From positions 2,852,001-2,916,000 of the forward strand of contig NZ_CP121274.1 of NCBI RefSeq assembly GCF_029639405.1: DNA of 64,000 nucleotides, written 5' to 3'. Positions 1-64,000 of this stretch are shown one piece after another. Both the position numbers and the translations under genes were made by a program. The stretch comes from Microbacterium proteolyticum. Its GTDB lineage: Bacteria; Actinomycetota; Actinomycetes; Actinomycetales; Microbacteriaceae. The notes beneath the pieces are model-generated. The model saw only the letters and a program-made list of their open reading frames with translations, searched no databases and had not been told where the DNA came from. Numbering within the stretch: position 1 is the stretch's first letter; each line of letters opens with the position of its first letter.

Positions 1-641
1 CCGGGGAAGAGCCGGTGGTGCCGGCTCCACGACAGCACGTCCATCGAGAGGAGCGGCGCGTCGGCGAGCTGCACGAAGAAGATGCGGTCTCCGGGGATAT
101 CGGCGATCGCGGCGGGATCGTGTCCGCGCGAGAGCATGTGGAACGAGTCGAGGCAGATGCCCACGGCGGGGTGGTCGGCGAGCTCGACGATCCGCCACGC
201 GCGGCGGTAGTCGTCGACGTAGCGTCCCCACGCGAGGGCTTCGAAGGCGATCCGAATGCCGTAGCCCTCCGCCAGCTCGCCGAGTCGCCGCAGCTGGCTC
301 GCCGACACCGCGTCGTCGTCGACGGTCGCGGTGGCGACGTTGCTGCAGCACAGGACCAGGTCCATGCCGAGGCGCCGCATGAGGCGGAACTTCGCCTCCG
401 CGCGCCGCAGCACGGCCGCGAAGGCCTCTTCGTCGACTCCCTCGACGTCGCGCATCGGCTGGTAGAGGTCGAGGCTGAGCCCGAGTCGTGCGGCGAGGGC
501 CGCGATCTCCTCGGGGCTCTCGGGGGCGGCCAGCAGGTCCGGTTCGAAGATCTCGACGCCGTCGAATCCCGCGGCGGCGCAGGCGTGGAGCTTGTCGGCG
601 AGAGTGCCGCTGACGCACACGGTCGCGATCGAGGTCTTCAT
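1..641 (-). CDS. quiC: 3-dehydroshikimate dehydratase (QuiC-like), C-terminal part beyond the window edge
   Basis: The reverse strand from an ATG at 641 stays open to base 1, giving 213 codons of a longer protein. It starts MKTSIATVCVSGTLADKLHA and continues with GFDGVEIFEPDLL, DLVLCCSNV, IAFEALAWGR, GICLDSFHML and IPGDRIFFVQLADAP. This is the TIM-barrel pattern of bacterial 3-dehydroshikimate dehydratases, which convert 3-dehydroshikimate to protocatechuate in quinate/shikimate catabolism. E134, D165 and Q191 sit where the family places three of its four metal ligands; the fourth lies past the edge. In several bacteria this barrel is fused to an HPPD-like domain, which cannot be judged here. 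A TACATT hexamer at 650-655 (reverse strand) lies 8 bases before the start and overlaps the TetR palindrome, so the gene is probably controlled by the divergent regulator. The general sugar isomerase/epimerase superfamily is the alternative, but motif and context agreement is strong. Confidence 0.88.
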   Translation of the reverse strand, partial: MKTSIATVCVSGTLADKLHACAAAGFDGVEIFEPDLLAAPESPEEIAALAARLGLSLDLYQPMRDVEGVDEEAFAAVLRRAEAKFRLMRRLGMDLVLCCSNVATATVDDDAVSASQLRRLGELAEGYGIRIAFEALAWGRYVDDYRRAWRIVELADHPAVGICLDSFHMLSRGHDPAAIADIPGDRIFFVQLADAPLLSMDVLSWSRHHRLFP

Positions 642-650
642 GTGCGCCGA

Positions 651-668
651 ATGTACCAGCCAGTACAT
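651..668. promoter_or_regulatory. Palindromic operator between quiC and the TetR gene
   Basis: The sequence ATGTACCAGCCAGTACAT consists of perfect 6-base arms (ATGTAC / GTACAT) separated by 6 bases. It overlaps the putative -10 of quiC (650-655, reverse) and occupies the -35 region of the TetR gene. A second copy of the same pattern occurs at 1380-1397. It is inferred to be the binding site of the adjacent TetR protein. Confidence 0.8.
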
Positions 669-679
669 AGCCCGTCCAC

Positions 680-685
680 TAGTCT
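680..685 (+). promoter_or_regulatory. -10 element for a leaderless tetR transcript
   Basis: TAGTCT fits the TANNNT actinobacterial -10 pattern and ends 6 bases before the ATG at 692. There is no Shine-Dalgarno sequence between them, so transcription would begin at or next to the start codon. Confidence 0.6.
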
Positions 686-691
686 GGGCCG

Positions 692-1324
692 ATGCCCGAG
701 GTCCGCCGCGACGCCGAGCGCACCCGCGCCGAGCTCCTCGCCGTCGCGACCGAGGTCTTCGCCGAAGACGGCTACTCCGGCGCCCGAGTCGACGAGATCG
801 CCGCGCGCACCCGCACGACCAAGCGGATGATCTACTACTACTTCGGTGGCAAGGAAGGGCTGTATCGCGCCGTCCTCGAAGAGGCCTACCGCGGAATCCG
901 CGAAGCCGAGCGCGGCATCGATGTCGATCACGCCGACCCCGTTCAGGCGGTGCGCGCGCTCGCCGAGGTCACGTTCGACCATCACGTGCAGCACGACGCG
1001 TTCATCCGTCTCGTCGCGATCGAGAACATCCACCGCGGCGATTTCATCCGGCAGATCGACGGACTGCGCGAGGCCTCGAAGCCCGCGAAGGACGTGCTCG
1101 ACGAGATCCTCCAGCGAGGTCGTGCCGCCGGGCTCTTCCGCGACGACGTCGAGGCGATCGACGTGCACCTGGTGATCAGTGCGTACTGCGTGTTCCAGGT
1201 CGCCAATCGGTACACGTTCGGGCACCTCTTCGACGTCGACATGGCCGAGGCCGGGCGTCGCGCCCACCTGCGGTCCGTCATCGGCGACGTCGTCGTCGGG
1301 TGGCTCACCTCCCCCGCCGCCTGA
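692..1324 (+). CDS. TetR-family transcriptional regulator of shikimate catabolism
   Basis: A 210-aa protein with an N-terminal TetR helix-turn-helix at about residues 8-54, including the pattern RVDEIAARTRTTKRMIYYYF followed by GGKEGLYRAVLEEAYR. The rest is a helical ligand-binding domain. It lies between quiC (divergent) and the dehydrogenase/transporter pair (same strand). Matching palindromes sit on both sides of it, so it probably represses both units and releases them on binding a pathway metabolite such as quinate, shikimate, 3-dehydroshikimate or protocatechuate. The ligand cannot be read from sequence. The ATG at 692 is chosen because it fits the TetR domain start and the leaderless spacing to TAGTCT. 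Unlike the LysR-type QsuR of Corynebacterium, this is a TetR protein. Confidence 0.85.
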   Translation: MPEVRRDAERTRAELLAVATEVFAEDGYSGARVDEIAARTRTTKRMIYYYFGGKEGLYRAVLEEAYRGIREAERGIDVDHADPVQAVRALAEVTFDHHVQHDAFIRLVAIENIHRGDFIRQIDGLREASKPAKDVLDEILQRGRAAGLFRDDVEAIDVHLVISAYCVFQVANRYTFGHLFDVDMAEAGRRAHLRSVIGDVVVGWLTSPAA

Positions 1325-1379
1325 AGCCTCGGCATCCACGCATCTGTTGACAGGCGCCGTTCGTCGTGCTTTTCTGTGA

Positions 1380-1397
1380 ACGTACCGGTTAGTACAT
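1380..1397. promoter_or_regulatory. Second TetR-type operator, upstream of the dehydrogenase/transporter operon
   Basis: ACGTACCGGTTAGTACAT repeats the pattern at 651-668: both copies fit A(T/C)GTACC(A/G)G(C/T)(C/T)AGTACAT, with 14 of 18 positions identical. It contains TACATT (1393-1398), a plausible -10, placing the site over the promoter of the gene starting at 1444. Confidence 0.8.
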
Positions 1398-1443
1398 TCG
1401 GCGGTTGCCGAGAACGACCGGGGTCCGGAAACAAAGGAGTACC

Positions 1444-2325
1444 GTGATCGACTCGCACCCCTACCTCGTGGGCCTCATCGGCGCGGGTGTCCTGCCCTCG
1501 CTGACCCCGCCGATGCACATGGCCGAGGCGCGGTCCCTCGGGCTGACCTACGTCTACCGGCCGCTGGACCTCCCCACCCTCGGCATCGACCCCGAGCGCA
1601 TCGGCGACGTGCTCGCCTGGGCGGAGCGGCTGGGTTACGACGCCGTCAACGTCACGCACCCCTGCAAGCAAAGCGTGCTCGCCCACCTCGATCGCATCGA
1701 TCCCGTGGCCGCCGCGCTCGGCGCGGTCAATACCGTGCTATTCACCCCCGCCGGCCGCGTCGGCTACAACACCGACACGACCGGTTTCGCCGCCGCGTTC
1801 GCCGAGGGCCTGCCGGATGCCGCGACCGATCGGGTCGTCCAGCTCGGCGCCGGTGGGGCCGGCTCGGCCGTCGCGGACGCGCTGCTGCGCTCGGGTACGG
1901 CCCACCTCACCGTCGTCGACCTCGACGCGCAGCGCGCGGGTGCCCTCGTCGGCGACCTCGCGGCCCGGCATCCCTCCGCCGTCGTCGCCGCCGCCGCGCC
2001 GGTCGATCTCGCCGCGGTCCTCGGCCGCGCGGACGGTCTCGTGCACTGCACCCCGGTCGGCATGGCGGAGCACCCCGGACTCCCCCTGGATGCCGACCTC
2101 CTGCGACCCGACCTCTGGGTCGCCGACATCGTCTACCGGCCGCTCGACACCGAGCTGCTGATCGCGGCGCGCGAACGCGGCTGCCGCACCCTGAGTGGCG
2201 GACGCATGGCGGTACACCAGGCCGTCGACGCCTTCGCCCTCATCACGGGGACGCGACCCGACCCCGACCGCATGTCCGCGCACTTCCTCGACCTCGTCGC
2301 CGCCGGCGACGTCCTCGCCCGCTAA
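1444..2325 (+). CDS. Quinate/shikimate dehydrogenase, catabolic AroE paralogue
   Basis: This 293-aa NAD(P)-dependent dehydrogenase oxidises shikimate and/or quinate in a degradative route. The GTG at 1444 is chosen because it follows an AAAGGAGT ribosome-binding site. The substrate loop reads S19-L-T21-P-P-M-H. Anabolic AroE normally has SxSPxxH, whereas Corynebacterium-type quinate/shikimate dehydrogenases have SxT, so quinate use is likely. The catalytic lysine is in NVTHPCK (K75), the second acid in NTDTTGF (D111), and the nucleotide loop is GAGGAG (135-140). The gene is in an operon with the transporter 13 bases downstream, under the operator at 1380-1397. A second, canonical aroE lies at 6549-7385 in the biosynthetic operon. 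Cofactor preference is not settled by sequence alone. Confidence 0.85.
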   Translation: MIDSHPYLVGLIGAGVLPSLTPPMHMAEARSLGLTYVYRPLDLPTLGIDPERIGDVLAWAERLGYDAVNVTHPCKQSVLAHLDRIDPVAAALGAVNTVLFTPAGRVGYNTDTTGFAAAFAEGLPDAATDRVVQLGAGGAGSAVADALLRSGTAHLTVVDLDAQRAGALVGDLAARHPSAVVAAAAPVDLAAVLGRADGLVHCTPVGMAEHPGLPLDADLLRPDLWVADIVYRPLDTELLIAARERGCRTLSGGRMAVHQAVDAFALITGTRPDPDRMSAHFLDLVAAGDVLAR

Positions 2326-2338
2326 GGAGCATCCGTTC

Positions 2339-3658
2339 ATGACCACCACCGCAACGACGCGGAAGACTCCCGTGAAGGCCGCAGCCGCGAGCTTCATGGG
2401 CAGCGCCGTGGAGTACTACGACTTCTTCCTGTTCGGCTCGGCGGCCGCGCTGATCTTCCCCACGGTGTTCTTCCCGTCGGGCGACCAGGCGGCCCTGGTG
2501 ATGTCGTTCGCGACCTTCGGTTTCGCGTACGTCGCGCGCCCGGTCGGCGCCGTCATCCTCGGCCACTACGGCGATCGGATCGGTCGGCAGAAGGTGCTGA
2601 TGTTCACCCTTCTGCTGATGGGTCTGTCGACCTTCATCATCGGATGCCTTCCCGGCTTCGCCCAGATCGGGTGGTTCGCGCCGGCGCTCCTCGTCATCTG
2701 CCGCCTGATGCAGGGTCTCTCGGCGGCCGGTGAGCAGGCCGGAGCCTCCTCGCTCACCCTTGAGCACGCTCCCGAGAACCGTCGTTCGTTCTTCACCTCG
2801 TGGACGCTCACGGGCACGCAGGGCGGCCAGATCCTTGCCGCGCTCATCTTCATCCCCGTCGTGGCCTTGCCGGACGAGATCAAGTTCAGCTGGGGCTGGC
2901 GCGTGCCGTTCTGGCTCAGCGCGCTCGTCGTGATCGTGGCGTTCTTCATCCGTCGGAGCCTCCACGAGACCCCCGAGTTCGAGCAGGCGAAGGCGACCGG
3001 TCAGATCGCCCGGATGCCGCTCATCCCCCTGCTGCGCGACCACTGGCGCGACGTGATCCGCGTGATCTGCTGCGCGTTCATCGCCGCCGTCTCGACCGTG
3101 TTCGGCACGCTCGCCATCGCGTACGGCAAGGCGCAGGGACTCGACGCGAGCGTCACCCTGTGGCTCGTGGTCGTGGCCAACATCGTGGCCCTCGGCACCC
3201 AGCCCCTCTTCGGGCGTCTCGCCGACCGCATCGGACGCAAGCCCGTGTTCATCTACGGCGCCCTGTCGTCGGCGGTCTTCATGCCCTTCTACATCCTGTC
3301 GATGGGCAAGGGGAACGACCTGATCACCTTCGGTCTGGCGATCCTGACCTTCTCGTTCGGGTACGCCGCCGCGAACGCGGTCTGGCCCTCGTTCTACGGC
3401 GAGATGTTCAGCACCCGGGTGCGGTTCTCCGGCATGGCGATCGGCACGCAGCTCGGCTTCCTCATGGCCGGATTCGCGCCCAGCATCGTCGCGGCCCTCG
3501 GCGGCAGCGGCGAGAACGGCTGGATCGTCATCAGCGTCTTCACCGCGGTGATCGCGGTCATCGCGTCGGTGAGCGCGCTCACCGCCCGCGAGACGAAGGA
3601 CGTCCCCACGGCGCGCCTGGGCCAGGCCGCCGAGGAACGCGTCCCCGCGACCGTCTGA
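2339..3658 (+). CDS. MFS transporter of the metabolite:H+ symporter type, probable shikimate/quinate importer
   Basis: A 439-aa membrane protein of the major facilitator superfamily, MHS branch (ShiA/KgtP-like). The family hallmark FMGSAVEYYDFFLFGSAAAL is at the N-terminus. Motif A is seen twice: GHYGDRIGRQKVL after helix 2 and GRLADRIGRKPVF between the two halves. RLMQGLSAAGEQAGAS follows in the first half. Twelve hydrophobic stretches are expected from the length and pattern. The ATG at 2339 follows AAGGAG at 2324-2329. Position directly behind the dehydrogenase suggests uptake of shikimate, quinate or a related hydroaromatic acid by proton symport. The exact substrate is inference. Confidence 0.85.
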   Translation: MTTTATTRKTPVKAAAASFMGSAVEYYDFFLFGSAAALIFPTVFFPSGDQAALVMSFATFGFAYVARPVGAVILGHYGDRIGRQKVLMFTLLLMGLSTFIIGCLPGFAQIGWFAPALLVICRLMQGLSAAGEQAGASSLTLEHAPENRRSFFTSWTLTGTQGGQILAALIFIPVVALPDEIKFSWGWRVPFWLSALVVIVAFFIRRSLHETPEFEQAKATGQIARMPLIPLLRDHWRDVIRVICCAFIAAVSTVFGTLAIAYGKAQGLDASVTLWLVVVANIVALGTQPLFGRLADRIGRKPVFIYGALSSAVFMPFYILSMGKGNDLITFGLAILTFSFGYAAANAVWPSFYGEMFSTRVRFSGMAIGTQLGFLMAGFAPSIVAALGGSGENGWIVISVFTAVIAVIASVSALTARETKDVPTARLGQAAEERVPATV

Positions 3659-3668
3659 TCCCGCAACG

Positions 3669-3710
3669 CCGGAACGGCCCCGTCTCCCGAGGGAGGCGGG
3701 GCCGTTCCGG
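3669..3710. terminator. Bidirectional hairpin terminator between the transporter and aroB
   Basis: CCGGAACGGCCCCG pairs with CGGGGCCGTTCCGG around an inner CTCCC/GGGAG stem. It lies between two convergent genes and can serve both strands. No long T-run follows, as is usual at high GC. Confidence 0.8.
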
Positions 3711-3721
3711 TGTCCGCGGGC

Positions 3722-4798
3722 CTACGCCCCGACCTCCTGGTACGCCGCGAACAGCAGCGACTCGTCGGGGGCCTGCAGCACGGTCGGGCGGGCGAGGTCG
3801 TCGAGCACGATGAAGCGCAGCATGCTGCCGCGGGTCTTCTTGTCGCGCTGCATCGTGGCCTTGAGCGTCTGGAACGCCCCGGCGCGGTAGGTCGTCGGCA
3901 GTCCGAGGGACTCGAGGACCGTCCGGTGGCGCTGGGCCACGTCGTCGGACAGGCGTCCCGCCAGGCGCGACAGCTCGGCGGCGAACACCATGCCGACCGA
4001 GATCGCGGCGCCGTGGCGCCAGCGGTACCGTTCGGCGTGCTCGATGGCGTGACCGAGGGTGTGACCGTAGTTCAGGACTTCGCGCAGGCCCGCCTCGCGC
4101 AGGTCCTCCCCCACGACGCGCGCCTTCATGTCGATCGCGAGCTCGATGCAGCGGCGGAACGCGTCGCCCCGCGGGTCGACGATCCCCGACGGGTCGGCCT
4201 CGATGAGGTCGAGGATCTCCGGATGCCAGATGAACCCGGCCTTCACGACCTCGGCGAAGCCCGCGGTGGCCTCGTTCTTCGAGAGGGTCTCGAGCAGGTC
4301 GAGATCGCAGACGACGGCGTGAGGAGGCCAGAACGCGCCCACGAGGTTCTTGCCCTCGGCGGTGTTGACGCCCGTCTTGCCGCCCACGGCGGCGTCGACC
4401 ATCGCGAGGACCGTCGTCGGCACCTGCACCACCGCGACGCCCCGCAGCCACGTCGCAGCGACGAAACCGGCGAGGTCGGTGACCGATCCGCCGCCGAAAC
4501 CGATGACGGCATCCGTGCGCGTGAAGTCGGCCTGTCCCATGACCTGCCAGCAGAAGGCGGCGACCTCGATGCGCTTGCCCGCCTCGGCATCGGGGATCTC
4601 GGCGAGCAGCACCTGTCGGTCGCCCACGAGCTGTGCGCGCAGCGCCTCGGCCTGAGCCGCGAGCGTCGGCGGGTGCACGATCAAGACCTTCTGCGCGGCC
4701 GCGGGGAGCTTCTCACCGAGCGTGGCCAGCAGGCCGCGTCCGATCGTGATGTCGTAGCCCGGGTCGCCGGCGACGGTGATGGTCGTGGTGTCGGTCAT
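3722..4798 (-). CDS. aroB: 3-dehydroquinate synthase
   Basis: A 358-aa cytoplasmic enzyme of normal family length that cyclises DAHP to 3-dehydroquinate, step two of the shikimate pathway. Visible family blocks are VIGFGGGSVTDLAGFVAAT (dinucleotide and metal region), VQVPTTVLAMVDAAVGGKTG, NLVGAFWPP, the metal-binding EVLNYGHTLGHAIE and the later RDKKTRGSMLRF. It is the last gene of the aroE-aroC-aroK-aroB group. Its ATG (4796-4798) overlaps the aroK stop codon as ATGA, so the two are translationally coupled. No aroQ/aroD dehydratase gene lies in this cluster, so that step is encoded elsewhere. Confidence 0.97.
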   Translation of the reverse strand: MTDTTTITVAGDPGYDITIGRGLLATLGEKLPAAAQKVLIVHPPTLAAQAEALRAQLVGDRQVLLAEIPDAEAGKRIEVAAFCWQVMGQADFTRTDAVIGFGGGSVTDLAGFVAATWLRGVAVVQVPTTVLAMVDAAVGGKTGVNTAEGKNLVGAFWPPHAVVCDLDLLETLSKNEATAGFAEVVKAGFIWHPEILDLIEADPSGIVDPRGDAFRRCIELAIDMKARVVGEDLREAGLREVLNYGHTLGHAIEHAERYRWRHGAAISVGMVFAAELSRLAGRLSDDVAQRHRTVLESLGLPTTYRAGAFQTLKATMQRDKKTRGSMLRFIVLDDLARPTVLQAPDESLLFAAYQEVGA

Positions 4799-5331
4799 GG
4801 GGTCTCCTGGGCCGGGACGGGGCGCGCCCAGGCCACGATGTCGTCGACCACGCGGGCCAGCGGGCCCGAGGACGTGTCGAAAGCGATGTCGGCGGCCGCC
4901 TCGTAGATCGGTCGCCGTTCTTCGTAGATTCGGAGCCAGCGCTCCGCCGGATCCTCGCCGCCCAGCAGGGGGCGTTCGTCTCCGTGGATCCGGGATGCCA
5001 CGACGTGCGGCGCCACGGTCAGCAGCACCACGCGATGCTGCGTCAGGCGCTCGCGCGTGACCGGGTCGAGCACCGCTCCCCCGCCGAGCGCGACGACACC
5101 GCCCCGCTCGAGCGCCTCGGCGACGGCATCCCGTTCCACCGCGCGGAAGTGCGCCTCGCCGTGGGCGAGGAAGAGATCGCGGATCGGGCCGTGGTCGCGC
5201 ACGACGATCTTGTCGGTGTCGCTGAACGTCTCACCGAGGGCACGCGCGACGCGCCGCCCGACGCTCGTCTTGCCCGCCCCCATCGGTCCGATGAGCACGA
5301 GCGCGCCGCGGCCCGCCTCAGCCGAGGTCAT
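4795..5331 (-). CDS. aroK: Shikimate kinase
   Basis: A 178-aa P-loop kinase that phosphorylates shikimate with ATP. The Walker A motif [11 protein letters not shown] starts around residue 14. The DTD of the shikimate-binding motif follows in [20 protein letters not shown] is the second substrate motif, and DERPLLGG forms the lid with its arginine. The ATG at 5331 gives the usual kinase N-terminus; further upstream the frame runs into aroC and lacks conservation. The 5' end overlaps the aroC stop by 14 bases and the 3' end overlaps the aroB start by 4. Confidence 0.96.
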
Positions 5332-6544
5332 GCGCGAGCAACGCCGCGTCGGAGGCGTCGGTGGTGCGCAGCGTCTCGGGCAGGTGCGCGAGGTACGCCT
5401 CGAGGTTGCGGCGGGTCTCGGCGACGTTGTCGCCGCCGAACTTCTCCAGGACCGCGTCGGCCAGCGTGACCGCGACCATCGCTTCGGCCACGACACCCGC
5501 GGCAGGGACCGCGCACACGTCGGAGCGCTGGTGGTGCGCGGCGGCCGTGTCGCCCGTGGCGACGTCGACGGTCCGGAGCGCGTGCGGAATCGTGGCGATG
5601 GGCTTCATGCCCGCGCGCACCCGCAGCACGGTGCCGGTCGACATGCCGCCCTCGGTGCCGCCCGCGCGGTCGGAGGAACGGGTGATGCCGTCTCCGGTCG
5701 CGAACAGCTCGTCGTGCGCCTGCGAGCCGCGGCGGGTCGTGGTGAGGAAGCCGTCGCCGACCTCGACCCCCTTGATCGCCTGGATGCTCATCAGGGCCTG
5801 GGCGAGCTTGGCATCCAGTCGACGATCCCACTGCACGTGCGAGCCGAGCCCCGGCGGCAGGCCGTACGCGAGCACCTCGACGATACCGCCGAGCGTGTCG
5901 CCGGCCTTCTTCGCGTCGTCGACCTCGGCGACCATCGCGGCGGAGGTCTCGGGGTCGAAGCAGCGCAGCGGATCGGCGTCGAGGAGGTCGACGTCGTCGG
6001 GCGTCGGCAGCGCCGCACCCTCGGGCACGCGCACCGGGCCGATGGAGAGCGTGTGGCTGACGAGTCGGATGCCGAGCTCGCCGAGGAACGCGCGCGCGAC
6101 GGCGCCGAGCGCGACGCGGGCCGCGGTCTCGCGGGCGGACGCGCGCTCGAGGATCGGTCGCGCCTCGTCGAAGCCGTACTTCTGCATGCCGACGAGGTCG
6201 GCGTGACCCGGGCGGGGACGCGTGAGCGCCGCACCGCGACCGCGCGAACGGTCGGACAGCTCGACCGGCTCGGGGCTCATGACCTCGACCCACTTCGGCC
6301 ACTCGGTGTTGCCGATGCGCAGCGCGATGGGGCTGCCGATCGTGAAACCGTGCACGATGCCGGTCGACAGCGTGAGCTCGTCCTCCTCGAACTTCATGCG
6401 CGAGCCGCGGCCATAGCCGAGCTTGCGCCGGGCCAGGTCCGCGCGGATCTGCGCGGGAGAGATCGGGACGCCGGCCGGCATCCCCTCCATGAGGGCGACC
6501 AGTTCGGGACCGTGGGATTCCCCGGCCGTGAGCACGCGAAGCAT
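5318..6544 (-). CDS. aroC: Chorismate synthase
   Basis: A 408-aa FMN-dependent lyase converting EPSP to chorismate. It begins [21 protein letters not shown] and carries the other family signatures: [48 protein letters not shown], and [10 protein letters not shown] near the end of the core. The start at 6544 follows a GGAGG about 9 bases upstream and sits 4 bases after the aroE stop. It is the fifth-to-last gene in the biosynthetic operon order and is translated together with aroK through an overlap. Confidence 0.97.
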
Positions 6545-6548
6545 GCCC

Positions 6549-7385
6549 CTATCCTCCCACGAGCGCGACACGCATCGCGGCGAGCACGGCGTCCTCGCGC
6601 TCGAGCGGGACCGCGGGGTCCCCGCCCACGAACACCCGCACCTGCAGCAGGGCCTGGTGCAGCAGCATCGGCAGGCCGTTGATCGCCGCGTTCCCCGCCG
6701 CGAGCCACTGCTCGGCGAGCGACGTCGGCCAGTTCCCGTACACGACGTCGACGAGCAGCCCGCCGTTCTCGGCGTAGGGACGGATGCCGGCACCGGCATC
6801 CACTCCCCCGGGCAGCGCCCCGATCGTGACGGCGACCGGGTCCGGCGTGCCGGGGGCGTCGAAAGCGGACGGGACGACCTCGACGCCCACGGACGCCCCG
6901 AGTGCGCGCAACGGCTCCACGGCCTCCGGGCGCCGGGCCACGACCTCGACGCCCGGAGCGCCGAGTTCGGCCAGCGACAGCACGGCGGAGGTCGCGGTCG
7001 CACCCGCGCCGAGGATCCGCGCGGCCCGGGGCCGGGTGACGCCGGCCTCCCGCAGCGCGCGCGCCAGTCCCCCGACGTCGGTGTTGAAGCCGCGTGGCCC
7101 GTCGTCGGTCAGCAGGTAGGTGTTCACCGCGCCTGTGCGCAGCGCCGCGTCGTCGAGCGATGCCGCCGACGTCGCCGCGACGTTCTTCAGCGGCATCGTC
7201 AGCGACAGGCCCCGCCAGGTGGCATCCAGGTTCTCCAGCGCCGCGGGGAACCCCGCCTCGGTGACGCGCTGACGCCCGTACTCCCACGGCAGACCCAGCT
7301 CGCGGTACGCCGCCGCGTGCAGCGCCGGCGACCGCGAGTGGTCGATCGGATCTCCCCAGACGGCGAGCCGGGCCGGGGTCAGCAT
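6549..7385 (-). CDS. aroE: Shikimate dehydrogenase, biosynthetic
   Basis: A 278-aa NADP-dependent enzyme reducing 3-dehydroshikimate to shikimate. The substrate loop is the canonical [13 protein letters not shown] (S-x-S). LSLTMPLKN holds the catalytic lysine, GFNTDVGG the second acid, and LGAGATATS the nucleotide-binding turn. [13 protein letters not shown] is the conserved C-terminal substrate helix. The ATG at 7385 overlaps the mltG stop by 7 bases. Its presence together with the catabolic paralogue at 1444-2325 separates the two functions. Somewhat low-complexity segments in the middle are ordinary for high-GC actinobacteria. Confidence 0.95.
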
Positions 7386-9010
7386 CCGCCGTCGGGGTTC
7401 GCGCGGCACCAATCCTGGAACTGCTGCACGGCCGTGAGCTGGTCGGCGTAGGTCGTCGAGAACACCGTCTCGCCGGTCTCCAGGTTCACGGTGGTGAAGT
7501 AGTACCACGTGCCGTCCACGGGATGCATGGCCGCGTCGATCGCGAGATCGCCGGGGTTGGAGATCGGCCCGATCGGCAGTCCGGGATGGACGTAGGTGTT
7601 CCACGGGTTGTCGCTCGTGAGCGCGTTCTCGGTCGACGACGAGCTGCCCGCGCCGATCTCGCCGACTCCGTACTGCGCCGTCGAGTCCATCTGCAGGAGG
7701 CCGTGGGTCTCGTCGTTGTCGGGCTGCAGACGGTTCTCGATCACGCGCGAGACCTTGTAGAAGTCGTCGGAGTTGCGCGCTTCGCGTTCGATGATCGACG
7801 CGATGATGAGGATGCGCTCCCGGTCGGCCTCGGGAACCCCTGCCTGATCCAGGGACTGCACCGTGCGCTGCACCATCCTCTGGATGATCTCGGTCGCCGT
7901 GACCCCCTCATCGAAGTCGTAGGTCGCGGGGAAGATCCACCCTTCGAGCGTCGAGGCCGGCACGCCGTACTGCGACGGGTCGGCCGTCGCCGCCTCGAAG
8001 TCCGCCCGCGGCATGCCCAGCTGCTCGGACATCGCATCGAGCGACTGCTCGAGTGTCAGCCCCTCCCGGAGCTGCACGCTGAGGTTCAGACGGTTCGCGG
8101 GATCGCCCAGTGCCGCGAGCACGGCCGCGGACGACATCTGCTGCTGCAGCTCGTACACCCCCGGCTGGAACGTGAACGCAACGGCGTTCTTCACCATGTA
8201 CTGGTAGAGCGAGTCCGACTGCTTCGTGATGCCGGCCTCGAACAGCTTGGGAGAGACGGACTCGCCGGTGTCGCCGGAGGCGATCGTGACCCGCGCTTCG
8301 CCGGTGGCCATCCCCTCGGCGTAGTCCGTGGGTTCACCGGTGCCGAGGAACTCGCGGACGCGATCGCCGTAGGTGTTCCACACCACGACGCCGCCGCCGA
8401 CGAGTCCTCCGAGGATGACGAGCACCACGGTCAGGGCGATCCATCCGCCCACGCGGCGACGTCGCTTCGGGGGGCGGGTGGCGCCGCGCACCTCGTCGGT
8501 GTGGGCGCGGCCGGAGAACAGGTCCTCGAGCGAACCGGATGCCGCGGGTCGCGGGGTCTCGGTCGCGCCGACCGCCGCGCCGCCGGCGCCGACGAGGACG
8601 GGCTCGCGGTCGCGCGACGATTCGGGCTCGGGCTGCGGGGTCCGCCGCGGGCCCGCGGGACGCGAGTCCTCCCCGCGGGGCGCCGGTGTCAGTCGGGGCT
8701 CGTCGAGCCGCTGCGGCTCCGTCGCCGACGGGGAGTCGCGCGCGGGCCGGGGCCCGGGTGTCGTGTCGGCGGACGGCCGCGCGGCGGGGACAGCGGTCGT
8801 GTCGTCGGCCGCGGGGGCGGCGGGCGTCGGACCGGTCTGCGTCCGGCGGGCCTCGCGCGCGGCGCGGCGGGAGGCCGGCGCGGGGGCGTCGGGCGTCGAT
8901 GCGCCGGCATCTCCTCCGTCGCGCGGGGCGGCGCCTGTCGCGCCCGTACGGGGGTCGGGCAGACGTCCGTACAGCTCTGCGAGAGGATCGGTCGGGTCGT
9001 TTTCGGGCAT
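7379..9010 (-). CDS. mltG: Endolytic murein transglycosylase (MltG/YceG family)
   Basis: A 543-aa single-pass membrane protein that cleaves nascent glycan strands and sets peptidoglycan chain length. Residues 1-185 form a cytoplasmic, proline-, arginine- and alanine-rich disordered tail. One transmembrane helix spans about 188-211 (GGWIALTVVLVILGGLVGG), followed by a LysM-like region and the YceG catalytic domain. The catalytic glutamate lies in IIASIIEREARNSDD, and GLLQMDSTAQYGVG and YVHPGLPIGPISNPG are further family blocks. Family members are often near 350 aa, so the long N-terminal extension is the unusual part. It follows ruvX with a one-base gap and precedes aroE, a typical actinobacterial order. 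Confidence 0.93.
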   Translation of the reverse strand: MPENDPTDPLAELYGRLPDPRTGATGAAPRDGGDAGASTPDAPAPASRRAAREARRTQTGPTPAAPAADDTTAVPAARPSADTTPGPRPARDSPSATEPQRLDEPRLTPAPRGEDSRPAGPRRTPQPEPESSRDREPVLVGAGGAAVGATETPRPAASGSLEDLFSGRAHTDEVRGATRPPKRRRRVGGWIALTVVLVILGGLVGGGVVVWNTYGDRVREFLGTGEPTDYAEGMATGEARVTIASGDTGESVSPKLFEAGITKQSDSLYQYMVKNAVAFTFQPGVYELQQQMSSAAVLAALGDPANRLNLSVQLREGLTLEQSLDAMSEQLGMPRADFEAATADPSQYGVPASTLEGWIFPATYDFDEGVTATEIIQRMVQRTVQSLDQAGVPEADRERILIIASIIEREARNSDDFYKVSRVIENRLQPDNDETHGLLQMDSTAQYGVGEIGAGSSSSTENALTSDNPWNTYVHPGLPIGPISNPGDLAIDAAMHPVDGTWYYFTTVNLETGETVFSTTYADQLTAVQQFQDWCRANPDGGC

Positions 9011-9011
9011 G

Positions 9012-9485
9012 TCAGGCGGGCTCCTGTCCCGGTGCTATGGCGGGTCCGGCCGGCTCACCGGACTGTCGCTCCACGTCGAGCGCCTGCTGCAGAAGCACCA
9101 CAGCGGCGACCTGGTCCACAATGCTACGAGACTCCCGCTGGGAGCGCCCTGCCTGGCGGAGCACGCCGTGCGCCGAGACGGTGCTGAGTCGTTCGTCGAC
9201 CAGCCGCACCGGGACGGGCAGTGCGGCGGCCAGCTCCCCCGCGAACCGACGGGCGTCCGTCGTCGACGGGGTGTCCTCGCCTCGGAGGTTCAACGGCAAC
9301 CCCACGAGCACTTCGAACGCCTCGTACTCGGCGGCGAGGGCGACGATGCGACGCACGGGCTCCCCCTTGCGGGGCACCGTCTCGACGGGCACCGCGAGCA
9401 GACCGTCGGGGTCCGATCGCGCGACGCCGACGCGCGCGCGTCCCACGTCGATGCCGAGCCGGATGCCGCGGCGGAACTCCGTCAC
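9012..9485 (-). CDS. ruvX: RuvX/YqgF family pre-16S rRNA nuclease or Holliday junction resolvase
   Basis: A 157-aa RNase H-fold protein. The first strand carries IRLGIDVGRARVGVARSD with the catalytic aspartate. VGLPLNLRGEDTPST, RLVDERLST and SIVDQVAAVVLLQQAL are the remaining family motifs. Homologues are proposed to finish 5' maturation of 16S rRNA; older annotation calls them Holliday junction resolvases. The GTG start (9485) overlaps the alaS stop by 4 bases. Confidence 0.92.
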   Translation of the reverse strand: MTEFRRGIRLGIDVGRARVGVARSDPDGLLAVPVETVPRKGEPVRRIVALAAEYEAFEVLVGLPLNLRGEDTPSTTDARRFAGELAAALPVPVRLVDERLSTVSAHGVLRQAGRSQRESRSIVDQVAAVVLLQQALDVERQSGEPAGPAIAPGQEPA

Positions 9486-12151
9486 GCCGTGATCGCCCGC
9501 ACGTCCGCGACGATGCCCTCGAGCGCTTGCGGCAGGGCCGAGGCATCCGTGCCACCGCCCTGGGCGACGTCAGGACGACCGCCTCCGCCCCCGCCGAGCA
9601 CACCGGCGGCGGCCTTGGCGAGGGCTCCTGCGGCGAGGCCGCGCTCGCGTGCCGCCTCGTTGGTGACGACGACCACGGTGGCACGGTCGCCCGCGACGGT
9701 GCCGAGCGCGACGACGGCCGCGTCGGAGCCGAGGCGATCGCGCACCTGAAGCGCGAGCGTGCGCACGTCGTCGGCGGCGGCGCCCTCGCCGAGCGACTGC
9801 GCGACGACGCGGACGGTGCCCCCCGACGTCGCGGACTCGACGAGCTGCGGCAGGCGGTCGGAGAGCGCCCGTGCCTCGAACGCGGCGATCTTCTTCTCGG
9901 CGGCCTTCAGGCTCGCGGCGAGTTCGGCGATACGGGTGGTGAGCTGCTCGCGGGGGGTCTTGAGCGACGTCGTCAGCTGCGACACGATGGCGCGCTCGGC
10001 GGCGAGATCGCGGAACGCGTCGAGACCGACGAGGGCCTCCACACGACGGTTCGACGCGCCGACCGACTGCTCGCAGACGAGGTTCACCAGCCCGATCTCT
10101 GCGCTGCGCGCGACGTGCGTGCCGCCGCAGAGCTCGCGCGACCACGGACCGCCGATGTCGACCATGCGCACGGTGTCGCCGTACTTCTCGCCGAACAGCG
10201 CCATGGCGCCCGCGGCCTTCGCCTCATCGAGCGAGAGGACCCGCGTGGTGACCTCGAGGTTGTCGCGCACCGCGTTGTTGGCGATCTCCTCGATCTCGGT
10301 GCGGGTCTCGGGCGAGAGCGCCGCGCCCCAGCTGAAGTCGAAGCGCATGTAACCGGCGCGGTTGAGCGAACCGGTCTGCGTCGCGGTCTTGCCGAGCGTG
10401 TCGCGGATCGCGGCGTGGACGAGGTGCGTCGCGGAGTGCGCCTGCTGCGCCGAGTGGCGGTTGAGGGCATCGACCACCGTCGTCGCCGGCGCGTCGATCG
10501 ACACCTCGCCGGTGGTGACCTCCACCGTGTGGCTGATGAGGCCCGGAACGGGACGCTGCACGTCGAGTACCTCGAGCTCGTAGCCGGGGCCCACGATGAC
10601 GCCCTTGTCGGCGACCTGTCCGCCGGACTCGGCGTACAGCGCGGTCTCGGCGAGGACGACCTCGGCGATCTGCCCCTGGGACGCGCGGTCGGTGCTGCGG
10701 CCGTCGACCAGGATGCCGAGGACCTTCGACTCCGTCTGGAGGTCGGTGTATCCGGTGAAGACGGTCTCGCCGAGCGCCCGGAACTCGCGGTACACGCTCT
10801 GGTCGGCGAGCGCGCCCTTGCGGGAGCGCGCGTCGGCCTTCGCCCGAGTCCGCTGCTCCTGCATGAGGGTGTCGAACGCACCGCGGTCGACGGCGAGGCC
10901 CGCTTCTTCCGCGATCTCGAGCGTCAGGTCGATCGGGAAGCCGTACGTGTCGTGCAGCAGGAACGCCTCCGAGCCCGGCAGGGTCGTGGCGCCGCCGCTC
11001 TTGGCATCCGCGACCGACTGGTCGAGGATCGCGGATCCCGCCGCCAGCGTCCGGAGGAACGTCTGCTCCTCGGCGATCGCGTAGGCGGACAGGCGCGCGT
11101 AGTCGGTCTCGACCTCGGGGTACGACCCCTTCATCGCGTCGCGCGACGCGGCGAACAGCTCGGGGAAGGTCGGGCCGTCGACGCCCAGCAGGCGCATCGA
11201 GCGGATGGCTCGGCGCATGATGCGGCGCAGGATGTAGCCCCGGCCCTCGTTCGACGGGGTCACGCCGTCGGCGAGCAGCATCAGCGACGACCGCACGTGG
11301 TCGGCGACGATGCGGAGGCGCACATCGTCCTCGTGCGACTCGGCGCCGTACGACTTGCCCGCCAGCTTCGCCGCCAGGTCGAGCACCGGACGCACCTGGT
11401 CGGTCTCGTACATGTTGTCGACGCCCTGCTTGATGAACGCGATGCGCTCGAGGCCCATGCCGGTGTCGATGTTCTTCGCGGGCAGTTCGCCGACGATGTC
11501 GAAGTCGTACTTCGAGCGCACGTTCGTGATCTCGTACTGCATGAACACGAGGTTCCAGATCTCGACGTAGCGGTCGTCGTCGGTCGCCGGTCCCCCGTCG
11601 ATGCCGTACGCGGGACCGCGGTCGAAGAAGATCTCCGAGCAGGGCCCGGCGGGACCCGGGAGCCCGGTCGACCAGTAGTTCGTGTCCTTGCCCAGGCGCT
11701 GGATGCGCTCGTCGGGCAGGGTGCTGAGCTTCAGCCAGAGGTCGCGTGCCTCGTCGTCCTCTTCGTAGACCGTGACCCACAGGTCGTCGGGGTCGAAGCC
11801 GAGGCCGCCCTCGGCGTCCGGGGTCGTCAGCAGCTCCCACGCGTAGCGGATCGCGTCTTCCTTGAAGTAGTCGCCGAACGACCAGTTGCCCAGCATCTGG
11901 AAGAAGGTGCCGTGACGGGGCGTCTTGCCGACCTCTTCGATGTCGTTCGTCCGGATGCACTTCTGCACGTCGGCCGCGCGCGGGTACGGCGGCGGAACGA
12001 CCCCGCTGAGATAGGGGATGAACGGCACCATGCCGGCGACCGTGAACAGCAGGGCCGGGTCGTCGGTGACGAGGGAGGCCGACGGCACGATGGTGTGGTT
12101 CTTCTTCTGGAAGTAGTCCAGGAAGCGCTGAGCGATCTCGGCGGTGTTCAT
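9482..12151 (-). CDS. alaS: Alanyl-tRNA synthetase
   Basis: An 889-aa class II synthetase that charges tRNA-Ala and edits mischarged Ser/Gly. It starts MNTAEIAQRFLDYFQKKNHT, with FTVAGMVPFIPYL (motif 1 area), TPRHGTFFQMLGNWSFGDYF and GLGFDPDDLWVTVY following. GYILRRIMRRAIR ends the aminoacylation core. The editing domain has the metal-binding HSATHLVHAA and CGGTHVARSAEIG. The C-terminal coiled coil and DHHA1-like region (AASLKAAEKKIAAFEARAL and GGGGGRPDVAQGGG) are present. It is the main gene of the reverse operon running down to aroB. Confidence 0.98.
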   Translation of the reverse strand: MNTAEIAQRFLDYFQKKNHTIVPSASLVTDDPALLFTVAGMVPFIPYLSGVVPPPYPRAADVQKCIRTNDIEEVGKTPRHGTFFQMLGNWSFGDYFKEDAIRYAWELLTTPDAEGGLGFDPDDLWVTVYEEDDEARDLWLKLSTLPDERIQRLGKDTNYWSTGLPGPAGPCSEIFFDRGPAYGIDGGPATDDDRYVEIWNLVFMQYEITNVRSKYDFDIVGELPAKNIDTGMGLERIAFIKQGVDNMYETDQVRPVLDLAAKLAGKSYGAESHEDDVRLRIVADHVRSSLMLLADGVTPSNEGRGYILRRIMRRAIRSMRLLGVDGPTFPELFAASRDAMKGSYPEVETDYARLSAYAIAEEQTFLRTLAAGSAILDQSVADAKSGGATTLPGSEAFLLHDTYGFPIDLTLEIAEEAGLAVDRGAFDTLMQEQRTRAKADARSRKGALADQSVYREFRALGETVFTGYTDLQTESKVLGILVDGRSTDRASQGQIAEVVLAETALYAESGGQVADKGVIVGPGYELEVLDVQRPVPGLISHTVEVTTGEVSIDAPATTVVDALNRHSAQQAHSATHLVHAAIRDTLGKTATQTGSLNRAGYMRFDFSWGAALSPETRTEIEEIANNAVRDNLEVTTRVLSLDEAKAAGAMALFGEKYGDTVRMVDIGGPWSRELCGGTHVARSAEIGLVNLVCEQSVGASNRRVEALVGLDAFRDLAAERAIVSQLTTSLKTPREQLTTRIAELAASLKAAEKKIAAFEARALSDRLPQLVESATSGGTVRVVAQSLGEGAAADDVRTLALQVRDRLGSDAAVVALGTVAGDRATVVVVTNEAARERGLAAGALAKAAAGVLGGGGGGRPDVAQGGGTDASALPQALEGIVADVRAITA

Positions 12152-12211
12152 GAGGGGTCTTTCCGTGGGCGTGCGGATCCGCCCCGGGGGGCGGGGCGGG
12201 ATGCCGGGAGG

Positions 12212-12497
12212 TCAGTCGGTGGGGGCGGCCTTCTTCGCCGCGTCGGCGGCGGAATCGACGGCGTCGGCGGTCGCCTCGACGGCGGACGCCGCGACGTTCC
12301 TGGCATCGTCCAGGATGTCGGACAGGCGGGATTCCTGCTCGTGGTAGGCGTCGCTCAGGTGGTCGGCGAACTCGCCGATCCGGGCGTCGACCTGAGCGAG
12401 CAGTTCTTGACCGCGGGGGTCCTTGTTGACCAGGTGCGCGGCGACGAAGCCTCCGGCGATGCCCAATACGAACCAGACGAGGCTTCTCACGTTCACC
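12212..12497 (-). CDS. Small membrane-anchored hypothetical protein
   Basis: About 94 aa, with a hydrophobic N-terminal helix (VRSLVWFVLGIAGGFVAAHLVNKDPRG) and a long amphipathic, alanine-rich helix after it (EFADHLSDAYHEQESRLSDILDDARN). I do not recognise a named family, although the same kind of protein is common ahead of alaS in Microbacteriaceae. The start is uncertain: GTG codons at 12500, 12497 and 12491 all follow GAGGAAGAA. An ATG at 12533 is possible but has no spaced ribosome-binding site. It is probably co-transcribed with alaS, 60 bases downstream. The shape suggests a membrane-tethered helical protein; no function is assigned. Confidence 0.65.
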
Positions 12498-12566
12498 ACT
12501 TCTTCCTCGAGCGAGCGCCGCGGACGCGGCATCCCTTCATCGTAGGCGACAGGGTCGCGCGAGCGC

Positions 12567-12612
12567 GCGCCCGGAGGGGTGGATGCCACGCGCCCGGAGG
12601 GGTGGATGCCAC
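12567..12612. repeat. Two tandem copies of a 23-bp unit
   Basis: A 23-base unit beginning GCGCCCGGAGGGG and ending GGATGCCAC occurs twice back to back with no mismatch (12567-12589 and 12590-12612). Each copy contains GGATGCC, and the inverse word GGCATCC follows at about 12619. It lies between the rpsD terminator and the small membrane protein gene. Confidence 0.9.
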
Positions 12613-12637
12613 GCCCCCGGCATCCACCCGGGAACGA

Positions 12638-12669
12638 CGAAGGGCGCCGGGAGAACCCGGCGCCCTTCG
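12638..12669 (-). terminator. rpsD terminator hairpin
   Basis: CGAAGGGCGCCGGG pairs perfectly with CCCGGCGCCCTTCG around a 4-base AGAA loop, directly behind the rpsD stop on the reverse strand. Confidence 0.85.
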
Positions 12670-12686
12670 GCTCGTGAGTCGTGGAC

Positions 12687-13316
12687 TCAGCGAGCGGCGT
12701 AGTACTCGACGACGAGCTGCACGTCACACGTGACGGGCACCTCGGCGCGCTTGGGGCGACGCACGAGCTTCGCCTGCAGCGTGGCCAGGTCGACCTCGAG
12801 GTAACCGGGAACGGGGGGCAGCACCTCGGCGTGCCCGCCGGCGGCGGCGACCTGGAAGGGCTCGAGACCCTCGCTCTTCGGCTTGACGTGGATCTGCTGA
12901 CCCGGCTTCACGCGGAACGACGGGCGGTCCACGAGCTGGCCGTCGACCAGGATGTGGCGGTGCACGACGAGCTGGCGGGCCTGAGCGGTGGTGCGGGCGA
13001 AACCGGCACGCACGACCAGGGCGTCCAGACGCATCTCGAGGAGCTCGACCAGGTTCTCACCGGTCAGGCCATCGGTGCGACGTGCCTCGTTGAACGCGAT
13101 TCGCAGCTGCTTCTCGCGGATGCCGTACTGCTCGCGCAGACGCTGCTTCTCGCGCAGGCGGACGGCGTAGTCGCTGTCGGCCTTGCGCTTGGTGCGGCCG
13201 TGCTCGCCGGGAGCGTAGGGACGCTTCTCGAGGTAGCGGGCGGCCTTGGGGGTGAGCGCGACGCCGAGGGCGCGCGACAGACGGACCTTGCGGCGGTCCT
13301 GGGACTTCGTTGCCAC
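12687..13316 (-). CDS. rpsD: 30S ribosomal protein S4
   Basis: A 209-aa ribosomal protein of standard length, a primary 16S rRNA binder in 30S assembly. It starts ATKSQDRRKVRLSRALGV from a GTG at 13316 after GGAAGGAGC. The S4 RNA-binding domain is clear: LEMRLDALVVRAGFARTTAQARQLVVHRHILVDGQLV. The region KQRLREQYGIREKQL is the N-terminal S4 domain. The usual zinc-cysteine cluster of some S4 paralogues is absent, which fits the cysteine-free form. It is monocistronic, with a long leader upstream and its own terminator. Confidence 0.98.
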   Translation of the reverse strand: MATKSQDRRKVRLSRALGVALTPKAARYLEKRPYAPGEHGRTKRKADSDYAVRLREKQRLREQYGIREKQLRIAFNEARRTDGLTGENLVELLEMRLDALVVRAGFARTTAQARQLVVHRHILVDGQLVDRPSFRVKPGQQIHVKPKSEGLEPFQVAAAGGHAEVLPPVPGYLEVDLATLQAKLVRRPKRAEVPVTCDVQLVVEYYAAR

Positions 13317-13472
13317 GAAGTGCTCCTTCCGATGACGTGGCCGCGCGTTTCGCGGCTCACGGACGTATCACGCTCTCTTCGCCCTGTCCGGACTGCACGC
13401 CGGGGCATGCCGGAAGGTCGGTGAAGAAGAGAGGGGATGCCCGAAAACTCTGTTTCGAACCGATTCAGCTTA
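13317..13472 (-). promoter_or_regulatory. rpsD promoter and long structured leader
   Basis: On the reverse strand a TAAGCT hexamer near 13470 could be the -10, giving a leader of roughly 140 bases. The leader contains GCCGCG/CGCGGC (13340-13356), with arms 5 bases apart. Distant complementary arms CTCTCTTC (13373-13380) and GAAGAGAG (13426-13433, with an unpaired AA) enclose CG-rich inner stems. Autogenous control by S4 would be consistent, but no known S4-binding pseudoknot can be recognised by eye. Confidence 0.45.
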
Positions 13473-14207
13473 TCAGACGGCCGTCGCGACGAACGAGGTC
13501 CAGGTCAGCGAGAACAGCGGCACGTAGAGCACGGCGACCAGGAGCGCGTGGGTGACGACGAAGGCGCTCGCCTCCAGCGCCTTGCCGGGCTGACGCAGAT
13601 GCGCGGCGAGCTTGCGGAGGAGGGAGACGGGATGCCGCACATCCCAGCTGTTCACGCGCAGATAGCGGCCGAGATAGACCCCGACGGCACCGAGCACGAT
13701 GACCACCGCCGCCAGGACCCAGCTGGCCGTCGGCGGCACGGCGTCGTCGGGCTCCTCGTAGACGACGAAGAGCGCGTGCAGGATGCCGAGGCTCAGGACC
13801 GCGTTGCCGAGACCCGAGAGGGTCAGCACGAGCGTCTGGATGATGTCGTACCAGAGCGGGACTGGGGAGTCCGCCGTCCGGTGGCTGAAGTTGAGTTCGG
13901 TGATGAGGTACACCGAGTTGGGGAAGAGCAGAAGCCACACCCCCGTCGCGAGGGCGAGGTAGATCGGCAGCACGACGACGCCCGCGTCGGCCGCGACATC
14001 GGCCAGACGCGTGAGCACAGGGGCGAGCACCGTGAGCCCGACGACGACACCGATCGCCGTCACGACCGGAAGCGTCGACAGCCCGATGTTCAGCAGCATC
14101 GGCCGGTACAGAGCGACCCGGTAGACCTTCGCCCGCAGCACGACCAGCACGACCGCGTACACGTCGAGGACGATCACGGCGGCGGCGGCGAGGAGAGCGG
14201 CGGTCAT
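13473..14207 (-). CDS. DUF1361 membrane protein
   Basis: A 244-aa polytopic membrane protein with about seven hydrophobic segments. The DUF1361 hallmark is the central LLFPNSVYLITELNFSHR, followed by PLWYDIIQTLVLTLSGLGNAVLS and GVYLGRYLRVNSWDV. The function of the family is unknown. The ATG at 14207 places the first helix (AALLAAAAVIVLDVYAVVLVV) at the N-terminus. It stands between rarA (upstream, same strand, 52 bases away) and the rpsD leader. Confidence 0.85.
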   Translation of the reverse strand: MTAALLAAAAVIVLDVYAVVLVVLRAKVYRVALYRPMLLNIGLSTLPVVTAIGVVVGLTVLAPVLTRLADVAADAGVVVLPIYLALATGVWLLLFPNSVYLITELNFSHRTADSPVPLWYDIIQTLVLTLSGLGNAVLSLGILHALFVVYEEPDDAVPPTASWVLAAVVIVLGAVGVYLGRYLRVNSWDVRHPVSLLRKLAAHLRQPGKALEASAFVVTHALLVAVLYVPLFSLTWTSFVATAV

Positions 14208-14259
14208 CGCGACAGCGTCGCACGGAACGCGCGGGGCCCTCGTGCCGCGGTGTCGGATT

Positions 14260-15651
14260 TCACCCGCCGTCGAGAATGCGGCGGATCTTCTCGAGCCGGG
14301 CGGAGACCTCGCGTTCGGCGCCGTGCGTGGTCGGCTGGTAGTAGCGCTTCCCCCGCAGTTCGTCGGGCAGGTACTGCTGCGCGACGATGCCGATGTCGCT
14401 GTCGTGCGCGTACTTGTAGCCCTTGCCATGCCCGAGTCGCTTCGCGCCCGCGTAGTGGGCGTCGCGCAGGTGCACGGGCACGCGACCGAACCCGCCGGCC
14501 CGCACGTCGGCGATCGCGGCGTTGATGGCGTTGTACGCCGCATTGGATTTCGCCGTGGTAGCGAGGTACACCGTCGCCTCGGCGAGCGGGATGCGTCCCT
14601 CCGGCATCCCGATGAAGGCGACCGCGTCCGCCGCGGCGACGGCGATCTGCAGGGCCTGCGGGTCGGCGAGACCGATGTCTTCCGCGGCGGAGATGACCAG
14701 TCGGCGGGCGATGAACCGCGGGTCCTCCCCGGCCTCGATCATGCGCGCGAGGTAGTGGATCGCCGCATCCGCGTCCGATCCGCGGATCGACTTGATGAAC
14801 GCGCTGATGACGTCGTAGTGCTCGTCGCCCTGCCGGTCGTAGCGCAGCAGCGCGCGGTCGACGGCCTGGGAGATGTGGTCACCGGTGATGACAGGGCGCG
14901 GGTCGGCGTCCGCATCTTCGTCGTCCTCGGCATCGCCGTCGCGGTCTTCGGCGTCGCCGTCGCGTGCCGCGTCGTCCGCGGCCACGGAGGCGGCGGCCTC
15001 GAGTGCGGTGAGAGCGCGGCGCGCGTCGCCGGATGCCAGGCGCACGAGCGCCGAACGCGCCTCGTCGCTCAGGACCACACGGTCGTCGAGGCCGCGCGGA
15101 TCGGTCACGGCGCGATCGACGAGGGCGCCGAGATCGTCGTCGCCGAGCGGGCGCAGGGTGAGCAGCAGCGACCGCGACAGCAGCGGCGAGATGACGGAGA
15201 ACGACGGGTTCTCGGTCGTGGCGGCGATCAACACCACCCATCCGTTCTCGACGCCCGGCAGCAGCGCGTCCTGCTGCGCCTTCGTGAAGCGGTGGATCTC
15301 GTCGAGGAAGAGGATCGTCGATTGTCCGTACAGGTCGCGCTGGGTGAGGGCCTCCTGCATGACCTCGCGGACGTCCTTCACCCCGGCGGTGATCGCCGAG
15401 AGCTCCACGAAGCGACGACCGGACGACCGGGCGATCGCCTGCGCCAGAGTCGTCTTGCCCGTGCCCGGAGGTCCCCAGAGGATGACCGAGACGGCGGATC
15501 CGGATGCCGAGGAGTCGGTGCCGGCGAGCGTGACCAGGGGCGAGCCGGGGCGCAGCAGATGACCCTGGCCGGCGACCTCGTCGAGGCTCGTCGGGCGCAT
15601 CCGCACCGCGAGCGGGGTCTGGCCCTGGAAGAGGGCGGAAGCACTGGTCAC
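14260..15651 (-). CDS. rarA: Replication-associated recombination protein A (RarA/MgsA AAA+ ATPase)
   Basis: A 463-aa clamp-loader-like AAA+ ATPase acting at stalled replication forks. It has [21 protein letters not shown], Walker [10 protein letters not shown] (61-69), Walker [11 protein letters not shown], sensor 1 AATTENPSF and the C-terminal MgsA block ([29 protein letters not shown]). Residues 225-251 are an acidic insertion (RDGDAED repeated twice, then DDEDADADP) encoded by a 21-bp tandem repeat. The start is GTG at 15651: TAGCCT (15658-15663, reverse strand) lies 6 bases before it, so the mRNA is probably leaderless. Confidence 0.94.
14923..14964 (-). repeat. 21-bp tandem repeat inside rarA
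   Basis: Two adjacent 21-base units (14923-14943 and 14944-14964) differ at only two positions. On the reverse strand each encodes the heptapeptide RDGDAED. The repeat is in frame and creates the acidic insertion of RarA. Confidence 0.85.
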
Positions 15652-15758
15652 CGATCCAGGCTAATCGCGACCGCCGACAACGGATCGAGCGCCTTTGTGG
15701 GCTCATCGGCGGGGTGCGTAGGATCGGGGCGGTCCGCGAGCGGTGGAAAGAGGTCGAT

Positions 15759-16046
15759 GTGGCGACGGGTGGCAAGGATCGACAGAGTCGTGAGCAGCGC
15801 GAGCGGTCGCGGGCGTATCAGGCCCGCCAAGAGCTCCACCGACGCCAGGGACGCCGGCGCACGCGCGACAACGTCCTCGCGCTCGTTGTCGGTCTCGTGG
15901 TGATCGGCGCGGCGGTCGGCCTGCAGACCGTCTACTTCGTCGCCGGTCCCGGCGCTCCCGCGCCCCAGCCCACGGTCGCCGACACGCCGAGCCCGGCGTC
16001 CACCGGCCCGCTGCTGCCCGAACCCTCGGTCTCGCCCACCCCGTGA
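15759..16046 (+). CDS. Small single-pass membrane protein, unknown function
   Basis: 95 aa from a GTG at 15759 after AAAGAGG. The N-terminal third is highly basic and Gln/Arg-rich (KDRQSREQRERSRAYQARQE). One transmembrane helix follows (VLALVVGLVVIGAAVGLQTVYF), then a Pro/Ser/Thr-rich tail predicted to be outside (PAPQPTVADTPSPASTGPLL). I do not recognise a named family. It sits just ahead of the DUF349 gene and divergent from rarA. The positive-inside rule puts the tail on the outer face. Confidence 0.65.
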   Translation: MATGGKDRQSREQRERSRAYQARQELHRRQGRRRTRDNVLALVVGLVVIGAAVGLQTVYFVAGPGAPAPQPTVADTPSPASTGPLLPEPSVSPTP

Positions 16047-16127
16047 ACCTGTGACGACGGCATCCGTCGTACTAGGCTCGGAGCGTCCTTCTCCCCCAGG
16101 CGGCCCTGCCGCGATGAGGTGCTTTCC

Positions 16128-17729
16128 GTGACTTCCGTTCCTTCCTCCGACTCCCCCGACACCACCCCCGCCGTCGCCGACGACGACACGGTTGTCGACG
16201 AGACCCCCCAGACCGCCGCGGATGAGACCGCGGCCGAGGCCGCTCCGGCCGCCGCCGAAGACGGCGCGGCCGACCAGGCTCCCGCCGAGGAGGCTTCCGT
16301 CGAGGAGGCTCCTGTCGCCGAGGCTTCTGTTGAGGAGACTCCCGTCGAGGAGGTTTCCGCTGAGGAGACTCCGGACGAGGAAGCGTCCGCCGCCCCCGTC
16401 GAGGACGCGGAAGCGCCCGTCGAGAGCGCGCCTGCCGCTCCCAAGGCCACCCCCGCACCCGGTCCGAGGCCCGGCCCGCGTCCCGGTGCGCGCGTCGCAG
16501 CTCCGGTCGAGCCGTGGGGTCGAGTCGACGAGGACGGCACCGTTTCGGTGCGCGAGGGCGGCGAATGGCGGGTCGTCGGGCAGTACCCCGACGGCACGCC
16601 CGACGAGGCCCTGGCCTACTACACGCGCAAGTTCGCCGACCTCGCCGGCGAGGTGACCCTCCTCGAGGTGCGTCACCGCCGCGGCGGTGCATCCGCCTCC
16701 GACCTGCGCTCGACCGCGGCCACGGTGCGGGCCAAGGTCGACGGTGCCGCAGCCGTCGGCGACCTCGCCGCACTGCTCGAGCGCCTGGACGCCCTGACGG
16801 CCGAGCTGGCCGAGGCCACCGAGACCGAAGCGGCAGCGGCCAAGGAAGCCGTCGACGACGCCGTGCGCGAACGCACAGAGATCGTCGAGCAGGCCGAAGC
16901 CCTCGCCGCCCGCGACCCGCAGTCGGTGCAGTGGAAGCAGATGACCGCCGACATGTCGGACCTGTTCGACCGGTGGCAGGCGCACCAGCAGAACGGTCCT
17001 CGCCTTCCGAAGTCGACCGCTCAGCAGTTGTGGCGCCGTTTCCGCGACGCGCGAGCGACGGTCGACCGTCACCGCCGCGAGTTCTTCTCCGCGCTCGACG
17101 AGACGCACAAGTCCGCGCGCGACGCCAAGACGCGCCTGGTCGAGCGGGCCGAGGCGCTCGCGCCCCGCGGCGAGGACGGCATCCCCGCCTACCGCGACCT
17201 CCTCGACGAGTGGAAGGCCTCCGGCCGCGCCGGCCGCAAGGTCGACGACGCATTGTGGGCCCGGTTCAAGGCGGCGGGCGACGCGCTCTACGGCGCCCGC
17301 ATCGAACGCGAGACCGCCGATGCCGAGGCATCCAAGGAGAAGATCGAGCAGAAGCGCGCTCTGCTGGAGGAGGCCGCGCCGATCGTCGACGAGAAGAACC
17401 TTGCGACGGCTCGACAGAAGCTGACCGCGATCCAACGGCAGTGGGACGAGATCGGCCGCATCTTCCCCCGCGACAAGGAGCGCGTCCTCGACGACGAGCT
17501 CCGCAAGATCGAGCAGAGCGTCCGCACGCGCGAGGACGCGGAGTGGAAGCGCAACGATCCGGAGCAGAAGGCGCGTGCCAACGACATGACGCGTCAGCTG
17601 ACGGACGCGATCGAGAAGCTCGAGGCCGAACTCGCCGCCGCCCAGGCCATGGGCGACAAGCGCGCCGCGGCCCAGGCGTCCGAGGCCCTCGAGGCGCGTC
17701 GCACGTGGCTGCGCGCGCTCGGCGGCTGA
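16128..17729 (+). CDS. DUF349 domain-containing protein with acidic N-terminal extension
   Basis: 533 aa. Residues 1-130 are a low-complexity Glu/Ala/Pro region with imperfect repeats. The remainder is several DUF349 units, each helical and rich in Trp/Arg/Glu. Recurring WxxxxxxGR-like cores can be seen in FDRWQAHQQNGPRLPKS, LLDEWKASGRAGRKVDDALW and IQRQWDEIGRIFPRDKER. DUF349 proteins are uncharacterised cytoplasmic helical proteins, common in actinobacteria next to rel and secDF, as here. GTG at 16128 is chosen because GAGG sits 8 bases upstream; GTG at 16119 is in frame but poorly spaced. Confidence 0.85.
   Translation: MTSVPSSDSPDTTPAVADDDTVVDETPQTAADETAAEAAPAAAEDGAADQAPAEEASVEEAPVAEASVEETPVEEVSAEETPDEEASAAPVEDAEAPVESAPAAPKATPAPGPRPGPRPGARVAAPVEPWGRVDEDGTVSVREGGEWRVVGQYPDGTPDEALAYYTRKFADLAGEVTLLEVRHRRGGASASDLRSTAATVRAKVDGAAAVGDLAALLERLDALTAELAEATETEAAAAKEAVDDAVRERTEIVEQAEALAARDPQSVQWKQMTADMSDLFDRWQAHQQNGPRLPKSTAQQLWRRFRDARATVDRHRREFFSALDETHKSARDAKTRLVERAEALAPRGEDGIPAYRDLLDEWKASGRAGRKVDDALWARFKAAGDALYGARIERETADAEASKEKIEQKRALLEEAAPIVDEKNLATARQKLTAIQRQWDEIGRIFPRDKERVLDDELRKIEQSVRTREDAEWKRNDPEQKARANDMTRQLTDAIEKLEAELAAAQAMGDKRAAAQASEALEARRTWLRALGG
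16281..16388 (+). repeat. Degenerate in-frame repeats in the DUF349 gene
   Basis: A run of 15-base-like units built on gaggag + gct/act + tcc/ccc + gtc encodes EEASVEEAPVAEASVEETPV and similar peptides. The DNA copies differ mostly at third positions, so the repeat is maintained at the protein level. Confidence 0.75.
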
Positions 17730-17767
17730 GCGTTCTCCACAGCTCGGCGTCCCCTGGACGCCCCGGC

Positions 17768-17802
17768 AGAGACCATCCCGGCACACTGACGGGATGGTCT
17801 CT
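17768..17802 (+). terminator. Intrinsic terminator overlapping the next start codon
   Basis: AGAGACCATCCCG pairs perfectly with CGGGATGGTCTCT across a 9-base loop and is followed by CCTTTTCT. It ends the DUF349 unit. The ATG of the next gene (17794-17796) lies inside the 3' arm. Confidence 0.85.
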
Positions 17803-18333
17803 CCTTTTCTGTACTTCCCCGGCGAACGGCTGTCACTGGCGGAGCTGACCGCGGCCTGCCTGGACGGTCTGCTCACGCCCATCGGTGAGGGGTTCATGCC
17901 CGCCGACGCCGTCGAGACCTCCTGGATGCGGGCGCGGAGTCTGGCACCCCTGGTCGGCGCGAAGTGGGCCGCGGTCCGATCCAGCGCCGCGTGGATCCAC
18001 GGCGGCGCCGACCTCGAACCGGCACGGCACCACCTCCAGCGCGCGTCCGCCGAACGGGCACGGCCGCCGCGCACCACGGGGGTCGTCACCCATGACGTCC
18101 GGATCGCGCCCGCCGACGTCGTGACGATCGCCGGGGTCCTGGTGGCGAGTCCGGAGCGCACGCTGGTGGATCTCGCCCGATCCGGCGACGAGGCCGACGT
18201 GACGGCCGCGCGCGCGTGGGGCCTGGCCGAGCCGCGCCTCGTCGCGGAGGCGCAGCGGTGGCTCGCCCGGCATCCGCGGTTCCCCTACGGTCGTCGGGCC
18301 GACGAGGTGCTGAGGACTCTCGGAGTCGAGTGA
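17794..18333 (+). CDS. AbiEi antitoxin-like solitary protein
   Basis: A 179-aa soluble protein. The middle block SSAAWIHGGADLEPARHHLQ and later VTIAGVLVASPERTLVDLARSG resemble actinobacterial proteins annotated as type IV toxin-antitoxin AbiEi family or transcriptional-regulator-like. No AbiEii nucleotidyltransferase toxin gene lies next to it: upstream is DUF349 and downstream, convergent, is rel. Such solitary copies are common and have no proven role. The start is doubtful because the ATG is buried in a terminator hairpin and no ribosome-binding site is free. An internal ATG at 17896 would remove the first 34 residues. Confidence 0.6.
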   Translation: MVSPFLYFPGERLSLAELTAACLDGLLTPIGEGFMPADAVETSWMRARSLAPLVGAKWAAVRSSAAWIHGGADLEPARHHLQRASAERARPPRTTGVVTHDVRIAPADVVTIAGVLVASPERTLVDLARSGDEADVTAARAWGLAEPRLVAEAQRWLARHPRFPYGRRADEVLRTLGVE

Positions 18334-18346
18334 TCCGCGCGGAAGG

Positions 18347-20599
18347 TCAGGACGAGGTGACGCGATAGACGTCGTAGACGGCGTCGATGCGTCGCACGGC
18401 GTTCAGCACGCGGTCGAGATGCACGGTGTCGCCCATCTCGAACACGAATTTGCTGAGAGCGAGTCGGTCGTTCGTCGTCGAGACGGTGGCGGACAGGATG
18501 TTGACGTGGTGCTCGCTCAGCACCCGGGTGACGTCGCTCAGCAGACCCGAACGGTCGAGCGCTTCGACCTGGATCTGCACGAGGAACACGCTCTTGGTGG
18601 TGGGAGCCCACTCGACGTCGATGAGCCTCTCGGGGTCTTCCCGGAGCGACTTCACGTTTGTGCAATCGGAGCGGTGCACGGAAACGCCGCTCCCCCGCGT
18701 GACGAAGCCGACGATCTCGTCGCCCGGCACCGGCGTGCAGCACTTCGCGAGCTTCACCAGGATGTCGGGGGCGCCGCGCACCAGCACGCCCGAGTCGCCG
18801 CCGCGCGGGGCGCGGCTGCGGCCGACCTGTGGCAGATCGATCGGCCCGGTGGAGGTGTCGTCGGCGCTGACCAGCGCCGTGACCTTCTCGATGACCGACT
18901 GCGTCGAGACGTGGCCCTCGCCGACCGCCGCGTACAGCGCGGAGACGTCTTCGTAGTGGAACCCGCGCGCGACCTCGGTGAACGAGTCCTGGTTCATGAG
19001 GCGCTGCAGCGGAAGGTTCTGCCGGCGCATCGCCCGCGCGATGGAGTCCTTGCCCTGCTCGATCGCCTCTTCGCGGCGTTCCTTCGTGAACCAGCCGCGG
19101 ATCTTGTTGCGCGCACGGGTGCTCTTGACGAAGCCGAGCCAGTCCTGGCTGGGGCCCGCGTCGGGGTTCTTCGACGTGAAGACCTCGACGACGTCGCCCG
19201 ACTGCAGCTCGGACTCGAGCGGCACGAGGCGTCCGTTGACCTTGGCCCCCATTGTGCGATGGCCGATCTCGGTGTGCACGGCGTAGGCGAAGTCGACGGG
19301 GGTGGCCCCCGTGGGAAGACCGATGACGCGCCCCTTGGGCGTGAAAACGTAGACCTCTTTCGCGCCGATCTCGAAGCGCAGCGAGTCCAGGAACTCGCCC
19401 GGGTCGGCCGTCTCGGCCTGCCAGTCGGAGATGCGGGCGATCCAGGCCATGTCGGTGTCGGAGGCCTTGGCATCCGTCTTCCCGCCGGCCATCCGCTCTT
19501 TGTACTTCCAGTGCGCGGCGACGCCGAACTCCGCCTGCTGGTGCATCTCGTGCGTGCGGATCTGGATCTCGACCGTTCGGCCGCTGGGACCGATCACCGT
19601 CGTGTGCAGCGACTGGTACAGGTTGAACTTCGGGGTCGCGATGTAGTCCTTGAAGCGGCCCGGCAGCGGCGTCCAGCGCGCGTGGATGGCACCCAGCACC
19701 GCGTAGCAGTCGCGCACGGTGCCGACGAGGATCCGGATGCCGATCAGGTCGTAGATGTCGTCGAACTCACGGCCCCGCACGACCATCTTCTGGTACACGG
19801 AGTACAGCTGCTTGGGGCGCCCCATGACGCGACCGCGGACGCGGAGCTCGCGCAGGTCGGAGTCGATGTCCTCGATCACGGTCTGCACGTACTGTTCGCG
19901 CTGCGGAGTGCGCTGGCGCACCAGGCTCTCGATCTCGGCGTAGAGCTTGGGGTGCAGGACGGCGAACGAGAGGTCTTCGAGTTCGCTCTTGATGGCCTGG
20001 ATGCCGAGGCGGTGGGCAAGCGGCGCGTAGATCTCGAGTGTCTCGGTGGCCTTCTTCGCGGCCTTGTGGGGCGGGACGAAACCCCACGTGCGCGCGTTGT
20101 GCAGACGGTCGGCGAGCTTGATCAGCAGGACGCGGATGTCGCGCGACATCGCGACGATCATCTTGCGGACGGTCTCGGCCTGCGCGCTCTCGCCGTACTT
20201 GACCTTGTCGAGCTTGGTGACGCCGTCGACCAGCATCGCGACCTCGTCGCCGAAGTCGGCGGCCAGTTCGTCCAGCGGGTACCCGGTGTCTTCCACCGTG
20301 TCGTGCAGCAGCGCCGCGGCGATCGCCTTGGGGCCGAGGCCCAGCTCGGCGAGGATCTGCGCGACGGCGAGCGGGTGGGTGATGTACGGCTCGCCGCTCT
20401 GACGCTTCTGCCCCTCGTGCGCCTTGTCGGCGACGGCGTAGGCGCGCTCGATGATGCCGAGATCGCCCTTGGGATGGTGCGTGCGGACGGTGCGCAGGAG
20501 CTTGTCGACGTCGTCGCGGCGGGCGGCGCGCGAGAAGATGCGCGGGACCAGTCGTCGCAGCGATGACGGCGGCGGCGCGGGGGACGTGGTCTCGGTCAT
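18347..20599 (-). CDS. rel: Bifunctional (p)ppGpp synthetase/hydrolase (Rel)
   Basis: A 750-aa stringent-response enzyme with the full domain order. The HD hydrolase has HDTVEDTG with H99 and D100. The synthetase has [17 protein letters not shown] and [18 protein letters not shown]. The TGS domain is [27 protein letters not shown]. The helical/zinc-finger region includes [22 protein letters not shown] and HRSDC. The C-terminal ACT domain is [26 protein letters not shown]. Both catalytic halves look intact, as in the single Rel of most actinobacteria. It starts at ATG 20599 after GGGAGGGG and is the last gene of the secDF block. Confidence 0.97.
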
Positions 20600-20666
20600 C
20601 GATCCCCTCCCCCGGGTGCTGCGGTCAGTCTTCCCATCCTACGCCGCGCGGGGCCGGTGCCCGCCG

Positions 20667-21653
20667 TCAGGCGGGGATACCGGCCTTCGCGCGCGCGGCC
20701 ACGACGCGGGCGTCGCGCTGCTGGATCGACTTCTCGCCCTGGCGCAGGAGCGCGTAGAGCGGCACCGCGACGAACAGCGTCGAGTACGCGGCGACGATCG
20801 TGCCGACGAAGATCGACAGCGAGATGTCGCTCAGCGTGCGGGCGCCGAGCGGCACACCGATGAAGAGGATCGCACCGACGGGCAGGATCGCCACGACCGT
20901 GGTGTTGATCGAGCGGATCAGCGTCTGGTTCGCCGCGAGGTTGACCGACTCCGCGTAGGTGCGTCCCGAGATCTCCCCGTCCTGCCGGGTGTTCTCCCGC
21001 ACCTTGTCGAAGACGACCGTCGTGTCGTACAGCGAATACGAGAGGATCGTCAGGAATCCGATCACGGCGGCCGGTGAGATCTCGAAGCCGAACACGGCGT
21101 AGACGCCGATCGTGATCACGAGCACGTCGACCAGACCGATGATCGCGGCCACCGACATCTTCCAGGTGCGGAAGTACAGGGCGAGGATCACGAACGTCAG
21201 CGCGAGGAAGATCGCCAGACCCCACAGCGACTGGCGGGTGACGTCCGCGCCCCAGGTCGGGCCGATGAACGAGTTCGTCACCTCGCTCGTCGGGACCCCG
21301 TACCCTTCGGCGAGGGCCGAGGAGACGGCCTGCGTCTGGGCGTCGTCGAGCTGGTCCGTCTGGACGCGGACCGCCTGGCCGCTGATCGTGGTCACGCGGG
21401 TCGCGGTGCCGGGCACCACGGAGGTCACGGCCTCGGTCGCGATCGCCTGATCGAAGGATGCCGGGTTGGAGACGGTGAACTGCGATCCGCCGGTGAACTC
21501 GATCGAGAACTGCACCGGGCGGAACAGCGGGACCAGGGCCGCGCCGATCACGAGCACCGCGGCGATGATGAACCACAGGCGGCGGCGCTGGACGAACGGG
21601 AAGGACGTCTTGCCCGAGTAGAGGTCGTTTCCGAGCTGCGTCATGGAGCGCAT
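20667..21653 (-). CDS. secF: Protein translocase subunit SecF
   Basis: A 328-aa membrane protein with six transmembrane helices that works with SecD and YajC on the Sec channel, using the proton-motive force to pull exported proteins across. The signature FSIEFTGGSQF is the periplasmic-side entry motif. AAVIGFLTILSYSLYDTTVVFDKVRENTR is the conserved helix-4 block of SecF. The ATG at 21653 overlaps the secD stop by one base (TGATG). Confidence 0.96.
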   Translation of the reverse strand: MRSMTQLGNDLYSGKTSFPFVQRRRLWFIIAAVLVIGAALVPLFRPVQFSIEFTGGSQFTVSNPASFDQAIATEAVTSVVPGTATRVTTISGQAVRVQTDQLDDAQTQAVSSALAEGYGVPTSEVTNSFIGPTWGADVTRQSLWGLAIFLALTFVILALYFRTWKMSVAAIIGLVDVLVITIGVYAVFGFEISPAAVIGFLTILSYSLYDTTVVFDKVRENTRQDGEISGRTYAESVNLAANQTLIRSINTTVVAILPVGAILFIGVPLGARTLSDISLSIFVGTIVAAYSTLFVAVPLYALLRQGEKSIQQRDARVVAARAKAGIPA

Positions 21654-23362
21654 CAGTCGTCTCCCTCCTTCGTGGGGCGGGTACTGCCCTGGGCTGCGGC
21701 GAGCTCCGCGCGCTTGCGCTCCGCGATCGTCTGCCGGCGCTGGGCTTCGCCGCGTGAGCGGTTGGCGCGGCCGGAGACGGCGGCGGCGGGGGCACGGAAC
21801 TGCGCGCGACCGCGGTAGACGGCGCCGAGCGCCTCGGGGTCCATTCCCGACAGCGGGTGGCCCGAGCCGAAGAAGCGCGTTCGCGCCAGCAGCTGCATCA
21901 CCGGGTGCGTGAAGAGGATGAAGATGAGGATGTCGATCGCGGTCGTGAGCCCGAGCGTGAACGCGAAGCCCTTCACGGTGGCATCCGCGAGGATGTAGAG
22001 GACGACGGCCGCGAGGATGTTGATCGACTTCGAGATGTAGATCGTGCGCTTCGCGCGCGCCCAGCCGTCCTCGACGGCGGCGGTGATGGACTTGCCGTCG
22101 CGGAGTTCGTCGCGGATGCGTTCGAAGTAGACGATGAACGAGTCGGCGGTGAAGCCGATCGTGACGATCAGACCCGCGACGCCCGCCAACGACAGGCGGA
22201 AGCCCATCCGCCAGGCCAGGATGCAGAGCAGGACGTAGGTCAGTACCGCCATGACGCCGAGGGACGCGATGATCACCGTTCCGAGCGCGCGGTAGACGAT
22301 CAGCGAGTAGACGGCGACCAGCCCGAGTCCGATGAGGCCCGCGATGAGGCCGACCTGCAGCTGCTGCGAGCCGAGGGTTGCCGAGACGGTGTCCGAGCTG
22401 ACGACGGTGAAGCTCAGCGGCAGCGCGCCGTACTTCAGCTGGTCGGCGAGGGCCTTGGACGACTCCTGCGTGAAGCTGCCCGTGATGCTCGGGCGGCCGT
22501 CCACGATGATCCCGTTCATCGACGGCGCGGAGAGGACCGTGCCGTCGAGCACGAAGGCGAACTGGTTCAGAGGGGCCTGGGCGCCGTAGAGGCGCTGGCT
22601 GATCTTGCCGAAGGTCTCGGTGCCCTGGTCGTTGAAGACGAGGTTCACGGCCCACTGCCCGGTGTTCTGCTCCTGGCCGTTGGTCGCGTTGCTGATGTCG
22701 GTGCCATCGAGCTCGACCGGTCCGAGGATGTACTTGATCGACCCGTCTTCGCTGCACGTGATGAGCGGCTGGTCGACGGGAGCCTGGGCCGGGTTGTTCG
22801 TCGGGTTGGCGCAGTCGTACGCGAGGAACTGGGCCTGCAGGGCCGGGGTGATCCACGACGTGTCGCTGCCGCTGGTCGGCGACGCGGTGGGGGTCGCCTG
22901 CAGCGACGGGTCGGGGGTCGGGTACGGCGTGTTCTGGCCGTCCTCGCCGACGAACGACGTCGCGGGCGAACCGGTGAACAGCACCGCGCGCAGCTGCAGC
23001 TGCGCGGAACTCTGGATCCGCTGGCGCGTGGCCTCGTCGGCCTCGCCGGGGATCTGCACGACGATGTTCTTCCCGCCCTCGGTCGCCACATCCGCCTCGC
23101 CGACACCGGAGGCGTCGACGCGCTGACGGATGATCGACACCGCCTGGTCGAGCTGGTCCTTGTTGGGGTCGGCGCCGTCGGTGGTCTGGGCCTGCAGGAT
23201 GATCTGGGTGCCGCCCTGCAGATCGAGAGCGAGGGACGGGGCCCAGGAGCTGGCCTGGAAGACGTACACACCGAGCGAGTTGATGCCGAACAGCACGCCC
23301 GTGATGGCGAGCAGTCCGAGCAGTACGCGCCAGGCGTGACGGACGGGAGTTGAGGGCGCCAC
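21653..23362 (-). CDS. secD: Protein translocase subunit SecD
   Basis: 569 aa from a GTG at 23362; an upstream extension would run inside yajC. Helix 1 is at about 11-33, and LALDLQGGTQIILQA is the family signature. The GITADSFIVYFERIRDE-like block appears as GFTADSFIVYFERIRDEL near helix 4. Residues 131-212 form a Pro/Ser/Thr-rich insertion in the extracytoplasmic domain with two cysteines (C184, C203) that could form a disulfide. E. coli SecD has nothing like it, though actinobacterial SecD proteins often do. The C-terminus after the last helix is basic and Ala/Glu-rich. Confidence 0.95.
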   Translation of the reverse strand: MAPSTPVRHAWRVLLGLLAITGVLFGINSLGVYVFQASSWAPSLALDLQGGTQIILQAQTTDGADPNKDQLDQAVSIIRQRVDASGVGEADVATEGGKNIVVQIPGEADEATRQRIQSSAQLQLRAVLFTGSPATSFVGEDGQNTPYPTPDPSLQATPTASPTSGSDTSWITPALQAQFLAYDCANPTNNPAQAPVDQPLITCSEDGSIKYILGPVELDGTDISNATNGQEQNTGQWAVNLVFNDQGTETFGKISQRLYGAQAPLNQFAFVLDGTVLSAPSMNGIIVDGRPSITGSFTQESSKALADQLKYGALPLSFTVVSSDTVSATLGSQQLQVGLIAGLIGLGLVAVYSLIVYRALGTVIIASLGVMAVLTYVLLCILAWRMGFRLSLAGVAGLIVTIGFTADSFIVYFERIRDELRDGKSITAAVEDGWARAKRTIYISKSINILAAVVLYILADATVKGFAFTLGLTTAIDILIFILFTHPVMQLLARTRFFGSGHPLSGMDPEALGAVYRGRAQFRAPAAAVSGRANRSRGEAQRRQTIAERKRAELAAAQGSTRPTKEGDD

Positions 23363-23408
23363 GGAGTCGGCTTTCTGTGCGGCGGTGAACGGGAAGGGCG
23401 GAGGGACG

Positions 23409-23858
23409 TCAGGCCTGCGGGCGGTCCTTGTCGTCGCGCTCGGCCTCAGCCTGTCGGGCACGGTGGTCGTCGCTGATCGAGGTGATGTCGCCATCGGCGA
23501 CGCCGGCGACGTACTCGGCCTCGGACTCCTCGGCCTCGATGAACTCGTCCTCGGTCACGAAGCCCTCGGCGGGGCTCACGATGCGGAGAACGGCCTGGCT
23601 GTGCACCTTGATGACCACGCCGGGAGCGATCTCGACCTGGGCGGGCTTGTCGAGGTCTTCACCGTCGTACTCGACGATCGTGCCGTACAGGCCACCCTGC
23701 AGCAGCACCTCGGAGCCGGGAACGGTCTGGCGCGCCTTCTCCTCCTGCTCGAGCTTCTGCTTCTGCATGCGGCGACGCGAGCTGTAGAACATGAAGACCA
23801 GCAGACCGATCAGCAGAATGATCAGGCCGTAGTTGGCGAAGAAGCTCGCGAAATCCAT
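23409..23858 (-). CDS. yajC: Preprotein translocase subunit YajC
   Basis: 149 aa. One N-terminal transmembrane helix (ANYGLIILLIGLLVFMFYSSRRR) is followed by the YajC core QEEKARQTVPGSEVLLQGGLYGTIVEYDGED and the strand-rich VEIAPGVVIKVHSQAVLRIV. A long acidic tail ends the protein. It is the first gene of the yajC-secD-secF set and is separated from ruvB by 79 bases. Confidence 0.94.
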   Translation of the reverse strand: MDFASFFANYGLIILLIGLLVFMFYSSRRRMQKQKLEQEEKARQTVPGSEVLLQGGLYGTIVEYDGEDLDKPAQVEIAPGVVIKVHSQAVLRIVSPAEGFVTEDEFIEAEESEAEYVAGVADGDITSISDDHRARQAEAERDDKDRPQA

Positions 23859-23937
23859 GGAGGCGGTGCACCTTTCGATTCAGGCGCACCGTGCGGCACT
23901 ACCTGTGGGGGTCGGGGAATCCCCCGCCGAGTATAGG

Positions 23938-24987
23938 TCATCCCCCTTGACTGAATCGGAGCAGTCCGTCGGGGTGGGGAGCGCCGAGGTGGTCGTACGC
24001 TTCGGGCGTCGCGACCCGGCCGCGCGGGGTTCGCCCCATGAAGCCGATCCGCACGAGATACGGCTCGACGACCGACTCGATGGTCTCCGGTTCCTCGCCG
24101 ACGGCGACCGCCAGGGTGCTGAGGCCGACCGGCCCCCCGCGGAACCGTCGCACGAGGGCGTCGAGCACCGCCCGGTCCAGGCGGTCCAAGCCGATGGCAT
24201 CCACGTCGTAGAGGTCGAGCGCGGCGTCGACCGTGCGGACGTCGGCGTCGCCGGCATCCGTCCCGGTCGAGGGCCCGTGCACGACGAGGTAGTCGCGCAC
24301 GCGCCGCAGCAGACGGTTGGCGATGCGGGGCGTGCCGCGCGAGCGGCGGGCGATCTCGGTGCGTGCGGTGCCGGGGAGACCGACGTCGAGCATGGATGCC
24401 GACCGCGAGACGACCCGCTCGAGCTCTTCCGGCTCGTAGTACTCGAGGTGGGCGGTGAAGCCGAACCGGTCGCGCAGCGGGTTGGGGAGGAGTCCCGCGC
24501 GGGTCGTCGCCCCCACCAGCGTGAAGGGAGCGAGGTCGAGGGGGATGCTCGTCGCCCCGGCCCCCTTGCCGACCATGATGTCGATGCGGAAGTCCTCCAT
24601 CGCGAGGTACAGCATCTCTTCGGCGGAGCGCGCCATGCGATGGATCTCGTCGATGAAGAGCACCTCGCCCGGTGTCAGCGACGACAGCAACGCGGCGAGG
24701 TCGCCCGCGTGCTGGATGGCCGGTCCGCTGGACAGGCGCAGCGGGCGGCCGCTCTCGTGCGCCACGATCATCGCGAGCGTGGTCTTGCCGAGGCCGGGAG
24801 GGCCCGAGAGCAGGATGTGGTCGGGCGAGCGCTGCTGGATGCGAGCCGCGTCGAGGAGGAGCTGCAGCTGACCGCGCACCTTCTGTTGTCCGACGAACTC
24901 GCTGAGCGAGGTGGGACGCAGGGCGCCCTCGATCGCCAGCTCGGTCTCGTCGTCGGGCGAGCCGGCGTCGCGCACGACGTCAGCCAC
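23938..24987 (-). CDS. ruvB: Holliday junction branch migration helicase RuvB
   Basis: A 349-aa AAA+ motor of normal length. It has [20 protein letters not shown], Walker [14 protein letters not shown], Walker [12 protein letters not shown], sensor 1 [11 protein letters not shown], the arginine finger region PLRDRFGF, and the C-terminal winged-helix [12 protein letters not shown]. It overlaps ruvA by 8 bases, so the two are translationally coupled. Confidence 0.98.
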
Positions 24988-25600
24988 CGACGGGCTCCCT
25001 GCGCGCGGGGCCCAGCAGCGCGAGCGTGAGCCGGAGCAGCGCCTGGACCGAGGCCCGGTCGGCGTCGGCGGCGTTCTCGGCGACGGATGCCACGGCCTCG
25101 GCCGCGACGCGTTCGCTCCACCCGAGTCCGATGAGGGCCTGGGTGACCTGCAGGGGTACCTGGCCGTGCGGGGCGACCGCGGCCGGGGCCTGCGCCGCGG
25201 GGACGGCGAGCTTCCCGGCGAGCTGAACCACGATGAGCTTCGCGGTCTTCGGGCCGATTCCCGACACGCGCTTGAAGGGGGCGTCGTCGTCGTCGGTGAC
25301 CGCCTGGGCGATCTGCGGCACCGTCAGCGACGAGAGCACCCCCATCGCGGACTTCGGCCCGACGCCGGTGACGCCGATGAGCTGCGTGAAGACCGTCAGC
25401 TCTTCGCGCGTCTCGAAACCGAAGAGCGACAGGGCGTCTTCGCGGACCACGAGGTGCGTGTGCAGGTGGACCTGCGCGCCGACATGGGTGGTCCGCGCGA
25501 CCTGCGGGGTCACGGCCACCGAGAGCCCCACTCCCCCGACGACCACGACGAGTGCGTCGTCGCCGACGTGCGCGGCGACACCCTGCAGCGAAGAGATCAT
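24980..25600 (-). CDS. ruvA: Holliday junction DNA-binding protein RuvA
   Basis: A 206-aa tetrameric junction-binding protein. The N-terminal OB fold ([24 protein letters not shown]), the tandem helix-hairpin-helix region ([23 protein letters not shown] and [16 protein letters not shown]) and the C-terminal RuvB-contacting helices ([17 protein letters not shown]) are visible. TAGGCT (25607-25612, reverse strand) is 6 bases before the ATG and includes the TAG stop codon of ruvC. A private leaderless promoter is therefore likely in addition to read-through from ruvC. Confidence 0.97.
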
Positions 25601-25606
25601 GCGACG

Positions 25607-25612
25607 AGCCTA
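25607..25612 (-). promoter_or_regulatory. -10 element of ruvA embedded in the ruvC stop codon
   Basis: Reading the reverse strand, TAGGCT begins with the ruvC TAG stop and ends 6 bases before the ruvA ATG. This has the same geometry as the other leaderless starts in the window. Confidence 0.55.
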
Positions 25613-26215
25613 CGCGCCGGTTCGGACCTTTGTTCGAGCGACACGCGTCGTCGGGGCGCTCTGTCGCTTCTCGGCATCCCGCCATGCCTTCTGGGCGGGG
25701 GTCAGAGCGCCGCCGGTCGCGGGCGCAGCCGCTCCCCCGCGCCAGCCGTGGCACAGGGCGATGGCGAGGGCGTCGGCCGCGTCGGCGGGTTGGGGAAGGG
25801 CATCCAGGCGGAGCACCCGCGCCACCATCGTCTGCACCTGCAGCTTGTCGGCCGAGCCGTAGCCGGTCACGGCGGCCTTGACCTCGCTCGGCGTGTGGGT
25901 GGCCGCGGGGATTCCGTGTTCGGCGGCGAGCAGGAGGGCGATGCCGCTGGCCTGCGCGGTGCCCATCACCGAGTGGCGGTTGTTCTGGGCGAACACGCGC
26001 TCGACGGCGACGACGTGGGGATCGTGGGCGTTCAGCACCGCGCGGATCCCCGCGGCGATCGCGGCGAGGCGCTTCTCGATGGGATCGGTGACGGCGGAGC
26101 GGACCACGCCGACATGCACGAGGGATGCCGTGCGGTCCGGTGAGACGTCGACCACGCCGATGCCGCAGCGCGTCAGGCCCGGGTCGATGCCGAGGACGCG
26201 CAGAGAACGAGACAC
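25610..26215 (-). CDS. ruvC: Crossover junction endodeoxyribonuclease RuvC
   Basis: A 201-aa Holliday junction resolvase with RNase H fold. LRVLGIDPGLTRCGIGVVD carries the first catalytic Asp. AVERVFAQNNRHSVMGTAQA carries the Glu, TPSEVKAAVTGYGSADKLQVQ is the conserved central block, and PADAADALAIALCHGW carries the C-terminal acidic pair. GTG at 26215 is preferred: TAGCGT (26223-26228, reverse strand) lies 7 bases upstream, whereas the alternative GTG at 26224 would sit inside that hexamer. A poorly conserved tail of about 35 residues follows the core. Confidence 0.96.
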   Translation of the reverse strand: MSRSLRVLGIDPGLTRCGIGVVDVSPDRTASLVHVGVVRSAVTDPIEKRLAAIAAGIRAVLNAHDPHVVAVERVFAQNNRHSVMGTAQASGIALLLAAEHGIPAATHTPSEVKAAVTGYGSADKLQVQTMVARVLRLDALPQPADAADALAIALCHGWRGGAAAPATGGALTPAQKAWRDAEKRQSAPTTRVARTKVRTGA

Positions 26216-26263
26216 GACCCCCACGCTAGGCGCAGGGGTCGTGGAGAGGGGCAGGGCGCGCCC

Positions 26264-27022
26264 TTACTCGTCGTTCTCGAGTTCGGCCTGCACCTCGGGG
26301 GTCATGTCGAAGTTCGTGTAGACGTTCTGCACGTCGTCGCTGTCTTCGAGGGCGTCGATCAAACGGAAGACCTTGCGCGCGGTGTCGGCGTCGACCTCGA
26401 CCTTGAGGGAGGGGACGAACTCGACGTCGGCGGAGTCGTACTCGATGCCGGCCTCCTGCAGCGCGGAGCGCACCGACACGAGGTCGCTCGCCTCGGTGAT
26501 GACGCCGAAGCCCTCGCCGTGCGGCTCGACCTCTTCGGCGCCGGCCTCGAGGACCGCGAGCATGACGTCGTCCTCGGTCGTGCCCTCGGACGGGACGACG
26601 ATGACGCCCTTGCGGCTGAAGTTGTAGGCGACGCTGCCCGGGTCGGCGAGGGTGCCGCCGTTACGGCTGAGAGCGGTGCGCACCTCGGCCGCCGCGCGGT
26701 TCTTGTTGTCGGTCAGACACTCGATGAGGAACGCGACGCCGTTGGGGCCGTAGCCCTCGTACATGATCGAGGCGTACTCGACGGCCTCGCCGCCGATGCC
26801 GGCCCCGCGCTTGATCGCACGGTCGATGTTGTCTTTGGGGACCGAGGTCTTCTTGGCCTTGAGCACCGCGTCGAAGAGCGTCGGGTTGCCCTGGAGGTCC
26901 GCCCCACCGAGCTTGGCGGCGACCTCGATGTTCTTGATCAGCTTGGCCCACGACTTGGCGCGGCGGGAGTCGATGACCGCCTTCTTGTGCTTGGTCGTGG
27001 CCCATTTGGAGTGTCCGGACAT
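26264..27022 (-). CDS. yebC: YebC/PmpR family (TACO1-like) protein
   Basis: 252 aa, with the unmistakable start [21 protein letters not shown] followed by [36 protein letters not shown] and [19 protein letters not shown]. The family is described as a DNA-binding regulator in some bacteria and, more recently, as a helper of ribosomes at proline-rich stretches. Its place ahead of ruvCAB is conserved in bacteria. TAGACT (27030-27035, reverse strand) is 7 bases before the ATG and contains the pdxT stop codon. Confidence 0.96.
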
Positions 27023-27029
27023 GGCTTCC

Positions 27030-27035
27030 AGTCTA
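27030..27035 (-). promoter_or_regulatory. -10 element of yebC embedded in the pdxT stop codon
   Basis: On the reverse strand TAGACT starts with the pdxT TAG stop and is followed by GGAAGCC and the yebC ATG. It suggests a leaderless yebC-ruvCAB transcript starting at the end of pdxT. Confidence 0.55.
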
Positions 27036-27653
27036 GAGCGCGGGCGCCGACACCCCGGCGCGGTTGCGGACACGGTCGAGGAAGCGCGCGTGGAAGCGCG
27101 TCTCGCCGGTGGATTCGGGGTGGAACGCGAGCCCCAGGAGGTTGTCCTGCTCGACGGCGACGACGCGACCGTCGGGCAGGGTCGCCAGAGGGGTGGCATC
27201 CGGGCCCGTCTCGGTCACCACGGGCGCGCGGATGAACACGGCGTGCACCGGCGGCTCGCCCAGGACGGGGACGGCCAGGTCGGTCTCGAACGACTGCGTC
27301 TGCGAGCCGAAGGCGTTGCGCTGCACCCGGACGTCGAGCCCGCCGAAGGTGCGCTGGCCCTCGATCGCGCCGTCGATGCGGTCGGCGAGGAGGATCAGCC
27401 CCGCGCACGTGCCGAGCACCGGGAGGCCGTCGGCGATCGCGGCGCGGATCGGATCGAACAGGTCGAACGCCCGCGCGAGCTTGTCGATGACGCTCGACTC
27501 CCCGCCCGGGAGCACGAGCCCCTCCACCTCGGCCAGCTCCGACGTCCGCCGGACGGGCCGGGCGTCGGCGCCCAGGTTTGCGAGCACGCGCAGGTGCTCG
27601 CGGACGTCGCCCTGGAGGGCGAGGACGCCGACGCGGGGGCTGTTACCAGCCAC
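27033..27653 (-). CDS. pdxT: Pyridoxal 5'-phosphate synthase glutaminase subunit
   Basis: A 206-aa class I glutaminase that feeds ammonia to Pdx[16 protein letters not shown] is the N-terminal strand, [14 protein letters not shown] the oxyanion region, and [13 protein letters not shown] holds the nucleophilic cysteine. [13 protein letters not shown] holds the His/Glu of the triad. The GTG at 27653 overlaps the pdxS end by 11 bases. The PdxS:PdxT complex makes PLP directly from ribose 5-phosphate, glyceraldehyde 3-phosphate and glutamine. Confidence 0.96.
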
Positions 27654-28527
27654 GCTCGGCCAGGCGGTGCGGCGCGGGGAGGTCGGCGACGTTGATGCCC
27701 ACCATCGCCTCGCCGAGACCGCGCGAGGCCTCGGCCACGATCTTCGGGTCGTCGTGGAAGGTGGTGGCCTTGACGATCGCGGCGGCACGCTGCGCGGGGT
27801 TTCCGGACTTGAAGATGCCCGACCCGACGAACACGCCGTCGGCGCCGAGCTGCATCATCATCGCCGCGTCGGCCGGGGTGGCCACGCCGCCGGCGGTGAA
27901 CAGGACGACCGGGAGCTTCCCGGTCTCGGCGATCTCGGCGACGAGTTCGTACGGGGCCTGCAGCTCCTTGGCCGCGACGTACAGCTCGTCCTTGGTCTTC
28001 GCGCGCAGCGCGTTGATCTCGCCCGTGATGGTCCGGATGTGCTTGGTCGCCTCGGAGACGTCGCCGGTCCCGGCCTCGCCCTTCGAGCGGATCATCGCCG
28101 CGCCCTCGGTGATGCGGCGGAGGGCCTCGCCCAGGTTGGTCGCGCCGCACACGAACGGAACGGTGAAGTTCCACTTGTCGATGTGGTTGACGTAGTCGGC
28201 GGGCGAGAGCACTTCGGACTCGTCGATGTAGTCGACACCGAGCTCCTGCAGGATCTGCGCCTCGACGAAGTGCCCGATGCGCGCCTTGGCCATCACGGGG
28301 ATCGAGACCGTCGCGATGATGTCGTCGATGAGGTCGGGGTCGCTCATGCGGGCCACGCCGCCCTGCGCGCGGATGTCCGCGGGAACGCGCTCGAGGGCCA
28401 TGACGGCGACGGCGCCGGCATCTTCGGCGATGCGGGCCTGCTCCGCGGTGACGACGTCCATGATGACGCCGCCCTTGAGCATCTCGGCGAGTCCGCGCTT
28501 GACGCGGGAGGTTCCGGTGTCGGTCAT
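27643..28527 (-). CDS. pdxS: Pyridoxal 5'-phosphate synthase lyase subunit
   Basis: A 294-aa TIM-barrel subunit. [64 protein letters not shown] (one catalytic lysine) and [30 protein letters not shown] all match the highly conserved family. Length is normal. It is divergently transcribed from pdxR with a palindrome in the 95-base gap. Confidence 0.98.
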
Positions 28528-28558
28528 TGTCGATTCCCTTCGCGCTTCGGGGCGCTTT

Positions 28559-28576
28559 GTTTGGCTTAGGCCAAAC
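28559..28576. promoter_or_regulatory. Palindrome between pdxS and pdxR, candidate PdxR site
   Basis: GTTTGGC and GCCAAAC form perfect 7-base arms around TTAG. The site is 31 bases upstream of the pdxS ATG and 46 bases upstream of the pdxR ATG, so it can influence both promoters. TAGGCT at 28595-28600 could be the pdxR -10. Binding by the neighbouring MocR-type regulator is inference. Confidence 0.6.
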
Positions 28577-28622
28577 CGTAGCATGACGCAGGACATAGGC
28601 TGGAGGGAGCGAGAGGGGGCGC

Positions 28623-29963
28623 ATGACCGTCGACATCACCGGGCGCTCGGCATCCGAGATCGCCGCGGACCTGCGGGAGCGCATCGAGCGCGGACAGCTG
28701 CGGCCGGGCGATGCACTCGCCCCCGTGCGCGCCCTCGCCGCCGATCTCGGCGTGAACCGCAACACCGTCGTCGCCGCCTACCGCCTGCTCGCCCAGGCCG
28801 GACTCGTCGTCGCGCGCGGGCGGGGCGGTACCCGGGTCGCAGGTCTCGCTCCCGTGGCGCAGGAGGGGTATGCGGCCGGGACCGTGCTGCGCGACGTCGG
28901 CACCGGCAACCCCGACCCGACGCTCATCCCCGACCCCGCCGCGGCCCTCGCGCGGTCGGGTCGTCCCGTGCTGTACGGCGAACCCGTCGTCGACCCGGGG
29001 CTGGAGGCGTGGGCACGCGAATGGATGGCCGAGGGGCTGCCCGACGGTGCTCCCCGCATCACCGTGACCAGCGGCGCGAGCGACGCGATCGAGCGACTGC
29101 TGGCCCAGGCGCTGCAGCGCGACGACGCCGTCGCCCTCGAAGACCCCTGCTTCCTCTCGGCGCTGCACACGGTGCGTCAGGGCGGCTACCGCGCGGTGCC
29201 GGTGGCGGTGGATGCCGAGGGCATGACCGTCGAGGGGTTGCGGGCCGCGCTGGCCGACGGCGTCCGGGCGGTGATCTGCACGCCGCGCGCGCACAACCCC
29301 ACCGGCGCGAGCCTCACCGAGGAACGCGCTGCGCAGCTTCGGGCGGTGCTCGCGGACCACCCCTACGTGCTGGTCATCGAGGACGACCACTTCTCGCTGC
29401 TCTCGCGCGCTCCCCTCCGCTCGGTCATCGGGGACGCCCAGCAGCGGTGGGCCCGCATCCGCTCGGTGTCGAAGTTCCTCGGACCGGACATGTGCCTCGC
29501 GGTCGTGGCATCCGACGACGAGACCGCTGACCGACTCGCGCTGCGCCTCACCCCGGGGACGACCTGGGTGAGCCACATCCTCCAGCGTCTCACTCTCGCG
29601 CTCGTCACCGATCCTGAGGTGCGCCAGGGGATCGACCGGGCCGCGGCGCACTACGCCGCTCGCAACGACGCGTTCGCGGCCGCCCTCGAGGCCCGCGGAC
29701 TGCCGGTCTCCGTCGGCGACGGCCTGAACCTCTGGATGCCGCTCCCGGTCCCCGCCGCCCGTGTTCGCGAAGACCTCATGCGTCGCGGCTGGCTGGTCCG
29801 CGACGGCGACCACTTCTTCCTCTCCCCCGACACCGCCGGCGACTACCTCCGCCTCACCGTCCACCAACTCGACGACCACGAGGCGACGGCTCTCGCCGAC
29901 GACCTCGCCACGGCCGTCGCCGCGCTCCGGCCGACGCCGCGAGGTGGGAGGATCGAAGGATGA
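28623..29963 (+). CDS. pdxR: MocR-type PLP-responsive regulator (PdxR-like)
   Basis: 446 aa. A GntR-type winged helix-turn-helix occupies residues 1-75 ([43 protein letters not shown]). It is fused to a class I aminotransferase-like domain with the PLP-binding lysine in [12 protein letters not shown]. The family senses PLP; in Corynebacterium PdxR activates pdxST. The divergent position beside pdxST and overlap with the pyridoxal kinase gene support the same role. GAGGGGG sits 3 bases before the ATG at 28623. Catalytic aminotransferase activity is not expected. Confidence 0.9.
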
Positions 29964-30811
29964 AGGTCCTCTCGATCCAGTCGGCCGTCGCCTATGGCCA
30001 CGTCGGAAACTCGGCCGCCGTCTTCCCGCTCCAGCGCATCGGCGTGGAGGTGCTGCCCGTCTACACGGTCACCTTCTCCAACCACACCGGCTACGGCGCG
30101 TGGCGAGGGCCCCTCATCTCCCCCGCCGACGTCGCCGACGTCATCACCGGCATCGAGGAGCGCGGGGTCCTCGGCGAGATCGACGTGGTCCTGTCGGGCT
30201 ACCAGGGCGGCGAGGGCATCGCCGACGTCATCATCGACGCCGTCGCCCGGGTGAAGAAGGCGAATCCGGATGCCGTCTACGCGTGCGACCCGGTCATGGG
30301 CAACGCCAAGTCGGGCTGCTTCGTCGCACCGGCCATCCCCGAGCTCCTGCGCGAGCGGGTGATCCCCGTGGCGGACATCATCACGCCCAACCAGTTCGAG
30401 CTCGGCTTCCTCACCGGCACCGAGCCGGGGAGCATCGAGTCCACCCTCGAATCCGCCGACCTCGCGCGCGCCCGCGGACCCCGCACCGTCCTCGTCACGA
30501 GCGTCGAGCGACCCGACCGCGTGCCCGACACGATCGAGATGATGGTCGTCGACGACGCGGGCGCCTGGATCGTGCAGACGCCGCTCATCCCGATGAAGGC
30601 GAACGGCTCGGGCGACGTGACGGCGGCGCTCTTCACGGCCCACTACCGCCGGAGCGGCGACGCCGCCGACGCGCTCGCCCGCACGGCATCCAGCGTTTTC
30701 GACCTGTTGTCGAACACGTACGAGGCCGGCTCGCGCGAGCTGCTGCTCGTCGAGTCGCAGGAGGCGTACGCGCACCCGCGCCTGCAGTTCCCCGTGCGGC
30801 AGGTGCGCTGA
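29960..30811 (+). CDS. pdxY: Pyridoxal kinase PdxY
   Basis: A 283-aa ribokinase-fold enzyme phosphorylating pyridoxal in the salvage route. It begins [20 protein letters not shown] and has the PdxY motifs FSNHTGYGAWRG, LSGYQGGEGIADV, DPVMGNAKSGCFV, ITPNQFELGFLTG and the catalytic GSGDVTAALF. It overlaps pdxR by 4 bases, so salvage kinase and regulator are made together while de novo synthesis runs on the opposite strand. Confidence 0.95.
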   Translation: MKVLSIQSAVAYGHVGNSAAVFPLQRIGVEVLPVYTVTFSNHTGYGAWRGPLISPADVADVITGIEERGVLGEIDVVLSGYQGGEGIADVIIDAVARVKKANPDAVYACDPVMGNAKSGCFVAPAIPELLRERVIPVADIITPNQFELGFLTGTEPGSIESTLESADLARARGPRTVLVTSVERPDRVPDTIEMMVVDDAGAWIVQTPLIPMKANGSGDVTAALFTAHYRRSGDAADALARTASSVFDLLSNTYEAGSRELLLVESQEAYAHPRLQFPVRQVR

Positions 30812-30839
30812 GGCATCCCCCGCCCGTCGGGTCTCGGCG

Positions 30840-31451
30840 TCAGCCGGCGTAGACCTCGGTGTACGCGTCGAGCCAGCCGGCGGTGTCGCGCGGGCACATG
30901 TACGTCGTGCCGTAGACCATGAGGTTGGCGATGGGCGCCTCCGCCGCCGTGCGCTCGTCCCCCTCCAGGCTCTGGTCGACGAGCTGGGCGAAGAGCGGCG
31001 ACGTCGCCACGTGCGTGCGGAGCGTATCCGCATTCACCACGTGGGAGTTCAGGATCGCGGTCTCGCACGCGTCGGAGACGAGCGCGAGCGAGAGGCTCTC
31101 GTCATCGGCGGTCCACTCGAACCCCTGCTCCTCGACGTAGGACTTCTGGTCTTCGATGAACTGCTTCTGCGCCGGGGTGACCGCCACCAGCGGCGTGCCG
31201 TCGAGGGGCAGCTGCTGCTCCTGAAGAAAGCGATCGCGCTCGGCGATCGGATCCTCCGCCGCCGCGCCCGCGTCGGGGCTGGAGTCGTCCGTCGGGGAAG
31301 GAGTCGCGACGAAGGGATCTTCGGGCGCGGTCACGGGCGCCTGCATCCCGTCCGGTCCCAGGGGACTCGGAAGCCGGAAGCATCCCGTCGTGGTCCCGAG
31401 CGCCGCAGCGACGATGAGGGTCAGGACGAGGGGACGCACGGGAGCCTTCAT
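30840..31451 (-). CDS. Putative lipoprotein, unknown function
   Basis: 203 aa. The N-terminus has a short basic start, a hydrophobic stretch (PLVLTLIVAAALGTT) and a lipobox-like TTGC, suggesting lipid attachment at Cys24. A Pro/Asp/Ser-rich linker follows. The C-terminal half contains SDACETAILNSHVVNADTLRTHV and VYGTTYMCPRDTAGWLDAYTEVY, with a cysteine pair that may be bonded. I do not recognise a family. TACGGT (31458-31463, reverse strand) is 6 bases upstream of the ATG, although the intervening AGGGGA could also be read as a poorly spaced ribosome-binding site. Confidence 0.75.
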   Translation of the reverse strand: MKAPVRPLVLTLIVAAALGTTTGCFRLPSPLGPDGMQAPVTAPEDPFVATPSPTDDSSPDAGAAAEDPIAERDRFLQEQQLPLDGTPLVAVTPAQKQFIEDQKSYVEEQGFEWTADDESLSLALVSDACETAILNSHVVNADTLRTHVATSPLFAQLVDQSLEGDERTAAEAPIANLMVYGTTYMCPRDTAGWLDAYTEVYAG

Positions 31452-31498
31452 TCCCCTACCGTAGCGGCCGGGCGCGCACTCCCCCGTCGATCGGCGGG

Positions 31499-32065
31499 TC
31501 AGGCGTTCCACGCGTCGGCGACGGCGCGGCGCACGTCGCCGAGCAACTGGGGCAGGGCTTTGGTCTTGGCGATGATCGGGAAGAAGTTGGCATCCGACGC
31601 CCACCGGGGAACGATGTGCTGGTGCAGGTGCGCGTCGACGCCGGCCCCGGCGATCGCCCCCTGGTTCATGCCGAGGTTGAATCCGTCGCAGCGCGACACG
31701 GCGCGGAGCACGCGCATGCCGCGCTGCGTCAGCGCGCCGATCTCGGCGACCTCTTCGTCGGTCGCCTGGTCGTAGGTGGCGATGTGGCGGTACGGGCACA
31801 CGAGCAGGTGTCCGGAGTTGTACGGGAACAGGTTGAGCAGCACATAGGCGCTCTTCCCGCGCGCGACGATCAGGCCGTCCTCGTCGGACTTCCCCGGCGC
31901 GGCGCAGAACGGGCAGTTCTGCTCCATGGGCTCGCGGCCGGCCTGGATGTAGGCCATGCGGTGCGGTGTCCACAGACGCTGGAACTCGTCGGGCACCCCC
32001 GGGAGCTCCGCGGCGGCGATGATCTGCGCATCGCCGCCGTCGGAGGCATCCGGTTCGTTCGTCAC
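31499..32065 (-). CDS. HIT family hydrolase
   Basis: A 188-aa histidine-triad protein. The nucleotide-binding triad is [10 protein letters not shown], preceded by [21 protein letters not shown] pair near residue 51 may bind zinc. Residues [21 protein letters not shown] are the conserved strand region. HIT proteins hydrolyse AMP-linked or dinucleotide substrates; mycobacterial homologues are diadenosine tetraphosphate phosphorylases or hydrolases. The GTG start overlaps the thrS stop by 4 bases, an association with synthetases that produce Ap4A-like side products. Confidence 0.88.
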
Positions 32066-34071
32066 GCCAGGTCCTCGGCGGTGTCGATGAGTGCGCGGGT
32101 CGCGATCGCACCGGTGATGCGCGCGATGGCTTCGTCGGCCGGGATGCCGTTGAGCTGCGTGCCGTCGCGGAAGCGGAACGACACGGTGCCGCCGGCGCGG
32201 TCGGCCTCGCCGGCGATGAGCTGGAGCGGCACCTTCTGCGTGGTGTGCGTGCGGATCTTCTTCTGCATGCGGTCGTCGCTGTGATCGACCTCGGCGCGGA
32301 CGCCCTTCGCGCGGAGCTCGGCGACGATGCCGTCGAGGTACTCGCCGTACTCCGCGGCCACCGGCACCGCCACGACCTGCACGGGCGAGAGCCACACCGG
32401 GAACGCGCCGGCGTAGTGCTCGAGCAGGATGGCGAAGAAGCGCTCCACCGAGCCGAAGAGCGCGCGGTGGATCATCACGGGGCGGTGCTTCTCGCCGTCC
32501 GGCCCGGTGTATTCCAACTCGAAGCGCTCGGGCTGGTTGAAGTCGAGCTGGATCGTCGACATCTGCCAGGTGCGGCCGATCGCGTCGCGGGCCTGGACCG
32601 AGATCTTCGGGCCGTAGAACGCGGCTCCGCCCGGGTCGGGGACGAGCTCGAGGCCCGAGGCCTCGGCGACCTCTCGGAGGGTCTCGGTCGCCTCGGTCCA
32701 CAGCGTGTCGTCGCCGATGAACTTGGGGTTGCCCTCCTCCTTCGTCGACAGCTCGAGGTAGAAGTCGTGCAGGCCGTAGTCGCGCAGCGTCTGCAGCACG
32801 AAGTCGAGGCTGTGGGTCAGCTCGCCCTTCACCTGGTCCGCGGTGACGTAGATGTGCGTGTCGTCCTGGGTCATGCCGCGTACGCGGGTCAGGCCCGCGA
32901 GCGTGCCGCTCTTCTCGTAGCGGTAGACCGACCCGAACTCGCTCAGCCGCAGGGGCAGCTCGCGGTAGCTGCGACCGCGCGAGCGGAAGATCAGGTTATG
33001 GAACGGGCAGTTCATGGGCTTCAGGTAGTACTCCTGGCCCTCGCGCGACACGTGCCCGTCGGCGTCCACGACCTCGTCGAGCGTCATCGGGGGGTACATG
33101 CCGTCGGCGTACCACTGCAGGTGACCGCTGGTGATGAACAGGTCGCCCTTGGTGATGTGGGGCGTGTTCACCACCTGGTAGCCGCTGGCGAGCAGACGCT
33201 CGCGCATGTAGCGCTCGATCTCGTACCGGATGATTCCGCCCTTGGGGTGGAACACGCTCAGGCCCGGGCCGATCTCGTCGGGGAACGAGAAGAGGTCGAG
33301 CTCCTTGCCGAGCTTGCGGTGGTCGCGCTTGGCGGCCTCTTCCAGACGGTGCTGGTAGGCGCGCAGGTCGTCCTTGGTCGCCCAGGCGGTGCCGTAGATG
33401 CGCTGCAGCTGCGGGTTCTTCTCGCTGCCGCGCCAGTAGGCGCCGGCGATGCGGGTGAGGTCCCAGCCGTTGCCGATGAGGCGCGTGCCCGGGACGTGCG
33501 GTCCGCGGCACAGGTCTTTCCAGACGGTCTCGCCGTCGCGGTTCACGTTGTCGTAGATCGTCAGTTCGCCGGCGCCGACCTCGACGTTCGCACCTTCGGC
33601 GGCCTCGGCGGATCCGCCCTTGAGGCCGATCAGCTCGAGCTTGAACGGCTCGTCGGTGAGTTCGGCCCGGGCCTCGTCGTCGGTGACGACGCGGCGCACG
33701 AACCGCTGGTTCTCGCGGACGATCCGCTCCATCTCCTTCTTGATGACCTTGAGGTCTTCCGGAGTGAAGGGGTCGTCGACCTGGAAGTCGTAGTAGAAGC
33801 CGTCGGTGACGGGCGGTCCGATGCCGAGGTTCGCCTGGGGCTTCACGCGCTGCACCGCCTGGGCGAGGACGTGCGCCGTCGAGTGCCGCAGGATCGACAG
33901 TCCCTCGGGGCTGTCGATCGTCACCGGCTCGATCCGGTCGTGCGCGTGGACGGTCGTCGCGAGGTCTTTCAGCTCACCGTTCACGCGCAGGGCGACGACC
34001 GAACGGTCGGGGAAGAGGGCGAAGCCGTCGGCGGGGTAGGTCTGCTCCGACGGCAGGGCGGCATCAGTCAA
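32062..34071 (-). CDS. thrS: Threonyl-tRNA synthetase
   Basis: A 669-aa class II synthetase. Domains in order are TGS-like ([21 protein letters not shown]), the SAD editing domain ([33 protein letters not shown]), the catalytic core and the anticodon-binding domain ([14 protein letters not shown] to the end). The core contains [14 protein letters not shown] with zinc-binding Cys, [32 protein letters not shown], and [16 protein letters not shown]. The start is TTG at 34071 with CAGGAGA 5 bases upstream. No T-box leader is visible. Confidence 0.97.
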
Positions 34072-34152
34072 GGCGGTCTCCTGGATGGGTCGAATCCAGG
34101 CTACCCGCCGGGCGTGGCCTCGACGGCACGCGGAGTGCCGCATAGTGGAGCG

Positions 34153-35301
34153 GTGACTCTGGCCATCATCGGCGGCGCGCTGTGGATCCTCGGCATCATC
34201 GCGCTCCTCGTCGGCATCTTCCCCGCCGACCAGGCCCTCGCCGTCGCCGACCGCGTCTGGCCCATCCTGCTGTTCGTGGTGGCGGTCACGGTGGTGGCGG
34301 AGCTGGCATCCAGGGCGGGGTTGTTCGACGTCGTCGCCGCCCGCCTCGCGCGGATCGCGCGCGGGCGCACGGCGTGGTTGTGGGTGCTCGTCGTCGCGCT
34401 GGCCACCGTCGCGACGGCCTTCCTCTCTCTCGACACGACCGCGGTGCTGCTCACCCCGGTCGTGGTGGCGATGGCGGTGGCCCGGAAACTCGACCCACTG
34501 CCCTTCGCCTTCGTCACGGTGGTGCTCGCGAACACCGCGTCCCTCTTCCTGCCCGTGTCGAATCTCACGAACCTGCTGGCATCCGACGCGCTCGGCGGGC
34601 ACGACCCCGTGGCCTTCCTCGCTCTGCTCGGCCCGTCCGCGCTCATCGCCGTCGCGGTGTCGGTGGTGGTCCTGACGGTCGTGTTCCTGCGAAAGCTGCC
34701 GAAGACGTACCCGGATGCCGCCTCCCCCGCCGTCGCGGACCCCGTCCTGCTGCGCGTGTCCGCCGTCGTCACCGTGGCCCTGCTGCCCCTGCTCGTGATC
34801 GGGTTGGACCCGTGGATGCCGGCCCTCGCCGCCGCGGTCGTGCTCATCGTGACCTTCGCCCTGCGCGCGCCCCGGGCTCTCGGCATCCGGCTCGTGCCCT
34901 GGTCTCTGCTCGTGTTCGCGGGCGGGCTGTTCCTCGCCGTCGGCGCGCTCGAAGCCGTGGGCATCGGTCGCGTCACGTCGGTGCTCGCCGGCTCGGGGGA
35001 CGACCTCGTGTCGCTGTGGCAGTTGGCGGGTGTCGGAGCGCTCGCGGCGAACGGGATCAACAACCTCCCGGCCTACCTCGCGATGGAGTCGGTCGCCGGC
35101 TCCCCCGTGCGTCTGGCGGCACTCCTCATCGGGGTGAATGCGGGACCGATCGTCACGCCGTGGGCCTCGCTCGCGACGCTGCTGTGGCACGACCGGCTGG
35201 TGGCGGCGGGAGTCGAAGTCCGATGGAGCCGGTTCGTCCTCCTCGGTGCCGTCATCGCGCCGCTGATCCTGGTGCTCGCCGTCCTGCCGCTGACGTTGTG
35301 A
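34153..35301 (+). CDS. ArsB/SLC13-type (ion transporter superfamily) permease
   Basis: A 382-aa polytopic membrane protein with about ten helices. [19 protein letters not shown] and [20 protein letters not shown] are the re-entrant-loop motifs of the ArsB/NhaD/SLC13 ion transporter superfamily, and the second half repeats this with [15 protein letters not shown] and [22 protein letters not shown]. The closest named group is arsenite/anion permeases, but no arsR or arsC is nearby, so the substrate is unknown. GTG at 34153 follows GGAG; CATAGT lies 6 bases before it. It is divergent from thrS. Confidence 0.8.
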
Positions 35302-35349
35302 GCGTCAGCCCTCGTAGGCGCGGCTCCAGGCCATCTGAGGTGTTTCGGG

Positions 35350-35733
35350 TCAGGAGCGCGAGGCCATCGGAGCCTGGTCGTTGGGGACCTCGCGGAAGAC
35401 CATCTCCTCGCGATGCGGCTGCTCGCGGACGGCGACATCGTCGGGCTCGGGGATGACGTACAGGCCGCGTCCCGAGTTGGCGTTGTACGTCAGGGCGTGG
35501 AGCCACGTGCTGCTCAGCTGCGGGTTCCGGCTGCCGTGGTACTTGAACACCATCGACACGTTGGGGTGGATGTACACGGTGGTCCGGCCGCCGCCGATAC
35601 TGATGTCGTCCTTCCACGTGAAGGGGAAGCTCTCGCCGCGCCGCACCTTCGCCATGATCACCGCCTGCAGATGGGCGAGGAGACGATCCTCGAAATCGAC
35701 TTTGATATTGCCGTCGTAGATGAATTTGCCCAT
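35350..35733 (-). CDS. DUF7882 family small protein (Microbacteriaceae-type)
   Basis: 127 aa beginning MGKFIYDGNIKVDFEDRLLAHLQ, then RRGESFPFTWKDDISIGGGRTTVYIHPN and VFKYHGSRNPQLSSTWLHALTYNANSGRGLYV. This is the pattern of a small protein family common in Microbacteriaceae, often mislabelled as ATP-dependent DNA ligase and now DUF7882. The likely structure is a compact beta-rich domain with a variable acidic tail; function is unknown. A GGAGG lies 7-11 bases before the ATG at 35733. Confidence 0.75.
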   Translation of the reverse strand: MGKFIYDGNIKVDFEDRLLAHLQAVIMAKVRRGESFPFTWKDDISIGGGRTTVYIHPNVSMVFKYHGSRNPQLSSTWLHALTYNANSGRGLYVIPEPDDVAVREQPHREEMVFREVPNDQAPMASRS

Positions 35734-35904
35734 GGCAGCCCTCCGGGGAGGCATCCCGCGGACCGCGCATTCCTGGCGAGAAATGACGAACGCGGATGAA
35801 GGGGGATGCCAACGCTCTCGGGGGCAACATCTCGCGAATCCCCCCGAAACGCAAACCCGGTTGCGGCCGAACGGGTTTGAAGCTATGTCCGTTCCGCGCA
35901 GGAA

Positions 35905-36318
35905 TCACTCTCCCCGCGAGATGCGGAGGATGACGCGGTCGCCGGCGCGGCGCTGCAGCCGGCGCACGAACGCTTCGAACCCGATGATGGCGCGGAACTG
36001 CCACCCGTACTTGCGTCGCAGCGCCGCGTCGGCCCGGCGGTCGTCGACGCTCGGACCGGCGATGCGTCCGCGGGCCTCGACGACGACGGCATCCGGTTCC
36101 ACGGCTCCCATGCGGGAACAGGGACGCAGCGTGACGCGGTCGTCGTTGCGGAGGCGCTTGACCTTCCCGGTCTTGCGTTCGGTCGTGACGACCAGCTCGT
36201 CGCCGTCCCGCGCGATCCACACGGGCGTCGCAACTGCGGTGCCGTCGCGCTTGAAAGTGGCGAGGGAGACGAACGGAGACGACGCGATCTCACGCCAGAG
36301 GGTGTCGGGGACGGTCAT
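35905..36318 (-). CDS. PPOX-class flavin/F420-dependent oxidoreductase
   Basis: A 137-aa split-barrel protein of the pyridoxamine 5'-phosphate oxidase-like class. SSPFVSLATFKRDGTAVATPVWIARDGDELVV is the N-terminal signature, followed by KTGKVKRLRNDDRVTLRPCSRMGAV and a C-terminal KYGWQFRAIIGFEAF. Similar actinobacterial proteins use F420 or flavin; the cofactor cannot be fixed from sequence. TAGCGT (36326-36331, reverse strand) is 7 bases before the ATG, predicting a leaderless transcript. Confidence 0.78.
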   Translation of the reverse strand: MTVPDTLWREIASSPFVSLATFKRDGTAVATPVWIARDGDELVVTTERKTGKVKRLRNDDRVTLRPCSRMGAVEPDAVVVEARGRIAGPSVDDRRADAALRRKYGWQFRAIIGFEAFVRRLQRRAGDRVILRISRGE

Positions 36319-36481
36319 GCGTTTCACGCTAGTGCGAGCGAATTGCTCGGCTCCCGGGCTTGCGCTCCGCGAATCACCGCTGCGCTCATATGAAACGTTG
36401 AGCATTGTTCACACGAATGGAACACATCGTGCATGAGCCCTCTTCGCCGGGCGTGGGATTCTTCGAGGTAAGGAGGTCCGC

Positions 36482-36841
36482 ATGTCTCGCCACCACATCG
36501 CGACCCACGCCTACGATTTCCGCCGAGGTTGGGTGCGCATCCCCCCGACCTCGCTGACCGCGGAGCACGCGGTGTCGTTGCGGGATCAGGGGTTCACCAT
36601 CGTCCGCTCGCGTCGGGGCTGGTTCAGCTCGCGCGAGCTTCCCCTCAGCTGGTACCTGCGGCGCGTGGACGGCGGTGTGTCCGACCTGACCCGCATCCCC
36701 GTGTCGCCCGCCGAGCAGGCGGCCGCGCTGTGCGAACGTCTCGACGACACCCCGGATGCCGAACCGGCAGCCGACGAGGCTGATCCGGTGCGCCCGTCGA
36801 CACGCCGCGTGCGGCAGCGCGCGGGCGATGAGGAGCAGTAG
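36482..36841 (+). CDS. Hypothetical protein, 119 aa
   Basis: The start is well supported by AAGGAGG 6 bases before the ATG. The protein opens with SRHHIATHAYDFRRGWVRIPPTSLTAEHAVSLRDQ, is basic in its first two thirds and ends in an acidic/charged tail. No signal peptide, membrane segment or known domain is visible. It stands alone between the divergent PPOX gene and the tRNA cluster. Confidence 0.6.
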   Translation: MSRHHIATHAYDFRRGWVRIPPTSLTAEHAVSLRDQGFTIVRSRRGWFSSRELPLSWYLRRVDGGVSDLTRIPVSPAEQAAALCERLDDTPDAEPAADEADPVRPSTRRVRQRAGDEEQ

Positions 36842-36928
36842 CGGGGCGTCCGGGTCGCCGGCGGGTGGCAGTCGCGCCTCTGCTCATCGGCGGCGCCTCG
36901 ACCGGCCGGTGCGCGGGCGGAAAAGCGA

Positions 36929-36952
36929 AAACCCCCGGCGAGCCGGGGGTTT
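36929..36952 (-). terminator. Terminator of the Gly-Cys-Val tRNA operon
   Basis: AAACCCCCGGC pairs with GCCGGGGGTTT, leaving a 2-base loop. On the reverse strand it is followed by a T-rich TTCGCTTTT, giving a good intrinsic terminator just past the tRNA-Val gene. Confidence 0.85.
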
Positions 36953-36956
36953 CAGG

Positions 36957-37031
36957 TGGTGCGCGATACTGGGATCGAACCAGTGACCTCTTCCGTGTCA
37001 GGGAAGCGCGCTACCGCTGCGCCAATCGCGC
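36957..37031 (-). tRNA. tRNA-Val (anticodon GAC)
   Basis: The acceptor stem GCGCGAT pairs with ATCGCGC. The anticodon stem CTTCC/GGAAG holds loop CTGACAC, and the T arm is ACTGG-TTCGATC-CCAGT. The 3' CCA appears to be encoded (36957-36959). It is the last gene of the reverse-strand tRNA run. Confidence 0.96.
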
Positions 37032-37057
37032 CTGTGAAGGCTGTTCAGTTGTAGGCG

Positions 37058-37128
37058 AGGTGGCGACGGGATTCGAACCCGTGTAAACGGCTTTGCAGGC
37101 CGGTGCCTAGCCGCTCGGCCACGCCACC
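37058..37128 (-). tRNA. tRNA-Cys (anticodon GCA)
   Basis: The acceptor GGTGGCG pairs with CGCCACC, followed by discriminator U. The anticodon loop is CTGCAAA in a CGGC/GCCG stem, and the T arm contains GGTTCGAATCC. CCA is not encoded. Confidence 0.96.
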
Positions 37129-37192
37129 GTGTGTGGTTCGACCCACGTGTCGTGATCTCCCGTCGGAAACCTGACGGCGATCTTCACACTCG

Positions 37193-37265
37193 AGCGGATG
37201 ACGAGACTCGAACTCGCGACCCCAACCTTGGCAAGGTTGTGCGCTACCAACTGCGCTACATCCGC
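37193..37265 (-). tRNA. tRNA-Gly (anticodon GCC)
   Basis: The acceptor GCGGATG pairs with CATCCGC. The anticodon loop TTGCCAA sits in a CAACC/GGTTG stem, and the T arm contains AGTTCGAGTCT. It is the first gene of the reverse run Gly-Cys-Val. Confidence 0.96.
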
Positions 37266-37301
37266 ATTTCGTTCCCGGGGCTTGCCCCGAGCACTCGTAA
37301 G

Positions 37302-37329
37302 ACATTACCCGATTGCGAGGCGTGCGCAA
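37302..37329 (-). promoter_or_regulatory. Promoter of the tRNA Gly-Cys-Val operon
   Basis: On the reverse strand TTGCGC (37324-37329) and TAATGT (37302-37307) are separated by 16 bases. They lie 37 bases ahead of the tRNA-Gly 5' end. A short CGGGGC/GCCCCG hairpin (37277-37290) lies in the precursor leader. Confidence 0.6.
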
Positions 37330-37387
37330 AACCGGACGCGGCCCGCGCGTGTCCGCCGCCACGGTCGGGAGAGGCTCCTCGAATCGG

Positions 37388-37393
37388 GTAAGG
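37388..37393 (+). promoter_or_regulatory. -10 element of tRNA-Val(CAC)
   Basis: TAAGGT fits the TANNNT pattern and lies 23 bases before the mature 5' end of the forward tRNA. No strong -35 is evident. Confidence 0.45.
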
Positions 37394-37416
37394 TAGTCGA
37401 GTCCCGTTCGGGACAT

Positions 37417-37489
37417 TGGGCGATTGGCGCAGTTGGTAGCGCGCTTCCTTCACACGGAAGAGGTCGTCGGTTCGAGTCCGGCATCGCCC
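37417..37489 (+). tRNA. tRNA-Val (anticodon CAC)
   Basis: The acceptor GGGCGAT pairs with ATCGCCC plus discriminator A. The anticodon stem CTTCC/GGAAG holds loop TTCACAC, and the T arm contains GGTTCGAGTCC. CCA is not encoded. It is divergent from the three reverse tRNAs. Confidence 0.96.
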
Positions 37490-37496
37490 ACAGCAC

Positions 37497-37520
37497 AGCC
37501 CCCGGTTCGCCGGGGGCTTC
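37497..37520 (+). terminator. Terminator after tRNA-Val(CAC)
   Basis: CCCCCGG-TTCG-CCGGGGG forms a tetraloop hairpin right behind the tRNA, followed by CTTCGTCGTTT. Confidence 0.75.
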
Positions 37521-37574
37521 GTCGTTTCCCGGCGGCGCCTGGGCTGACGGCATCCCTTCCCCTAGGCTCTGCCC

Positions 37575-37931
37575 ATGGAGCAGACCGCCACCCGTCCCCT
37601 GCCCGGCACTCGACTGCGCGGGTACTCCTCGGCGGTCGTCCTCGTCGTCGGCGTCCTCCTCGTGCCGATGGTGATCACCGTCGCCTCCAACAGCTGGACC
37701 CCGCCGGACGCACACGATTACGTGCGCATGGCGTTCGCGCAGGTGGCGGGAGCGGTGGTCGCCATGACGACCGCGGTGGGTCTCGTCATCCACCGGATCG
37801 CCCGTCGCAGTCCGCTCCGTGACACCGTCTGGTTCGGTGTGATCGCGGCGGTGATCGTCGCATGGCAGGTCTCGAACCTCTCATTCGCGGCGGACATGCT
37901 GCTCCAGCGACTAGTTCCCGCGGGCGTCTGA
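37575..37931 (+). CDS. Small membrane protein, unknown function
   Basis: 118 aa with three hydrophobic segments: SSAVVLVVGVLLVPMVITVA, MAFAQVAGAVVAMTTAVGLVI and TVWFGVIAAVIVAWQVSNLSF. The N-terminal dozen residues are polar. TAGGCT (37563-37568) is exactly 6 bases before the ATG and there is no ribosome-binding site, so a leaderless start is likely. I do not recognise a family. Confidence 0.7.
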   Translation: MEQTATRPLPGTRLRGYSSAVVLVVGVLLVPMVITVASNSWTPPDAHDYVRMAFAQVAGAVVAMTTAVGLVIHRIARRSPLRDTVWFGVIAAVIVAWQVSNLSFAADMLLQRLVPAGV

Positions 37932-37962
37932 CACAGCGACGGATCATCGAGACTGCATCTCG

Positions 37963-37999
37963 CTGACAACTCCGCTGCAGCGTGCAGTGGAGATGTCAG
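37963..37999. terminator. Hairpin between convergent genes
   Basis: Arms of 17 bases (CTGACAACTCCGCTGCA and TGCAGTGGAGATGTCAG) match at 15 positions around a 3-base loop. Located between the 3' ends of two convergent genes, it probably ends transcription from one or both sides. No T-run follows. Confidence 0.6.
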
Positions 38000-38063
38000 G
38001 CGGATGCATTCTCGCGAAATGCGCCCCGCGTCACGCGACCCGCACCACCCGTGAGCCCCAGGC

Positions 38064-38621
38064 TCAGCCCAGGCGCCACCCGTAGCGGCCTTGGAGAGCG
38101 GATGCCACGGCCTCGAAGCGGCGTCGGTCCAGGGCTGCGGCCTCCCGGCGCATGCCGGCGTCGTGCACGAGGTAGAGCTGCTCGATGTCGACCCACGAGG
38201 GGCGGCGCTGCGGGTCCCACTCCCCCGTGCCGAGCGCCAGGTAATCGGTGTCGCCCGCGTGCGGCTTGCTGGTGAGGCGCACGGCGTAGGAGCGGGTGGC
38301 ATCCGCTCGCCCGATGACGAGCACCGGTCGGTCCTTGCCGCGTCCGTCGCGTTCCTCGTACGGCACCCAGGTCCACACGATCTCGCCGCCGTCGGGCGCG
38401 CCGTCGCGTTGCGGGGCGTAGGAGAGCGTCAGGCGTCGCGGAGGGGCGACCTCGACCGTCGCGGTCTCACCGGAGCCCTGACCGGGCCGTAGGGGCGCGG
38501 ACGGGCTCGTCGCGGCAGCGCCGGACCCCTGCCCGGGCCGGAGCGTCGCGGAGGGCTGCGGCGACGTGGACGGCCGGAAGGCCCGCAGGAAGGCGGAGAC
38601 GAGGCGTGCGGCGGTTCCCAT
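38064..38621 (-). CDS. PemK/MazF-like toxin-fold protein with long N-terminal linker
   Basis: 185 aa. Residues from about 65 on resemble the PemK/MazF family: GEIVWTWVPYEERDGRGKDRPVLVIGR, RLTSKPHAGD and PSWVDIEQLYLVHDAGM. The basic and Tyr/Trp residues of the first strand loop are retained. Residues 1-62 are a Pro/Ser/Ala-rich, probably disordered segment with LRPGQGSG twice. No antitoxin gene is adjacent. Solitary actinobacterial PemK-like proteins may not be toxins. TAGGGT (38628-38633, reverse strand) lies 6 bases before the ATG at 38621, supporting this start over the GTG at 38627. Confidence 0.75.
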   Translation of the reverse strand: MGTAARLVSAFLRAFRPSTSPQPSATLRPGQGSGAAATSPSAPLRPGQGSGETATVEVAPPRRLTLSYAPQRDGAPDGGEIVWTWVPYEERDGRGKDRPVLVIGRADATRSYAVRLTSKPHAGDTDYLALGTGEWDPQRRPSWVDIEQLYLVHDAGMRREAAALDRRRFEAVASALQGRYGWRLG

Positions 38622-38665
38622 ATCCACACCCTAGACAGTGCCCCGCCGACTCCCCGACGCACGAA

Positions 38666-38703
38666 GAACGGGGCGTCACGGACGAATCCGTGACGCCCCG
38701 TTC
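38666..38703 (-). terminator. amt terminator
   Basis: A perfect 17-bp stem starting GAACGGGGCGTCACGGA with loop CGAA follows the amt stop on the reverse strand. Confidence 0.9.
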
Positions 38704-38716
38704 CGGGGAGTGCGTA

Positions 38717-39988
38717 TCAGCGGGCGTCGGTGAGGACGTAGCCCTCTTCGCCGTGCACGATGGTGTCGATGCCGGCGATCTCGTCCTCGTTCTTCACGCG
38801 GAAGCCGATCGTCTTCTCGATCGCGAAGCCGATGATGTAGGCGAGCACGAACGAGTAGATGAGGACCGCGAAGGCCGCGATGGCCTGCACGAGCAGCTGG
38901 TTGAAGGATCCGCTCTCGACGAGGCCCGTGCCCCGGGCGAAGATGCCCAGGTACAGGGTTCCGAGGAGACCACCGACGAGGTGCACGCCGACGACGTCGA
39001 GCGAGTCGTCGAAGCCGAGCTTGAACTTCAGCTCGATCGCGAGGGCGCAGATCGCACCGGCGAGCAGGCCCAGCAGGATCGCCCAGATCGGGTCGAGAGA
39101 GGCGCACGCGGGGGTGATGGCGACCAGACCCGCGACGGCGCCGGAGGCGGCACCGACGGAGGTGGGCTTGCCGTCCTTGATCTTCTCGACGAGCAGCCAG
39201 CTGAGCAGGGCCGCGGCCGGGGCGATGATCGTGTTGACGAAGGCGAGGGCGGCGGTGCCGTCCGCGGCGAGCTCCGAACCGGCGTTGAAGCCGAACCAGC
39301 CGAACCACAGCAGGCCGGCGCCGAGGAGCACGAAGGGCGGGTTGTGGGGAGCGTGAGCGCCCTTCTGGAAGCCGACGCGCTTGCCGAGGACGAGCGCGAG
39401 GGCGAGGGCCGCGGCACCGGCGTTGATGTGGACCGCGGTACCACCGGCGAAGTCGATCGCGCCGACACCGAAGACGTCCTGCATGCCCTTGGTGATCCAG
39501 CCGCCGTACGAGAACGAGCCGTCGTCGGCGAGGCCGAAGTTGAAGACCCAGCTGGCGACGGGGAAATAGACGATGGTCGACCACAGGAAGGCGAAGACCA
39601 TCCACGAGCCGAACTTGGCGCGGTCGGCGATGGCGCCCGAGACGAGCGCGACGGTGATGATGGCGAACGTGGCCTGGAAGGCGACGAAGGCCAGGGGCGG
39701 GTAAGCCGCACCCTCGGGCGTCTCGAGGACACCGGTCAGGCCGAGCTCGTTGAAGTCGATCGCCCACGGGGCCTGGGTGACGCCCGCGTCAGTGGCGGGG
39801 AATGCGATCGCGTAGCCGTACAGCGCCCACAGGACTCCGATGAGTCCCATCGCGCCGAAGCTCATCATCATCATGCTGATGACGCTCTTGGCCTTCACGA
39901 GGCCGCCGTAGAAGAACGCCAGGCCGGGCGTCATGAGCAGCACGAGTGCCGCTGCTAGCAGGATGAATGCGGTGTTGCCTTGATCCAT
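38717..39988 (-). CDS. amt: Ammonium transporter
   Basis: 423 aa with eleven expected helices. It has DQGNTAFILLAAALVLLMTPGLAFFYGGLV, the family signature FAGGTAVHINAGAAALALA with the pore histidine, and the second pore histidine block DVVGVHLVGGLLGTLY. The cytoplasmic tail RVKNEDEIAGIDTIVHGEEGYVL is the PII (GlnK)-interacting end. No glnK or glnD follows it, unlike many actinobacteria; a terminator comes directly after. A GlnR-type box lies about 90 bases upstream. It mediates ammonium uptake under nitrogen limitation. Confidence 0.97.
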   Translation of the reverse strand: MDQGNTAFILLAAALVLLMTPGLAFFYGGLVKAKSVISMMMMSFGAMGLIGVLWALYGYAIAFPATDAGVTQAPWAIDFNELGLTGVLETPEGAAYPPLAFVAFQATFAIITVALVSGAIADRAKFGSWMVFAFLWSTIVYFPVASWVFNFGLADDGSFSYGGWITKGMQDVFGVGAIDFAGGTAVHINAGAAALALALVLGKRVGFQKGAHAPHNPPFVLLGAGLLWFGWFGFNAGSELAADGTAALAFVNTIIAPAAALLSWLLVEKIKDGKPTSVGAASGAVAGLVAITPACASLDPIWAILLGLLAGAICALAIELKFKLGFDDSLDVVGVHLVGGLLGTLYLGIFARGTGLVESGSFNQLLVQAIAAFAVLIYSFVLAYIIGFAIEKTIGFRVKNEDEIAGIDTIVHGEEGYVLTDAR

Positions 39989-40054
39989 CTCGGAGGGAAC
40001 CTCTCTGCAGGGACGCAGGTGTAGCGTCGGGTCCCCTCAGTGTTCACAGCCCCG

Positions 40055-40093
40055 GTTTCCATCGGCGTGGGAATCGTGTTTCTAACGCGTTAC
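40055..40093 (-). promoter_or_regulatory. GlnR-type box upstream of amt
   Basis: On the reverse strand GTAAC-GCGTTA-GAAAC (40078-40093) fits the Streptomyces GlnR consensus gTnAc-n6-GaAAc at every specified base. A degenerate second box follows, ending in GGAAAC about 23 bases further on. The distance of about 90 bases to the amt ATG is normal for activation. Confidence 0.65.
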
Positions 40094-40156
40094 AGCCGCG
40101 GCGGTCGTGTAAACATCACGTTTCGCGGTGCCGCGAAGCGGCGATGAAACGGCCCG

Positions 40157-41194
40157 TCAGGAATGCGTCAAGGCCACGAGACGTGACACGGCGCGAAGGT
40201 ACTTCTTGCGGTAGCCGCCCGCGAGCATCTCGTCGGCGAACACGGTGTTCAGGGGAACGCCGGTGGCGCGGATCGGGATCTGCGCGTCGTAGGCCCGGTC
40301 GACGAACGCGACCAGTCGCAGTGCCGCGGACTGATCGTGCAGCACCTTGACGTCGCGCAGCCCGATCGCGTCGATGCCGTCGATCAGGCGGATGAAGCGC
40401 GACGGGTGCACGCGGGCGAGGTGCGCGACGGCCGCCGTGAAGTCGTCGTCGGTCGCGACGCCGCGCGAGGCGGCATCCTGGATCGCGTCGGTGTAGTCGG
40501 CGTCCGTCAGCACGCGGGCCTCGCCGTCGATGGCGCGCTGACGGAAGTCGGTGCCGTCGATGCGGATCGTGCGGAAGCTGTCGGACATGGACTGGATCTC
40601 GCGCAGGAAGTCCTGCGCGGCGAAACGTCCTTCGCCCAGGGCGTTGGGGGGCGTGTTCGACGTGGCGGCGAGACGGGTTCCGGATGCCACGAGCTCGCCG
40701 AGCAGCCGAGTCATCACCATCGTGTCGCCCGGGTCGTCGAGTTCGAACTCGTCGATGCAGAGGAGGTCGGAGCCGCGGAAGAGCTCGACCGCCTTGGCGT
40801 AGCCGAGGACGCCGACCAGCGCGGTGTACTCGATGAACGAGCCGAAGTACTTCCGACGGGCGGGCATCGCGTGGTAGATCGACGCGAGCAGGTGGGTCTT
40901 GCCGACACCGAATCCGCCGTCCAGGTACACGCCGGGCTTCACCGGCGGGGTCTTCTCGGCGCGGCGGAAGAAGCCGGACTTCTTCGCCGGCGCGCCCTGG
41001 CCGGTCGCGAAGGTCTGCAGCAGCTCCTTCGCCTCCTGCTGCGAGGGATAGGCGGCATCCGCCCGATAGGACTCGAACGTCGCGCCGTCGAACTGCGGCG
41101 GCGGCACGAGCGCGCTCACCATCTCGGCGCCCGAGATGGCCGGCTCGCGATCGATGAGGTGCACGACACCGGTCGTCGCGGGCGTTGAGGTCAT
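40157..41194 (-). CDS. zapE: ZapE/AFG1-like ATPase
   Basis: A 345-aa P-loop ATPase. Walker A is [17 protein letters not shown] and Walker B is [40 protein letters not shown] is the sensor region with the Asn and Arg typical of AFG1/ZapE. E. coli ZapE acts on the Z ring under stress and mitochondrial homologues handle misassembled proteins; the actinobacterial role is unproven. ATG at 41194 gives the usual length. It is divergent from the sulfurtransferase gene. Confidence 0.9.
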
Positions 41195-41312
41195 GGCCGT
41201 CCTGTGTCGCAGTCTTACGGGAGGGTGCCTGCTTCGACACGGCGGTCCTAGGGTCGAAGGTGCGGAGTCCACCCTACGCCGCCCGCTCCCCCACCCTGAC
41301 AGAGGAGACATC

Positions 41313-42215
41313 GTGACCGTCGAGTTCGACACCACCTCCCCGAAGTTCGCCGCGTATGCCGAGCCCGGCCGTCTCGTGACCGGCGACTGGCTGCAGGAAC
41401 GCCTGGGCCAGCCGGGCCTCGTCGTCGTCGAATCCGACGAGGACGTCCTGCTCTACGAGACGGGTCACATCCCCGGCGCGGTGAAGGTCGACTGGCACAC
41501 CGAACTCAACGACCCCGTGGTCCGCGACTACGTCGACGGCGAGGGGTTCGCCGAACTCCTGAGCCGCAAGGGCATCGCCCGCGACGACACGGTCGTCATC
41601 TACGGCGACAAGAACAACTGGTGGGCCGCCTACGCCCTGTGGGTGTTCTCGCTGTTCGGACACGCGGACGTGCGTCTGCTCGACGGTGGCCGCGACAAGT
41701 GGATCGCCGAGGGGCGCCCGATCACCACCGAGCCGACCACTCGCGAGCCGGTCGAGTACCCGATCATCGAGCGCGACGACACGCTGATCCGCGCCTACAA
41801 GGACGACGTGCTCGCCCACCTCGGCAACCCCCTCATCGACGTCCGCTCCCCCGAGGAGTACTCCGGTGAGCGCACCTCGGCCCCCGCTTACCCCGAAGAG
41901 GGTGCGCTCCGCGCCGGCCACATCCCCAGCGCGCAGAGCGTTCCGTGGGCCAAGGCCGTCGCCGAGGACGGCGGTTTCAAGTCGCGCGAAGAACTGGATG
42001 CCATCTACCGAGATGGCGCGGGCCTCGCGGACGGCGACAAGATCGTGGCGTACTGCCGCATCGGCGAGCGTTCCAGCCACACGTGGTTCGTGCTGAAGCA
42101 CCTGCTCGGCTTCGAGGACGTGCGCAACTACGACGGTTCGTGGACCGAGTGGGGCAGCGCGGTGCGCGTGCCCATCGTCGCGGGGGCCGAGCCGGGCGAG
42201 GTTCCCGCGCGCTGA
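41313..42215 (+). CDS. sseA: Thiosulfate/3-mercaptopyruvate sulfurtransferase (tandem rhodanese)
   Basis: 300 aa with two rhodanese domains. The N-terminal one is inactive: its loop reads [17 protein letters not shown] with Asp in place of the cysteine. The C-terminal one has the active cysteine C248 in the loop [22 protein letters not shown] and [14 protein letters not shown] are further rhodanese blocks. The CRxGxRS loop is typical of the CysA2/CysA3 thiosulfate sulfurtransferase group of actinobacteria. GTG at 41313 follows GAGGAG. A sufE-like gene lies 34 bases behind it. Confidence 0.92.
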
Positions 42216-42249
42216 GCCCGGGCGCGGCGGGCGTGGGAGACTGGCGGTG

Positions 42250-42690
42250 ATGTCCGAGAACACGCTCCCCGCCCGCCTCGCCGAGATCCGCGAGGAGTTC
42301 CTCGAGCTCGACGAGCCCGACCGACTGCAGCTCCTGTTGGAGTTCTCGCACGAGCTGCCCGACGTCCCGGCCGAGTACGCGGATCACCCCGAGATGTGCG
42401 AGCGGGTCGCCGAGTGCCAGTCGCCGGTGTACATCGTGGTCGATGTCGACGACGCCGGCCACGTGGCGATGCACGCGACCGCACCGGCCGAGGCGCCCAC
42501 GACCCGCGGCTTCGCGAGCATCCTGGCGCAGGGACTCACGGGCCTGTCGGCCGAGGAGGTCCTCGCGGTCCCGGACGACTTCCCGCAGAGCATCGGTCTC
42601 ACCCGGGCCGTGAGCCCGCTGCGCATCGCCGGCATGACCGGAATGCTCATGCGCGCGAAGCGTCAGGTGCGGGCCAAGAGCGGTCTCTGA
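42250..42690 (+). CDS. sufE: SufE family sulfur acceptor protein
   Basis: A 146-aa small protein with the SufE fold. ARLAEIREEFLELDEPDRLQLLLEFSHELPDVP is the N-terminal helix pair. RVAECQSPVYIVVDVDD carries the sulfur-accepting cysteine C56, where the usual residue before it is Gly (GCQS) and here it is Glu. FASILAQGLTGLSAEEVLAVPDDF and GMLMRAKRQV complete the fold. ATG at 42250 is preferred over GTG 42247 because of spacing from GGGAG. Pairing with a rhodanese suggests the two exchange persulfide. Confidence 0.92.
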   Translation: MSENTLPARLAEIREEFLELDEPDRLQLLLEFSHELPDVPAEYADHPEMCERVAECQSPVYIVVDVDDAGHVAMHATAPAEAPTTRGFASILAQGLTGLSAEEVLAVPDDFPQSIGLTRAVSPLRIAGMTGMLMRAKRQVRAKSGL

Positions 42691-42694
42691 CCAC

Positions 42695-43903
42695 TCACTC
42701 CCCGGCGGCGAGCCCCTGAGCGCGCACCCAGTCCTGGATCGCCCGGGTCCACCGCGCCTCGTCGTAGTTCCAGAGCTTCGTGTGACGCGCGACGGTGAAC
42801 GTCTCCATCGTCACGAGATCGGGCCGCGCCTCGGCGAGGGCGTGCGACGCGTCGCTCGGGACGAAACCGTCGTCGTCGCTGTGCAGGAGGAGCACGGAAT
42901 GCCGAAGCTCCCCCGCCCGGGCGACGGCGTCGAGGCTGTCGAGCGGGATCGCGGAGCCGCTGCCGGTGAGGACGGCGCCCCAGTCGGAGCCGAGGATCCG
43001 CTGGGCGAACGCCAGAACGACGCCGGGGAGGCGCAGGAGGCGGCTGTGGTATCGCAGCACCGTGCGCCAGTCGGCGACGGGCGACTCGAGGATGAGGCCG
43101 GCGATCACGTCGCGGTGGGGCGACGAGAACTCGGTCTGGAGCGCGATCGCGCCGCCCATCGACCACCCCATCAGCAGGATGCGGCGGGCTCCCTGACGGC
43201 GGGCGTATCCGATCGCGGCGTCGACGTCGCGCCACTCGGTCGCGCCGAGGGCGTAGGTGCCCGTGCGGCTGTGGGGTGCATCCCCGTCGTTGCGGTACGA
43301 CACGAGGAGGCTCGTGATGCCGAGGTCGTGGAAGACGGGGACGGCACGCAGCGCTTCGGATCTGGTCGTCCCGCGCCCGTGCACCTGGATCACCCATACA
43401 TCGGTGTCGACGGCGGCGGGGAACTCCCACGCCGCGCACGGGCCGACCGGCGTGCCGATGAGCGCGGTGCGGTACGGGATCTGCAGGTCGTCGGGCTTGT
43501 CGTAGTACCAGCCGCTGAACGCGGCCGCCGGAGCGAGATGCGCATCGACGGGGACGTGGGTCAGGAGCTTGCGGGTGACGCTCGCGCCGTCCGCCTTGAC
43601 GACGGAGCCCAGTCGCAGGTAGTCGAGGGATCCCGTCGCGAAGAGCCCGTAGCGCCCCGGGAGGGCGGTGTCGTCCGTGCGCTGGAGGGTGATGGTCTGC
43701 GCCGCCGGATCGAGCGCGAGGAGCTGGACGTCGGGGACGCGGCCCGCGGGGGTGACCACGGTGCGAGCCATCCGCAGCGATACGGCGCCGAGGGCCGCGG
43801 CGCTGAGCCCGAGCGCGGCGGTGAGAGCGGTGACGGCGACCCGCAACGGTGCGGCCGCGGGGTGCGGGGCACGGCGCCTCGCGGCGCGCCTGGGAGCGTT
43901 CAT
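42695..43903 (-). CDS. Alpha/beta hydrolase, membrane-anchored or secreted
   Basis: 402 aa. An N-terminal basic segment and hydrophobic helix (PLRVAVTALTAALGLSAAALGAVSL) act as signal anchor. The hydrolase core has VIQVHGRGTTR (oxyanion region), LLMGWSMGGAIALQ with nucleophile serine, LLHSDDDGFVPSDAS with the acid, and ARHTKLWNYDEARW with the histidine. The substrate is unknown; similarity is to general peptidase- or esterase-type hydrolases. The 3' end is 4 bases from that of sufE (convergent). The promoter is TAGAGT at 43913-43918, overlapping the divergent -10 of the next gene. Confidence 0.85.
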   Translation of the reverse strand: MNAPRRAARRRAPHPAAAPLRVAVTALTAALGLSAAALGAVSLRMARTVVTPAGRVPDVQLLALDPAAQTITLQRTDDTALPGRYGLFATGSLDYLRLGSVVKADGASVTRKLLTHVPVDAHLAPAAAFSGWYYDKPDDLQIPYRTALIGTPVGPCAAWEFPAAVDTDVWVIQVHGRGTTRSEALRAVPVFHDLGITSLLVSYRNDGDAPHSRTGTYALGATEWRDVDAAIGYARRQGARRILLMGWSMGGAIALQTEFSSPHRDVIAGLILESPVADWRTVLRYHSRLLRLPGVVLAFAQRILGSDWGAVLTGSGSAIPLDSLDAVARAGELRHSVLLLHSDDDGFVPSDASHALAEARPDLVTMETFTVARHTKLWNYDEARWTRAIQDWVRAQGLAAGE

Positions 43904-43912
43904 CGAGGCCTC

Positions 43913-43922
43913 ACTCTAGTCT
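43913..43922. promoter_or_regulatory. Overlapping divergent -10 elements
   Basis: ACTCTAGTCT contains TAGTCT on the forward strand (43917-43922, 6 bases before GTG 43929) and TAGAGT on the reverse strand (43913-43918, 9 bases before ATG 43903). The two share the central TA. Confidence 0.6.
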
Positions 43923-43928
43923 GTGGCC

Positions 43929-44519
43929 GTGACTGACCCCCGCTCACCCGAGGCGGCGACCCCCTTCGCCCGGGCGGCCGACGAGTTGCGCGAGACCGCG
44001 TTCCGCGACGATTTCGTCGTGCGCGAGATCCCGTCCCCGTCGGGCCTCGCGCCGCAGTCGCTGGCGCTGGCCGGCGACGTGCGGCCCGACGCGCACACGA
44101 CGGATTCTCCGTTCGGTACGGGGCGCTTCATCCTGCTGCACGACCCGGAGGAACCCGAGGCGTGGGGCGGTGCGTGGCGCGTGGTGTGCTTCGCCCAGGC
44201 CCCGCTCGAGCCGGAGATCGGGATCGATCCCCTCCTGGCGGACGTCGCCTGGTCGTGGCTGATCGATGCGCTCGATTCGCGCGGTGCCGAACGCCACTCC
44301 GAGTCGGGGACGGCGACCAAGACGCTGTCCACCGGCTTCGGGGCTCTCGCGGCGCAGGGCGAGGGGTCACAGATCGAACTCCGCGCGTCGTGGTCGCCGC
44401 GCGGTCCGTTTCGCCCGCACCTGGAGGCGTGGGCCGAATTGGTCTGCATGCTCGCCGGACTCCCCCCGGGGTCCGAGGGCGTTGCGGTCCTCGGAGCCCG
44501 GAGGCCCCCGCGTGGTTGA
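43929..44519 (+). CDS. DUF3000 family protein
   Basis: 196 aa: FARAADELRETAFRDDFVVREIPSPSGLAPQSLALAGDV, FGTGRFILLHDPEEPEAWGGAWRVVCFAQAPLEPEIG and LLADVAWSWLIDALDS match the actinobacterial DUF3000 family, whose function is unknown. GTG at 43929 is chosen by the TAGTCT-N6 leaderless spacing; GTG at 43923 would overlap it too closely. The gene overlaps rnd by 8 bases, a conserved actinobacterial pair. Confidence 0.88.
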   Translation: MTDPRSPEAATPFARAADELRETAFRDDFVVREIPSPSGLAPQSLALAGDVRPDAHTTDSPFGTGRFILLHDPEEPEAWGGAWRVVCFAQAPLEPEIGIDPLLADVAWSWLIDALDSRGAERHSESGTATKTLSTGFGALAAQGEGSQIELRASWSPRGPFRPHLEAWAELVCMLAGLPPGSEGVAVLGARRPPRG

Positions 44520-45708
44520 GTACACCGTCATCGAGGATGCCGCGGGTCTGTCCGCGGCGTCGCAGTCGCTGGCATCCGGGGTCGGCCCCGTAGCCGTCGA
44601 CGTCGAGCGCGCGTCCGGGTTCCGGTACTCCCAGCGGGCGTACCTCATCCAGGTCTTCCGTCGGGATGCCGGGGTGTTCCTGTTCGATCCGTCGACGATC
44701 GAGGACTTCGCGCCGCTCCAGGACGCCATCGGCGACGTCGAGTGGGTCTTCCACGCCGCGAGCCAGGATCTGCCGTCGCTCCGCGAGCGCGGTCTCGAAC
44801 CCCCGGTGATCTTCGACACCGAGCTCGGCGCCCGTCTGCTCGGTCACGAGCGCGTCGGACTCGGCGCCGTCGTCGAGGAGACTCTGGGCATCACGCTCGC
44901 GAAGGCGCACTCCGCGGCCGACTGGTCGACCCGGCCGCTCCCGGCCTCCTGGCTCGAGTACGCCGCGCTCGACGTCGAGCACCTCGTCGACGTGCGCGAC
45001 AAGCTCGCCGCAGAGCTCGACGAGCAGGAGAAGACGGAGTTCGCGCGGCAGGAGTTCCAGGCAGTGCTCGAACGGCTCCCGAAGCCGCCGCGCGACGACC
45101 CGTGGCGGCGCCTCAGCGGTCTGCACACGGTGCGCGGACGCCGCTCCCTCGCGGTGGCCAGATCGCTGTGGCAGGCGCGCGAGGACTACGCCCGCGAGCA
45201 GGACGTCGCCCCCGGTCGTCTCGTGCCCGACCGCGCGCTCGTCGCCGCCGTCCTCGCCGACCCGCAGACCAAGCAGGCGCTGGCGGGCGTCAAGGAGTTC
45301 AACGGCCGCGCGAGCCGGACCCAGCTCGACCGCTGGTGGAACGCGATCGTGGCCGGACGCGAGGCCACCGACCTGCCGCCGGACCGCGTACCCAGCGACA
45401 CCCTCCCCCCGCCCCGCGCCTGGGTCGACCGCAACCCCGAGGCGGACCGTCGCCTGAAGGCGGCCCGCCCGGCCGTCGAGGCGCGCGCGGAGGAACTCCG
45501 GATGCCGACCGAGAACCTCCTCACCCCCGAGACGCTGCGCCGCGTGGCGTGGACTCCCCCGGCCGAGGTGAGCGTCGAGTCCGTCTCGACCGCACTCGCG
45601 GAGCTCGGCGCCCGCCCGTGGCAGATTGAGCAGACTGCACAGGTGATCGCGGATAGCTTTGTAGCTTCCCTCAACGCCGATCCGGACGACTCGGAACCGT
45701 CTTCGTAG
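44512..45708 (+). CDS. rnd: Ribonuclease D-like 3'-5' exonuclease with HRDC domain
   Basis: A 398-aa DEDDy exonuclease. PVAVDVERASGFRYSQRAYLIQVF carries the first Asp/Glu pair, VFHAASQDLPSLRE the second Asp, and SWLEYAALDVEHLVDVRDKL the Tyr and last Asp. The HRDC domain begins around residue 210 (LHTVRGRRSLAVARSLWQAREDYAREQDV). It is likely to act in 3' processing of stable RNA. GTG at 44512 overlaps the DUF3000 stop. Confidence 0.92.
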   Translation: MVEYTVIEDAAGLSAASQSLASGVGPVAVDVERASGFRYSQRAYLIQVFRRDAGVFLFDPSTIEDFAPLQDAIGDVEWVFHAASQDLPSLRERGLEPPVIFDTELGARLLGHERVGLGAVVEETLGITLAKAHSAADWSTRPLPASWLEYAALDVEHLVDVRDKLAAELDEQEKTEFARQEFQAVLERLPKPPRDDPWRRLSGLHTVRGRRSLAVARSLWQAREDYAREQDVAPGRLVPDRALVAAVLADPQTKQALAGVKEFNGRASRTQLDRWWNAIVAGREATDLPPDRVPSDTLPPPRAWVDRNPEADRRLKAARPAVEARAEELRMPTENLLTPETLRRVAWTPPAEVSVESVSTALAELGARPWQIEQTAQVIADSFVASLNADPDDSEPSS

Positions 45709-45779
45709 GTTCGGACAACCGATTCTTCGCGTCGCGGCGCGTTTCCTAGGCTGGCTGCATCCCAAACAATGGAGGCAGA

Positions 45780-46988
45780 GTGGCCGAGATGTCGGACGTC
45801 TTCTTCGTCGACGGTATGCGTACCCCCTTCGGGCGCGCCGGCGAGAAGGGCATGTACTGTAACACCCGCGCGGACGACCTCGTCGTCAAGGCGATCATCG
45901 GGTTGATGGAACGCAACGGCGACGTGCCGAAGGACCGGATCGACGACGTGGCGATCGCCGCGACGTCGCAGACCGGTGACCAGGGCCTCACGCTCGGGCG
46001 GACGGCGGCGATCCTCGCGGGTCTGCCGATGACCGTGCCAGGTCTGGCGATCGAGCGCATGTGCGCCGGCGCCATGACGAGCGTCACCACGATGGGCGCG
46101 TCGATCGGTGTCGGCATGTACGACCTCGCCCTCGCGGGCGGCGTCGAGCACATGGGCCGGCACCCCATCGGCGCCAACGCCGACCCCAACCCGCGCTTCG
46201 TCGCCGAGAAGCTGGTCGACCCGGGCGCCCTCAACATGGGCGTCACGGCCGAGCGCATCCACGACCGCTTCCCGCACCTGACGAAGGAGCGCGCGGACCG
46301 GTTCGGCATGGCCAGCCAGCACAAGGCGCAGGCCGCGTACGAGGCCGGGAAGTTCCAGCCCGACCTCGTCTCCGTCGCGGTGAAGGACGCCGACGGCGCG
46401 TGGGGGCTCGCCACAGAGGACGAGGGGCGTCGCCCCGAGACCACCCTCGAGGGTCTGGCATCCCTCAAGACGCCGTTCCGCCCGCACGGTCGCGTGACCG
46501 CCGGGACCTCGTCGCCCCTCACCGACGGTGCGACGATCAGCCTGCTCGCGGGCTCGGACGCCGTGAAGGAGCTCGGACTCACGCCGAAGATGCGGATGGT
46601 CTCGTTCGCGTTCGCCGGCGTGCAGCCCGAGATCATGGGCATCGGCCCGATCCCCTCGACGGAGAAGGCGCTGAAGAAGGCCGGACTCACGATCGACGAC
46701 ATCGGCCTGTTCGAGCTCAACGAGGCGTTCGCGATCCAGGTCATCTCGCTCCTCGACCACTTCGGCATCGCCGACGACGACCCCCGGGTGAACCCGTGGG
46801 GCGGTGCGATCGCGCTCGGTCACCCGCTCGCGGCATCCGGAGTGCGTCTCATGATCCAGCTCGCCGCGCACTTCGCCGAGCGCCCCGACGTGCGGTACGG
46901 CCTCACGGCCATGTGCGTCGGCCTCGGCCAGGGTGGCTCGGTGATCTGGGAGAACCCGTTCTTCGACGGAAAGAAGAAGCGCAAGTGA
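45780..46988 (+). CDS. fadA: Acetyl-CoA acyltransferase (thiolase, FadA-type)
   Basis: 402 aa. The nucleophile is C95 in IERMCAGAMT. The second-half catalytic residues are in NEAFAIQV, ALGHPLAASGVRL and MCVGLGQGGSVIW. The protein performs the last thiolytic step of fatty acid beta-oxidation. A GTG at 45780 follows GGAGG; TAGGCT at 45747-45752 may be the -10. It overlaps the fadB gene by 4 bases, so the pair forms the trifunctional complex. Confidence 0.95.
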   Translation: MAEMSDVFFVDGMRTPFGRAGEKGMYCNTRADDLVVKAIIGLMERNGDVPKDRIDDVAIAATSQTGDQGLTLGRTAAILAGLPMTVPGLAIERMCAGAMTSVTTMGASIGVGMYDLALAGGVEHMGRHPIGANADPNPRFVAEKLVDPGALNMGVTAERIHDRFPHLTKERADRFGMASQHKAQAAYEAGKFQPDLVSVAVKDADGAWGLATEDEGRRPETTLEGLASLKTPFRPHGRVTAGTSSPLTDGATISLLAGSDAVKELGLTPKMRMVSFAFAGVQPEIMGIGPIPSTEKALKKAGLTIDDIGLFELNEAFAIQVISLLDHFGIADDDPRVNPWGGAIALGHPLAASGVRLMIQLAAHFAERPDVRYGLTAMCVGLGQGGSVIWENPFFDGKKKRK

Positions 46989-49123
46989 CCGGCTACGACT
47001 CGATCGACTTCTCGCCCCTCGACGCCCTCACGGGCGACGAGGTCGTGACCCACTCCCCCGTCCGCGACGTGCGCCTGCCCTCGGGCAACGTCGTCGCGCT
47101 CGTGACGCTCGACAACGGACGCGACCACACCCGGCCCAACACGCTGGGTCCGGCGACGCTGGCGGAACTCGGGCGCACGCTCGAGACGCTGAAGGAGCGC
47201 GCCGCGGCCGGCGAGATCCACGCGGTCGCTATCACCGGGAAGCAGTACATCCTCGCCGCCGGTGCCGACCTCTCCGACGTGGCCAAGCTGCCGTCGAAGG
47301 ACGTCGCGCGGCTCATCGCCCAGCGCGGTCACCAGGTGCTCGGATCGCTGTCCGAACTCGGTGTGCCGTCGTTCGCGTTCGTGAACGGCCTTGCACTCGG
47401 CGGCGGCCTCGAGATCGCGCTGAACTCGACGTACCGCACGGTCGACGCGTCGGCTGCGGCGATCGCTCTGCCCGAGGTGTTCCTCGGCATCATCCCCGGC
47501 TGGGGTGGCGCCTACCTGCTGCCGAACCTCATCGGCATCGAGAACGCGCTCGAGGTCGTGGTGTCCAACCCCCTCAAGCAGAACCGGATGCTCAAGCCCC
47601 AGCAGGCGTTCGACCTCGGGATCATGGATGCCATCTTCCCGGCGGCCTCTTACCTCGAGGACTCGCTGCGCTGGGCCGACGGCGTGCTCACCGGCCGCAT
47701 CAAGGTCGAGCGCAAGAACGAGCCCGGCAAGATCGAGCGCCTGACCAAGTGGCCGATCGCGATCAAGGTCGCACGCGGCATGCTCGAGTCGAAGATCGGC
47801 ACGGTCCCCCGCTCCCCCTACGTCGCTCTCGACCTGCTCGACAAGGCCCGGAGCGGCACGAAGGCCGAGGGCTTCGCGCGCGAGGACGAGGCTCTCGCCG
47901 ACCTCATCACGGGCGACCAGTTCGCGGCATCCATGTATGCCTTCGACCTCGTGCAGAAGCGCGCGAAGCGGCCGGTCGGAGCGCCCGACAAGGCGCTCGC
48001 GAAGAAGGTCGCCAAGGTCGGTGTGATCGGCGCGGGCCTCATGGCCTCGCAGTTCGCGCTGCTCTTCGTGCGGAAGCTGCGGGTGCCCGTCGTCATCACC
48101 GACCTCGATCAGGGACGCGTCGACAAGGGCGTGGCATCCATCCGGGAGGAGATCGGCAAGCTCGAGGCGAAGGGCAGGCTCGACGCCGACACCGCCAACC
48201 AGCTGCGCGCGCTCGTGCACGGCACGACCGACCGCTCGGAGTTCGCCGACTGCGACTTCGTCATCGAGGCGGTCTTCGAAGAGGTCGGGGTCAAGCAGGA
48301 GGTGTTCTCCGCGATCGAGAAGATCGTCGCGGACGACACGATCCTCGCCACCAACACCTCGTCGCTGTCGGTCGCCGAGATCGGTTCGGCGCTCGAGCAC
48401 CCCGAGCGGCTCGTCGGCTTCCACTTCTTCAACCCGGTCGCGGTCATGCCGCTCATCGAGGTCGTGAAGACGGATGCCACTTCCGACGCCGCGCTGTCGA
48501 CGGCGTTCGTCGTGGCCAAGGGGCTCGGCAAGAACGCCGTCCTGACCGCCGACGCCCCCGGGTTCGTCGTGAACCGTCTGCTGGCCAAGGTCATGGGCGA
48601 GGCCGCGCGTGCCGTGTACGAGGGCACGCCGATCACGGTCGTCGAGAAGGCGTTCGCGCCCCTCGGGCTGCCGATGGGTCCGTTCCAGCTCATCGACCTC
48701 GTCGGTTGGAAGGTCGCCGCGCACGTGCAGGACACGATGGCGCACGCGTTCCCCGAGCGCTTCTTCGCGTCCGAGAACTTCCACGAGCTCGCGGCGCTGC
48801 CCGAGGTCGTCGAGAAGGACAAGGGCGGCCGCGTCACCGGCTGGACCAAGGCGGCGCAGAAGGTGCTCGTCACCGGAAAGACCCCGGTGGCGCCCGAGAC
48901 CATCCTCGCCCGGGTTCAGGACGGCCTCGCGCAGGAGATCAAGATCATGCTCGACGAGGGTGTGGTCCCCGAGGTGCAGGACATCGACCTGTGCCTCATC
49001 CTCGGCGCGGGCTGGCCGTTCATCGACGGCGGAGCCTCGCCCTACCTCGACCGCGAGGGGGCGTCGGAGCGCGCGTTCGGCGACACGTTCCACCACCCGC
49101 CGATCCGCGGTATCGGCGGCTGA
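46985..49123 (+). CDS. fadB: 3-hydroxyacyl-CoA dehydrogenase / enoyl-CoA hydratase (FadB-type)
   Basis: 712 aa. The N-terminal crotonase domain has ITGKQYILAAGADLSDV, FVNGLALGGGLEIALN (oxyanion hole) and ALPEVFLGIIPGWGGAYLLP (catalytic Glu). The dehydrogenase starts near residue 335 with KVGVIGAGLMASQFALLF; the usual GxGxMG is GAGLMA here. VGFHFFNPVAVMPLIEVVKT carries the catalytic His, and DAPGFVVNRLLAKVMGEA continues the domain. The last third repeats the 3HCDH C-terminal fold. It works with FadA, which is translated from the overlapping gene upstream. Confidence 0.95.
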   Translation: MTGYDSIDFSPLDALTGDEVVTHSPVRDVRLPSGNVVALVTLDNGRDHTRPNTLGPATLAELGRTLETLKERAAAGEIHAVAITGKQYILAAGADLSDVAKLPSKDVARLIAQRGHQVLGSLSELGVPSFAFVNGLALGGGLEIALNSTYRTVDASAAAIALPEVFLGIIPGWGGAYLLPNLIGIENALEVVVSNPLKQNRMLKPQQAFDLGIMDAIFPAASYLEDSLRWADGVLTGRIKVERKNEPGKIERLTKWPIAIKVARGMLESKIGTVPRSPYVALDLLDKARSGTKAEGFAREDEALADLITGDQFAASMYAFDLVQKRAKRPVGAPDKALAKKVAKVGVIGAGLMASQFALLFVRKLRVPVVITDLDQGRVDKGVASIREEIGKLEAKGRLDADTANQLRALVHGTTDRSEFADCDFVIEAVFEEVGVKQEVFSAIEKIVADDTILATNTSSLSVAEIGSALEHPERLVGFHFFNPVAVMPLIEVVKTDATSDAALSTAFVVAKGLGKNAVLTADAPGFVVNRLLAKVMGEAARAVYEGTPITVVEKAFAPLGLPMGPFQLIDLVGWKVAAHVQDTMAHAFPERFFASENFHELAALPEVVEKDKGGRVTGWTKAAQKVLVTGKTPVAPETILARVQDGLAQEIKIMLDEGVVPEVQDIDLCLILGAGWPFIDGGASPYLDREGASERAFGDTFHHPPIRGIGG

Positions 49124-49133
49124 AAGCCCGAAC

Positions 49134-49175
49134 ACGACAGCGGCGCCGTCCCCGAGGGGGCGGCGCCGCTGTCGT
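49134..49175. terminator. Bidirectional terminator between fadB and dxs
   Basis: ACGACAGCGGCGCCG pairs perfectly with CGGCGCCGCTGTCGT around an inner CCCC/GGGG stem, between two convergent genes. Confidence 0.85.
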
Positions 49176-49186
49176 TCGTGCGGGAC

Positions 49187-51136
49187 CTACGGGCGGGACT
49201 TCTCCCACTCCTCCAGCGTCGGGATCGCGCCGGTGGGCGTCTGCCGCGCCATGGGGATGCGCGTGCCGAGCACCTGCGCCACGACGTCGTGGGCGATCTT
49301 GGATGCCGTGAGCCCGGCGTCCTCGAGGATTTGCTCGCGCGTGGCGTGGTCGATGAATTCGTCCGGGATGCCGAGCTCGTCGACCGCCGTGTCGACACCG
49401 GCCTCGCGCAGCACCTGGCGGACGCGGGTTCCGACGCCGCCGACACGGATGCCGTCCTCGATCGTGATCACGAGCCGGTGCTCGCGCGCCAGGTCGATGA
49501 TCGACGGCTGCACGGGGATCGCCCAGCGCGGGTCGACGACCGTGGCGCCGATGCCCTGCGCGCGCAGCCGCTCGGCGACCTCCATCGCGAGGTGGACCAT
49601 CGGGCCGATGCCGACGAGGAGCACGTCGTCTGAGGTGCCTCGCGCGAGAACGTCGACACCGTCGGGCAGGCGCTCGATCGCGTCGAGGTCGGCGGGGACA
49701 CCGCCCTTCGGGTAGCGCACGACGGTCGGCGCGTCGGAGACGGCGACCGCCTCGCGGAATTCCTCGCGCAGGCGGGTCGCGTCGCGCGGAGCGGCGATCC
49801 GGATGCCGGGGACGAGCTGCAGCATGGCGAGGTCCCAGATGCCGTGGTGGCTCGGGCCGTCGGGGCCGGTGACGCCGGCACGGTCGAGGACGAAGGTGAC
49901 GCCGGCCTTGTGCAGGGCGACATCCATCATCACCTGGTCGAACGCACGGTTCATGAAGGTCGCGTAGATCGCCACGACGGGGTGCAGGCCCCCGAAGGCG
50001 AGGCCGGCGGCGGAGGCGACGGCGTGCTGCTCGGCGATGCCGACGTCGTACACGCGCTCGGGGAAGCGCTGCGCGAAGGACTGCAGACCCGTGGGGCGCA
50101 GCATCGCCGCGGTCATCGCGATCACGTCGTCGCGTTCGGCGCCGACGGCGGTGAGCTCTTCCGCGAACACGTCGGTCCACTGCGGGCCCCCGCCCGAGCC
50201 GAGGGCTTCGCCGGTGATCGGGTCGATCTTGCCGACCGCGTGGAACTGATCAGCCTCGTCACTGAGCGCGGGCGCGTAGCCGCTGCCCTTGTCGGTGATC
50301 GCGTGCACGATGACCGGGGCGCCGTACGACTTCGCCAGCTCGAGCGTCTCGATGAGCGACTCGAAGTCGTGCCCGTCGATGGGGCCGAGGTACTTGATGT
50401 CGAGGTTGCTGTAGAGCGCCTCGTTGTTCGTGAAGCGCGAGAGGAAGCCGTGCGTCCCGCCGCGGACGCCGCGGTAGACCGCGCGCGCCGCGGGTCCGAG
50501 ACGGCGGAACAGCGTGTCGGATCCGCGGTGCAGCGTGCGGTACGCCTCGTTCGTGCGGACCCGGTTGAGATAGCGGGCCATGCCGCCGATCGTCGGCGCG
50601 TACGAGCGGCCGTTGTCGTTGACGACGATGACGAGGTTGCGGTCGTTGTCGTCGCTGATGTTGTTCAGCGCCTCCCACGTCATGCCGCCCGTGAGCGCGC
50701 CGTCGCCCACGACGGCGATGACGTGGCGGTCCTTACGGCCCGTGCGGGAGAACGCGCGCGACACACCGTCGGCCCAGCTCAGCGAACTCGACGCGTGCGA
50801 GGACTCGACGATGTCGTGCTCGCTCTCGGAACGCTGCGGGTAGCCGGCCAGGCCGCCGCGCGAACGCAGCTGGGCGAAGTCCTGACGGCCGGTGAGGATC
50901 TTGTGCACGTACGACTGGTGCCCGGTGTCGAAGATGATCGGGTCGGCCGGGGAGTCGAAGACGCGGTGGAGGGCGATCGTCAGTTCGACGACACCCAGGT
51001 TGGGGCCGAGGTGGCCGCCGGTGCGGGCGACGTTCTCGACGAGGAACGAGCGGATCTCGGCGGCGAGCTGCCGCAGCTGATCGGGGGTCAGACCGTCGAG
51101 GTCACGGGGACCGTGGATGCCGGGTAGGAGAGCCAT
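49187..51136 (-). CDS. dxs: 1-deoxy-D-xylulose-5-phosphate synthase
   Basis: A 649-aa thiamine diphosphate enzyme that condenses pyruvate and glyceraldehyde 3-phosphate, the entry step of the MEP isoprenoid route. TGGHLGPNLGVVELTIALH has the conserved His, DTGHQSYVHKILTGR follows, and AVVGDGALTGGMTWEALNN is the ThDP/Mg motif. DVGIAEQHAVASAAGLA carries the catalytic Glu. The ATG at 51136 follows GAGAGGAGT. A TAGAAT at about 51183-51188 (reverse) could be the -10. Confidence 0.97.
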   Translation of the reverse strand: MALLPGIHGPRDLDGLTPDQLRQLAAEIRSFLVENVARTGGHLGPNLGVVELTIALHRVFDSPADPIIFDTGHQSYVHKILTGRQDFAQLRSRGGLAGYPQRSESEHDIVESSHASSSLSWADGVSRAFSRTGRKDRHVIAVVGDGALTGGMTWEALNNISDDNDRNLVIVVNDNGRSYAPTIGGMARYLNRVRTNEAYRTLHRGSDTLFRRLGPAARAVYRGVRGGTHGFLSRFTNNEALYSNLDIKYLGPIDGHDFESLIETLELAKSYGAPVIVHAITDKGSGYAPALSDEADQFHAVGKIDPITGEALGSGGGPQWTDVFAEELTAVGAERDDVIAMTAAMLRPTGLQSFAQRFPERVYDVGIAEQHAVASAAGLAFGGLHPVVAIYATFMNRAFDQVMMDVALHKAGVTFVLDRAGVTGPDGPSHHGIWDLAMLQLVPGIRIAAPRDATRLREEFREAVAVSDAPTVVRYPKGGVPADLDAIERLPDGVDVLARGTSDDVLLVGIGPMVHLAMEVAERLRAQGIGATVVDPRWAIPVQPSIIDLAREHRLVITIEDGIRVGGVGTRVRQVLREAGVDTAVDELGIPDEFIDHATREQILEDAGLTASKIAHDVVAQVLGTRIPMARQTPTGAIPTLEEWEKSRP

Positions 51137-51244
51137 GTGACTCCTCTCGTGCGGTGCGCACAGAAACCTGCGCGTCTGTCGATTCTATTCTCGGGGGGTG
51201 CGAGAGGCTCGGCAACGGCTTGCGCGGGGCGCCCCGACCTGAGC

Positions 51245-51304
51245 GTGAGTCGCCAGGATCTGTCGCCTTGCCGACGGCGGTGGCGACACATCGTGGCGAC
51301 TCAC
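51245..51304. repeat. Nested inverted repeats upstream of dxs
   Basis: Outer arms GTGAGTCGCCA (51245-51255) and TGGCGACTCAC (51294-51304) are perfectly complementary. Inner arms TGTCGCC (51261-51267) and GGCGACA (51282-51288) are also complementary. The core GTCGCC/GGCGAC word is thus present four times. The element lies between the acnA terminator and the dxs promoter region. Confidence 0.75.
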
Positions 51305-51316
51305 GCGGCGGGAACA

Positions 51317-51356
51317 CGACAGCGCCCCGGGGGCAGAAGCTCCCGGGGCGCTGTCG
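51317..51356 (-). terminator. acnA terminator
   Basis: CGACAGCGCCCCGGG pairs perfectly with CCCGGGGCGCTGTCG across a 10-base loop, directly after the acnA stop on the reverse strand. Confidence 0.85.
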
Positions 51357-51365
51357 GAGCGGGGA

Positions 51366-54200
<2,835 letters not shown>

Positions 54201-54308
54201 GATCGTCTCCTTCGTCGGCGTATGCGCAGGCGTCGGCCCGCCCTCTCCCATCTTCCCTGCGCGGTGCAGAGGATGCCAGGAAGGCCGACCTAACCGCGCG
54301 GGAGGGAG

Positions 54309-54332
54309 ATTTATCTTGATATCAAGATAAAT
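54309..54332. promoter_or_regulatory. 24-bp perfect palindrome upstream of acnA
   Basis: The half-site ATTTATCTTGAT is followed immediately by its exact reverse complement. It is AT-rich in a GC-rich setting and lies about 110 bases upstream of the acnA start, just 4 bases past the DUF3159 stop codon. The shape fits a MarR-type winged-helix dimer. Streptomyces TamR (MarR/UrtR group) is reported to act on aconitase genes, which makes a TamR-like site a reasonable hypothesis. Confidence 0.8.
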
Positions 54333-54335
54333 GTA

Positions 54336-55085
54336 TCAGGACTCGCGCCGGGGGGAGAGAGCGCGCACGGCGAGCCACGTCACGGCCACCATGGGAGCGA
54401 ACAGCGGCAGGCCCATGATGATCTTCAGCGTCCCGAGCGCGGTGACGTCGCCCGCGAAGTACAGCGGGAGCTGCACCACCAGGCGAGCGAAGAACAGCGC
54501 CGCCCACCCGAGGGACAGCCAGGTGTAAACGCGGCGGCGACGCTTGTCGGCGCGCCACGACGTGCCCTCGCCCAGCAGGTACCCGGCGATGAGACCGATC
54601 AACGGCCAGCCCACGAGCACCGAGACGAGGAACGCGGCGCCGTACGCGCCGTTGGTGAAGAAGCCGAAGACGAAGTTGTCCTGCCCGCGGCCGGTGAACA
54701 GCGTCAGCAGCGCCGCAGCGCCCGTCGCGACCAATCCCCCGATCGCCGCGCTCGGCGGCGACTTGGCCAGCAGGCGGGCGATGGTGAAGACCAGCGCCAG
54801 CCCCACGGAGACCCCGAGGCTCAGGGGGAGGTTCCCCTGGCGCGTCTCGGGATCGATCGTGACGGTGAACAGCACCACGAACGCCAGCGACGGCAGGACG
54901 GACTCCAGGATGCCGCGCCACCCGCCCATCGCCGCCCAGACGGCCGCACCGGTCGAGGAATGCTTCGAAGGATCGAGCCCCGCGCGGCGCGCCGCGCTGC
55001 CGAGCGCCGCGGAGACGCTGTCGGCCGCCGAGGGCGGTTCGAGCGGGACGCGGTCGCCGTCGTCGGGGCGCGCGGACTCGGTCAT
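54336..55085 (-). CDS. DUF3159 membrane protein
   Basis: 249 aa with six or seven hydrophobic segments. AMGGWRGILESVLPSLAFVVLFTVT, GAYGAAFLVSVLVGWPLIGLIAGYLLG, RVYTWLSLGWAALFFARLVVQLPLYF and LGTLKIIMGLPLFAPMVAVTWLAVRAL match the actinobacterial DUF3159 family. Function is unknown. The ATG overlaps the DUF3710 stop by 4 bases, so DUF3710 and DUF3159 are coupled, as in many actinobacteria. Confidence 0.9.
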   Translation of the reverse strand: MTESARPDDGDRVPLEPPSAADSVSAALGSAARRAGLDPSKHSSTGAAVWAAMGGWRGILESVLPSLAFVVLFTVTIDPETRQGNLPLSLGVSVGLALVFTIARLLAKSPPSAAIGGLVATGAAALLTLFTGRGQDNFVFGFFTNGAYGAAFLVSVLVGWPLIGLIAGYLLGEGTSWRADKRRRRVYTWLSLGWAALFFARLVVQLPLYFAGDVTALGTLKIIMGLPLFAPMVAVTWLAVRALSPRRES

Positions 55086-55690
55086 GCCGTGCCGGGGGTG
55101 GTCGGCATCCGGAGCGGGATCAGATCGCGCGGGGGCATGGGCGAGTTCCCGCGCACGACGACGATCGACCGGAACAGGTCTTCGACGGCGCCGGCCGCCT
55201 CGACGTCCGACGTCGCCGCTCCGCCGATGACACCGCGCAGGAACCAGCGCGGTCCGTCGACACCGACGAAGCGCGCCAGACGCTTCGTGGAACCGTCGGG
55301 TCCGGCCACGACGGGAACCTCGGCGAGCAGCTCGGGGCCGAGGGGGCCCTCGCGCTCCTCGACGCGGCCGCCCTGCTGCTTGACCTGCTGGCGGATCTGC
55401 TCGCGTGTCTCCTCCCACAGGCCGCTCGAACGGGGCGCCGCGAACGGCTGCACCTGCAGCGTCGACTCGGCGTAGTCGAGCCCGACGGCGACGATGCGCT
55501 TGGTCTGCTCCTCGACCTCGAGTCGGAGGTTCAGGCCCTCGCGCGGCAGGATCTTGATGCCGCCGAGATCGATGTACGGGCGCACCGCATTGGCCTCGGA
55601 CTCGTCGAAGGGACCGACGGTCTCGCGGTCCACCGGTCCGCTCTTGGCGGGCGGTGCGGCTTCGATCTGCTGGTCGGAGTCGTCGGTCAT
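55082..55690 (-). CDS. DUF3710 family protein
   Basis: 202 aa: GPFDESEANAVRPYIDLGGIKILPREGLNLRLEVEEQTKR, LQVQPFAAPRSSGLWEETREQIRQQVKQQGG, and GPRWFLRGVIGGAA match DUF3710, an actinobacterial family of unknown role usually encoded behind dut. It overlaps dut by 4 bases at its start and DUF3159 by 4 at its end. Confidence 0.9.
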   Translation of the reverse strand: MTDDSDQQIEAAPPAKSGPVDRETVGPFDESEANAVRPYIDLGGIKILPREGLNLRLEVEEQTKRIVAVGLDYAESTLQVQPFAAPRSSGLWEETREQIRQQVKQQGGRVEEREGPLGPELLAEVPVVAGPDGSTKRLARFVGVDGPRWFLRGVIGGAATSDVEAAGAVEDLFRSIVVVRGNSPMPPRDLIPLRMPTTPGTA

Positions 55691-56142
55691 CGGGTGCTCC
55701 CTGAGGGGGTCTGGTAGCCGCTGGATCCGAAGCCGCCTTCTCCGCGCACGCTGGCGGGGAGGTCGTCGACGGGGATGAAGCGCACGGGTGGGACGGGCAT
55801 GACGATGAGCTGTGCGATGCGGTCGCCGACCGCGATCTCGTAGGCCTCGTCGAGGTCGGTGTTGAGCAGCGCCACCTTGATCTCGCCGCGGTAGCCCGCG
55901 TCGACGGTGCCCGGGGAGTTCACGATCGTGATGCCGTGCTTGGCGGCGAGGCCGCTGCGGGGAACGACGAAGGCGGCGTATCCGTCCGGCAGGGCGATGC
56001 GCACCCCCGTGGAGACGAGGGCACGGCGACCGGGCTCGAGCCGGACGGCCTCGGCGGCGACGAGGTCGGCTCCGGCGTCGCCGGGGTGGGCGAAGACCGG
56101 AGGCTCGGATGCGACAATGAGGACGTCCACCGTTTCGGTCAC
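55687..56142 (-). CDS. dut: dUTP diphosphatase
   Basis: A 151-aa trimeric dUTPase. The five motifs are visible: AHPGDAGADLVAAE (1), VPRSGLAAKHGI (2), NSPGTVDAGYRGEIKVALLN (3), VGDRIAQLIVMP (4) and GEGGFGSSGYQT (5). It removes dUTP and supplies dUMP for thymidylate synthesis. The start is GTG 56142; TACCCT (56149-56154, reverse strand) is 6 bases upstream, so the dut-DUF3710-DUF3159 mRNA is probably leaderless. Confidence 0.97.
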   Translation of the reverse strand: MTETVDVLIVASEPPVFAHPGDAGADLVAAEAVRLEPGRRALVSTGVRIALPDGYAAFVVPRSGLAAKHGITIVNSPGTVDAGYRGEIKVALLNTDLDEAYEIAVGDRIAQLIVMPVPPVRFIPVDDLPASVRGEGGFGSSGYQTPSGSTR

Positions 56143-56154
56143 CCCACGAGGGTA

Positions 56155-56646
56155 ATGCAGAAGAGGGGGTGCGGCATCCGCACCGGAATCGAGTACCGCG
56201 AACGCCTGAGCCCGTCCCTGTGGGCGCTCGTCGCCGCGGCGGTCTGCGGCCCCATGGCGGCCCTGGTCTTCTCCCCCATCGACACCACGGTCGCCCTCGT
56301 CGTGGGCCTGCTCGTGTCGGTCGGGATCGTGTCCGCGCTCGTCGCGCTCTCCCCCGTGGTCGAGGTGCGGGAAGGCGAACTGCGGGCCGGCCGCGCGCAC
56401 ATCCCGGTGGAATACCTGGGGGTACCGGCCGGTGTCGTGGCGGACGACGCTCGAACGGCCCGCGGGAGTGGTCTCGACCGGCGGGCCTGGCATCTCATCC
56501 GGGGAGGGATCGACGGGATCGTCACGGTACCCGTGACCGATCCCGATGATCCGACTCCCCTGTGGGTGGTGTCCACCCGGACGCCGGACCGCCTCGTGGC
56601 GGCGATCCAGCGCGCTCAGGTCAGGCTGCGCACTCCAGGCAGATGA
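56155..56646 (+). CDS. DUF3093 membrane protein
   Basis: 163 aa. Two adjacent hydrophobic helices (WALVAAAVCGPMAALVFS, VALVVGLLVSVGIVSALVAL) are followed by a soluble domain with EVREGELRAGRAHIPVEYLGVPAGVVADDARTARG and WVVSTRTPDRLVAAIQRA, the DUF3093 pattern. It is divergent from dut, with only 12 bases between the start codons. The last 26 bases overlap the 3' end of the convergent DUF4193 gene. Confidence 0.85.
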   Translation: MQKRGCGIRTGIEYRERLSPSLWALVAAAVCGPMAALVFSPIDTTVALVVGLLVSVGIVSALVALSPVVEVREGELRAGRAHIPVEYLGVPAGVVADDARTARGSGLDRRAWHLIRGGIDGIVTVPVTDPDDPTPLWVVSTRTPDRLVAAIQRAQVRLRTPGR

Positions 56647-56914
56647 AGCCGGAGCCGCTCTCCTCGGCGATCTGGGAACGGTGCTTCACCAGGAAGCAGT
56701 TCATACACGTGAACTCGTCCTCCTGAGGGGGAAGCACGACGACATCGAGGTCGATGTCCGACAGGTCGGCCCCGGGGAGCTCGAAGCCCGAGGGGTTGTC
56801 GGCATCCTCGTTGTCGATCGACCCCGACGTCTTGTCGGGCACGCGCTCCTTGAGGGCCTCGATCGACTCGCTGTCGTCCTCGGTCTTGCGCGGTGCGTCG
56901 TAATCGGTGGCCAT
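56621..56914 (-). CDS. DUF4193 family protein with a four-cysteine C-terminus
   Basis: 97 aa: an acidic N-terminal half (MATDYDAPRKTEDDSESIEALK, ADLSDIDLDVVVLPPQEDEFTC) and a C-terminal zinc-ribbon-like pair of CxxC motifs at C70/C73 and C92/C95. DUF4193 is conserved across actinobacteria beside sepH, dut and DUF3093. It probably binds zinc and may be an RNA polymerase- or ribosome-associated small protein; no function is proven. Confidence 0.9.
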   Translation of the reverse strand: MATDYDAPRKTEDDSESIEALKERVPDKTSGSIDNEDADNPSGFELPGADLSDIDLDVVVLPPQEDEFTCMNCFLVKHRSQIAEESGSGFICLECAA

Positions 56915-57125
56915 GCGTGAAGGTCTCTACTTCCGGTTTTTCGTGGTGCATCGCCCGAACGGGCGGCCATAGTTTGCATGACCCGAACACGATTAGCAAA
57001 TGCGGTTCTCGGGACATGCGGGCCCTGCGACGCGTCAAACTCGCGGCGCGCCCGCGTTATTCCCGGCTCCGGCCCCGGGGGCGTGTCAGCATGGGGCTCG
57101 ACCGCAGATCGGAGGGGTGTTTCGC
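56915..57125. other. Divergent intergenic region between DUF4193 and sepH
   Basis: This 211-base gap carries both promoters. A CGCCCG-AA-CGGGCG small palindrome (56952-56965) and a TTTGC/GCAAA pair (56973-57000) are visible. sepH has a GGAGGGG at 57110-57116. No small gene or RNA could be recognised. Confidence 0.4.
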
Positions 57126-58169
57126 ATGGAACAGCTCAAAGTCATCGGAACCGAGGATGACGTCCTCGTCGTCGCGACCGAAGCGGGCGAACGTTTCGCC
57201 CTGCCGCTCGACGAGGTGCTGCGCGCAGAAGCGCGCCGCGCGCGCCGTGGGCGCGAGCACGACGACGAGCGCGCGCCCCGCCCGAGCCCGCGCGACATCC
57301 AGGCCCACATCCGAGCCGGGCTCTCGGCGCGAGAGGTCGCCACGCTCCTGGGCGCCCGCGTCGAGGACGTGGAGCGCTTCGAAGGTCCCGTCCTCGCCGA
57401 GCGCGAGCACGTGGTCGCGCAGGCCCTCGCCGTCCCCGTCCTCCTCGGCGGCGCGCTGGAGCACGACGGTCCGGTGACCTTCGGGACGGCCGTCCGCGCG
57501 AAGCTCGCCGAAGCGGGAGCGTCGGCGGAGCGCTGGACGAGCTGGAAGGACTCCTCGGGCTGGATGGTGAAGCTCGAGTTCACCGCAAACGGGATCGATC
57601 ACGACGCCCGCTGGGGCTTCGATCCGCGGCGCAGCACGCTCTCCCCTCAGAACTCGGATGCCATCCAGCTCTCGCGCCAGGGATCGCTGCCCGAAGGGCT
57701 CATCCCGCGGCTGCGTGCCCTGGACACCCCGCTCCCCAAGGACGACACGCGCTTCGACAGCGGCGCCTTTGGTCCGCGACGTCTCGACATCGAGGACGAA
57801 CCGGGCATCGAAGCCACCGGTCCCGTCGCGGCCGCCGTGCAGGCGGCGGCGATCAAGCGGGCGCCCGACGCTCCGGTCACGTCCTCCGAGACCGCCGATC
57901 TGCTCGAGGCCCTCCGCCGCCGTCGCGGTCAGCGCGAGCCGCTCCCCGGCGTCGTCGAGGCACGCGAACCCGAGCAGCGCGCGCCCAGTGCGCCGGTCGC
58001 CCTCTTCGACGCCCTCGAGCCGGAGTACCGCGCCGAGGAGCCCGAGGCCGAACCCGAACGCACCGCCGCTCCCCCGGCATCCACCGACTCCGGACGACGG
58101 GCGAAGGGCCGACCGTCGATGCCGTCGTGGGACGAGATCGTGTTCGGAGCCCGCACGGACGAGAGCTGA
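57126..58169 (+). CDS. sepH: Septation protein SepH
   Basis: 347 aa. The N-terminal DUF3071 domain (about 1-165) is clear: MEQLKVIGTEDDVLVVATEAGERFALPLDE, RPSPRDIQAHIRAGLSAREVATLLGARVEDVERFEGPVLAEREHV with a helix-turn-helix-like segment, and WDSS-type WTSWKDSSGWMVKLEF near residue 140. The C-terminal half is disordered and rich in Pro/Glu/Arg. In Streptomyces and Mycobacterium, SepH binds FtsZ and promotes its assembly at division sites. GGAGGGG precedes the ATG at 57126. Confidence 0.93.
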   Translation: MEQLKVIGTEDDVLVVATEAGERFALPLDEVLRAEARRARRGREHDDERAPRPSPRDIQAHIRAGLSAREVATLLGARVEDVERFEGPVLAEREHVVAQALAVPVLLGGALEHDGPVTFGTAVRAKLAEAGASAERWTSWKDSSGWMVKLEFTANGIDHDARWGFDPRRSTLSPQNSDAIQLSRQGSLPEGLIPRLRALDTPLPKDDTRFDSGAFGPRRLDIEDEPGIEATGPVAAAVQAAAIKRAPDAPVTSSETADLLEALRRRRGQREPLPGVVEAREPEQRAPSAPVALFDALEPEYRAEEPEAEPERTAAPPASTDSGRRAKGRPSMPSWDEIVFGARTDES

Positions 58170-58179
58170 CGCCCGTTCG

Positions 58180-59307
58180 TCAGGCGAACGCGCCGAGCCG
58201 CAGGAGCGGTACGGTGCGCTCCTCGTCGGTCAGCGAACCGTGCTGGCCGACCATGCGCTGAGGGCGCTTGTCGCTCTCTCGATCGTCGTAGTACGCGAAT
58301 CGCCCGCGGGCGGCGACGAGCACGTCCCCGATGCGCTCGCGCACCTCCGGAGCCACCGGACCGAACAGCCCGGCGGCGATCGCCTCGTCCCGCGTCATCA
58401 CCCAGGCCCGCGCCTGTTCGCGTTCGCGCCATCGCCCGGCCACGGCGTCCTGTTCGCCCGGCGCGGTGTACAGGTGCAGCATGCGGGGCTCGCCGCCGAC
58501 GATCTCGACGCCGTCGACGAGCGCGTCGCCGTGGCCGAGCAGCACGTGCTTGCGGGCGGGGACGTCGACCATCCCGTGATCCGCGGTGACCAGCACGCCG
58601 GTCGCGGGGTCGATCGCGCCGGCGAGGTCGCGCGCAGCGGCGTCGACGCGTTCGAGGGCGTCGATCCAGCGATCCGACTCCCAGCCGTCGCGATGACCGG
58701 CGCTGTCGAGGTCGGGCGTGTAGAGGTAGACGAGGGCTCCCGGATGCCGCGAAGCGAGGTCGGCGGCGATCGCGGCGCGCTCGCGCACGTCGGCGGCCGA
58801 GACGAACTCGGCGCCCCGGAGCGTCGCCGCGGTGAACCCCGTGCCGGTGTAGTCGGGCCGCGAGACGACGAACACGGGGCGACCGCGTTCGGCCTCGCTC
58901 TCGAACAGCGGTCGGCTGCGCTGCCACGTGCGCGGGTCGAGACCGTCGGTCTCCCAGCCGTGCAGTTGATTGGCGGCCACGGCGGTACCGGGGATCCGCG
59001 TGCGGTAGCCGACGATCCCGTGCGCGCCGGGCTCGGAGCCCGTCAGCAGGCTCGTCAGCGCGGCTGCGGTCGTGGAGGGGAACACCGTGCGGGCGATGTC
59101 GCGTCGCGAACCGGCGGAGCCGAGGAACCGCGCGTGACCGCGACGCTCGGCGAGATTGTGCGAGCCGAGCCCGTCGACGACGAACACCACGGCGCTCCGG
59201 GCCGGAGCGAACCATTCCGATCGCCCGTCGAGGGCGGCGATCGCCTCGCTCACCACTCCGGTGAGGCTCCGGGCACGCGGCGGGGCCGCCGGTAGGCTGA
59301 GGGACAT
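58180..59307 (-). CDS. Alkaline phosphatase-fold nucleotide pyrophosphatase/phosphodiesterase-like protein
   Basis: A 375-aa enzyme of the type I phosphodiesterase / nucleotide pyrophosphatase group. [15 protein letters not shown] holds the first metal Asp. [31 protein letters not shown] holds the nucleophile Thr and HG motif. [18 protein letters not shown] and [13 protein letters not shown] hold the second-site ligands. The product is cytoplasmic, with no signal peptide. The physiological substrate is unknown. It is convergent with sepH (10-base gap) and divergent from parC, an order seen in other actinobacteria. Confidence 0.9.
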
Positions 59308-59377
59308 CGGGGCCAGTCTTCCACACGACTTTCCGCCCCCGTCGCGATCGACGCCCGCCCGACCCGAGGCCGCACCT

Positions 59378-61837
59378 ATGCCCGATTCCCGTTCCACTGC
59401 CGCTTCCCCCGCCCCCGAGCGCATCGAAGACGTCGATGTCTCGGTCGAGATGCAGGGGTCGTTCCTCGAGTACGCCTACTCGGTCATCTACTCGCGCGCG
59501 CTGCCCGACGCCCGCGACGGCCTCAAGCCCGTCCAGCGGCGCATCCTGTACCAGATGGCCGAGATGGGCCTGCGGCCCGACCGCGGGCACGTCAAGAGCG
59601 CTCGCGTCGTCGGCGAGGTGATGGGAAAGCTCCACCCGCACGGCGACACGGCGATCTACGACGCGCTCGTGCGTCTCGCCCAGCACTTCTCGCTACGGGT
59701 GCCCCTCGTCGACGGCCACGGGAACTTCGGCTCCCTCGACGACGGCCCCGCCGCGTCGCGCTACACCGAGGCGCGTCTCGCCCCGCCCGCGCTCGCGCTC
59801 ACCGAGAACCTCGACGAGGACGTCGTCGACTTCGTCCCCAACTACGACGGCCAGTTCCAGCAGCCCGACGTCCTGCCCGCGGCGTTCCCGAACCTGCTGG
59901 TCAACGGTGCGACCGGCATTGCAGTCGGCATGGCGACGAACATGGCGCCCCACAACCTCATCGAGGTCGTGGCCGCCGCGGTCCATCTCCTCCAGAACCC
60001 GGATGCCACGGTCGAGGAGCTCATGGAGCTCGTCCCGGGTCCCGACCTCCCCTCGGGCGGCATCATCGTGGGACTGGACGGCATCAAGGACGCGTACACC
60101 CACGGCCGCGGGCTCTTCCGCACCCGGGCGAAGGCGTCGATCGAGTCGCTCGGCCCCCGCCGCACCGGCATCGTGATCACCGAGCTTCCGTATCTCGTCG
60201 GCCCCGAGAGGGTGATCGAGAAGATCAAGGATGCCGTGCAGGCGAAGAAGCTCGCGGGCATCGCCGACGTCACCGACCTCAGCGACCGCCAGAACGGCCT
60301 GCAGCTCGTCATCGGCATCAAGACCGGCTTCGACCCGCAGGCGGTGCTGGAGCACCTCTACCGACTGACTCCGCTCGAGGACTCGTTCGGCATCAACAAC
60401 GTCGCGCTCGTCGACGGCCAGCCTCAGACGCTGGGGCTGCGCGACATGCTGCGGGTGTACCTCGACCACCGCATCCGCGTCGTCACGCGTCGGAGCGAGT
60501 ATCGACTGGCACGCAAGCGCGAGCGCCTGCACCTCGTCGAGGGACTCCTCATCGCGATCCTCGACATCGACGAGGTCATCCAGGTCATCCGCTCCTCGGA
60601 CGACGGCGAGCAGGCCCGCACACGCCTGCAGGAGGTCTTCGACCTGTCGCATCCGCAGGCCGAGTACATCCTCGAGCTGCGCCTGCGGCGCCTCACGAAG
60701 TTCTCGCGCATCGAGCTCGAGGCCGAGCGCGACCAGTTGCAGGCCGAGATCGACCAGCTCGTCGAGCTCCTCGCCAGTGATGTCCTGCTCCGCGGCCAGG
60801 TGGCCGCCGAACTCGAGGCCGCCGCCGAGGCGTACGGCACCCCGCGCCGCACGATGCTGCTCAACGGTGGTCCGGTGCAGCCCCGGTCCGCGAAGGCCGC
60901 CGCGGCCGCCGACCTGCAGATCGCCGACTCCCCGTGCCGCGTGTTCCTCTCCGCCACGGGCCGGATGGTGCGTGCCGAGCTCACGGCCGACGCTCCCGGC
61001 GGCGGTGTCGTGCCGCCCACCCGCCGCGCGAAGCACGACGCGATCCGTTCCTCGGTCGACACCACCACCCGAGGCGACATCGGCGCCGTCACCTCGGCCG
61101 GCCGGCTCGTCCGCTTCTCCCCCGTCGACCTGCCGTCGGTGCCCGGCAACGCCGTGCAACTGGCGGCCGGAACGCGCGTCGAGCAGTACCTCGCCCTGGC
61201 CAAGGGCGAACAGGTCGTCGCGCTGGTGCCGTTGACCGATGGTCCGCCCATCGCTCTCGGCACGGCCCAGGGCATCGTGAAGCGCGTGGCGGCGAGCGAG
61301 CTCGGCACCAAGCCCGAGATCGAGATCATCGTCCTCCGCGACGGCGATCGGGTCGTCGGAGCAGCACCGGCCTCGGATGCCGCCGAGCTGGTGTTCATCG
61401 CCGACGACGCGCAACTGCTGCGATTCGACGCCTCGTCCGTGCGACCGCAGGGACGCTCGGCCGGCGGCATGGCCGGCATCCGGTTGTCCGACGGTGCCCG
61501 GGTGATCGCGTTCGCCGTCGTGGGCGGATCGTCGTTCGACGCCGTGGTCGTCACCGTCGCCGGATCCTCCGCCGCGCTGGCGGGCACGGACGCCGGCAGC
61601 GCCAAGGTCTCGGCCTTCACGGAGTTCCCGGCGAAGGGCCGCGCGACGGGCGGTGTGCGCGCGCAGCGCCTGCTCCGCGGCGAGGACGCCCTGACGCTCG
61701 CGTGGGTCGGGTCCGACCCGCGCGCCGTCGGCACCGACGGTTCCGTGCGGACGCTCCCCGAGCCGGGCGCGAAGCGCGACGCCTCGGGTCAGCCGCTCGA
61801 CGCGGTCGTCGGCGCGATCGGCACCTCGATCCGCTGA
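59378..61837 (+). CDS. parC: DNA topoisomerase IV subunit A
   Basis: An 819-aa type IIA topoisomerase subunit. The catalytic tyrosine is Y129 in [10 protein letters not shown]. The quinolone-determining region reads [17 protein letters not shown], with Thr91 and Asp95 at the two usual resistance positions. The C-terminal pinwheel lacks the GyrA box and has [14 protein letters not shown] instead, which with the facing parE gene favours topoisomerase IV over gyrase. ATG 59378 is used; the gene is divergent from the phosphodiesterase, with 70 bases between. Confidence 0.93.
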
Positions 61838-61888
61838 GACGGGCCTCGCGGTGGGTCGGCGCTGCGCGGAGCGCGGGAGCGCGACGTC

Positions 61889-63958
<2,070 letters not shown>

Positions 63959-64000
63959 GATCTCTCAGCGTAATCGGCGGCTCCGACATCGGCTTGCAGA

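Follow-up and report, generated by a model that had tools for sequence, protein, structure and literature searches.

The genes considered here lie at one end of a 64,000-nucleotide stretch of the Microbacterium proteolyticum genome (the window). At its edge is the 5' part of quiC (positions 1–641, minus strand), the whole of which (L007:8815–10641, L007 being the locus of the window itself) encodes a two-domain 3-dehydroshikimate dehydratase: the portion inside the window scores 283 bits against the QuiC model NF042435, and the entire protein matches PDB entry 5hmq with an E-value of 1.5e-137. Since the match to the QuiC model leaves out the first nine residues of the longest open frame, the start codon was placed at 641, 9 bp past the first of two palindromes described below, and an ATG within that palindrome was rejected as the start. 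Beyond the edge of the window, quiC is immediately followed by aroQ (L007:8343–8801), encoding a type II 3-dehydroquinate dehydratase. This is the sole 3-dehydroquinate dehydratase gene detected in the genome, where a type I enzyme was not found. Divergent from quiC is the regulatory gene tetR (692–1324, plus strand), followed on the same strand by a quinate/shikimate-type dehydrogenase gene (1444–2325; PRK12549, 393 bits, above cut-off), whose nearest solved structure is the quinate/shikimate dehydrogenase 3jyo (E 4e-68), and by a gene for a shikimate-transporter-like metabolite:H+ symporter of the MFS type (2339–3658), which matches TIGR00883 (351 bits) and the shikimate transporter model PRK09952 (267 bits), in both cases under the curated cut-off. 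With this reservation for the transporter, a 3-dehydroshikimate dehydratase, a quinate/shikimate-type dehydrogenase and an uptake gene occur together. The group is bounded by aroB (3722–4798, minus strand; TIGR01357, above cut-off). Two adjacent Dioxygenase_C genes (C2:920.4–921.3 kb), identified to Pfam family level, lie 1.9 Mb from the cassette; such a pair would be expected of pcaGH, and they are candidates for protocatechuate ring cleavage.

The 210-residue product of tetR gives matches above cut-off to PF00440 (TetR_N, the N-terminal helix-turn-helix; 52.9 bits against a cut-off of 24) and to PF17938 (TetR_C_29, a TetR-type ligand/dimer domain at the C-terminus; 144 bits against 26.2), and its AlphaFold2 model is all helical, with a mean pLDDT of 91.2. 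LysR models were absent from the profile matches of this linked gene, to which the check was confined. The recognition-helix residues TTKRMIYYYF are 98–100% conserved among 81 sequences, KRMIYYYF itself being among the six search words, and the C-terminal domain contains conserved polar residues such as R88, H98, E111, N112, H159 and N172. The nearest solved relative by sequence is 3npi (115 bits over residues 14–207), a TetR-family structure from Corynebacterium diphtheriae; it is annotated just as a TetR family regulatory protein, and neither a function nor an operator was found for it.

Predicted operators and promoters

The initial annotation had drawn attention to two palindromes on either side of tetR, identical at 14 of 18 positions, and direct reading of the sequence bears this out. 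Operator 1 (ATGTACCAGCCAGTACAT, 651–668; 20-mer core 650–669) lies between the divergent quiC and tetR, ending 23 bp before the tetR start, while operator 2 (ACGTACCGGTTAGTACAT, 1380–1397; 20-mer core 1379–1398) lies upstream of the dehydrogenase–transporter operon. A search of the window for AYGTAC-N6-GTACAT with up to two mismatches returned five matches, four of which are operators 1 and 2 read on both strands; in 100 shuffled controls the number of matches averaged 0.95 and never exceeded 4. The genome-wide search that had been suggested for the longer form AYGTACC-N4-AGTACAT was also carried out, over 3.97 Mb in two contigs, and it revealed no further copy at 0–1 mismatches. At up to two mismatches there were seven matches (three forward, four reverse), of which three are operators 1 and 2 (651–668 matching on the minus strand too) and the other four lie elsewhere with two mismatches each, the reversed-pattern control giving three. 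The symmetric 20-mer WAYGTAC-N6-GTACRTW occurs at exactly two sites in the genome, operators 1 and 2, against no control matches. Likewise, no operator above 9 bits was present in the 18 kb surrounding the two adjacent Dioxygenase_C genes; of the Dioxygenase_C matches, which include a third at 3672 kb, the scan covered that pair.

The promoters assigned here to quiC, tetR and the dehydrogenase gene are predictions; a generic scan of positions 560–1500 with a strict sigma-70 consensus and a terminator search returned no promoter on either side and no terminator. On the quiC side, sequence and the comparison of relatives place a putative -10 element, TACATT (650–655, minus strand), within operator 1, separated by 17 nt from a putative -35 element, TGGACG (673–678, minus strand), assigned from sequence and missed by the generic scan. 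Because TACATT stands 8 nt from the quiC ATG, a leaderless transcript is likely, and the quiC promoter is probably of this type with its -10 inside the operator. The spacing is conserved: the operator 20-mer ends 6–8 nt before the quiC start in all 12 Microbacterium-type loci, and 6–9 nt before it in 21 of the 39 loci that have a quiC-side site above 9 bits. For tetR, the putative -10 is TAGTCT (680–685, plus strand), an element of the TANNNT type 6 nt before the ATG. Such an element is found 6–7 nt before the tetR start in the 12 Microbacterium-type loci, and 19–25 nt before the first matched tetR codon in nine others, in which the start codon itself was not placed. Operator 1 would serve here also, its position 23 bp before the tetR start making autoregulation likely.

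The arrangement at the dehydrogenase gene appears to be different. It had been claimed that each palindrome carries or touches a TACATT -10 element, and while the copy at 655–650 is indeed well placed for quiC, the claim is weakened on the dehydrogenase side, where TACATT (1393–1398) lies inside operator 2 and the conserved element is instead TTGACA (1347–1352, plus strand), a putative -35 assigned by conservation. TTGACA or TTGACG precedes the operator 2 20-mer by 26–27 bp in all 12 Microbacterium-type loci, which would put operator 2 near the start of transcription; the dehydrogenase -10 is probably better placed just upstream of operator 2, at a position that would fit TTGACA.

Occurrence of the predicted operator in related loci and genomes

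To the window's own locus were added those of the best 80 of at least 570 confirmed relatives of the TetR protein, giving 81 loci, in which relatives (tblastn above 150 bits) were found of quiC in 67, of the dehydrogenase gene in 64 and of the transporter gene in 52. Six loci (L034, L036, L037, L058, L065 and L066) have none of the three nearby, so some of these TetR relatives may have another job. A site matrix was trained on the 12 Microbacterium-type loci (L007–L016, L018 and L027; 14 distinct sites) and applied to the remaining 69, of which 61 contain at least one site above 12 bits. With up to four sites kept per locus, these 69 loci gave 86 sites, whereas five Markov simulations of the same sequence gave 1, 1, 0, 2 and 0. 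When the training loci are counted as well, the 81 loci contain 111 positions above 12 bits, and their reversed sequences none. Most of the sites outside training (78 of 86, in 54 of 69 loci) precede the start of quiC, tetR or the dehydrogenase or transporter gene, as placed by tblastn, by no more than 160 bp, and a site is conserved upstream of the dehydrogenase gene in related loci. The exceptions are seven loci whose sites all lie more than 160 bp away from these four starts (L033, L037, L038, L039, L042, L044 and L068), and eight without any site above 12 bits (L034, L036, L043, L047, L053, L063, L065 and L066). Loci with the operator come from Microbacterium, Mycolicibacterium, Gordonia, Nocardioides, Actinoplanes, Geodermatophilus and Streptomyces, so that conservation, the lack of which in related loci was to count against the initial proposal, is seen at corresponding positions across several actinobacterial orders. 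The view that the two-operator arrangement of the window is a local instance of a widespread actinobacterial TetR regulon appears to be right in substance.

Several of these loci show individual features. Upstream of the transporter gene in L054, L071, L083, L085, L072 and L046, overlapping half-sites that resemble those of the operator recur every 15 bp (GGTACGTAACCAGTTGGTACATA type), with three consecutive sites in L085 and two in each of the other five, as though TetR dimers could bind adjacently. L099 (4689–11927) contains an alternative cluster, in which TRAP transporter genes are accompanied by genes for a dehydrogenase, a hydrolase of the phosphotriesterase family, a protocatechuate dioxygenase and TetR. 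The sites there separate quiC from a TRAP transporter gene, which is followed by the genes for the dehydrogenase, a DctP protein, the phosphotriesterase-family protein and TetR. L033 and L041 resemble L099 in the layout of their open frames, genes having been annotated in L099 only. A lactonase-like gene adjoins the transporter gene in L094, with a similar-looking frame in L091, and the regulon may thus include the hydrolysis of a lactone or an ester. L091 (4493–6229) also has a 4-hydroxybenzoate 3-monooxygenase-like gene near the genes for a dehydrogenase and for a TetR relative of the cassette regulator, which suggests a wider funnelling into protocatechuate in that genome.

TetR proteins are known to bind inverted repeats beside their own gene, and operator 1 is so placed with respect to tetR. 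It is nonetheless conceivable that the palindromes serve some other regulator of aromatic catabolism, encoded elsewhere and perhaps an IclR- or LysR-type protein, with TetR as a bystander. The association of site and regulator across genomes bears directly on this. Of 198 genomes of the host's order, 15 gave a match to the TetR protein (E ≤ 1e-40), 44 gave one to quiC (E ≤ 1e-60) and 11 contain the strict site. The strict site was present in 10 of the 15 genomes with TetR and in 1 of the 183 without (Fisher p 1.6e-12), and when the 44 quiC genomes are taken by themselves, 10 of the 13 that have TetR contain it and none of the 31 others does (p 1.2e-7); these p-values overstate the case because the genomes are related, the ten with both site and TetR spanning five genera. 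In the single genome having the strict site without TetR (G131) the spacer is unlike that of the operators. In two genomes (G078 and G176) tetR is unlinked to quiC and far from it, and the one strict site stands just behind tetR, before a transporter frame and away from quiC; of the two loci concerned, L094 has a frame behind the site that matches shikimate-transporter models, and L091 has one that is similar by appearance only. The strict site is missing from five of the 15 TetR genomes of the order (G162, G139, G028, G066 and G168), G162 having a variant site of 24.8 bits and G139 none above 9 bits. Over the host's class, an exact site lies within 6 kb of the gene in 10 of 22 TetR-bearing genomes; a looser pattern matches in 61 of 296 genomes of the class against 24 for the reversed control, so that many such matches arise by chance. 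Overall, the presence of the site follows tetR rather than quiC, which gives comparative support to the initial reading of one local TetR protein serving both quiC and the dehydrogenase–transporter operon.

A role for an unlinked regulator draws some encouragement from L092 and L093, in which the site is flanked by a related dehydrogenase gene on one side and an IclR-type gene on the other, and from a survey of IclR proteins, the available text of which predicts regulons that include quinate/shikimate genes and tandem binding sites about 20 nt apart for more than half of the IclR groups (PMC8222616). In both L092 and L093, however, a TetR relative of the cassette regulator is encoded within 2 kb of the site, and this, together with the counts above, makes a bystander TetR very improbable.

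Two further sets of loci were noted in the course of these comparisons. In another Microbacterium genome, G517 (L112 and L116), the cassette lacks tetR, yet the interval from quiC to the dehydrogenase gene retains two sites, of 29.1 and 22.7 bits; the only TetR match in that genome is unlinked, belongs to the same family and has 69% identity, and no site above 12 bits was found in the 16 kb around it. In L101, L102 and L103, ATGTACCAnnTGGTACAT-type sites accompany another TetR gene, two of the three loci having a second such site at a distance of 16 bp, and no match to quiC, the dehydrogenase or the transporter was found in these regions. The idea that the half-site is exclusive to the cassette TetR was rejected on reading these three regions. 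This other TetR has a helix of the type [TS]SHRMLxxHF, with the RM pair in common with the cassette TetR, which is suggestive, and no more, of a common reading of the half-site by both types.

Proposed regulation and known systems

Taken together, the sequence comparisons make it very probable that TetR is a local repressor of quiC–aroQ and of the dehydrogenase–transporter operon, acting through two operators and released by a ligand. A TetR dimer would bind the two near-identical palindromes. At operator 1, which would hold the quiC -10 on the minus strand and overlap the expected -35 region of tetR, binding would switch off quiC–aroQ and autoregulate tetR; at operator 2, just downstream of the predicted dehydrogenase promoter, it would block transcription of the dehydrogenase–transporter operon. 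A metabolite of shikimate or quinate catabolism would then bind the C-terminal domain and cause TetR to leave the DNA. In the derepressed cell the MFS protein would import shikimate or quinate for oxidation by the dehydrogenase, AroQ would dehydrate 3-dehydroquinate, and QuiC would turn 3-dehydroshikimate into protocatechuate.

A TetR protein can act as an activator too, and one that binds both sites could be mainly an activator, or a dual regulator. At the dehydrogenase gene the geometry leaves room for this, as operator 2 lies downstream of TTGACA yet holds TACATT, a possible -10. The most plausible quiC -10, on the other hand, lies within operator 1, as would fit steric repression, and activation as the main mode, or a dual mode, is considered very improbable. 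That the palindromes are chance or promoter-composition features with no regulator has negligible probability: TACATT is -10-like and promoters could explain part of their similarity, but the simulated and reversed-sequence counts, and the genome's lack of another copy at 0–1 mismatches, speak strongly against it.

As a ligand-released repressor, TetR would resemble classical TetR, QacR and RutR in its domain make-up, in having a palindromic operator beside its own gene and in probable ligand-induced release, and would differ from them in operator sequence (AACGTACYRGTTNGTACATT type) and target pathway. PcaU, PcaR and PobR, which are IclR-type regulators of quinate/shikimate and protocatechuate genes, are alike in what they control and differ in protein family. 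The closest parallel in gene content is provided by Corynebacterium glutamicum, for which the available text of two reports describes QsuR as a LysR-type, chorismate-dependent activator of the qsuABCD operon (PMC11802643, PMC11258901). The same pathway genes are there under one local regulator, namely qsuB (3-dehydroshikimate dehydratase), qsuC (3-dehydroquinate dehydratase), qsuD (quinate/shikimate dehydrogenase) and a transporter gene (PMC11802643, PMC11258901); QsuR differs in being LysR-type and acting on one operon, whereas the Microbacterium protein is TetR-type and faces two operons through two palindromes. ShiR, another LysR-type regulator, has been used as a shikimate sensor, according to the available text (PMC11258901). 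No TetR regulator of quinate/shikimate catabolism was among the literature matches listed, consisting of open-access titles and the beginnings of abstracts. Within such partial sources, control of this catabolism is described for LysR- and IclR-type proteins, and a TetR-type repressor with a defined operator is predicted here as another solution, one that these sources were not found to describe for this pathway. Such a regulator could supply a biosensor for metabolites of the shikimate pathway.

The cassette within the aro cluster

When positions 1–7383 of the window are taken with L007:8343–13722, the catabolic cassette (quiC, tetR, and the dehydrogenase and transporter genes) is found between aroB and aroQ. 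This position raises the question of how cells maintain biosynthesis when catabolism draws on an intermediate common to both. In all 12 of the Microbacterium cassette loci of this type examined in this respect (L007, L009–L012, L015, L016, L018, L027 and L111–L113; the set does not include L008, L013 and L014), the transporter end of the cassette faces aroB and the quiC end faces aroQ; L111 and L027 probably come from one genome, and L112 is without tetR. Other layouts occur in the genus, L114 having aroQ behind quiC and no aroB within 19.5 kb, and L092 having neither; outside Microbacterium, L017 and L021 have aroQ only, L025 aroB and aroK only, and L031 and L045 neither. Three of four cassette-free Microbacterium loci have aroK, aroB and aroQ one after another on the same strand, two of the three with a gap of about 0.6 kb between aroB and aroQ; L115, the remaining locus, yielded aroQ alone. 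From the comparison of gene order in loci with and without it, the cassette appears to have been inserted between aroB and aroQ in Microbacterium.

A type II dehydroquinase was detected in 57 of 59 Microbacterium genomes, as a single copy in 55. A quiC match was found in 12 of the 59, with aroQ directly behind quiC in 6 of the 12; two quiC-bearing genomes that are 87–88% complete (G508 and G518) gave no aroQ match. It is tempting to extend the model, and to regard TetR as a widespread actinobacterial sensor of a shikimate-pathway intermediate at the point where aromatic biosynthesis and catabolism meet, with aroQ being co-transcribed with quiC in Microbacterium, where the cassette would have split the aro cluster. 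If so, the repressor would influence both directions of the pathway, and would need a shared signal such as 3-dehydroquinate, 3-dehydroshikimate or shikimate. This extension is regarded as doubtful. Upstream of aroQ, a TANNNT element was read by eye at 6–7 nt from the start in all 10 cassette loci inspected and in two of the three without a cassette, so that aroQ probably keeps a leaderless promoter of its own and full dependence on the TetR switch is unlikely; the case for aroQ depending solely on the quiC promoter is weakened by the same element.

At the other end of the cassette, a very stable hairpin with a 22-bp stem (3665–3714) occupies the space between the convergent transporter and aroB genes. 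It is probably a two-way terminator, which should stop read-through from aroB. The folding energy of positions 3660–3720 is -59.7 kcal/mol (z -9.7), and the six other transporter–aroB junction hairpins that were folded, without shuffle controls, gave values of -36 to -52 kcal/mol.
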